DNA of 40,198 nucleotides from Eubacteriales bacterium (GTDB lineage: Bacteria > Bacillota > Clostridia > Christensenellales > Aristaeellaceae), in assembly GCA_028701335.1 (NCBI GenBank), contig JAQVQY010000008.1, forward strand, positions 1 to 40,198, in the 5' to 3' direction. Below, in pieces: positions 1 to 40,198 of the stretch; position 1 is the first letter of the stretch, and every line of letters begins with the position of its first letter. Under the pieces are notes generated by a model that was given only the letters and a program-made list of their open reading frames with translations, had not been told where the DNA came from and did not search any database. Both the position numbers and the translations under genes were made by a program.

Positions 1-153
1 CCATCATTTGTTCTAACAGCATCCTGCGGATCTGTCAAGTTTTGCTGAATAGAAGGCCCGTTTTTCATATGCTCAGGCACTAAAACCCTGTGATACACCC
101 AGCAATTCATAGAACGGCGCGCCAAAGGATGAAGGGCCATTCAGGGAGCATTC

Positions 154-183
154 TTTACATCCGTTTACCCCGTATGCTATACT
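154..183 (+). promoter_or_regulatory. Putative sigma-A promoter upstream of murA (TTTACA-N18-TATACT)
   Basis: TTTACA at 154-159, 18-nt spacer, TATACT at 178-183, about 30 nt before the ATG. Confidence 0.45.
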
Positions 184-214
184 TTGGCCAACGATTTAGG
201 AGGTCAAGCGGCGG

Positions 215-1510
215 ATGCCTGAGTACAAACTGGTGATAGACGGCGGCCGGGAATTAAGGGGCGAGACGCTCGTTTCCGGCGGCAAGAACACCTCACTGGC
301 GGTTGTTCCCGCGGCGCTGTTGGCCGACAGCCCCTGCATTATCGAGAACCTCCCGGCTATCGAAGATATCCGGGTTTTATATCGTATATTGAAGTCCCTG
401 GGCGCCAGGGTGGACTGGCGGCCGGAACAAAAACTGATGACCATCGACCCCGGCGGGGTTACTTCCCTGACGGTGCCCTTCAACTACAGCCAGCGGATGC
501 GCGCCAGCTACTACATGATGGGCGCGCTGCTTGGCCGCTACGGGCGGGCGGAGGTGGGCTACCCCGGCGGGTGCGACCTGGGCAGCCGGCCCATCGACCA
601 GCACTTGAAGGGCTTCAAGGCCCTGGGCGCCACCATCCGGGATGAGAACGGCATGCTGGTGCTGGAGGGCAAGCTGAAGGGCGCCCATGTCAACTTTGAC
701 ATGGTGACCGTGGGCGGCACCATCAACGTGATGCTGGCGGCGGCCCGCGCTGAGGGCGACAGCATCCTCACCAACTGCGCCCGGGAGCCCCACATCGTTG
801 ACACCGCCAACTTCCTAAACCGCATCGGCGCCCGCATCAGGGGCGCGGGGACGGACACCATCCGCATCCGGGGCGCCGCGAAAATGGGCGGGGGCAACTA
901 TACCGTCATCCCTGACCAGATCGAGACCGGCACCCTGATGATCGCCGCCGCCGCCACCCGGGGGGACGTCACGCTGCGCGGCTGCATTCCCACCCACATG
1001 GAAGCGCTGACGGCAAAGCTTCTGGAGATGGGCGTCATGGTCACCAGCCGGGACGACGTCATCACCGTCAACCTGCGCCAGGGCCACCGGGCGATCCGTA
1101 TCTCCACCCAGGAGTATCCGGGCTTCCCCACGGACCTGCAGCAGCCCATGAGCGCGCTGCTGACCAAGGCGCTGGGCACCAGCGAAGTAATTGAAAATAT
1201 TTTTGAGTCCCGGTTCAAGCACCTGGACGAGATGCGCAAGATGGGCGCCAAGTCGGTTATCAACGGCCGCCTGGCCCTCATCGAGGGCGTGCCGGAACTC
1301 CACGGCGCCCCGGTCTGGGCGCCTGACCTCCGGGGCGGCGCGGCCCTGGTAATAGCCGGGCTTATGGCCCAGGGCATCACCGAGGTCTACAACCCGGTAA
1401 CCATCGCCCGGGGCTATGACCACCTGGAGAGCAAACTGACTGACCTGGGGGCCAAAATCAGCCGTGCTCCCCTTGAACCGGAGGAAAACGGCAATGCAAA
1501 CTGCCTTTGA
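215..1510 (+). CDS. murA: UDP-N-acetylglucosamine 1-carboxyvinyltransferase (MurA)
   Basis: 431 aa; GGKNTSLA N-terminus, PGGCDLGSRPIDQH active-site loop retaining the fosfomycin-target Cys; RBS aggagg upstream. Confidence 0.95.
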   Translation: MPEYKLVIDGGRELRGETLVSGGKNTSLAVVPAALLADSPCIIENLPAIEDIRVLYRILKSLGARVDWRPEQKLMTIDPGGVTSLTVPFNYSQRMRASYYMMGALLGRYGRAEVGYPGGCDLGSRPIDQHLKGFKALGATIRDENGMLVLEGKLKGAHVNFDMVTVGGTINVMLAAARAEGDSILTNCAREPHIVDTANFLNRIGARIRGAGTDTIRIRGAAKMGGGNYTVIPDQIETGTLMIAAAATRGDVTLRGCIPTHMEALTAKLLEMGVMVTSRDDVITVNLRQGHRAIRISTQEYPGFPTDLQQPMSALLTKALGTSEVIENIFESRFKHLDEMRKMGAKSVINGRLALIEGVPELHGAPVWAPDLRGGAALVIAGLMAQGITEVYNPVTIARGYDHLESKLTDLGAKISRAPLEPEENGNANCL

Positions 1511-2021
1511 ACGCCTGGGGCTGCGCCCGGACGCCGATGAAGCTGCCATCCGCAACGCCTACCGGAGGCTGGTAAAAACCTGCCATCCGGACAGTTTTTC
1601 AGACCCTGAGGAGCAGAAGGCCGGGCAGAAGGAGCTGATCTCCATCAACCTGGCCTATGCCCAGTGCCTGAAGACCGTGGAATCCCGCCACACCCCTTCC
1701 CCCGCCCTGCCGGTGGCCCAGGCTAAATACTGGGCCAAAAGCCTGCTTGAGCGCAAGCAGTATGGCATGGCGCTGTTCCAGCTGGGGCGCTCTGAGGACA
1801 AGGACGCCGAGTGGCACGCGCTTCAGGGAGAGGCGCTCATGGGGCTTAAGGACTATCTGGGCGCCCACCAGGCCTGGCGCGCCGCGGTGCGCGCTGAACC
1901 TGATAACTTAAGCTACCGCCGGGAGGCCTTGGCGGCGGAAATGGCGCTGAAGCGTTCCCGCACCCTGCACGGCAGGCTGGCCGGGAGGGCCCGCTCCCTG
2001 TTTGCCAAAGGCGATGACTGA
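1494..2021 (+). CDS. J-domain protein with C-terminal TPR-like region
   Basis: ATG at 1494 preceded by GGAGGAAAA; AYRRLVKTCHPD (HPD motif); TPR-like repeat LQGEALMGLKDYLGAHQAWRAAVRAEPDN; overlaps murA 3' end by 17 nt. Confidence 0.8.
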   Translation: MQTAFERLGLRPDADEAAIRNAYRRLVKTCHPDSFSDPEEQKAGQKELISINLAYAQCLKTVESRHTPSPALPVAQAKYWAKSLLERKQYGMALFQLGRSEDKDAEWHALQGEALMGLKDYLGAHQAWRAAVRAEPDNLSYRREALAAEMALKRSRTLHGRLAGRARSLFAKGDD

Positions 2022-2038
2022 TTTTTATTGGCTCTTTG

Positions 2039-2554
2039 ATGCATGAATACCAACTGATCAGAAGCAAACGCCGCACCCTGGCCCTTGAGGTAACGCCCGA
2101 AGGACGGGTCATCGCGCGCGCGCCAAAGGGACTGCCCAAGGCGGAAATTGACCGCTTTGTGGCAGGCAAGGCAGAGTGGCTCAGGAAGCACCTGGCCAGG
2201 CGCAGGCCCAAGCCCCGGGAAATAGGCCCCCTGGAGGAAGCGGCGCTTAGGGAGAAGGCCGGGGCCATATTGCCGGGCCTGGTGACGCGCTACGCGGCGC
2301 AGCTTAAAGTCCAGCCCCGGTATGTAACAATCACCGGCGCCCAAAAGCGCTTTGGCAGCTGCAATATGAAGGGCGGGCTGTGCTTCTCCTGGCGCCTGAT
2401 GCGCTATCCGCTTCCCGCCATTGAATACGTGGCCGCCCATGAGGTGGCGCACCTGAAGCAGCTGAACCATTCCGCCGCCTTTTATCAGGTGCTTTTAGCC
2501 CTCATGCCTGACTACAAGGTTCGCGCCGCCCTTTTGAAACAGCCGCCTGACTGA
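2039..2554 (+). CDS. YgjP-like/M48-related metallopeptidase (DUF45)
   Basis: HEVAHLKQLNHSAAFY zinc-binding motif, KRFGSCN...FSWRLM signature, WLRKHL. Confidence 0.85.
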   Translation: MHEYQLIRSKRRTLALEVTPEGRVIARAPKGLPKAEIDRFVAGKAEWLRKHLARRRPKPREIGPLEEAALREKAGAILPGLVTRYAAQLKVQPRYVTITGAQKRFGSCNMKGGLCFSWRLMRYPLPAIEYVAAHEVAHLKQLNHSAAFYQVLLALMPDYKVRAALLKQPPD

Positions 2555-2568
2555 CTTTGGAGGAGTCC

Positions 2569-3417
2569 ATGCAGCAATATACCATCCTGGAGAAAACGCC
2601 CCTGTCCGGCAACGCCAGCCGCATGGTGGTTTCAGCCCCCCTGGTGGCCCGCAAGGCCCAGGCGGGCCAGTTTATCATCCTGCGCGCCGGGGAAAATTCC
2701 GAGCGCATTCCCCTAACCATCCACGATCAGGACCGGGAGAAGGGCACGGTGAGCGTGGTCTACCAGGTGGTGGGCGCCGGCACCATGGAGCTTGACACCT
2801 TGAACGCGGGTGACCGCCTGCATGATTTCGTGGGCCCCCTGGGGAGGGAAACAGCCACCCAGGGCATCAAAAAGGCCTGCGTGGTGGGGGGCGGCGTGGG
2901 CTGCGCCATCGCTTTCCCCGTGGCCCGCAAGCTCCATGACCAGGGGAGCGTGGTGCACAGCATCATCGGCTTTAGAAGCAAGGACCTGGTCTTTATGGAA
3001 AAGGAGTTCCAGTCCGTCAGCGATAAGCTGATGGTGATGACCGATGACGGCTCCTACGGCAGCCGCGGCCTGGTGACCCAGGCGCTGGAGGGCCTCATCA
3101 AAGAGGGCCACCAGTATGACGAGGTGATCGCCATCGGCCCCCTGGTGATGATGAAGTTCGTAAGCCAGCTCACTAAAAAATACGGTGTGAAGACCACCGT
3201 GTCCATGAACCCCATCATGGTGGACGGCACGGGCATGTGCGGCGGCTGCCGGCTGACCGTGGGCGGCCAGGTGAAGTTCGCCTGTGTGGACGGGCCGGAC
3301 TTTGACGGCCACCAGGTGGACTTTGACGAGGTGATCAGCCGCAACCGCATCTATGAGGAGTTTGAGAAGCGGGAGCGGGAGGAAGCCTGCTTCCTGCTTC
3401 AGCAGGGGGAAGAATAA
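2569..3417 (+). CDS. nfnA: NfnA-like ferredoxin-NADP+ reductase subunit (sulfide dehydrogenase alpha / NADH-dependent ferredoxin:NADP oxidoreductase)
   Basis: FAD/NAD-binding domain with CVVGGGVGCAIAFPVA and C-terminal Fe-S motif DGTGMCGGCRLTVGGQVKFACVDGP; ATG 2569 preceded by GGAGGAG. Confidence 0.85.
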   Translation: MQQYTILEKTPLSGNASRMVVSAPLVARKAQAGQFIILRAGENSERIPLTIHDQDREKGTVSVVYQVVGAGTMELDTLNAGDRLHDFVGPLGRETATQGIKKACVVGGGVGCAIAFPVARKLHDQGSVVHSIIGFRSKDLVFMEKEFQSVSDKLMVMTDDGSYGSRGLVTQALEGLIKEGHQYDEVIAIGPLVMMKFVSQLTKKYGVKTTVSMNPIMVDGTGMCGGCRLTVGGQVKFACVDGPDFDGHQVDFDEVISRNRIYEEFEKREREEACFLLQQGEE

Positions 3418-4815
3418 ATGGCGCGCAACCTGTCCAAAACCAAGGTGCCCATGCCGGTCCAGGACCCCCACACCCGCGGCCGCAACTTCACCGAGGTGGC
3501 CCTGGGCTACACCCAGGAGATGGCGGTGGAGGAGGCCAGGCGCTGCCTTGACTGCAAACACAAGCCCTGTGTGGCCGGCTGCCCGGTGGCCATTGATATC
3601 CCCGCCTTTATCGGGGAAATCGCTGAGGGCCGTTTTGAGGAGTCATTCCGGGTACTAAACGAAGCCAGCGCCCTGCCCGCGGTGTGCGGCCGCGTCTGTC
3701 CCCAGGAGACCCAGTGCGAGCAGCGCTGCGTCAGGGGCTTAAAGGGGGAGCCGGTGGCCATCGGCCGCCTGGAGCGCTTCGCCGCGGACTGGCACCGGGA
3801 GCACGCCTGCGCCCTGCCGGCCAAACCCGTCCCCAACGGCCGCAAGGTGGCGGTGGTGGGCGCGGGCCCCGGCGGCCTGACGGCGGCCGGAGAGCTGGCC
3901 CGGATGGGCTACGCCGTCACGGTGTTTGAAGCGCTGCATTTGCCGGGGGGTGTCCTGTCCTACGGCATCCCTGAATTCCGCCTGCCCAAGGACATCGTGA
4001 TGGCGGAGGTGAACGCCCTTATCAGCCTGGGCGTTGAGGTGATGCTCAATACCGTCATCGGCAAGACCCTCACCATCGACGAGCTGCTGGAATACGGCTT
4101 TAAAGCCGTGTTTATCGCCTCAGGCGCGGGGCTGCCCCGCTTCATGGGCATCCCCGGGGAGTCCCTGAAGGGTGTCTACTCCGCCAATGAGTACCTGACC
4201 CGCATCAACTTAATGAAGGCCTATGAAGAGAACAGCCTCACCCCTATCCTGCGCGGCCGCCATGTGGCGGTGGTGGGCGGGGGCAACGTGGCCATGGACG
4301 CCGCCCGCTGCGCCAAGCGGCTGGGGGCCGGCGATGTGTCCATCATCTACCGCCGGGGCTTTGAAGAGCTGCCCGCCCGCCGGGAGGAGGTCCACCACGC
4401 CCGGGAGGAGGGCATCGCCTTCCACTTCCAGACCAACCCGGTGCAGATCCTGGGGGATGAGCGGGGCTGGGTCAGGGCGCTGGAGTGCATCAAAATGTCC
4501 CTTGGGGTGCCGGACGCCTCCGGCCGCCGCCGCCCGATCGGGCAGCCCGGCAGCAACTATGAGCTGGCCGCCGACGTGGTCATCATGGCGCTGGGCACCT
4601 CCTCCAACCCCCTGATCCGCCTCACCACCCCCGGCCTTGAGACCGACAAATGGGGCGGCATCGTGGTGGACGGCCAGGACGGCCTCACTTCACGGGAGAA
4701 GGTCTACGCCGGGGGCGACGTGGTCACCGGCTCCGCCACCGTCATCCTGGCCATGGGCGCCGGGAAGGACGCGGCCAGGGCCATTGACCGGATGATCATG
4801 GAGAAAAGCGAATAG
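3418..4815 (+). CDS. nfnB: NfnB / GltA-like NAD(P)-binding Fe-S flavoprotein (glutamate synthase small-subunit family)
   Basis: CLDCKHKPCVAGCPV ... CGRVCPQETQCEQRCVRG cysteine motifs, GAGPGGLTAAGELARMG, GGGNVAMDAARCAKRLGA; starts immediately after the nfnA stop (TAAATG). Confidence 0.88.
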   Translation: MARNLSKTKVPMPVQDPHTRGRNFTEVALGYTQEMAVEEARRCLDCKHKPCVAGCPVAIDIPAFIGEIAEGRFEESFRVLNEASALPAVCGRVCPQETQCEQRCVRGLKGEPVAIGRLERFAADWHREHACALPAKPVPNGRKVAVVGAGPGGLTAAGELARMGYAVTVFEALHLPGGVLSYGIPEFRLPKDIVMAEVNALISLGVEVMLNTVIGKTLTIDELLEYGFKAVFIASGAGLPRFMGIPGESLKGVYSANEYLTRINLMKAYEENSLTPILRGRHVAVVGGGNVAMDAARCAKRLGAGDVSIIYRRGFEELPARREEVHHAREEGIAFHFQTNPVQILGDERGWVRALECIKMSLGVPDASGRRRPIGQPGSNYELAADVVIMALGTSSNPLIRLTTPGLETDKWGGIVVDGQDGLTSREKVYAGGDVVTGSATVILAMGAGKDAARAIDRMIMEKSE

Positions 4816-4877
4816 CGCCCGGGGCGCGCTTGCATGACGACGGGGTAAAGCGAACCCCGCAGGGGCCTGAAAGCCAC

Positions 4878-4906
4878 TTATCGGCTTTTATCGGCTACTA
4901 TCCGCT
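4878..4906 (+). repeat. Three 10-bp-phased short repeats (TTATCGGCT, TTATCGGCT, CTATCCGCT)
   Basis: Direct reading: units begin at 4878, 4888 and 4898. Confidence 0.7.
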
Positions 4907-5154
4907 TGTCCGTTCAGACAGAATGAAAAGGCTGAAACACATTGATTTCACTGGTTTTTTAGTCCCTTAAAGGACTTAGTGGAGTATTTGGCTGGGGGGG
5001 TCGCGTGTGTAAATATAAAGGCCTGTGGAGAGCCCCATGCAGTCTATGCTGCCCGGCGGAGCGGATGAAACCCCCATCAGGGGAGTTTGCCCCAGGCAAA
5101 GAGGTCCTTCATTGTATGGGAGGAGCCCCCGCAGCCAGTCCATCATACTATCCT

Positions 5155-5197
5155 GATATTATATATTATTATTATTTATTTTTATATATTATTAGAA
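5155..5197. other. AT-rich tract (tattatatattattattatttatttttatatattattag)
   Basis: Nearly pure A/T run inside a GC-rich noncoding segment. Confidence 0.8.
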
Positions 5198-5343
5198 TGG
5201 CTTTCCCTGAACCGCCTCCCTGGGGGCACTTTTTTTCAAACACGCGGGGGTACCAGACAAAAGAGACAGTAAGTGTTCTTGAAGCTCATATTCGTTGATA
5301 TTGCTGGGGAAACAAGGGGGGACATACCGCCTGAATCCCTAAG

Positions 5344-5370
5344 CGATATGTCCCCGATAAGTAGCGATAA
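5344..5370 (-). repeat. Three phased CGATAW units (TTATCG on the minus strand), inverted relative to the 4878 array
   Basis: CGATAT at 5344, CGATAA at 5355 and 5365; spacing 11 and 10; immediately 3' of the DUF3987 stop codon. Confidence 0.65.
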
Positions 5371-5371
5371 G

Positions 5372-6853
5372 TCAGCGTTTCAGGATATCCGGGTGCAAAA
5401 GCACCATGGGCTTGGGCGGCCTACCCATAACGTTTTTGCGCTCCTCGTGGTAAAACCGAACCATGCCCAGCTGGGCCAGTTCATCAAGCGCCTTCTCAGT
5501 CTCCTGCGCGCGGGAAAAGCGCTTCCGGTTTTTAAGCCCCGCCCGCACCGAGGCTGTGCTCACCCGCCTTTCCCCACGGCGGGCCAGGTACCTGAGCATC
5601 TCCTCAGCCTCCTGGCTCAGCTCGTTCACCCCGCACAGCGCCTTCATGCTGTCCGCAAACCACCGGATCTGCCGGATGGCCCCCCGCATCACGTGCTCCC
5701 GGATGGCAAGGCCACTGAAGTCGATCAGCGCCATCAGCCCCGCCAAGCGCAGGGTGTTCCCGGCCAGCTTGCCCTCCCAGCCGCCGCCCAGGCCGCGCAG
5801 GTCGCCCCCGGGGCAGGAACGCCGCTCGATCTCCCGAGCCCAGTCCTCCCAGGCCTCCCGGGCGCCCTCATCGGGCTTCAGGGCAAAGGGCATGGAGATG
5901 GACAGGATGGACTTGACCCGCCTGTGGTATTTGGCCGCCAGCTCCTCATCCATCGGCGGGCCCACCACCAGGCGCCGGCCGATCATGCTCTCAGGCTCCG
6001 CTAAGAGGAAGCGAGCCACGGTGCCCCGCTGGCGCATCTGCTGGTCATTGATGAAGGCCTCCAGCACCTCCGTCTGCACCGCCAGGCACACGGACAGCGC
6101 CGCCTTTTCGATCTTCACCGGCGGCCGGCCGATGCGGGACACGGACACCGGCTCCCCGGAGTAGCCCTGGAGCACCGCGTCCAGGTTGGCGGGGCCCTGG
6201 GCGTAGCAGCCCGCCATCACCGAGAGCAGCGCGCCCTCCGCCGAGATGACCGCCATGCGACCCCCGTTCCTGGCCATGGCCTGGCCCAGGGCCTCAGGCG
6301 TGGCGTCGGTGACGATCAACTCATAGGGCTTGGTTTCGGGCAGTTCATGAAGGACCTCCGCCAGCCTGGCGGCCTCCTTCTCATCCCCCTTCTGCTGGGC
6401 TTTCTTAAGGGCGATCTCCCGGGCCTCCCGGAAGACCGCTTCCTGCCGGATGACGGGCGCGCGGCGCTCGTTCTCCTCCCGCTCATAGTCATGAGGGGGC
6501 TGGGTCAGAAGCCTTAAGCAAGGGCTTTTCCTTTCAGACGGGTCGGCGCCCACGGCGATGTAGAGCTGGACAGGCTCCTCATAGCCCCCGCCCATGTCCA
6601 CCTGGACGCGGCCCACGGCGGCGGCGGACAGGGTGCCGATCAGGAAGCAAGCGGCCATAGCCGGGGATACCTGAAGGCTTTTGGCGGCCTCCAGGGCTAT
6701 GCGGTGGCCCAGCTCCGGCATGGCGTCCAGGGGATAGGGGCCAACGGCGGGCCGCTCCAGGCTCCCCCAGGGGGCTTCCGGTTCCGAGTTCAGGAGGGCC
6801 TGGGCCTCCGGGGTGTCAAGCAATTGTTCATACATTTCCAGTTCTGTGGTCAA
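5372..6853 (-). CDS. DUF3987 domain protein (mobile-element replication-associated, primase/helicase-like module)
   Basis: 493 aa; PLDAMP... AACFLIGTLSAAAVGRVQVDMGGGYEEPVQLYIAVGADPSERKSPCLRLL typical of DUF3987 proteins. Confidence 0.75.
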   Translation of the reverse strand: MTTELEMYEQLLDTPEAQALLNSEPEAPWGSLERPAVGPYPLDAMPELGHRIALEAAKSLQVSPAMAACFLIGTLSAAAVGRVQVDMGGGYEEPVQLYIAVGADPSERKSPCLRLLTQPPHDYEREENERRAPVIRQEAVFREAREIALKKAQQKGDEKEAARLAEVLHELPETKPYELIVTDATPEALGQAMARNGGRMAVISAEGALLSVMAGCYAQGPANLDAVLQGYSGEPVSVSRIGRPPVKIEKAALSVCLAVQTEVLEAFINDQQMRQRGTVARFLLAEPESMIGRRLVVGPPMDEELAAKYHRRVKSILSISMPFALKPDEGAREAWEDWAREIERRSCPGGDLRGLGGGWEGKLAGNTLRLAGLMALIDFSGLAIREHVMRGAIRQIRWFADSMKALCGVNELSQEAEEMLRYLARRGERRVSTASVRAGLKNRKRFSRAQETEKALDELAQLGMVRFYHEERKNVMGRPPKPMVLLHPDILKR

Positions 6854-6876
6854 TGGGTCTCTCCTTTCGATGTGGG

Positions 6877-7413
6877 TTATTGTGTTTCCTGTGCCATGGC
6901 GGCCTGAAGCCGCTCTTTGGGGTCAAGCCGCGTGAGGGTGTCCAGCCGGAGTTCGGCGGCGGCGCGCCGGGCCAGCGCCTGACAAAAGGCCGTTGTGCCG
7001 GGGACAAAGGCGGCCATCATCTCCTCCGCCTCCCGCGTCTCCCGGCAGGCCAGGTCCCACTGGGTGCTGTACCATTGGTCCGCCCGGGCCCTGAGCTTCA
7101 GCGCCCTCCCTCTTTGGGCGGCCCTTAAGTCCGGGGGCGGAACCGGCCTGCCTTCCGCCAGCAGCCGCGCCGCCTGGAGCGGGGTGATGCCCCGGAGGGC
7201 TGACAACAGTGCCACCGCGTCCCCGCCCCGGCCGCAGCCAAAGCAGTGCCAACGGCCCTTTTCGTCAAACATGATCGAGGGCGTCTTTTCCCCGTGGAGC
7301 GGGCAGTTGGCCCAGTGGCGGCTGCCCCTTGGTTTCAGCTCAAGCCCCTCCCCCCGCGCCGCTTCCATGGCCGGGATCCCCCGGCAGCGCTCAAACACCG
7401 ACAGCTCCTTCAA
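6877..7413 (-). CDS. CHC2-type zinc-finger (DnaG-like) primase fragment/protein
   Basis: CPLHGEKTPSIMFDEKGRWHCFGCGRGGDAVALLSALRGITPLQAARLLA; TTG start at 7413 preceded by AAAGGAGGTGATC. Confidence 0.85.
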   Translation of the reverse strand: MKELSVFERCRGIPAMEAARGEGLELKPRGSRHWANCPLHGEKTPSIMFDEKGRWHCFGCGRGGDAVALLSALRGITPLQAARLLAEGRPVPPPDLRAAQRGRALKLRARADQWYSTQWDLACRETREAEEMMAAFVPGTTAFCQALARRAAAELRLDTLTRLDPKERLQAAMAQETQ

Positions 7414-7418
7414 AAAAA

Positions 7419-7442
7419 GATCACCTCCTTTCGGTGGTGACC
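7419..7442 (-). promoter_or_regulatory. Hairpin enclosing the primase Shine-Dalgarno (GGTCACC-accgaaagga-GGTGATC)
   Basis: 7-bp stem (one GU) with AAGGAG straddling loop and stem. Confidence 0.5.
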
Positions 7443-7459
7443 GTACCGCATGAGGCAAC

Positions 7460-7507
7460 TGACATGTAATGACATGTTGACTGACATCAACTGACATGGG
7501 GTGACAT
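7460..7507 (-). repeat. Five-copy ATGTCA (TGACAT on +) iteron-like array upstream of the primase gene
   Basis: TGACAT at 7460, 7470, 7482, 7492 and 7502 (spacings 10, 12, 10, 10). Confidence 0.85.
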
Positions 7508-7515
7508 GGTGGCAA

Positions 7516-7543
7516 GATGAAAAGCCCACCGCGATGGTGGGCT
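7516..7543 (-). terminator. Minus-strand intrinsic terminator upstream of the primase promoter region
   Basis: AGCCCACC-atcgc-GGTGGGCT then TTTTC on the minus strand. Confidence 0.7.
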
Positions 7544-7743
7544 CTGCTGTGAGACGTGACTCCAATATGGAAAAGTGATATCATCCCAAACCATGGCGTC
7601 CCCACTGGCAACAATCAGTTCAGCGATAAAAAACTCATCCGCCTATGGCGCGTACTCCGACTCCTTCGCCAACGCGGCGCATTCATCACCGGTTAAGCCA
7701 ATGGATACCTTATTCGTTAGTTTGGTCCTTCATAGTACCAGCA

Positions 7744-8049
7744 TCAACGGCTTCTGTAATCCGCGAAATTGGCCAGCCATTCCGGAACGCGATTACCATA
7801 GCCCCGCTGTTTCAAAAAGCTTGCGAGGGCGTTAAAGGTGGTCAATATCTTCCAACGGGGATGCGGATCGCGGGAATCCCCAATATGGCTGCCTACAAAA
7901 ACTCCCTCCATCAGGTATGACGCTCTGTTGTCCCTCAGAAACAGATAAAGGAGGTGGTCGTCAGCGATGAACGGGTAGTGGTGATTTTTCTCCTCAGGCA
8001 ACTTCGTCACAATCTTGTCCCAATCATACTCCATCCAGTCAATTTCCAT
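7744..8049 (-). CDS. Hypothetical protein (small, accessory region)
   Basis: MEIDWMEYDWDKIVTKLPEEKNHHYPF...; RBS aaggaggga upstream of the ATG at 8049. Confidence 0.55.
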   Translation of the reverse strand: MEIDWMEYDWDKIVTKLPEEKNHHYPFIADDHLLYLFLRDNRASYLMEGVFVGSHIGDSRDPHPRWKILTTFNALASFLKQRGYGNRVPEWLANFADYRSR

Positions 8050-8202
8050 AAAATCCCTCCTTATTTCGTTTGAAATGCCTGAATGAAAAACAGGACATGT
8101 TGGCGGGCAGATCATCGATCCGCCTTTTATTGGCAGCATTTTAAGTGGTCATTCGTTATTTGCCGATTAATGTGCTCATCAATTGACAACTATTTGATGC
8201 GT

Positions 8203-8568
8203 TTACTCCCCGGACAGTTCGATTCCCTCTCCCCGCTCCATCTTTTCAATCAATGTCTTCAGGCCCTTGAGAGGTTTGGTCAGCGCTTTAACATTTACGT
8301 CTGTCCGGTATTCTTCCAGCGCGTCATAGACTTCCCGGAGGTCATCCACGGAGATTTCACCCTCGTCATCATACAGGGCATCCTCCAGGGGCTGGTAGAT
8401 GCCATAGAAGGAGTTGGCAGGGTGGCACTTCATCGCGGCGTTCAGATTGCTGGAGCGGAAAGGCACGGTGCCCATGAACATCCCATCGGTGATGGCGTTG
8501 AGCTGGGCGATGACTGATCGTAGGGTCATTTTTTTACCTGCTTTCAATAAATATTCTAAGTCCGCCAT
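8203..8568 (-). CDS. Hypothetical protein
   Basis: ORF MADLEYLLKAGKKMTLRSVIAQLNA...; may instead start at the Met at 8529. Confidence 0.5.
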   Translation of the reverse strand: MADLEYLLKAGKKMTLRSVIAQLNAITDGMFMGTVPFRSSNLNAAMKCHPANSFYGIYQPLEDALYDDEGEISVDDLREVYDALEEYRTDVNVKALTKPLKGLKTLIEKMERGEGIELSGE

Positions 8569-8578
8569 ACAAGAATTA

Positions 8579-8911
8579 TTATATATTATAGGTTTTGATA
8601 TTCGACTCAATGAACTCTATTTCAGCGTTACTTAATTTATATTTCAAATATAATTCCTTGTCAGTCCAGCTCTTTGAAAAATCTTGAATAGGTACGAACT
8701 CGTATGCCGATGGAGAAAGCATTTGTGTGTAACTCTTTATCGCCACCAGCATCCTGAAAATCTTACTAATACAATAAGTAACCAATTTTTTCGCTTCTAC
8801 TTCCATCATCTGAGCGCACAGCCATTCCAACATGTTGAGCATCGGGTCTTCCATCCCCATAAACCGGAATAGCATACTTTGGAAATTCGTGGTATCCTTG
8901 CCTTGAGCCAT
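8579..8911 (-). pseudogene. Chimeric ORF: N-terminus of an IS256-family transposase joined to the C-terminal tail of a restriction-modification methylase
   Basis: MAQGKDTTNFQSMLFRFMGMEDPMLNMLEWLCAQMMEVEA resembles IS256-family N-termini; LVTYCISKIFRMLVAIKSYTQ...YEFVPIQDFSKSWTDKELYLKYKLSNAEIEFIESNIK resembles Eco57I-like/N6-adenine methylase C-termini; intact RBS AAGGAGGAGAACC. Confidence 0.6.
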
Positions 8912-9100
8912 TGGTTCTCCTCCTTGTGAATGTCTTAGCAACATCAATTGTAGCGGAGTCCCAGTGGCTTGCCCATATCCTTTCATCCTGGGCTAAGTTG
9001 CGAACATTAGTGTACTCTATCGGTCATTCAGGTGGTCATTGGCAATGGGTCTGGCTGCCTGTAAGCGGGGAAACGCATTTTTCAGCAGGCCCTATATGAA

Positions 9101-9135
9101 AAAGGCGGGTTCGGCTTTTCGCAAAACCCGCCTTT
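9101..9135. terminator. Strong hairpin, probable terminator between the accessory zone and the sugar operon
   Basis: AAAGGCGGGTT-cggcttttcgcaa-AACCCGCCTTT. Confidence 0.7.
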
Positions 9136-9180
9136 GACCGTTATTATAAGGATCGCATCAAGTCCTGCTAAGAATAATAA

Positions 9181-10128
9181 TTATTTCTTCAGTTTTGCCA
9201 AGAATTCGGCCGCATTTTCAGGTGTGCAAACATCACCGCCGACTTTGATCCAGCTTTCAACGGACTCCCCGTCCAGATACGCTTTTACCGCCTCAATTAC
9301 GCCTGATCCCTGGCCTGGAAGATCCTGGTTGAGCGTAGCGCTGATTTGCCCGTCAAGGACTGCCTGCAAACCTTCAGGCGCACCGTCAAATCCTGAGATC
9401 AGCATTTCTCCTTCACGGCCGGCTGCTGAGATCGCATTGTATGCGCCGATCGCCATTTCATCATTAAGAGCGATTACGAGGTCGATTTCGGAATATTTGA
9501 CAAGGAAACTTTCCATGATCTCCTGCGCGTTCGCACGGGAAAATTTCCCTTCCTGGCTGTCAAGGAGCACAACGCGATCGTCTTCAGCAATGGCTGCTTC
9601 GATTCCGGCGATGCGGTCCAGTGTTGTTTGGCCAGTCCGGTTTCCGTCAATGATAATCAGGTTAATTTTTTCCAGGTCGCTGAGTTTTCCAAACATGTAC
9701 TGGGCAATATCGTAACCGCCTTTTTCATTGCCCACGCCGACAAAGGTCACAATATCTTCAGGGTTTTTCACAAATGCGCGTGTATTCGTGGTAAAAACGG
9801 GGATACCGGCCTCAAGGGCTTTTTCTATGGCGGGGACGATTCCGGCGGAGTCGACAGGCGCAATGCAAATTGCATCAACCTGCTTTTCGATTGCGTCAAG
9901 CATGGCATTGTACTGCTCATCGGCGTTTTGTGTTTCCAGAGGCGAGTTTTCAGTTACTTTAACACCGATTTTTTCACCGGCCGCGATTGCGGCAGAAGCA
10001 AGGTAACGCCAGCCAGCTGAGGTATTGTCTTTGAGGATCAGAGTAACTTCATATTCCGCGGCATTCACACTTACGACACCGGCGACCAGCAAGGCCGCAA
10101 CCAACAGGTAACCCAGGAATCTTTTCAT
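9181..10128 (-). CDS. Ribose-type sugar ABC transporter substrate-binding protein (RbsB-like)
   Basis: Signal peptide MKRFLGYLLVAALLVAGVVSVNA; periplasmic-binding fold AAIAAGEKIGVKV, DAICIAPVDSAGIVPAIEKALEAGIPVFTTNT. Confidence 0.9.
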   Translation of the reverse strand: MKRFLGYLLVAALLVAGVVSVNAAEYEVTLILKDNTSAGWRYLASAAIAAGEKIGVKVTENSPLETQNADEQYNAMLDAIEKQVDAICIAPVDSAGIVPAIEKALEAGIPVFTTNTRAFVKNPEDIVTFVGVGNEKGGYDIAQYMFGKLSDLEKINLIIIDGNRTGQTTLDRIAGIEAAIAEDDRVVLLDSQEGKFSRANAQEIMESFLVKYSEIDLVIALNDEMAIGAYNAISAAGREGEMLISGFDGAPEGLQAVLDGQISATLNQDLPGQGSGVIEAVKAYLDGESVESWIKVGGDVCTPENAAEFLAKLKK

Positions 10129-10177
10129 AGTAGAACCTCCTCGACATAATATATACTCTCTGCATAAGCAGAAAATA

Positions 10178-11137
10178 TCAGGTTTTTCTAACAGACGCGT
10201 TCCGGTCAACCAAAACGGAAAGGATAATAACCACTCCGCTGATACCGACTTGCCAATTTGAATCAACCCCAAGCAGGGTCATGCCATTGGAAACCAGGGT
10301 AAGAATAAGCGCGCCGATAACGACCCCTAATACGTTGCCGTTCCCGCCCCGGAAGGAGATGCCCCCGATTGCAGCGGCGGCAATTGCTGTCTGCGCAAAT
10401 TCGGCGCCGATGGTCGGCTCAGCCGCATTGAGTCGAGAGGTATATACGATCCCGGCAATCCCGGCGATTAGACTTGATAGAACATAGGTCGTGATTAATG
10501 TTTTGTTGACTGGGATTCCGGAATACCTGGCACTTTCCCTGTTGGAACCAACTGCATAAACCCGGTAGCCAAAGGTGGTCTTGTTTAATGTGAAGCTGAT
10601 GATCAGAAGCAGAATTACGGCGATGATAATGGGCATGGGAATTCCGAATAATTGCCCTCCTCCTATAAACCTGAAATCTTCTGTGAAGTTACTGTAAACA
10701 AGACCGCTTGTCAGCAGATAGGCTAAACCCCGCACTATCTGTTGCACACCGAACGTGGCCAGAAAGGGTGGCAAGTGCAGGAAAACGATGCAAAAGCCAT
10801 TGACAAGACCTATAAGGATGCTGACAGCAAGCATGCCTGTTATCCCCATAATCATTGAGGCAGTCGATTGGCCAACCTGAAAAAACTTGCCAAAGAGGAT
10901 CGAGGTAAGCGCAATTGTAGCGCCTATTGACAGGTCAATGCCGCCGACCAACATGCACAGCGCAACGCCAATAGCCATCATTAAAGTGAGTGAAGTAATT
11001 CTAAGCACATTGATTATGTTTGCCGCACTGGCAAAGGAAGGAGAAACAATCACCAGGGAAAGGAAAATAATTGCCAAAGCTGTCAGCCTTGAAAGTGTAT
11101 CCAATCGCGGCTTAAGCAATCCCCAGTATTTTTTCAT
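10178..11137 (-). CDS. Sugar ABC transporter permease (RbsC-like)
   Basis: IALCMLVGGIDLSIGATIALTSI, AAAAIGGISFRGGNGNVLGVVIGALILTLVSNGM. Confidence 0.9.
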   Translation of the reverse strand: MKKYWGLLKPRLDTLSRLTALAIIFLSLVIVSPSFASAANIINVLRITSLTLMMAIGVALCMLVGGIDLSIGATIALTSILFGKFFQVGQSTASMIMGITGMLAVSILIGLVNGFCIVFLHLPPFLATFGVQQIVRGLAYLLTSGLVYSNFTEDFRFIGGGQLFGIPMPIIIAVILLLIISFTLNKTTFGYRVYAVGSNRESARYSGIPVNKTLITTYVLSSLIAGIAGIVYTSRLNAAEPTIGAEFAQTAIAAAAIGGISFRGGNGNVLGVVIGALILTLVSNGMTLLGVDSNWQVGISGVVIILSVLVDRNASVRKT

Positions 11138-12180
11138 ACGAATCTCCTGCGGTTTCTCAAGGTATCAACTGATACAACTGCTATAAGAACACATCCAATA
11201 GCTATCATCTGGATAGAATTGGACATCCCAATCATATTAAAGCCATTTTTCATGACAGAGATAATCAGAGCGCCTATGAGTGTGCGTCCCGGTGTACTTC
11301 GGCCGCCCGACATGGCTGCACCTCCAACGACTGCAGCAGCAATCCCGTCAAACTCCAGACCAAGCCCGTTTTGCGCGCTGGCAGACGTCAGCCTCGAGGT
11401 GAAGATGATGCCTGTAAAGGCCGCAATCATGCCTCCGTAGAGAAAAACCCTGTATCGGGTAAGCACGGTATTGATTCCGGATAATGCCGCCGACTCATTA
11501 TTTCCTCCGATAGCGTAGACATATGTTCCGAAGCGCGTTTTTTTCATGACGAAACTGAAGAAGATATACAACAGCAGCATAATAATCATGCTTATAGGCA
11601 ACAAACCAATGGAGCGCCGTCCTATCTGTACATTCAGCAGGGAACCGTTGCCTATGAACTCAAATAACGGGAGTCCATTAATGCGGATTGTTGTCCCGCC
11701 TGCAATCACACGGGAGAAAGTTTCGCAAATTTTATACATACCAAGGGTTACAATGAAAGAGGGGATCTTTGTGCGGGCAAGAATCAGCCCGTTCATGCTT
11801 CCGATGGCTGCCCCTGCGGCAATTGCCGCAGTTACTGCGATGAGAAGAAGGAAAACCGGATTATTATTGCGAATCTGGCTGAACAGCGGGATGTCCCAGG
11901 TTAGAATTTTGGCGGTGATCATACCCGAAAGGGACACAATACCACCCAATGAGAGGTCTACGCCGGTTGAACAGATTGCCAGGTAGGAAGCCAGGGCAAC
12001 TATCCCTACGCCGCTTGAACACTGCACAATCACATTCATGATATTTGATACGGTAAAATACTTGTCTGATAATAAAGAAAAAAACAGAATCATTCCAAAT
12101 AGCAGGAAAACCGTGGCCGGTACTTTATGATAGTAGTGAGCAAGGGTTTCCCTTCTGCTCCGCAATGATTGGCTATTCAC
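11134..12180 (-). CDS. Sugar ABC transporter permease (RbsC-like), second subunit
   Basis: CSTGVDLSLGGIVSLSGM, IAAAVVGGAAMSGGRSTPGRTLIGALIISVMKNGFNMIG; 4-nt overlap with neighbours. Confidence 0.9.
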   Translation of the reverse strand: MNSQSLRSRRETLAHYYHKVPATVFLLFGMILFFSLLSDKYFTVSNIMNVIVQCSSGVGIVALASYLAICSTGVDLSLGGIVSLSGMITAKILTWDIPLFSQIRNNNPVFLLLIAVTAAIAAGAAIGSMNGLILARTKIPSFIVTLGMYKICETFSRVIAGGTTIRINGLPLFEFIGNGSLLNVQIGRRSIGLLPISMIIMLLLYIFFSFVMKKTRFGTYVYAIGGNNESAALSGINTVLTRYRVFLYGGMIAAFTGIIFTSRLTSASAQNGLGLEFDGIAAAVVGGAAMSGGRSTPGRTLIGALIISVMKNGFNMIGMSNSIQMIAIGCVLIAVVSVDTLRNRRRFV

Positions 12181-13694
12181 GCGACTACCCCTCCTGCTGC
12201 AAAGGCGATTATCTCCTCCTGTGTCACATGGCTGTCCTTGAACTCTTTGACTATTCGCCCTTCCCTCATCACGTATATCCGGTCAGCGATGGTCAGCAGT
12301 TCAGGCAGGTCTGATGAAATGACCAGGATTCCCTTCCCATTCCTGGCCAGGTCATCAATAAGGAAATGAATCTCCTCTTTCGCGCCTACATCAACCCCCC
12401 TGGTTGGCTCATCAAATATCAGAAAATCCGATTCTGTCGCAAGCCACTTGGCGAGTACGACTTTTTGCTGATTTCCGCCAGACAGGTTACTCACATTGCG
12501 CTTGGTATCGGGAGTGATAATCCGAAGACGCTTGCGGTAGTTTTCCGCAATATCTTTTTCCTTTTTCCTCCTGACAATTCCCATCGGGAACAGCATGCTT
12601 AACGCTGCATGTACAATATTTGTCCTAATAGGAAGATTGAGCGAAAGGCCTTGCTCTTTCCGGTTTTCCGGAAGAAATCCGGCTTTTCTCATCACGCACT
12701 TGCCGGGTGAACTTTTTTCTAATTCCCTGCCAAAAAGCGCAATATAACCTTTGCTGCGGCGCTTGATGCCGAAAATTGTCTGGGCAAGTTCCGTTCTGCC
12801 CGAGCCGACAAGCCCGGCAATGCCAACGATTTCGCCTCGGCGGACGTTAATGGAGATATCCTGGAGCAGTTTTCTGTCCCAGAGGCCCCGCACCTCCAAT
12901 GCCATGCTTTCCTGAACCGTGTTCTCCTCTCGGATTCTTTCCCGTTGAATCTCCCTGCCGACCATTAATCGTATCAACTCGTCCATGCTTGCCTCGCTCA
13001 CAAGCCTGGTTCCCACAGTCTGTCCATCGCGCAATACGGTTATCCGATCTCCAATTTTGTACACTTCATGCAATCTGTGCGAGATGTAGATTATTGAGAC
13101 ACCACGTGCCTTCAGCCTGAAGATGGTGTCAAATAATGTGTTGATTTCGTTTTCACTTAATGTCGCAGTCGGTTCATCCATGATAAGGATTTCCGAATCA
13201 AACGACAACGCTTTCGCCAGTTCAACAAGCTGCTGATGAGCTACGCCAAGCAACTCGACTTTATCCGTGGCGGAAATTCCAGTGTTCAGGGAGTCAAGGA
13301 TCGCTTGTGCATCTGCGTTGAGCTTCTTGCGGTCCAAAACACCCCTGCTGGAAACGGGCTCTCTTCCCAGGAAAATGTTCTGCGCAACAGTAAGGTTGGG
13401 AACCAGATTGAACTCCTGAAAAATAATTGCGATACGTGCAAGTTGCGCATCTCTCGTATTTTGAAATTCCACTTTTTTGCCGTTGAGGTAGATTTCTCCG
13501 CTGTCCTGCTGATAAACGCCTGACAGCACTTTCATGAGCGTAGACTTGCCGGCACCATTTTCACCGATCAAAACGTGGACTTCACCCTTACACAAGTCAA
13601 ACGATACATTATCCAGAGCTTTAACTCCCGGAAACTCCTTACAGACATTTTGTACTTTCAGGAACGGCTCAACCGCCTTCTCAGTATTTTCCAT
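12177..13694 (-). CDS. Sugar ABC transporter ATP-binding protein with two ATPase domains (RbsA/MglA-like)
   Basis: GENGAGKSTLMKVLSG, LIMDEPTATLSENE, LSGGNQQKVVLAKWLATESDFLIFDEPTRGVDVGAKEEI. Confidence 0.93.
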   Translation of the reverse strand: MENTEKAVEPFLKVQNVCKEFPGVKALDNVSFDLCKGEVHVLIGENGAGKSTLMKVLSGVYQQDSGEIYLNGKKVEFQNTRDAQLARIAIIFQEFNLVPNLTVAQNIFLGREPVSSRGVLDRKKLNADAQAILDSLNTGISATDKVELLGVAHQQLVELAKALSFDSEILIMDEPTATLSENEINTLFDTIFRLKARGVSIIYISHRLHEVYKIGDRITVLRDGQTVGTRLVSEASMDELIRLMVGREIQRERIREENTVQESMALEVRGLWDRKLLQDISINVRRGEIVGIAGLVGSGRTELAQTIFGIKRRSKGYIALFGRELEKSSPGKCVMRKAGFLPENRKEQGLSLNLPIRTNIVHAALSMLFPMGIVRRKKEKDIAENYRKRLRIITPDTKRNVSNLSGGNQQKVVLAKWLATESDFLIFDEPTRGVDVGAKEEIHFLIDDLARNGKGILVISSDLPELLTIADRIYVMREGRIVKEFKDSHVTQEEIIAFAAGGVVA

Positions 13695-13710
13695 ACGCTT
13701 CAGATGAATG

Positions 13711-14862
13711 CTATATCACTTCGAGCATTCCGGGGCGTGAGTACTGAACACCATTTATTGTAGCCCTTATCTCCGGGAATGTGACCGGATATGTGATGAA
13801 CATCGGGCCACGCTCTGTGACAATGAATCCATCCTCTGTCTTGGTTCCAGTAATGGATGGGTTGTAGCCATAACATTGGTTCAGGCGCACCACCTCATGA
13901 GAAGAAGGGGCAATCAGATAGAAGCCATTCGTGTAGCTTTGGGGCCCTCCCTGATGGTGCAGTCTCCACATATCCGGATACCCCGCGATTTCGTACAGTT
14001 TCTTTGACAACTCAAGGATCTGCAAATCATCCACTCCTGGTTTTGTTGCGTCAGCCATAAGGTTCTCAATTTCAACCGTCTGCTCATACTGTGCTTTTAG
14101 TTCCTCTGGCGCCTTGCCAAAGTATGCCATTCGTGTAATTTTTGTAATCAAGCCTTTATAACGCGCGTTACATGATATCATAAGGTATTTTTCGAGCTTT
14201 TTGCTGGTGGGAACAGGATGGCGGTGATCATATATGCGTTGATCGGTAGCGACCAGGAAGAGTACCGGCTCAAGCCCTTCCTTCCACATTTCTTCTGCCA
14301 AGCCTCCGGCAATCGCGATCTCCGTATCGCCTGGACGTATGCTTGGGATAAATCCTTCAATAACGCGTGAAAAAGTCTTGCCGAGATGAAGATATCGGGC
14401 GATTTCATTGACACACAATACCTTTTGGCGGTTTAAAATGATCGGATTTGCATCCACTGCTCCCGGAAGCGGGACGTCTGATGCCAAACTCCCATTCCCA
14501 AGCAAACGCTGCAGTTGCCCGGTGGTCTCATCCTCATACCAGTTAAACGTAATGGGTTCAAACCCCAACTCCTCCAGCATTTCTTCTTCCTTCATGCGTT
14601 TTTCCTCGATATTGTTGCAGAAGAAAAATAATTTGCTGTCTGTTACCAGAATCGCACAGACGCCGTCTTCCTTATACCGCGTCACGATATTATCTCCGCC
14701 TGCAGTAAGCCAGGCAAAGTTCTCAGACTTCCTGATATAAACCGCTTTCCAATCTTCCCGCGCCATGTCTGCGCGAAGAAGCCGGACTTTTTTGTCAATC
14801 TCTGCACGCCTTCCGGAAATCGTGTTATCCATAATATACTGATCACGCATCATATTTTTCAT
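13711..14862 (-). CDS. M24 family (creatinase/Xaa-Pro peptidase-fold) protein with degenerate metal site
   Basis: Creatinase N-terminal domain and M24-like core (SCNARYKGLITKITRMAYFG, HHQGGPQSYTNGF, LNQCYGYNPSITGTKTEDGFIVTERG). Confidence 0.75.
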   Translation of the reverse strand: MKNMMRDQYIMDNTISGRRAEIDKKVRLLRADMAREDWKAVYIRKSENFAWLTAGGDNIVTRYKEDGVCAILVTDSKLFFFCNNIEEKRMKEEEMLEELGFEPITFNWYEDETTGQLQRLLGNGSLASDVPLPGAVDANPIILNRQKVLCVNEIARYLHLGKTFSRVIEGFIPSIRPGDTEIAIAGGLAEEMWKEGLEPVLFLVATDQRIYDHRHPVPTSKKLEKYLMISCNARYKGLITKITRMAYFGKAPEELKAQYEQTVEIENLMADATKPGVDDLQILELSKKLYEIAGYPDMWRLHHQGGPQSYTNGFYLIAPSSHEVVRLNQCYGYNPSITGTKTEDGFIVTERGPMFITYPVTFPEIRATINGVQYSRPGMLEVI

Positions 14863-14873
14863 TTCCTTTCCAA

Positions 14874-15662
14874 TTACTTTAACATTGTTAATACTTCGGC
14901 GATCACTTCTTCATCCGGCTTTCCTGAAGGAGAGAACTCAAAGCCGACAATCCCTGAATAGCCGGTATCTTTTAGCGCTTTGATAATGTTGGCATAGTTT
15001 AGTTCGCCGGTCCCTGGCTGGTGGCGCCCAGGCACGTCAGCAATATGGAAGTGACCGAAATATTTGGCGTTAGCCTTAATAGTTTCAATGATATTGCCTT
15101 CCATTATCTGCATGTGATAGGCATCGTAAAGCAACTTGACGGACGGGCTTCCAACAGCCCGGATTATTTCCACCCCCTCCGCCGTGGAGGACAAAGAGTA
15201 ACCCGCGTGATCCACAATTGTATTGAGTGGTTCAATTACCAGCGTCACCTCCGCCTCTTCCGCTATGGGAGCAAGCTCATGGAGTACAGAAATGGTATTC
15301 TCCCTCATTTCCGATGGGGAAATCAAATATTGATGAGGCTTTACGCTCCGGTCTTCCTGCATGATATCCGACATGCAAAATACGGCTTTCGCCTTAAGCC
15401 TCGATGCGAGCACGATTGATTTTTTCAAGTCCTCTATGTAAATATCCCTGTCATTCTTGTCGACCATAACTCCGCGGATGCTGCCTTGAAAGGATGCGAT
15501 TTTGATCTGCGCTTCTTCTGCTGCACGCTCAATGGCATCAACATCCTTGCCAGCCCAATCCCAGAACTCCACATAGTCGAATCCCGCTTCTTTTGCTTTC
15601 TTGAATCGATCCAAAAAATGTTCCTTTAGAAAAATCATCTCAATGCAACACGAGAATTCCAT
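14874..15662 (-). CDS. Hydroxypyruvate isomerase-like TIM-barrel sugar isomerase/epimerase
   Basis: VTLVIEPLNTIVDHAGY, VKLLYDAYHMQIMEGNI, GHFHIADVPGRHQPGTGELNYANI, VGFEFSPSGKPDE. Confidence 0.85.
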   Translation of the reverse strand: MEFSCCIEMIFLKEHFLDRFKKAKEAGFDYVEFWDWAGKDVDAIERAAEEAQIKIASFQGSIRGVMVDKNDRDIYIEDLKKSIVLASRLKAKAVFCMSDIMQEDRSVKPHQYLISPSEMRENTISVLHELAPIAEEAEVTLVIEPLNTIVDHAGYSLSSTAEGVEIIRAVGSPSVKLLYDAYHMQIMEGNIIETIKANAKYFGHFHIADVPGRHQPGTGELNYANIIKALKDTGYSGIVGFEFSPSGKPDEEVIAEVLTMLK

Positions 15663-16284
15663 AACTTCACCTACTCTTTAGTTTTCACATCCAGCGTATT
15701 CACTTCTTCTCAATTCGTTCTGCGTGACGGGCTTCCAATGATATATGAGAAGAAATGCTAATAACGAGACTATACCGTGTCTATTCAGGCGTTGTCAAGT
15801 GCTGTGGATGCTTTTTGTTTATTTGGTGATTTATCCAGTCGCATGAATATTATTATGATGTATTTGTGAAGCCGATACTGTGTTCCATCAATTGGATGAC
15901 GAAATCCGGCAAATACAACTGGAGCAAAATTTTACGTGTATATCGAAAACGGGCACGCGATATTGAAACCGGAATTCCCGTTTTCCCAAGAAATCACCGG
16001 GTTTTTATCGTTCTCCTCTATATCTTGTTGGCTGGAGCCTCCCCATGATTTTACGGAGCATGTAAGTACGCAAAACTCACAGCAGAAAAGCGGTTTCCTG
16101 CAATTATTTTATGCATTTCGATTAATAATTATAGGATTATATAACACAAATAACATTCTGCTGTTGACAAAGGGAATTTGATAGGATATTGTAACAATCG
16201 ACAGAATGCAAAAACGCGGGACCGATAACATGTTCAATCCGAACTCAATTGGCGGATGCCAATTAGTAAATAGGAGGGAAAATC

Positions 16285-17286
16285 ATGAAAAGACTCGTCG
16301 TTATCCTTATCGCCGGTGTGATTCTGCTGGGTATGTCCTCTGGGTTCGCTGAGAACGATCCCTTTATCCAGGACATGGTGATCGCGCACTTGCCAAAAAC
16401 CGTCGGTGGCGCTTGGTTTACCCGCATGTACCAGGGGTTTGGCCAATACTCGGGAATGTCTGGTTCGGAAACATTCCAAATTGGCCCGAGCACAGGTGAT
16501 GCTGCTGCCCACAACGCAAACGTACAGGACCTTGTTGCCCAGGGTGTGGACGCTATCTGTGTCGTGCCATACGCGCCGGAGCAAATTGACGCTGAACTCG
16601 GCAAAGCACGCGCTGAAGGAACCATCGTTATTTCCAATGAAGGGACCAAGCTTCAGAATATTGATTATGATCTGGAAGCTTTCGATAATACGAAGTTTGG
16701 TCAAGGTGCTGCTGAACTCCTTGGCGAAGGCATGGGAGGCAAGGGTTCAATCATCGTTTTTGTCGGCAGCCTGGGCTCGACTGCCCATATGTCTTGGGCA
16801 AACAGCATAGTGGATACGATCCAAGCCAAATATCCAGATATCCAAGTGGCGAATAAAGACGGTGTCTTCATCGAAACCGGCAACAACGCTGCCAACTCAT
16901 ATGAGAAGGCCAAGGAAGCATTAAAAGCCTATCCGGAAGCCACCGGAATCTTCTGCCCATCAGCAACGGATACTCCATCTATCGCCCGTGCTATTCAGGA
17001 AGCTGGGTTGACGAACCAAATCACTTACGTTGCTGTCGGACTTCCCAACGCCGTACGCACTTATGTAAAGAGCGGAGACCTGGATGTAGTGGTATGCTGG
17101 GATCCAGCGGATGTTGGTTTGGCAATGTGCAAACTTGCTGCGGCGGCAAAATCAGGCTACGAAGTAAAAACAGGTGATGATCTTGGGGTGTTTGGATTCA
17201 ATAACGTAATAGTAGAGGGCAAAGTGGTTATGGGGTCCGAATGGCGTGTTCTCACGGCTGCGGAAATTGACGATTTTAACTACTAA
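16285..17286 (+). CDS. Sugar ABC transporter substrate-binding protein (RhaS/LsrB-like)
   Basis: Signal peptide MKRLVVILIAGVILLGMSSGFA; NANVQDLVAQGVDAICVVPYAPEQIDAELGKARAEGTIVIS; RBS aggaggg. Confidence 0.88.
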   Translation: MKRLVVILIAGVILLGMSSGFAENDPFIQDMVIAHLPKTVGGAWFTRMYQGFGQYSGMSGSETFQIGPSTGDAAAHNANVQDLVAQGVDAICVVPYAPEQIDAELGKARAEGTIVISNEGTKLQNIDYDLEAFDNTKFGQGAAELLGEGMGGKGSIIVFVGSLGSTAHMSWANSIVDTIQAKYPDIQVANKDGVFIETGNNAANSYEKAKEALKAYPEATGIFCPSATDTPSIARAIQEAGLTNQITYVAVGLPNAVRTYVKSGDLDVVVCWDPADVGLAMCKLAAAAKSGYEVKTGDDLGVFGFNNVIVEGKVVMGSEWRVLTAAEIDDFNY

Positions 17287-17349
17287 TGTCGCGTAATGTT
17301 GGGACAATAATGGTGCTTCTGAAGATCTGTTTACAGACGATATGATATT

Positions 17350-17391
17350 GGGAGATGCGGATAAAAAGCATTATCCGCATCTCCCTTATTG
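17350..17391 (+). terminator. Intra-operonic hairpin between SBP and ATPase genes (attenuator/mRNA stabiliser)
   Basis: Perfect 15-bp stem GGGAGATGCGGATAA-aaagca-TTATCCGCATCTCCC then TTATTGTTGTT. Confidence 0.85.
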
Positions 17392-17419
17392 TTGTTGGAT
17401 TCAGGCGAGGTAAAGAACT

Positions 17420-18919
17420 ATGGCTGATAAACTTGTTGAGCTAAAGACGATCAATAAAATGTTCTCCGGGGTCAGTGTTCTTAAAAATGTTGATCTCTCA
17501 GTTTATGCTGGAGAAGTGCTCTGTTTGGTGGGCGAAAATGGCAGCGGGAAATCCACTCTCATCAAAATCATCTCAGGGGTTTATCCCTATGAAGGCGGAG
17601 AATTATACCTTGCCGGAAAGCATTTCGCCAAGCCAACTCCCACCCAGTCAATTAACGAGGGTATTCAGGTTATTTACCAGGATTTTTCTGTGTTCTCCAA
17701 TCTGACAGTTGCGGAAAATATTGCCATGAGCAGTAACATCCAAAACAAGAAAAAGATAGTCAATTGGCGTAGAAATCATAAAATTGCCTCAGAAGCTCTC
17801 AAGAAAATTGACGTTAAGATGGATCTTGAAGCCGAGCTTGCCTCCTTGTCGGTCGCGCAAAAGCAGATTGTGGCGATTTCGCGCGCAATATCCCAAAAAG
17901 CGAAGCTGATTATAATGGATGAACCAACAACCGCTTTGACCCGCAAGGAAATAGACCGTCTGTTTGAAATAATTCGCGGTTTGAAAGCGCAAGGCATTGC
18001 GATCATTTTCGTTAGTCATAAACTGGATGAAGTTTTCGAGATTTGCGACAGAATAGCGGTTATTCGAAGCGGTGAAATTGTAGTGGATCTTCCAGTGGAA
18101 GAGTTCCCTCGTGACAAACTCGTCTATTATATGATTGGCAAGGATATACAGGAGGAATGTTTTGCCTGCAGCCCATCCGCTGAAAATCCAATGATTCGGG
18201 TCAACAATATATCCCGCAGAGGCGAATTTCGAAATGTCAGCTTTTCTGTCCGCCCTGGCGAAATTTTGGCAATAACCGGTCAACTCGGATCCGGAAGGAC
18301 AGAGCTTGCGTTATCTCTTTTTGGGATTAATCCCATACAATCCGGAGAAATTTTCATTCAGGGGAAAAAAGTAAAGATAAAAAACCAAAGGGAAGCCCGG
18401 AAATTGGGCATCGCATATCTTCCTGAAGACAGACTATCAGAAGGTCTATACATGAATCGCTCGCTGGGTGATAACTTCTCATCAGTTATTATCAGTCAGC
18501 TTAAAAACAGGTTTGGAATTATCAAGAACGCGGTATTGGAATCAAATTCCAATTATTGGATAGAGAAACTTGGCATGACACGAAAACGGTACACCACACC
18601 TGCATCGGATTTCTCCGGAGGAAATCAGCAGCGCATTGTCCTGGGAAAGTGGCTTGCGACAAGCCCGAAGATTTTCGTTCTCAACGGCCCAACGGTTGGG
18701 GTGGATGTAAAGTCAAAAAGCGAAATTCACGCAGTTATAAAAGATTTGGCTGCGCAAGGGATGGCCGTAATTATTATATCTGACGATATCGGCGAAATAC
18801 TGTCTACGTCAAGTAAAGTAATTGTCATGCGTGACCATCATATTATTTTTGAAGGAAATACATGTGACATCAGCCACCAGGAGTTGAACGCGCAAATTCT
18901 GTCCAGTCAGGCAAACTGA
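17420..18919 (+). CDS. Sugar ABC transporter ATP-binding protein (RbsA-like)
   Basis: GENGSGKSTLIKIISG, LIMDEPTTALTRKEIDRL, FSGGNQQRIVLGKWLATSPKIFVLNGPTVGVDVKSKSEI. Confidence 0.92.
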   Translation: MADKLVELKTINKMFSGVSVLKNVDLSVYAGEVLCLVGENGSGKSTLIKIISGVYPYEGGELYLAGKHFAKPTPTQSINEGIQVIYQDFSVFSNLTVAENIAMSSNIQNKKKIVNWRRNHKIASEALKKIDVKMDLEAELASLSVAQKQIVAISRAISQKAKLIIMDEPTTALTRKEIDRLFEIIRGLKAQGIAIIFVSHKLDEVFEICDRIAVIRSGEIVVDLPVEEFPRDKLVYYMIGKDIQEECFACSPSAENPMIRVNNISRRGEFRNVSFSVRPGEILAITGQLGSGRTELALSLFGINPIQSGEIFIQGKKVKIKNQREARKLGIAYLPEDRLSEGLYMNRSLGDNFSSVIISQLKNRFGIIKNAVLESNSNYWIEKLGMTRKRYTTPASDFSGGNQQRIVLGKWLATSPKIFVLNGPTVGVDVKSKSEIHAVIKDLAAQGMAVIIISDDIGEILSTSSKVIVMRDHHIIFEGNTCDISHQELNAQILSSQAN

Positions 18920-18987
18920 ATCGCAATGTCCGCCAAGCGGTGTTCCTGGAATCCTGCCTGCCTGCAGATATCTTTAAAGAGGTAAAA

Positions 18988-19998
18988 ATGATTAAGCGTA
19001 TTGTCCTGAAGAATGAATTTTTGTCGTTGTCGATGATACTCCTGTTTGGAATCATCTTCGGCATTGCCAACCCAACTTTTTTAAGCCTAATCAACATATT
19101 GGATCTCTTGAAAATGTGCGTAAAACCAGCAATTTTCGCATGTGGAGTTATGATTGTCCTGATCAGTGGCGGCATTGACATGAGTTTTCTTTGGATTGGC
19201 ATGTTTTCTGCCTATTCTACATCGAAACTATTCTCAATTGTGCAGGCAAATGGGACAATTGTCCCTTTTGCTGTCATCTTGCTTGTCAGCATGTTTATCG
19301 GCGCCCTGCTGGGGAGCATTAATTCATTGTTGGTATCGAAGTTCAGAATTCCGGTTTTCATCGCGACACTGAGCTCAGCAAACATCTTTATGGGTATCAT
19401 GTTTCAGTTTGTCGGTAGCGAATATATTTTCCCGGAACAAATGCCCCAATCGATGATTGAATTTTCCAATAAATTGCTTTTCAGTTTTCCTTCACAAGGC
19501 GGCACTTTGGTTGGGCTGCATGTTTCAGTATTATATGCCATTGCCGCCCTTCTGATAACGCATCTTGTCATGCGTTACACAATGATGGGACGCAGCGTAT
19601 ATGCCCTGGGCGGAGATGCTTCCTCCGCGGAGCGGGTGGGATTCAGCCTGATAAAAACCAACTTGTTTGTTTTCATGATGGCCGGTCTAATTGCCGGCCT
19701 CGCCGGTGCAATTGCCATTAGTAATATTCAGGTTGCAAATCCCTATGATTTCCAAGGGCAGGAGCTGACTGTAACCGCTGCTGTCATTATCGGCGGCACA
19801 AGAGTGACCGGCGGGAAGGGAAGTGTTTTGGGAGTCGCATTGGGAGTATTGCTTACAAATTTGATATCTCAAAATCTGATTCTGGTGGGCGTACCTCCTG
19901 AATACAACAAGTTTGTGTTTGGCCTCCTGATAATATTCGCGACAATCGTGCAGGCTGTACAAGAGCGGGCACGGAAAGCCTTGTATCGGGGCTTATAA
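18988..19998 (+). CDS. Sugar ABC transporter permease (RbsC/RhaP-like)
   Basis: MIVLISGGIDMSFLWIGMFSAY, AAVIIGGTRVTGGKGSVLGVALGVLLTNLISQNL; ATG 18988 preceded by AAAGAGGT. Confidence 0.88.
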   Translation: MIKRIVLKNEFLSLSMILLFGIIFGIANPTFLSLINILDLLKMCVKPAIFACGVMIVLISGGIDMSFLWIGMFSAYSTSKLFSIVQANGTIVPFAVILLVSMFIGALLGSINSLLVSKFRIPVFIATLSSANIFMGIMFQFVGSEYIFPEQMPQSMIEFSNKLLFSFPSQGGTLVGLHVSVLYAIAALLITHLVMRYTMMGRSVYALGGDASSAERVGFSLIKTNLFVFMMAGLIAGLAGAIAISNIQVANPYDFQGQELTVTAAVIIGGTRVTGGKGSVLGVALGVLLTNLISQNLILVGVPPEYNKFVFGLLIIFATIVQAVQERARKALYRGL

Positions 19999-20009
19999 AG
20001 AGGGGAATT

Positions 20010-21068
20010 ATGATGAGAATTATCCGAAAAATTGACAATAAAACGCTGCAACTGGCGGTGATATGTGTTGTTTTATTCACCGTGATGGCATTTATCAGGC
20101 CGAAGTTCACCAGCAGCGCGAATATCTACTCCATGATGATGCAGATTGGCACATCAGGATTGTTTGCGGTCTGTATCGCGATTGTGTATCTTTCACGAGG
20201 TATTGACTTGTCAATAATCAGCATCGCAAACTTAGTCGGCATTATATGCGGTGTTATCTTTCGGACGGCACTTAATGAATCTTCTTCTGATGCGGAAGTA
20301 ACGGGTGTTATTCTTTTATGTGTGCTCATCGGCATCTTTATCGGAATGCTTTGCGGTTTCATTAATGGACTGCTAATCGCTGAACTTGGTATTTTCCCCA
20401 TCCTGGTCACATTGGCAACTCAAAACATTTTTATGGGGATATCCATGATTATCACACAGGGCCGTGCTGAAACGGATATTCCCAAGTCCCTGATCCAGTT
20501 TGCGGACTCAAGTATTCTCAGTATTGGGGATTTCCGGGGCATCCCAATTATATTGCTTTTGTTTCTTGCCATATATGTTTCCTTATCCGTCATCGTTCAC
20601 AAAACGCCTTTCGGATTCAAGCTTCAATGGCATGGATCCAACAGCCGGGTCTCCTTCTTCAATGCGATTGACAACAAGAGGGTAATTTATACGACTTATA
20701 TTTTGAGTGGCGCTGTGGCTGCGGTCGGTGGCCTAATTATTACGGGGCGTACAGGCTCTGCCAAAGCAGATTATGGTGGCAACGCTGTTTTCCAAGCCTT
20801 GCTTACATGCGTATTGGCGGGTATCAGCCCTCTTGGAGGACGGGGCAAAGTATATAACCTTATCCTGTCATTAATGGCACTCCAGTTTCTGAGCACGGGT
20901 TTTAATATGCTTCGCATCAGCCCGCTTATCAGGGACTCGCTTTATGGCTTTTTGCTTGTTTTCTCTATTATCATGGAGTATTTGATTGAGAAGAGAAGGG
21001 TTAATATGCTGAACAAAAAGACAATGTTGACAGAGAGAATGACTGCATCGAGATACACGCGATCGTGA
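20010..21068 (+). CDS. Sugar ABC transporter permease (RbsC/RhaQ-like)
   Basis: IVYLSRGIDLSIISIANLVGI, LTCVLAGISPLGGRGKVYNLILSLMALQFLSTGFNML. Confidence 0.88.
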   Translation: MMRIIRKIDNKTLQLAVICVVLFTVMAFIRPKFTSSANIYSMMMQIGTSGLFAVCIAIVYLSRGIDLSIISIANLVGIICGVIFRTALNESSSDAEVTGVILLCVLIGIFIGMLCGFINGLLIAELGIFPILVTLATQNIFMGISMIITQGRAETDIPKSLIQFADSSILSIGDFRGIPIILLLFLAIYVSLSVIVHKTPFGFKLQWHGSNSRVSFFNAIDNKRVIYTTYILSGAVAAVGGLIITGRTGSAKADYGGNAVFQALLTCVLAGISPLGGRGKVYNLILSLMALQFLSTGFNMLRISPLIRDSLYGFLLVFSIIMEYLIEKRRVNMLNKKTMLTERMTASRYTRS

Positions 21069-21780
21069 ACGTTTATACGTGTCAACATATTGAAATGGTG
21101 GCTTTTCGTCTTATCATCTGAAATCGACAGGAAATCACGTCCAAGATTCGTTTCCACCATGAGTTTGCAAATTTTTATTCTTTCCCAGCGGCACTTCTGG
21201 CACAGGAGATACTGTGAACATAAACTGTTGCCGCCTTCTTCCACGCTGATGCTTTTTTTACAGCAGTCGAATTGGCGTGATAATCTTTGGAAATGAAACA
21301 GAATTGGATGATAAATCAAATGCTCCCCTGATTGCGCCGGATATTTACTACATTGATTCTTTTCACAAGAGATAGAACAATATGATTAAATGAACTATGT
21401 TCTCATGAAATTACAAATGAAACACCGGTATCATTGTCATAATGCACCCTTTGGAAAGCATCCTCAGTTGGACAGCAACCACATCTTCTGTGATGAGGCT
21501 GGGTTTGTATATATTGTCGACCCGAAAATAACGCCAGTTGCATTCATATTTCCAGGGATAAAGAAATAATTTCCATTTTCATTAAAAAAGCAATTATGTG
21601 TGATGACTCATTTGTTCTTAACGATTTTGATGAACAAGATGCATGGCAAAAAGCAGATATCAATCGCTTCTTCTGGGATAGAGAACCCCAATGTCTCAGC
21701 TTTGTCCGGAGTGAGGAGGCAACGGCAGACCAGATACCGATAAATAGAGCTATTGGAATATTTACTGGATTAGAGCCCGA
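21069..21780. pseudogene. Region of broken coding remnants downstream of the sugar operon
   Basis: Protein-like stretches in different frames separated by stops (e.g. GVIIFGNETELDDKSNAPLIAPDIYYIDSFHKR*, MKHRYHCHNAPFGKHPQLDSNHIFCDEAGFVYIVDPKITPVAFIFPGIKK*, MCDDSFVLNDFDEQDAWQKADINRFFWDREP...). Confidence 0.4.
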
Positions 21781-21890
21781 TGCATAAACACTTCCTCAAA
21801 TGGGAAGTGCCTCTCAGTATGGCGCCAAGCCCAACAAAGCAGTTCACCCTGGCACAACAGCTTCTTGGCAGTCTGCCGATTCCTGCCCCT

Positions 21891-23777
21891 CTATTCAATC
21901 ACCTGGATAAAGTCACACAGCCATTCCATCTCCAGGATGTCGTAGGGCTTCAGGTCGTTGTTTTCCCAGACGCGCAGGATGCCGTCCTGGTCCCTGATGG
22001 GGCCGTGGAAGGGGTTGAAGTGGCCGCGGCCGATAGCGTCCCGGAGGTATTTCAGCAGATTTTCCCCCTGGGTGTTCAGGTCCTTTCCCAACAGGAAGCG
22101 CAGGACGCCGGCGCCGAGACCCCACCAGAGGCCGGCCACCGAGGGGTCGCCCTGGTCGATGATGCGCAGGATGTCCAGGCTGCCATTCAGGTAACTGCGG
22201 ACAATCTCCGTGTAGTACTGGCCCCAGTCCCACTGGGGGGCCGCCAGGTACTGCACCAGCTCGCCCCGCTCATTGAGCCGGCCTACGAGGCTGAAGACAT
22301 GCTCCGGCATTTCCACCCGCATAGCCCCCTTCACCAGGGGGGTATAGGCTGCGTCCGCCCCTAAAGACGCCGCAGCCTGAAGGCCCTGGATGCTGGTCTC
22401 AGGCTCATCGGGCAAAACACCCCGCCACACCAGGAGCACCTGGGCCTCGGGCCTTACGGACCTGACCCCCAGGCCAAAGGCGTTGATGTCCGCCGTGTGG
22501 CGGCGGTAGGTGATACGCGGGGTGATGTAGGCGATGCGCCCCGTGCGGGTGGCCATGCCGGCCGCCGCCCCGCAGAGGAACATGGGCTCATAATAGCGGC
22601 CATAGTAGGTGCTCACCCGGCGGTCCTGGCGCGCGCGGGAGTAAACCAGGGTGAGGCAGTCCGGGTGCTCCAGGGCAAAGCGCAGCGCCGGCAGGGTGAG
22701 GGTGGAGGCGGTGATGAGCAAGAGCTCAGCCCCTGATGCCTCTTCATTGAGCCTGTCATAGACGTTCTCGGGCGTGAGATTGTCCACAAAGCTGGACATG
22801 ACCTGTTCCCCAAAGGCTTCCTGCATCACCCGGCGGCCCGCCTCGTGGGCGCCCAGCCAGTTGTCCTCCTCACGGCCCGTGGCATAGGCGAACACCACCC
22901 GCGCGCTCCTGCGCTGGCTGAAAAGGCGGCTGATCAGCCCCGGGGCGGCCGGCTCCGCGGGGCTTAATACCAGCTCCGGCTCCGCCTCCGGCTGGCTCAG
23001 GAGCTCCATCTGCGGGGCCAGGAGGTCGATGCGCTCTTTCACCTGGCTGATGACCACGCCCTCCGGCAGGCCGTAAATCCTTAAATATTCCAAAAAGGCG
23101 TCCCCCAGGGGCAGGGGGCGCCGGGCCTGGCCGTAAGCCGCCTCAAACTGGAGGTACATGGCGTTGAAGTTGACATCCACCGGCAGCCCCCGGCGGATGA
23201 GCCGGGCCTCAATGCGGCTGAGCTGCTCATATTTTTGTTTGCTGGAAAGCTGAATGTTCTTAAACAGGCCCTTCTTGTCATAGCTCAGGTAGGCGTAGTA
23301 CACGGCGGTGTCCGGGTCGCCCTCGTCCAGCTGTGGCACCACCCGGGTGATCTCCGCCTGCACGGTGGGCGCGTCAAAGTACTTGAGGATGCTGACCCGC
23401 TTGTTGCCCTCCACCACATAGTAGCGCCAGAGGTATTCGTAGACCTGGATGGGATCCCGCAGGCCTTCTGACATATGGATGGCGCAGAGGCTGATCCACT
23501 TGGAGGCGAACTCGCTGAGCGGCGGGTGCAGGGGCATGAAATTGTCCGCGAAGGAGCGGGCGCGGGAGGTCGTGTAGGTGCCCGCCACCCGGCTTAGGGA
23601 TATCTCCCGCTGGGGCTGCTTCATGTACGCCACGGGATGGGTATCCCCGGTGATATCGTCCAGCGCCGCCAGATAGCCCCGCTGGCCCCGGGCGATCCGG
23701 GCGCTCAACTCTCTCTGCCCCAGGCGATTGGCCCGGTCATAATTAAACCGGGCTTGCTGGTTAAACCTGGCTTCCAT
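21891..23777 (-). CDS. Cytoplasmic protein with N-terminal ParB-like (VVEGNKRVSILKY) region and C-terminal BMP/PnrA-like ligand-binding domain
   Basis: No signal peptide; YYVVEGNKRVSILKYFDA resembles the ParB box II; C-terminal VFAYATGREEDNWLGAHEAGRRV ... YYEPMFLCGAAAGMATRTGRIAYITP resembles BMP-family nucleoside-binding proteins; ATG at 23777 with RBS GGGGGAGGG. Confidence 0.75.
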   Translation of the reverse strand: MEARFNQQARFNYDRANRLGQRELSARIARGQRGYLAALDDITGDTHPVAYMKQPQREISLSRVAGTYTTSRARSFADNFMPLHPPLSEFASKWISLCAIHMSEGLRDPIQVYEYLWRYYVVEGNKRVSILKYFDAPTVQAEITRVVPQLDEGDPDTAVYYAYLSYDKKGLFKNIQLSSKQKYEQLSRIEARLIRRGLPVDVNFNAMYLQFEAAYGQARRPLPLGDAFLEYLRIYGLPEGVVISQVKERIDLLAPQMELLSQPEAEPELVLSPAEPAAPGLISRLFSQRRSARVVFAYATGREEDNWLGAHEAGRRVMQEAFGEQVMSSFVDNLTPENVYDRLNEEASGAELLLITASTLTLPALRFALEHPDCLTLVYSRARQDRRVSTYYGRYYEPMFLCGAAAGMATRTGRIAYITPRITYRRHTADINAFGLGVRSVRPEAQVLLVWRGVLPDEPETSIQGLQAAASLGADAAYTPLVKGAMRVEMPEHVFSLVGRLNERGELVQYLAAPQWDWGQYYTEIVRSYLNGSLDILRIIDQGDPSVAGLWWGLGAGVLRFLLGKDLNTQGENLLKYLRDAIGRGHFNPFHGPIRDQDGILRVWENNDLKPYDILEMEWLCDFIQVIE

Positions 23778-24444
23778 AGGCCCTCCCCCAGTCATAGCGG
23801 GTCTTGATGTAACTCAGGCGCTTCCTGCGCCCCGGCTTTTCAAACTGAAGGTCCAGCACCTGATAGCCAAAGGCGTTGATAATCACGGTGTTGTCGTATT
23901 GGATCTCCCGGGGAGCCGCCGGGCCATAGTTGGTATGAACATGGCCATGGAAATGGTATTTGGGGCCAAACAAATCAATCAGCGCCCGGTAGGCCTTAAA
24001 ACCCTGGTGAAAGGCGCCGCTTATGTCCCCCAGGCCCCTGGCCGGGACGTGGGTCACCAGCACATCAAAGCCGCCGTGGAAACTGATCTCAGGCAGGCGG
24101 CGGGTAATCTGGCGCGCCGCGTCCCGCTCGGAATAGTGGAAGGGCTTGGGGCTGGAAGCCAGCGCCCCGCCAAAGCCGATGAAGCGGATGCCCCTGAAGA
24201 CCTGCATCCTTTCCTCCAGGTTATCACAACCCTCCGGCGGGTGCTGGAGGAAGTGGCCGTCATGGTTGCCGTGGACATAGAAAAGCGGGGCCGCCACCAT
24301 GGTGGTGAGAAAGGAGAGGTAACTGGCCTTCAGATCCCCGCAGGCGATGATTACGTCCACGCCGCGGAAGGCCTGGCGGTCAAAAAAATCCCAGATAAAG
24401 CGGCTTTCCTCATCCGCCACCACCAGCGCCCGCAGCTTAACCAT
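23761..24444 (-). CDS. Metallophosphoesterase (calcineurin-like)
   Basis: CGDLKASYL, VHGNHDG, VTHVPARG, HFHGHVHTNYG. Confidence 0.88.
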   Translation of the reverse strand: MVKLRALVVADEESRFIWDFFDRQAFRGVDVIIACGDLKASYLSFLTTMVAAPLFYVHGNHDGHFLQHPPEGCDNLEERMQVFRGIRFIGFGGALASSPKPFHYSERDAARQITRRLPEISFHGGFDVLVTHVPARGLGDISGAFHQGFKAYRALIDLFGPKYHFHGHVHTNYGPAAPREIQYDNTVIINAFGYQVLDLQFEKPGRRKRLSYIKTRYDWGRAYGSQV

Positions 24445-24460
24445 AATAATTTATACCCTG

Positions 24461-25294
24461 CTAAGAGAGCAGGCGCTCCACAGCGTCATAAAGATGCTCC
24501 AGCTCCTCAAAAGAGCCGTAGGAAAGGACCACTTTGCCCTTTTTCATGCTGCCCTTGATGGCGGCGCGCACGCCCAGCGCTTCCCTGATCCGCTCCTCAA
24601 AGGCGGCCAGCTCAGGCTCAGGGGCGGCCTTTGGCAAGGGCTTCCCGGCGGGCCTGCTTAACGCCTCCAGGGCGCGCACACTCAATCCCTCCGCCGCAGC
24701 GCGCCGGGCAAGTGCCAGCTGCCGGGCCTCATCCCTGATGCCGGCCAGCACCCGGCCGTGCCCCTCGCTTAACGCGTTTGCGAGGATCATCTCCTGAACG
24801 GGCGCGCTTAATTTCAGCAGCCTCAGCAGATTGGCCACCGCGGGGCGGGATTTGCCCAAAAGCTCCGCGGCTTCTTCCTGGGTGTAGCCGCCCTCGTCCA
24901 TCAGTTTCCTCACAGCGTGGGCGGATTCCATGGGGTTCAGGTCTTCCCGCTGGAGGTTTTCAATCAGGGCGGCCAGGCCGCGCTCCCGGGGTGTAAGCTG
25001 GCGCACCAGGGCGGGGATGGTCCTAAGCCCCGCCATCATCCCGGCCCGGAAACGCCGCTCCCCGGCGATGATCCGGTAGCGCTCCCCCGCCCGCTCCACC
25101 AGAATGGGCTGAAGCAGCCCCACCTGGCGAATGGAGGCGGCCAGTTCCTCAAGCCCCTCTTTGCCAAACGCGCGGCGGGGCTGATTCGGGTCCGGATCAA
25201 GCAGGGCAATGGCGATCTCCTGCACCTGGGCGCTGGGCGCCTCCGGCCCAAACAGGGCGTCCAACCCCCGGCCCAGGGCGGCTTTCTTCTTCAT
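24461..25294 (-). CDS. parB: ParB/Spo0J family chromosome-partitioning protein
   Basis: [80 protein letters not shown]. Confidence 0.95.
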
Positions 25295-26052
25295 GGGCTG
25301 TTCCTCTGAATAATTTCCCGGGCCAATTGCCGGTAGGCCACGGCGCCGGCGCTGCGCGGGTCATACTCGTGGATGGGCTGGCCGTGGCTGGGCGCCTCCC
25401 CCAGGCGCACGCTGCGGGGTATGACGGTGGAAAACACGCTGCCCCGGAAATGTTTCTTCACTTCATCAGCCACCTGAAGCGAAAGATTGGTTCGCCCGTC
25501 AAACATGGTGAGCGCCACGCCCTCAAGCACCAGCCCCGGATTTAAGCTCCGCTGCACCCGGGAAACGGTGTTCATGAGCGCCGTTACCCCTTCCAGGGCG
25601 TAATACTCGCACTGGATGGGAACCAGCACGCTGTCACCAGCGCTCAGGGCGTTGATGGTCAAAAGCCCCAGGGAGGGCGGGCAGTCGATCAGCGCGTAAT
25701 CAAAATGGCCCTTGACGGGATGCAGCGCCTCACGCAAGCGGAACTCCCGCCTTTCCATCCCCACCAGCTCCACCTCGGCCGCGGCCAGGCGGATATCGCT
25801 GGGCAGGAGGGAGAGGCCTTTGACATGGCTCTTCACCACGGCCTCCCCAAGGGGAAGCCCGTTGATCAGCACTTCGTAACTGGTCTTCTGCCCGGGGGTG
25901 ACTCCCAGGCCGCTGGTGGCGTTGCCCTGGGGGTCCACATCACAAAGCAGGACCTTCAGCCCCTCATCCGCCAGCATGGCGGCCAGGCTCACAGCGGTGG
26001 TGGTCTTCCCCACCCCGCCTTTCTGGTTGGCAACCGCGATTATCTTGCCCAT
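25291..26052 (-). CDS. soj: ParA/Soj family chromosome-partitioning ATPase
   Basis: [54 protein letters not shown] overlap with parB. Confidence 0.96.
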
Positions 26053-26068
26053 TCTTCTCCTACATCCT

Positions 26069-26551
26069 TCAGCTGTCTATCCAGCCCCGCCACCGAAACG
26101 GTGGGTGGCTGCCAGTGACCAGTCGCTTTAAAGTGGCGGTCTCCTCCGGCGGCTGCATGTCCCGGTATAAAAGATACAGCGCCCGTAGCGCCGAGAGGCT
26201 GGTGGACCGCATGGAATACGTGCGGATCATGGCCTGGTTTTGGGCGTTCCTGGGCAGCGCCTCAAACAGGAGGTAGAGAAGCTCGTCGGCCATCAAGGTA
26301 AAATCGTCCATCCTCAGGCGCACCATTTGGCCATTGTCCATTTCAAGGGACAGCTTGCCCGCCGTCTCCTCCCGCACCTGCATGAACAGCAGGTTGTCCA
26401 GCTGAAACGCCAGGTCCTTCAGGCCGCCTTTTTCCGGGCGGAAGCCCATCAGGCGAAGCGCCAGGGCCTCCATCAGGGCGGCGTTGCGGGCGACAAACGC
26501 GCCCCCCAGCCAGGGGCGCAGGATTTGCGCTACCCGACGGACAGCGGCCAT
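26069..26551 (-). CDS. Hypothetical protein upstream of soj
   Basis: 160-aa ORF co-directional with soj and 16 nt away; no family recognised. Confidence 0.6.
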
Positions 26552-26684
26552 GCCCCCACCCTCCTGTTGATTCCTTCCTATTCCGCCACATTAAGATAGC
26601 ATACGAGCCCCCGTTTGTAAACGAAGCGGCGGTTGTGCGTGGGGCCCTGATATGGTAGAGTGAAACGGAAAAGGAGGCCACCAT

Positions 26685-27644
26685 ATGGCAAAAAAACACG
26701 GCAAAACCGCGGTCTGGCTCATCATCCTGGCGCTGGCAGCCGCCCTTATCCTGGGCGGGCTTTACCGGGTGGGCCAGGGCGAGCAGGCCCTGGTGATCAC
26801 CTTTGGCCAGGTGACCGACACCAACGGTCCGGGCCTGTACTGGCGCATGCCAGGGGTCCAGCGGGTGATTTCCCGCAGCGTCACCAACATCCACAACGTT
26901 GAATACGGCTACCGCACCGCCATCGCCGGTACCAGCCGCTCGGCGGCTGAGTATACGGACGTGGAGAGCGAGTCCGTCATGCTCACCAATGACAACAGTA
27001 TCGTGCAGCTGGAGGCTATCTACCAATACACCATCCGGGACGTAAGGCAATACCTCTTTGACGTGGAGGACCCGGAGAGCACCATGCACCTGGCTTTTGA
27101 GGCTATCCTCCGGCGCAACATCCAGAACCGCTCACTGGACGACGCCCTGCTTGACAAGGACACCATTGAGCAGGAAGTCCTGCCGGATTTCCAGGCTCTG
27201 ATTGACTCCTACGACATGGGGGTAAAAGTGCACGGTGTGCACATCCAGAACATCACCGTGCCAACAGAGGTCATCGCCAACTATGAGGATGTGAACAACG
27301 CCAAGAACGAGATGACAAGGAGGCTGGATGAGGCTCAGCAGTACGAGAACCAGGTGCTTCCCCTGGCCCGCTCCAAGGCCTATGAGTTGACCCAGCAGGC
27401 CCTGGCCTATGAGGTGGATGTGATTGCGGAGGCGGAAGCCGAAACCGCTGTGTTTGACGCCGTGCTCACCCAGTACAGGGCCCAGGAGGACACCGCCAAA
27501 AGCCGCATGGTGATCGAGACCCTGGAGGACATCCTGGGCGGCGCCGGGCGCATCGTGGTGGTGGACGAGGGCGGCGGGGTGCTTCAGCACCTGGACATCG
27601 GGCAGATGCCCTCCGGCACGGATGGCCAGGAGGAGGGTGAATGA
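26685..27644 (+). CDS. hflK: SPFH/HflK-like protein
   Basis: N-terminal TM, VGQGEQALVITFGQVTDTNGPGLYWRMPGVQRV, followed by an HflC-like gene. Confidence 0.85.
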   Translation: MAKKHGKTAVWLIILALAAALILGGLYRVGQGEQALVITFGQVTDTNGPGLYWRMPGVQRVISRSVTNIHNVEYGYRTAIAGTSRSAAEYTDVESESVMLTNDNSIVQLEAIYQYTIRDVRQYLFDVEDPESTMHLAFEAILRRNIQNRSLDDALLDKDTIEQEVLPDFQALIDSYDMGVKVHGVHIQNITVPTEVIANYEDVNNAKNEMTRRLDEAQQYENQVLPLARSKAYELTQQALAYEVDVIAEAEAETAVFDAVLTQYRAQEDTAKSRMVIETLEDILGGAGRIVVVDEGGGVLQHLDIGQMPSGTDGQEEGE

Positions 27645-28711
27645 GCATGGATTACAATAACAACAACCAGTACAACTGGAGCCGCCCCCAGCCCCAGCCT
27701 CCCAAAGAGCCCAACCCGGCGGTGGAGTCCCTGAAGAAATTCGCCAAAAAGAACACCCGGTCCCTGGTGATTTTTGTGATTCTGCTGATCGTGGCCCTGG
27801 TGCTGTTTAACGAGTCCTTCTTCATCGTCAACGAGGCCGAGCAGGCGGTGGTCAGCCGCTTTGGCGTGATCAAGTCCATCATCCTGGATGACAAGAATGA
27901 CTTCCATGAAAGGTTTTCTGACCGGCTAGCCGGGGAAATCACCGGAAACGGCGAGGTGGTGATACGCCGGGGCAGCGGCCTTCACATGAAGGTGCCCTTT
28001 ATTGACAAAGTGGAGAAATACCCCTCCCTTCTGTTCAACTACACCTCCAATTCGGAAACAGTCAACACCAGCGAGAAAAAGCAGTACAACATCACCACCT
28101 ACGCCCAGTGGCGCATCGCCGACCCGGCGCTGTTCAGCCTGAAGCTGGGCAATGAGTTAAACGCTGAAAACCAGCTGGACAACCTGATCCACCCCGTCAT
28201 CGTCCAGGCCATCAACCGCCTGCTGGCCGAAGATTTTATCTCCAACAAGGACGCCCTCAACCAGGCGCTCATCACCGGGCGGAATACGGTGAACCGGGAG
28301 ATGGTCATCCGGGGCATTGAGGTAACGGACATCCAGGTGCACCGCACCATCCTCCCCCAGGCCAACGTGGAGACCACCTACGACCGCATGAAGGCTGACC
28401 GGGCCAAGGTGGCCCAGCAGCTCCGCAGCGAAGGGGATGAGCAGTACCGCATGAAGGTGGCCGACGCCGACCTTCAGGCCGCCCGCTTTGAGGCTGACGC
28501 AGTGCGCGCCGCCGGGGAAACCCGCGCAAGGGCTGATGCCGCCGCCATGGTGATCTATAATGAGGCCTATAAGGCCGACCCGGCGTTCTACCGCTTCTGG
28601 CGCTCCCTCCAAGCGCTGAAGGGCAGCTTTGGCAACAACAGCACCCCGGTCCTAAGCCAGGATCACCCGCTGTGGAAGCAGCTGGTGGGTTGGGGCCTGG
28701 GCAGTCAATAA
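27641..28711 (+). CDS. hflC: SPFH/HflC-like protein
   Basis: VNEAEQAVVSRFGVIKSII, GLHMKVPFIDKVEKYPS, DAAAMVIYNEAYKADPAFYRFWRSLQALK. Confidence 0.88.
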   Translation: MSMDYNNNNQYNWSRPQPQPPKEPNPAVESLKKFAKKNTRSLVIFVILLIVALVLFNESFFIVNEAEQAVVSRFGVIKSIILDDKNDFHERFSDRLAGEITGNGEVVIRRGSGLHMKVPFIDKVEKYPSLLFNYTSNSETVNTSEKKQYNITTYAQWRIADPALFSLKLGNELNAENQLDNLIHPVIVQAINRLLAEDFISNKDALNQALITGRNTVNREMVIRGIEVTDIQVHRTILPQANVETTYDRMKADRAKVAQQLRSEGDEQYRMKVADADLQAARFEADAVRAAGETRARADAAAMVIYNEAYKADPAFYRFWRSLQALKGSFGNNSTPVLSQDHPLWKQLVGWGLGSQ

Positions 28712-28827
28712 GGGGAAACATCAAGTGGAGCGCGCAGGATCAGCCCGGCGCGCTCTTTTCTTTGCGCTGGCTGAATATAGCGGGTATGATGAGGTGGTTG
28801 CCAGGAAACGAACGGGAGGGAAACAAG

Positions 28828-30003
28828 GTGCCTTCACATACCATTGTCATCATCGGCAGCTCCATCGCGGGGCTGTCCGCCGCCGAGGCCGCAAGGGAAA
28901 AGGATCCGGATTGCCGGATCATCATCCTGTCGGAGGACAGCCATCTTCCCTATTTCCGCCAGCGCCTGTGTGAGGTGCTGCATAACCGGGAGCAGGCCGG
29001 GAAGCTTTATATACATCCGGAAGACTGGTATCAGGAGCAGGGCTTTGACCTACGCCTGAATGAAAAGGTCACACGCGTCCTGCCGGCAGAAAAAGCAGTA
29101 ATGCTTGGAAGCGGGGAGCGCGTCCCCTATGACAGCCTGATTCTTGCCAGCGGAAGCTATTCCTTCCTGCCGCCCACCAAGGGCTTTGACCTGACCGGCG
29201 TGGAAACGCTGTGGACAATGGAGGACGCGTTAAGGATCGAAAGCCGCATCGGCCGCGCCAAGCGCTCCATCGTCATTGGCGGCGGCGTTCTGGGCCTGGA
29301 GGCGGCCTACGCCCTGCACCAGCGGGGCCTGGAAAGCCGGATTCTGGAGCGCCTGCCCCGGCTGATGATGCGCCAGCTGGATGAGCGCTCGGCCGAGCTC
29401 TTCACCGCCCTGGTGGAGCACGAAGGCACCCATGTGGCCACCCAGGCTTATATCAGGGAAATCATCGCGGATGATGAGGGCCGGGCGGCCGGCATGCGCC
29501 TGGAGGACGGGAGTGAATTCCCAGCGGACCTGATTTTAGTTTCAGCCGGGGTAAGGGCAAACACGGAGTTTCTGTCCGGCACCGGCGTGGAGGTGGACCG
29601 GATGGTCCTGGTTGACCACCAAATGCGCACCAACGTCCCCGGCATTTTTGCCGCTGGGGACTGTGCCATGATGGACCAGCGCTGGTACGGCCTGTGGATG
29701 ATCGCCAGGCAGCAGGGCGCCGTCGCGGACGAAAACGCCGCGGGCGGCAGCAAGGAATATGTGATGCCGGTGCCGCCTTATATGGTAAAGACCATGGGCA
29801 CTCAGATCGCTTCCGCCGGCACCATTGAGGAAGCCAACCTCTCACCTGAAGCGCTGGAGCAGCTGCACCGGGACATCGAGGAGAACAGCGGCCTCTTCCA
29901 GTACGCCAAGCGGCTCTATGTGGGCGATACCTTAAGCGGCTTCATCCTCATGGGGGACACCAAGGCGTTTTCCAGCCTGCACAAACAGCTGGGGAAAGAG
30001 TAA
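28828..30003 (+). CDS. NAD(P)/FAD-dependent pyridine nucleotide-disulfide oxidoreductase (rubredoxin/nitrite reductase-like)
   Basis: IVIIGSSIAGLSAAEAAREKDP, SIVIGGGVLGLEAAYALHQRG, GIFAAGDCAMM; GTG start preceded by GGGAGGGAAACAAG. Confidence 0.82.
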   Translation: MPSHTIVIIGSSIAGLSAAEAAREKDPDCRIIILSEDSHLPYFRQRLCEVLHNREQAGKLYIHPEDWYQEQGFDLRLNEKVTRVLPAEKAVMLGSGERVPYDSLILASGSYSFLPPTKGFDLTGVETLWTMEDALRIESRIGRAKRSIVIGGGVLGLEAAYALHQRGLESRILERLPRLMMRQLDERSAELFTALVEHEGTHVATQAYIREIIADDEGRAAGMRLEDGSEFPADLILVSAGVRANTEFLSGTGVEVDRMVLVDHQMRTNVPGIFAAGDCAMMDQRWYGLWMIARQQGAVADENAAGGSKEYVMPVPPYMVKTMGTQIASAGTIEEANLSPEALEQLHRDIEENSGLFQYAKRLYVGDTLSGFILMGDTKAFSSLHKQLGKE

Positions 30004-30007
30004 ACAA

Positions 30008-30058
30008 AATCCCCTGGCCTGGACTGCTCATCAGCCCGGGCCAGGGGATTGTGTTTTC
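30008..30058 (+). terminator. Intrinsic terminator downstream of the FAD oxidoreductase
   Basis: AATCCCCTGGCC ... GGCCAGGGGATT followed by GTGTTTTCTTTT. Confidence 0.8.
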
Positions 30059-30060
30059 TT

Positions 30061-30780
30061 TTACGCGCTTTGCTCTTCAGGGCCCTTTGCCAGCTGATTG
30101 GGGAGGTCAAGGAAGATCCTGCCGTCTTTGATCTCAATAATGCGGTCGGCCTTCTGGGCAATGCGTCGGTCGTGGGTGATGATGAGGAAAGTGGTTTTGA
30201 ATCGCTCGTTGATGTCCCTGAGGATGTCATAGACCACCTCGGTGGAGTCGGAGTCCAGGTTGCCGGTGGGTTCATCCGCAAGCACGATCCGTGGATTGTT
30301 GATCAGCGCCCGGGCGATGGATGTGCGCTGCTGCTGGCCGCCGGACATCTTGGCGGCATTGTTATTCTGCACCCGCTCAAGGCCCATCAGCCGCATCAGT
30401 TCCCCGGCGCGGCCCATCGCTTCGGCCGTGACACGGCCATCCCGGATGCGGGCGGGCATGAGCACATTCTCAAGCGCCGTGAACTCCGGCAGGAGATAGT
30501 GGAACTGGAACACGAAGCCTATGGTCTCATTGCGCAGGCGTGCCAGGGCGCTCTTTGTCATCCTGGTGGTTTGGGTGCCGTTGATGGCAACACTGCCGCT
30601 GGTTGGCCGGTCCAGGGTGCCGATGATGTTAAGGAGCGTGCTTTTGCCGGAACCCGAGGCGCCAATGATGGATGTGAAGGACTGGTCTTGGATGTCCAGG
30701 TTCACATCGGTCAATACCTGCGTTTTGATTTCGCTGCCGTAAATTTTGTTGATGCCTTTCAGGCTGATGACATTATCCAT
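30061..30780 (-). CDS. ABC transporter ATP-binding protein (MacB/LolD-like)
   Basis: GASGSGKSTLLNIIGTLDRPTSGSV, MSGGQQQRTSIARALINNPRIVLADEPTGNLDSDS. Confidence 0.93.
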   Translation of the reverse strand: MDNVISLKGINKIYGSEIKTQVLTDVNLDIQDQSFTSIIGASGSGKSTLLNIIGTLDRPTSGSVAINGTQTTRMTKSALARLRNETIGFVFQFHYLLPEFTALENVLMPARIRDGRVTAEAMGRAGELMRLMGLERVQNNNAAKMSGGQQQRTSIARALINNPRIVLADEPTGNLDSDSTEVVYDILRDINERFKTTFLIITHDRRIAQKADRIIEIKDGRIFLDLPNQLAKGPEEQSA

Positions 30781-31930
30781 TTTTGATGACCTCCATGGGG
30801 TCCAGCCTGGCCGAGCGTCGGGCAGGGATGAGGGAAGCGAGAGTGGCCGAAGCCACCGCCACCAGCGCCGAGATAATGATGAACTGGGGGTCCACCAGGA
30901 GCGCTATCACCGGCGTGCCGTCAGGGTTCAGGGCAAAGCGGGTAAACGCGTAAGTCAGCCCCAGCCCCAGAGCCACGCCCAGGATGGCGCCCGCGATGCC
31001 CAGCAGGAAGCCTTCCACCAGGAAAATGAGGCTGGCCGCCCCATCCCTGATGCCCATGGCCTTTAAGATGCCCAGCTGCTTGCTCTTTTGCATCACTGAG
31101 ATAGCCAGGACGCTTGCGATAGCCAGCACCACGCTTACAAGCACGAAAACCTGGATCATAAGGCTGGAGACGCTCTGGCCGTTAAGGCCGCTTAAGAGCT
31201 GCTCATTTTGCGCCTTCCAGTTGTCAACCTTCAGGTTCTCCGGCAGGATCCCCCCCATCTTCAAAGCGATTTCATCCGCCAAAAACGGATCCTCCGCCTG
31301 CATCTCAATGGCGGAGGCCACATCCCCATAACCAAAGGCCGCCTGCACCAGGGCAATATCCGCCAGCACCCAGCGGCTGTTGAGCGCCGCGGTTTTCAGG
31401 TCATAAATGCCGGACACGCTCACATCCCGCGTGCTTCCCCGGGGCGTTGCAAGGGTGACGGTGTCCATCTCACTGATACCTGCCTCCTGGGCCAAATTGA
31501 GCCCCAGGACCACCTGGCCTTCCCCTGGCAGAGCGCCGCCTGAGACCAGCGCTTCCGTCAGCCGGTAGATACCATCGGCGTTGCGGGAAGCGAAGCCCCG
31601 AAGCAGGATTGGGTAATCGTCTTGGCCGACCCTCAGGAATCCCGATGCGTCCAGCACCGGAGAAACCAGCTTCACACCAAGGCCCGCTCCCTCAAGGGAA
31701 GCCGCCACGCTTTGGTAATCCTCCACAAAGTCTCCCCGGTCCCTGGCAGTAACAGTCAGCTGGGTGTTGCGGCCAATCGCGCTATCCACCAGCTCCACCT
31801 GCAAGCCGCTGATCAGGGACCCAATGAACACCTGCACTGACACCCCCACCGCGATGCCAATGGCGATGAGGAGGGACTGGCCTTTGGAGGCGGTAAGGAA
31901 GCGCCAGGCAATCTTGAAAGCGGTTTTCAT
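30773..31930 (-). CDS. ABC transporter permease (FtsX/LolC/MacB-like)
   Basis: N-terminal TM plus MacB-PCD-like domain, C-terminal FtsX domain; IPARRSARLDPMEVIKNG terminus. Confidence 0.9.
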   Translation of the reverse strand: MKTAFKIAWRFLTASKGQSLLIAIGIAVGVSVQVFIGSLISGLQVELVDSAIGRNTQLTVTARDRGDFVEDYQSVAASLEGAGLGVKLVSPVLDASGFLRVGQDDYPILLRGFASRNADGIYRLTEALVSGGALPGEGQVVLGLNLAQEAGISEMDTVTLATPRGSTRDVSVSGIYDLKTAALNSRWVLADIALVQAAFGYGDVASAIEMQAEDPFLADEIALKMGGILPENLKVDNWKAQNEQLLSGLNGQSVSSLMIQVFVLVSVVLAIASVLAISVMQKSKQLGILKAMGIRDGAASLIFLVEGFLLGIAGAILGVALGLGLTYAFTRFALNPDGTPVIALLVDPQFIIISALVAVASATLASLIPARRSARLDPMEVIKNG

Positions 31931-32589
31931 TTGGCCACCTCCGCCAGCTTCTTTACATCCACAAAGGTGTTGAGCATACCATCCGCCTGGAAATCCGCGG
32001 CGCTCTTCCCGGTGTGTTTGAGCGCGCTTCCGGCCAGATAAACCTTCAATCCGGGTTTTGCCGCCTTAAGCGCCTGGATGGTCGCGGGCAGCTGCGCCAG
32101 ATTCAGATAATTGGTAACGCTCAGGACCACGATATCAGGCTGGATAGTTCCAGCCGCATGAAGGAGGGTGCCCCTGGGGGTGTTGCAGCCAATGTAAGCC
32201 GTATCGAAGCCCAGGATGCGGAAAAAATCAGCGCCCATCCTGATCCCGATTTCGTGATATTCCTCCTCAGGGCAGGCCAGCATCACACGCCGGCCACTTC
32301 CGGGCTTGCCGGAATGTTCGCGCTGAGAGAGAACATAAGGCCAGCTGGCGCCCATCACCGCCTGAACAATGGCGGACTGGATGTGCTCCTGCCAGATGCG
32401 CGCGTCCTCCTGGGCCCTGGGCACCTCAATGCGGTTAAGGGCGGGCGCCAAAATACCCTCATACAGTTCGGGTACATCGCGCTTCCCTTCGCTAAGAAGA
32501 GAGAGCGCGTACGCGACGGCATTCTCCAGGTCGCGTGCTTCAAGGTGAGCGGTAAACCGGGCAAGGTAATCCTTGACTGTGTCAGCCAT
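31927..32589 (-). CDS. Cobalamin (B12)-binding domain protein
   Basis: VMLACPEEEYHEIGIRMGADFFRILGFDTAYIGCNTP (ExHxxG variant of DxHxxG), helical N-terminal domain with QEH; ATGA overlap with permease gene. Confidence 0.85.
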   Translation of the reverse strand: MADTVKDYLARFTAHLEARDLENAVAYALSLLSEGKRDVPELYEGILAPALNRIEVPRAQEDARIWQEHIQSAIVQAVMGASWPYVLSQREHSGKPGSGRRVMLACPEEEYHEIGIRMGADFFRILGFDTAYIGCNTPRGTLLHAAGTIQPDIVVLSVTNYLNLAQLPATIQALKAAKPGLKVYLAGSALKHTGKSAADFQADGMLNTFVDVKKLAEVAK

Positions 32590-32749
32590 GTGGTTCTCCT
32601 TCTGCTATTCCGGGCTGCGAAATACGGTCTCACGGAAAGGCAAGTGGCTTTATTATATTTATGCCAGGGAAGAAGTCAATGTGATTGTTTGCGTCCAACC
32701 ATCATGTATGGCAAATCCGTGAGAACCGCACGGAAAAATGGGAACAGGA

Positions 32750-33991
32750 TTACGGAACTGGAGAAGCGCTTGCCATAGGCGCAGATGAGTCCATCCGTTT
32801 GGGCAATATACGGGCGCTGGCAATAAAAATCAGGATCGTCAGCACACCGGAAACGGCGAACCACCGGTTCACGCCAATAACATCGGCAAAGGCGCCGGAG
32901 AGTATCAGCCCCATGGGCATCGCGATCAGCTCTATGCTGGAAGTAAGCGAAAGCACCCTTCCCAGGTAATCGTGCGCAATGCGGGTCTGGTAAATGGCTG
33001 TTTGCACGCCGTGATAGAAGGGGCTGGCCATCCCCATGATAAGGGACAGGCCGATAAAAACCGGAAGCCCTGAAGCGGGAAGGAGGCCGGTCATCAACAC
33101 ACAGGCTCCATACGCGCCAATTGAAAGGATAATGGCGTTCACCTGCTTGATTTTGCCGCCTATAACCCCCAATAGGAAGGAGCCCGCCAGCATCCCCAGG
33201 GAGAAAACGACCTCAACGGTTCCGCTTTCCGCGATGCCGCCGCCAAACCAGGTCATCGTAATCAGTGGATACAGCGTGCCAATGGGAAAGTAAATGAACG
33301 CATAGAGGCTGCTGATAACCAGAAGCGCCCACAGGCCCGGCTCCCTTCTTAAAACCCGGAATCCTTCTTTCGCTTCCCGGAGCACCGGCAAGCGGCCGGA
33401 CGGCTTTCCCTTTCCCCTGTCCGGGATTTTCACAAAGGTTAATACCACAACGGCCAGCAGCGCCCCTGCCACATCCAATAGAACAATGACATTCAAATCC
33501 CAAATGGTGAACAGCAGCGCGGCAAGCGCCGGGCTGACAACCAGGGACAGCGACTCGAAACTATGCGCGAAACCGGCATACCGCGTCAGCTGGTCCCTGG
33601 GCACGATCGTGGGCGTGACCGCTTTAAGCGCGGGAGAGTGGAAAGCTGCGCCAATGGAACGGAAGAACAGCACCACAAAAATCAGCCAGATGGGAATTTC
33701 CCCAAATATTCCGATGATAACAAGCACCATGCCAGCCAGCGCAATCCCTGCGTCCGAGAGGATCATGACAGTTTTATGTTTGTAACGGTCGATGTAGACA
33801 CCGATAAACAGGCCCAATACCACCTGGGGGAGGAATCCGATAAGCGTGGCCAGGGAAAGGAGCGCAGCGGATCCGGTTTTTTGCGTGATATACCAGACAA
33901 TCGCGATCTGGAGGACGGAACTGGTCAAAACGGAAACAGCCTGGCCCGACCAGATGGCGATAAAGGTGTGCCGCCAGTTTCGCATTTTCAC
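32750..33991 (-). CDS. MFS transporter, Mef-type macrolide efflux-like
   Basis: NWRHTFIAIWSGQAVSVLTSSVLQIAIVWYITQKTGSAALLSLATLIGFLPQVVLGLFIGVYIDRY closely resembles Mef(A)/(E) N-terminus. Confidence 0.88.
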   Translation of the reverse strand: MKMRNWRHTFIAIWSGQAVSVLTSSVLQIAIVWYITQKTGSAALLSLATLIGFLPQVVLGLFIGVYIDRYKHKTVMILSDAGIALAGMVLVIIGIFGEIPIWLIFVVLFFRSIGAAFHSPALKAVTPTIVPRDQLTRYAGFAHSFESLSLVVSPALAALLFTIWDLNVIVLLDVAGALLAVVVLTFVKIPDRGKGKPSGRLPVLREAKEGFRVLRREPGLWALLVISSLYAFIYFPIGTLYPLITMTWFGGGIAESGTVEVVFSLGMLAGSFLLGVIGGKIKQVNAIILSIGAYGACVLMTGLLPASGLPVFIGLSLIMGMASPFYHGVQTAIYQTRIAHDYLGRVLSLTSSIELIAMPMGLILSGAFADVIGVNRWFAVSGVLTILIFIASARILPKRMDSSAPMASASPVP

Positions 33992-34196
33992 AGCCCCCCT
34001 TCCTTGCTCGCATAGTTGATTTGCATGGATTCAACAGCATAACCTCATATGTTATACCTGAAAAAACCGCTGGTTACAACGCCACGGCCTGTCGGCAAAG
34101 CTCCAACCAAAAGGGCTGGGACTTATTGGGACAGTCCAAAGCCTTTATATGAAAATACTTGGAGGGAGAAAGCAAAACCACCGGAGGATGCTTGCG

Positions 34197-34679
34197 TTAA
34201 AGCAGGCGCACCTCAACGCCCCGTTCTTTGGCGTGGGCGATGGTGTCCTCCGTTCCGCCGGGCGCCCCGTCATACACCGCGATGACCAGCTGGGCATGGT
34301 CCACCATCCACTGGTCCCGCTTCTGGTAGACCCCCGGGCTGTAGGCGGGGCTTACGCTGATCACCTGATTGGCTTTTTCAGCGACATTGGCAAACCGCTT
34401 CTTCCAGGCCGCGCGCCAGCGGCGCTCACAGCCAGGATAGGGAAGCGCCGCGATGAGCTTCAGGCCGGGGTGCCGCTCCTTTAGTTTCAGGACGATTTCC
34501 CCGGCCCAGATGTCCACCCCCTGGGCCATGCCGGTGATGAAGGTGGTGAAGCCATCGGACAACGCCCTCTTGATTTCAGCCTCAAGGAGACGAAGAATCT
34601 CAGACTCTTCCCGCTTCAGCTTCTCCGGCCGGTGGCCGGTGAAACAACAGATGCCGGACCGGGCTTCAGGCTTTTCCAT
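34197..34679 (-). CDS. SLOG family / DUF1273 (YpsA-like) protein
   Basis: CCFTGHRPEKL, FITGMAQGVDIWAGE, DQWMVDHAQLVIAVYDGAPGGTEDTIAHAKERG. Confidence 0.85.
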   Translation of the reverse strand: MEKPEARSGICCFTGHRPEKLKREESEILRLLEAEIKRALSDGFTTFITGMAQGVDIWAGEIVLKLKERHPGLKLIAALPYPGCERRWRAAWKKRFANVAEKANQVISVSPAYSPGVYQKRDQWMVDHAQLVIAVYDGAPGGTEDTIAHAKERGVEVRLL

Positions 34680-34931
34680 CACAGGCTTTTTACCTCCGTA
34701 GTCACTAATACCGGACAACATGTGGCCAGCTTTACAGAAATCTCAATACTATTCTCCGGTTAATGTCAGCCGCTTGTCACGGAGCGCGGCTTCCTGCGGT
34801 GTTGGAAACATCACCAACTGGCCTTCCGGCACCTGCCGGACGAAGGGCGGCGGCCGACGAAAAATGGCCGCCGATGATGCTCCAGCGGTCTCCGGGCAGA
34901 GAGAGGAGCTCTGTCATGCCCCTGACCGCTG

Positions 34932-35333
34932 TCATGTTCGTGGGTTTCGCCAGCCATACGCGTCTTCGGAAGCGCGGACCACCAGCGGCTGGGGCGTGGG
35001 CTCCTCCAACTCCCTGATTACACGGCAATCGAACTGCACACTGGGACGGGCCAGGCGGTAAACAAGCGTGTCCCTCGCGGGCAAACCCATGTCTTTGGGC
35101 GCAACTACCCATATGGGTGCTGTGCTTTTCGTGCGGTTTGTGCTGTGCTTGACCGCCTTTTGTCCCCCGGTCCGCCTGATTGGAACAAAAGACGGCTGTT
35201 TTACATCCTTCATTTCCCCTGCGGATACGATGGCCTTGTGCAGGTCCAAAAGCATCGCGTCCCGGCTGATGCGGATATGCCGGAGATACCATCTCCCTGC
35301 GCCGCGGAAATGGCATATGAGCTCATTTGGCAT
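34932..35333 (-). CDS. Hypothetical protein (possible decayed/short ORF)
   Basis: MPNELICHFRGAGRWYLRHIRISRDAMLLDLHKAI...; no clear RBS. Confidence 0.35.
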   Translation of the reverse strand: MPNELICHFRGAGRWYLRHIRISRDAMLLDLHKAIVSAGEMKDVKQPSFVPIRRTGGQKAVKHSTNRTKSTAPIWVVAPKDMGLPARDTLVYRLARPSVQFDCRVIRELEEPTPQPLVVRASEDAYGWRNPRT

Positions 35334-35416
35334 CCTCCCCTGTAAGTTGACGTGGAATCCTTATTCCGGGGGCTTGTGACAGCCTATCACGCGTGGAATA
35401 AATCCGCCAATACCGC

Positions 35417-35445
35417 TTGACAAACTATATTGTGCGTCATATAGT
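35417..35445 (+). promoter_or_regulatory. Sigma-A promoter of the PadR operon with overlapping palindromic operator
   Basis: TTGACA-N17-TATAGT; ACTATAT-tgtgcgtc-ATATAGT inverted repeat covers the spacer and -10. Confidence 0.8.
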
Positions 35446-35467
35446 ATTGCCCAAAGGAGGTGATGGC

Positions 35468-35824
35468 ATGGACCCGCAGCTCAAACGGGGGCTGACCGAT
35501 GCCTGCGTGCTGGCGCTCTTAAGCCGGAGCGACTCCTATGGCTACAAGCTGGTGAAGGACGCGGCGGAACTAATGCCGCTCTCGGACTCCACCCTCTACC
35601 CGGTGCTGCGCCGGCTGGAGGAGGCCGGAGCGCTCGCCGTTTACAGCCAGGAGCACGCCGGGAGGCTGAGACGATATTACCGTATCACACCCCAGGGCCG
35701 CGCCCAGCTTGCCAGCTTCGCCCGGGAATGGGAGTCCCTGGGCAAGGTGTACGCCTTTATCCGGCAGATGGAAGAGGAAAACAGAAACCACCTAAACAAG
35801 GAGGCGGAACCCTATGAAACGTGA
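35468..35824 (+). CDS. PadR family transcriptional regulator
   Basis: LSRSDSYGYKLVKDA, LSDSTLYPVLRRLEEAGAL, GRLRRYYRITPQGRAQL; RBS AAAGGAGGTGATGGC. Confidence 0.93.
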   Translation: MDPQLKRGLTDACVLALLSRSDSYGYKLVKDAAELMPLSDSTLYPVLRRLEEAGALAVYSQEHAGRLRRYYRITPQGRAQLASFAREWESLGKVYAFIRQMEEENRNHLNKEAEPYET

Positions 35825-36812
35825 GGAATACCTGAAAGATTTGAAGCTGAAACTGGAGCAGGATGACTTCGCTCAGGTGGAGGAGGCCATCACCTACTTT
35901 AACGACCTCCTGGAAGACCGTATGGCGGATGAAGGCATGGACGAGGACGCCGCCGTGGCCTCCATGGAACCGGTAGACAAGGTGGCAGCCCAATTGCGGG
36001 AAGGCCCGGAAAAAGGTCAGGCAGGCGCGGAGGCTGAATCCATCAGGCCCGGCGTACGCGAAATCACCGCCCGGGCGGATCAGGTCCGGAGCGTTTATGT
36101 GCGGGACCGAAACATGCGCCTTACCGTCATTGGGGAAGAACGGGAGGACATCCTGATACGCCACCCGGAGAGCGAAAAAGTACGCTACCAGTTCAGCCTT
36201 CAGGACGGCACCCTCTCCCTCATCCGGGAGCAGCTGCCCCTCACCTGGCAGCTGTTCACGCTGGACGGCCTTTCCCGGGAGATGTGGGAAGTTACCCTGC
36301 GCGTGCCCCGGGAGATGGCTGCGGGAATGGACCTGCGCACCTCAAACGCCAAACTCACCTTGGAAAACTTCAGCTGCTGGGGAGGCATTACAGCGGCCGC
36401 CAGCAACGCGGCGCTGAGCCTTGCCAATACACATGCCAAAAGCATGGCGCTGAAAACCAGCAACGGCACCCTGGCGCTAAGCGGTGTGTCCGCCCAGCTG
36501 GAAATAAAAGCCGCCACCAGCAACGCCCGGCTCCAGGCCAAGGGCGCCTCATCCCCCATCCTGAACCTCAAGACCAGCAACGCCTCCATTGCGGTGGAGG
36601 CAATCAAGAGCAATGACATCACCCTCACCACCTCCAACGGCGCCATCAAAGGCGAGCTTCCAGGCCAAATGGCGGACTGGTCCATTACATCCCGCACCAG
36701 CAACGGCAAAAACTCCCTGCCTCCCCTGACCACAGGCGGCGGCAAGCGCCTGTCCGCCCACACCAGCAACGCCGGCATCTCGCTTGGGTTCACGGGTGGC
36801 GCGGCGGAGTAG
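35814..36812 (+). CDS. DUF1700 + DUF4097 (putative adhesin beta-solenoid) protein
   Basis: N-terminal EEYLKDLKLKLEQDDFAQVEEAITYFNDLLEDRM; C-terminal repeats around xSN[AG]; overlaps padR by 11 nt. Confidence 0.82.
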   Translation: MKREEYLKDLKLKLEQDDFAQVEEAITYFNDLLEDRMADEGMDEDAAVASMEPVDKVAAQLREGPEKGQAGAEAESIRPGVREITARADQVRSVYVRDRNMRLTVIGEEREDILIRHPESEKVRYQFSLQDGTLSLIREQLPLTWQLFTLDGLSREMWEVTLRVPREMAAGMDLRTSNAKLTLENFSCWGGITAAASNAALSLANTHAKSMALKTSNGTLALSGVSAQLEIKAATSNARLQAKGASSPILNLKTSNASIAVEAIKSNDITLTTSNGAIKGELPGQMADWSITSRTSNGKNSLPPLTTGGGKRLSAHTSNAGISLGFTGGAAE

Positions 36813-36850
36813 CCTGCTGCCAGCCCTGCCCATGTTCCCAATCGTTTTCA

Positions 36851-36880
36851 TTGACAAAGCCGATGTTTTACGCCTATAAT
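36851..36880 (+). promoter_or_regulatory. Promoter of tRNA-Leu (TTGACA-N18-TATAAT)
   Basis: Direct reading; 16 nt upstream of the mature tRNA. Confidence 0.75.
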
Positions 36881-36896
36881 ACGCCACACCATCCAT

Positions 36897-36982
36897 GCCG
36901 GTGTGGTGGAATGGCAGACGCGACGGACTCAAAATCCGTTGGTAGCGATACCGTGTCGGTTCAAGTCCGACCACCGGCACCA
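36897..36982 (+). tRNA. tRNA-Leu (anticodon CAA), CCA encoded
   Basis: GCCGGTG/CACCGGC acceptor, anticodon stem-loop ACGGA-CTCAAAA-TCCGT, long variable arm, GGTTCAAGTCC T-arm, ACCA end. Confidence 0.95.
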
Positions 36983-36985
36983 CGT

Positions 36986-37021
36986 CATCGCGGACTTCGC
37001 TTAGTTCGCGATGGCTTTTTC
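36986..37021 (+). terminator. Terminator of tRNA-Leu
   Basis: CATCGCG...CGCGATG stem with inner pairing, followed by CTTTTT. Confidence 0.75.
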
Positions 37022-37473
37022 AAAGTCGCCTCTCACACGCTCCGTTGCTCCTCCTTATCCGCCAAAACTCGCGGGCTTTGGCGGAGTGGGACGAGGCAGA
37101 CAATGTGGCCAGAGAATGAGGCAAGCGGAACACAGATATCCATTGGATGTAGCCTGTCGAAACAATCCTGCATTGGATGGAAAGATCTCCCATCAACCTT
37201 CGCCCGGCATGCTATCTCTGGGGTATGTATCCTGATAATCTTAGGAATTTGACTATCATTTCTTCTTGGTTTTCCAAGAATAAACAAATTTGAATACATC
37301 GGTTTGACTCCGTTTCATAAAAGCAACGAGTGAATGAGGCTGACTATGTGAGCTTTATCGAAAACCAGTTATGAAGTGTGTTTAACTTCCTAATACAAAA
37401 GCCTGGATGTCCGGGTTCAAGACATAGTTAAGTAAAAAGGTTCAAGACATGGTTAAGTCCATCAGGGTAAAAA

Positions 37474-37908
37474 GTGGTCGAAAGCGAGGTGACCACAATG
37501 CCATGGAAGGAGACCAGTGTCATGGACCAAAGAGCGGAATTCATCCGGGAGATGCTAAAGGGGGAACGGCCCTTCAAACACTTATGCCAGGCATATGGCA
37601 TTAGTGAGAACACTGGCTACAAGTGGAAGGAGCGCTTCACTCAGGAAGGGATCAAGGGTCTATCGGACAGGTCCCGGACGCCGCATCACTCGCCTGCAGG
37701 ATTACCTGAGAATACCGTGCTTGAGATCATACGCCTCAAGAACCAGTATCCCTGCTGGGGACCCAAGAAAATAAGGGTGCTCTATCAACGGGAGCATGGT
37801 CAGAAGGATTTGCCCTCTGAAAGCAGTTTCAAACGGGTTCTGGATAAGGCAGGAATGAAAAAAAACAAAAGGTCCGTTCTACCGTACCAATCAGTCCCAG
37901 CGCACTGA
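37474..37908 (+). CDS. IS481-family transposase N-terminal (HTH) ORF, frame 1; true start probably the ATG at 37498
   Basis: MPWKETSVMDQRAEFIREMLKGERPFKHLCQAYGISENTGYKWKERFTQEGIKGLSDRSRTPHHSP. Confidence 0.8.
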   Translation: MVESEVTTMPWKETSVMDQRAEFIREMLKGERPFKHLCQAYGISENTGYKWKERFTQEGIKGLSDRSRTPHHSPAGLPENTVLEIIRLKNQYPCWGPKKIRVLYQREHGQKDLPSESSFKRVLDKAGMKKNKRSVLPYQSVPAH

Positions 37909-38666
37909 GGCAATACATCCAGGCCAAGGAAATCAATGATGTTTGGGCGCTGGATTTCAAGGGGTGGTGGCGTTCCTCAGGCGAGCTGTGCGAGCCGTTC
38001 ACTGTCAGGGACATGGAGAGCCGCTTCATGCTGGAAACCCGTCTCATGCGGAGCAAGAAAGTGGCAGCGGTCAAAGCGGTCATGCAGGAAGTGTTCTACA
38101 AGTATGGTCTTCCAAAGGTCATCCGCAGCGACAACGGAACGCCTTTCTGCGCCACCCACGGTACCTTGACGCTGACAAAACTCTCCGCCTGGTGGATGAG
38201 CCTGGGCATTCTCCCTGACCGGACAGACCCCGGTTCTCCGGGCCAGAACGGATCTTTGGAACGGGTGCATGCGGACATTGCGCGGGAAGTACAGGGGCTG
38301 GTGCAGGGCGGCATTGATGCAAACCAGGAGGCTTTGAATGTCTGGCGGGACGCATACAACCAAGTCAGGCCTAACGAGGCATTGGGGATGCGGACCCCAG
38401 CGGAAATCTACCGGCCCTCCCCGCGAAAGTATACGGGTGATTATGATGAACTCGACTATCCACCAGGTTACCACCCTCGCAAGGTATTCCAAACAGGACT
38501 CATCTCCTACCGAAACACTCAAATCATGATAACAACTGCTCTGAGCGGCTACATGGTTGGATTGCGTGAAACACAAAGCGAGCTGCTGGAACTCTACTTC
38601 GGGGAGTTTATGTTGGGTTTTGTTGATCCGCGGGGGGCTTGCTTCATACCGCTGGAGAAACTATGA
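37866..38666 (+). CDS. IS481-family transposase DDE integrase-core ORF, -1 frame relative to the HTH ORF
   Basis: Reading from 37866: QKVRSTVPISPSALRQYIQAKEINDVWALDFKGWWRSS...KVIRSDNGTPF...DPGSPGQNGSLERVH...RPNEALGMRTPAEIY. Confidence 0.82.
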   Translation, partial: QKVRSTVPISPSALRQYIQAKEINDVWALDFKGWWRSSGELCEPFTVRDMESRFMLETRLMRSKKVAAVKAVMQEVFYKYGLPKVIRSDNGTPFCATHGTLTLTKLSAWWMSLGILPDRTDPGSPGQNGSLERVHADIAREVQGLVQGGIDANQEALNVWRDAYNQVRPNEALGMRTPAEIYRPSPRKYTGDYDELDYPPGYHPRKVFQTGLISYRNTQIMITTALSGYMVGLRETQSELLELYFGEFMLGFVDPRGACFIPLEKL

Positions 38667-38727
38667 TGGTTCAGGCCAGTTTTGGTTCAGTGATGTTTGC
38701 TCGGCGCAGCCAGTTGTTGCCTGGAGT

Positions 38728-38810
38728 GGCTTAGCCCGTCTGCCAGAGGGGAGGCTACGCCTCCCCTACCCCCGGAGTAACCCGCAGTTACTCCCCCACA
38801 AGGCTAAGCT
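38728..38810. other. Three-way-junction-forming inverted repeats near the IS right end
   Basis: Outer GGCTTAGCC/GGCTAAGCT enclosing AGGGGAGGC-tac-GCCTCCCCT and GGAGTAAC-ccgca-GTTACTCC. Confidence 0.85.
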
Positions 38811-39344
38811 TTCGATCTCAGGATTGAACCATGTCCTGACCCTAAATGCTTAACCATGTCCTGATTTGTACATGGAATTTCCGCTTTCCGAAAATAACGT
38901 ACTGCATATGACACTGTCCAACATAAGATGCTTATGACTACTATCTTGGGATTGATAATGCTTGCGCTACGCAAAAACCCTATTGAATTTCCCACATCAT
39001 CTTGCGGTGAACAATACTCAGCCGGCAACTGTTGCCAATGCCCTCCCATGCGGTTGGTCATAACGCTTTTCCGCTAAAATCTGCAGGCCATCGCGGCACG
39101 GGACTGGAATAAAATAATAACGACACAACATACGCCAAAAAACCGGGGCAAGCGCTCCCCCGCTTGCTCCGGCCAAATCATTCCCGTCAGCGGTTCCTAA
39201 AGAACTGCCCTTCGCCTTCAGCAGATCAACGGTACACAGACCAACCAGCTAAAACCCAAGCCACCGCCACGCTTCGCCCGGTTGTTTAAACGCCTCATAA
39301 TGGCGTACAATACGTGCGGAATCTTCGCGAAAGAAGGATTTGGG

Positions 39345-39977
39345 ATGCCAAAGACCCTGATCTGCGCCCACGCCGGCGCTGAGAATACCCAGCCCAACAC
39401 CCTGGAAAGCCTGGCACTGCTTTTCTCCTGCGGGGCGGACCTGGCGGAGGTGGACCTGCGGGCGGATGCCCACGGAGGGCTTATTCTCTGCCATGACAGG
39501 CCGAAGAAGGATGAGGAGCATCCCACCTTCACGGAAGCGCTGCGCTTGCTTAAGCAGACGCCAAACGCGCGCCTGAACCTGGATGTGAAGGAGCCAGGGG
39601 TGATTTTTCCGGCCTGGGAGGCGGCCCAAAAGCGGGGCCTTGAAGGCCGGATCATCTTCACCGGGGATGTGAGCCAGGAGGAGGCGGATGAAGCCCAAAA
39701 GGCGGGGCTGCCGCTGTGGATCAACCAATACCGCCTGCCCGTGAGCCAATGGCGCCGGGCCCACCTCACCGCCCGGGAGCGGGGCTTTGCCATGCTCAAC
39801 ATCGACTGGCGCGGACTGAATGAGGAGATGCTTGAGGATGACCCGGCCCGCCTGTCGGTGTGGACGGTGGATGAGGAGGAGAAACTCAGGGAGCTGCTGG
39901 CCCTTGGCGTGGGCAGCATCACCACCCGGGAGCCGGCCCTGGCGTTAAGGCTCCGCCGGGAAATCCAGGGCGAATAA
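39345..39977 (+). CDS. Glycerophosphodiester phosphodiesterase (GDPD) family protein
   Basis: ICAHAGAENTQPNTLESLALLFSCGADLAEVDLRADAHGGLILCHD; C-terminal LSVWTVDEEEKLRELLALGVGSITTREP. Confidence 0.82.
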   Translation: MPKTLICAHAGAENTQPNTLESLALLFSCGADLAEVDLRADAHGGLILCHDRPKKDEEHPTFTEALRLLKQTPNARLNLDVKEPGVIFPAWEAAQKRGLEGRIIFTGDVSQEEADEAQKAGLPLWINQYRLPVSQWRRAHLTARERGFAMLNIDWRGLNEEMLEDDPARLSVWTVDEEEKLRELLALGVGSITTREPALALRLRREIQGE

Positions 39978-39997
39978 AAAAGACCGCCGAATGGGCG
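39975..39997 (-). terminator. Minus-strand terminator (CCGCC-cattc-GGCGG-TCTTTTTT)
   Basis: Hairpin followed by T6 on the minus strand. Confidence 0.6.
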
Positions 39998-40129
39998 GGG
40001 CATATGGCGTGGGGCGCTTAGCCTTTCACATGGATCACAGGATAACCAAGCCATGCCAGGATGTCTTTTTTTAACATAATAGTCCCGTCTGTCAGCTGGA
40101 TGTTCCGTAGGAGGGGGCCGGAAGATGAA

Positions 40130-40169
40130 AAAGGGCGGGGAGGGCAGCCTTGGGCTGCGTCCTCCCCGC
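40130..40169 (-). terminator. Strong minus-strand intrinsic terminator of a gene lying beyond the window
   Basis: GCGGGGAGGacGCAGC...GCTGCCCTCCCCGC followed by CCTTTTT on the minus strand. Confidence 0.8.
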
Positions 40170-40198
40170 GGGCATGGCTGTGGGATTCAGGCGCTTAT

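Follow-up and report, generated by a model that had tools for sequence, protein, structure and literature searches.

A predicted cytoplasmic fusion of a ParB/sulfiredoxin-fold domain to a BMP-family domain, and its metallophosphoesterase partner, in Clostridia

The fusion gene and the predicted location of its product

The stretch of DNA analysed here (the window, 40,198 nucleotides of contig JAQVQY010000008.1 from a bacterium of the Eubacteriales) carries a gene whose product is predicted to join a ParB/sulfiredoxin-fold domain to a ligand-binding domain of the BMP family (Table 1). The gene for a metallophosphoesterase (MPE) lies upstream and shares 17 nucleotides with it (23761-23777), which is, judging from the sequence, the layout of translationally coupled genes. 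Immediately upstream of parA, which is found with parB in the same neighbourhood, a 160-residue protein without Pfam or NCBIfam match is encoded (26069-26551, minus strand), and it recurs at this place in seven loci including the window.

Table 1. Coordinates of the fusion gene, its parts and its partner gene in the window
Feature	Position	Strand	Basis
Fusion gene, 628 residues: ParB/sulfiredoxin-fold domain, helical region and BMP (AtzT-like) domain; predicted cytoplasmic	21891..23777	-	Start and Shine-Dalgarno sequence, models, absent signal peptide
Shine-Dalgarno sequence of the fusion gene, GGGGGAGGG	23781..23789	-	Purine-rich sequence kept in relatives
ParB/sulfiredoxin-fold core, residues 57-150, best conserved portion of the protein	23328..23609	-	Model, Foldseek, profile, conservation
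C-motif-like loop GLRDP, residues 105-109, G105 invariant	23451..23465	-	Alignments, conservation
P-motif (Box II) EGNKRVS, residues 123-129, aligned to GERR of ParB and GCHR of sulfiredoxin	23391..23411	-	Profile, hhalign, conservation
Helical stretch of residues 151-262, corresponding in position to the ParB HTH; first part aligns with MPE-linked short proteins	22992..23327	-	Model, hhalign
Linker, residues 263-290, low confidence, poorly conserved	22908..22991	-	Model, conservation
BMP/AtzT-like domain for ligand binding, residues 291-628, with an invariant stacking aromatic (W307)	21894..22907	-	Sequence match, fold search, profile, conservation
Partner metallophosphoesterase, 227 residues, all metal-site positions conserved but the histidine of DxH, which is E in the window	23761..24444	-	Family search, alignment, neighbour maps

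The fusion frame comprises 628 codons and a stop codon at 21891-21893, and its longest ATG-initiated version starts at 23795 and codes for 634 residues. The initial annotation had placed the start at 23777, and rightly so, since GGGGGAGGG lies directly upstream and the same ATG, located 12 residues ahead of the aligned Tyr13, is kept in close relatives together with a purine-rich Shine-Dalgarno sequence.

The protein contains YYVVEGNKRVSILKYFDA at residues 119-136 as well as the BMP segment, and it is single copy in the window's own genome. The same full-length architecture, ParB-like followed by BMP, is conserved across dozens of genomes; the fusion is therefore neither a chance product nor an assembly chimera, and an erroneous joining of two unrelated genes can be dismissed. 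In one genome (G255, locus L064), the two halves are encoded by two overlapping frames beside the MPE gene (7168-8022 and 7959-9107), which may correspond to a gene that is truly split, to a pseudogene or to a frameshift introduced by sequencing. A 2280-residue frame in another genome (G079, locus L055) was considered as a bigger fusion and dropped, its upstream 1600 residues looking like a spurious antisense-type frame.

With regard to location, none of the 77 full-length fusions carries a signal peptide or a lipobox, and neither a strongly hydrophobic N-terminus nor a 19-residue stretch with a mean hydropathy above 1.9 was detected among them. In contrast, intact BMP-only proteins from related genomes, taken as a control, all have a strongly hydrophobic leader (8 out of 8), with a lipobox in 7 of the 8. 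This difference makes it very probable that the fusion protein resides in the cytoplasm, as had been proposed for it from the lack of a signal peptide, and export from an alternative start is ruled out by the conserved start and the leaderless N-termini of the 77 relatives. Genes for ABC transporter ATPases or permeases are not recurrent directly beside the fusion gene in the 77 loci, where MPE is the sole constant neighbour. The annotation of such proteins is hereby corrected, a RefSeq-derived record having labelled a cytoplasmic fusion of this type as an ABC transporter substrate-binding protein. A different contig of the window's genome harbours a further gene of the Bmp family, which extends up to the end of that contig.

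The two halves of the fusion protein

Pfam and NCBIfam assign no family to the N-terminal half of the window protein, and the ParB_N model (PF02195) gives a weak match in 2 of 37 N-terminal domains. The AlphaFold model of this half has a pLDDT of 90.5, and its top Foldseek matches are Noc, ParB and KorB, with a best E-value of 2.8e-5 and a probability of 1.00 to Noc and ParB. The long overlays on these three proteins fit poorly (TM about 0.2-0.3, rmsd 15-20 Å), whereas that on sulfiredoxin (6ky4) is compact, with 90 columns, an rmsd of 2.6 Å and a TMt of 0.67. As only the latter fits, what is shared with these proteins does not extend to the HTH and is limited to the ParB/sulfiredoxin core, at about residues 57-150. 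The evidence from sequence is weaker. When the profile of the N-terminal domain was searched against the PDB, the best match was again 6ky4, at an E-value of 0.055 only, with EGNKR opposite SGCHR. Furthermore, hhalign aligned this domain with the family of the neighbouring canonical ParB weakly (E 0.002, probability 13.7, compared with E 0.086 and probability 0.7 for an unrelated control), with box I and box II both in register.

The Box II P motif GxxR is present in the fusion as G124-N-K-R127, and G105, E114, E123, G124, K126, R127, S129 and R145 are invariant in all 77 relatives, N125 being kept in 76 of them. The window protein has no match to HTH_ParB, ParB_C or TIGR00180, while the neighbouring ParB carries both domains, and Box III (ENxQR) is absent after the fold core in every row of alignment A2. 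On the strength of the model and the alignments, the N-terminal half has the ParB/sulfiredoxin fold, but neither the HTH nor the third phosphate motif of ParB. The initial annotation had recognised both the ParB-like fold and GNKR as the counterpart of Box II, and these assignments stand. A sulfiredoxin function is ruled out, as the position of the catalytic Cys is occupied by Asn.

The BMP half matches the solved AtzT structure at E 4e-23, and its profile (alignment A3) reaches 1.3e-60 with AtzT and 1.1e-59 with the Brucella basic membrane lipoprotein, PnrA-type proteins and the comK activator (2hqb) following at 1e-5 to 1e-10. The score of the window protein against the Pfam BMP model (PF02608) is 23.1, slightly below the cut-off of 24.1. 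Sequence, fold and profile matches all indicate that the C-terminal half is a complete BMP domain, as first annotated, and place it in the branch of AtzT and the Brucella lipoprotein.

In AtzT, guanine is bound by stacking between Tyr45 and Trp194 and by contacts with Ser97, Glu165, Asn218 and Asn220 (PMC6834077). We mapped these residues from our own alignments, in which the chain index plus 5 gives the numbering of that paper. Tyr45 corresponds to W307, which is invariant in the 77 fusions, and Ser97 to Ser or Thr in 67 of them, and to Ala in the window. The contacts made by Glu165, Asn218, Asn220 and Trp194 are not conserved across the 77 sequences, position 426, equivalent to Glu165, being G, R, D or E according to subgroup. 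A planar ligand is plausible on these grounds; a guanine specificity like that of AtzT is unsupported, and the specific response to nucleosides envisaged in the initial annotation finds no support either, since the polar base-contacting residues are not kept.

The metallophosphoesterase partner and the wider family

Mapping of neighbouring genes by tblastn and profile maps revealed that an MPE of one family adjoins the fusion in 70 of the 77 loci, either downstream on the same strand (35), downstream and convergent (19), or upstream on the same strand (16), with a wider gap in two of them (about 1.3 kb in L045 and about 0.5 kb in L139). Among the seven other loci, two lie at contig ends (L006, L164), one is unexplained (L058), and in one genome (G461) the MPE gene is on another contig, so that the pair is kept unlinked. 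The last three (L047, L137, L140) belong to genomes having a second, MPE-linked copy of the fusion, and it follows that some copies may act alone. These two-paralogue genomes are G264 (L047, L051), G545 (L117, L137) and G593 (L116, L140), each with one copy beside an MPE; in G545 and G593, the copies that have no MPE neighbour group in a long-branched clade of their own.

Each gene arrangement is largely confined to one clade, and at least three changes are needed on the tree, indicating that fusion and MPE stayed together through rearrangements. Where they are convergent, the two genes cannot form a single operon. In 391 Clostridia genomes, of which roughly 10% encode the fusion, both genes were found in 38, the fusion only in one, MPE only in three and neither in 349 (39 fusions and 41 MPEs overall). 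The corresponding Fisher p of about 4e-48 overstates independence, the genomes being related, and the repeated rearrangements together with the unlinked pair of G461 are a stronger argument for the pairing than this value. In the three MPE-only genomes (G501, G373, G524), no fusion is present within the flanks examined.

The nearest solved relatives of the partner are lariat-debranching enzymes and MPPED2, at E-values of 1e-5 to 6e-5 only. When compared with the motifs of calcineurin-like metallophosphoesterases (D-x-H, GD, GNHD/E, H and GHxH), its invariant residues are D11, G36-D37, G59-N60-H61, H132, G167-H168 and H170. Across the family (alignment A6), the His of the DxH motif is replaced, by Glu in most rows and by Val, Pro or Ala elsewhere, the remaining metal ligands being retained.

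Outside Clostridia, the full fusion accompanied by MPE also occurs in Collinsella (Actinomycetota), under the record name 'BMP family ABC transporter substrate-binding protein'. Among more remote Bacillota, the profile of the N-terminal domain retrieves BMP-less proteins of about 320 residues, which are homologous to it (hhalign probability 98.8, E 1e-16), and in the set of loci examined all 13 of them (L143-L155) are immediately preceded by an MPE gene of the same family. Their tails are either of the 4Fe-4S ferredoxin type (e.g., L149, L150, L154, L155) or cysteine-rich (e.g., L143, L151), and might possibly represent, from their sequence, a redox-sensing version of the same system. DUF4032 (PF13224) matches L148 with 28.5 bits and L143 with 16.4 bits, for a cut-off of 23.8, and does not match the fusion protein. 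Since the BMP-less proteins share the same MPE, the constant unit is MPE plus the ParB-like domain, the C-terminal part varying by lineage. Three further loci (L156, L157, L141) encode proteins, short or otherwise different, that match the ParB-like domain more weakly and have no MPE within the flanks examined. On the whole, the initial annotation was right about the domains and their location, and it had overlooked both the MPE partner and the BMP-less relatives.

Possible functions and comparison with known systems

We propose, with a probability of roughly 0.4, that the fusion and MPE constitute a two-gene cytoplasmic metabolite-sensing system, in which the BMP sensor would act through the ParB-like switch on MPE. 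A small metabolite, probably purine-like or otherwise planar, would bind in the BMP cleft and close the domain, and this closure would be relayed to the ParB-like domain, which may bind, and perhaps hydrolyse, an NTP. The nucleotide state would then set the activity or the target of MPE, a putative hydrolase of a phosphomonoester or phosphodiester, e.g., a nucleotide messenger, serving as the output of the fusion or as an activity opposed to it; control might also run the other way, with the product of MPE as the signal. In other Bacillota, the pair of MPE and ParB-like protein would be driven by a 4Fe-4S or cysteine-rich C-terminus, this part of the protein being an exchangeable input. The proposal draws its support from the folds of the two halves, the leaderless N-termini, the invariant P-motif residues E123, G124, K126 and R127, the pairing with MPE and the BMP-less relatives. 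A recent survey has, moreover, established the ParB-CTPase fold as a versatile NTP switch to which other domains are fused, although NTP binding was observed there for only 11 of 28 purified proteins (PMC12704722). This last figure weighs against the proposal, as do the unrecognisable Box III, the unconserved base-contacting residues of AtzT and the three paralogous fusions that have no MPE beside them.

Alternatively, the two genes could form a kinase/phosphatase pair, the ParB/sulfiredoxin domain being a small-molecule kinase comparable to SerK or SbnI, with BMP capturing the substrate and MPE reversing the reaction. SerK, SbnI and sulfiredoxin, all members of the fold with phosphoryl-transfer activity, are among the Foldseek matches, SerK itself was once annotated as ParB (PMC5120207), one of the short homologues gives a weak match to the SerK model (E 6.5e-4), and the acidic residues E89, E114 and E123 are strictly conserved. 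However, the alignment matched no catalytic residue, the Cys of sulfiredoxin included, and the short homologues end in Fe-S or cysteine-rich tails instead of a substrate-binding domain, and we regard this possibility, which we rank second, as unlikely. A cytosolic purine buffer or scavenger, that is, a transport protein deprived of its signal peptide and feeding salvage with MPE as a nucleotidase, would account for the AtzT-type fold and the MPE partner, but leaves unexplained the invariant NTP-type motif and the MPE-linked ParB-like proteins lacking BMP; nor was a salvage gene noticed as a recurrent neighbour in related loci, and the chances of this reading appear slim.

The resemblance to ParB itself invites two further readings. 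A ligand-responsive transcriptional or nucleoid regulator, with the ParB-like part on DNA and BMP as the effector domain, would fit the best structural neighbours (ParB, Noc, KorB), the presence of the BMP-family comK activator among the BMP matches and the position of the gene after parAB in the window's group. It is improbable, given that the good overlay is limited to the fold core, that no HTH or other DNA-binding family was found in the fusion, and that parAB lies near 9 of the 77 loci only, namely those of the window and eight close relatives. Chromosome segregation had been named at the outset as a phenotype to check, and an accessory factor of ParABS would agree with the place of the gene after parA-parB in these nine loci; it is by far the least credible of the alternatives, as 68 of the 77 loci have no ParB nearby and neither the HTH nor the ParB_C domain is present. 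The parAB neighbourhood as an argument for segregation is ruled out by the same count.

Returning to the metabolite-sensing reading, we suggest, more tentatively, that these proteins belong to a widespread and still unnamed module of bacterial signalling. In it, a nucleotide switch of the ParB fold with exchangeable sensors, for a purine-like metabolite or for redox state through a 4Fe-4S centre, would govern a dedicated phosphoesterase, e.g., for the control of a nucleotide messenger. The ParB fold was recently shown to be a general NTP-binding module with many fused domains, few of which have a defined partner or input; as the partner enzyme is conserved here and the sensor domain can be recognised, input, switch and output are directly testable.

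Concerning known systems, AtzT and the Brucella lipoprotein (6pi5, 3s99) resemble the BMP half over the whole domain and at the positions of Tyr45 and, mostly, Ser97, but they differ from the fusion, which has no export signal, is joined to an NTP-type domain and does not conserve four of the AtzT residues. The comK activator of Bacillus halodurans has the BMP fold and is annotated as a regulator, but has no ParB fusion. SerK, SbnI and sulfiredoxin share the fold and a GxxR-type motif, whereas the kinase residues are not identified in the fusion. DUF4032 proteins are related to the MPE-linked short homologues and not to the fusion. A literature search on DUF4032 and on the BMP family with ParB or MPE, covering few subscription papers, yielded nothing relevant to the pairing. 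The closest likeness is to the ParB-CTPase fold fusions surveyed in PNAS in 2025 (PMC12704722), which have in common with it the ParB/sulfiredoxin core, a GxxR Box II, a lineage-specific fused domain and, as many orphan ParB-like proteins do, a divergent Box III; that survey relied on PF02195 as query, a model that hardly detects the present family, and its main text mentions neither BMP, DUF4032 nor phosphoesterases and describes no conserved MPE partner. Fusions of the ParB fold are thus already known, and the pairing of this one with MPE offers a sharper functional handle than most.
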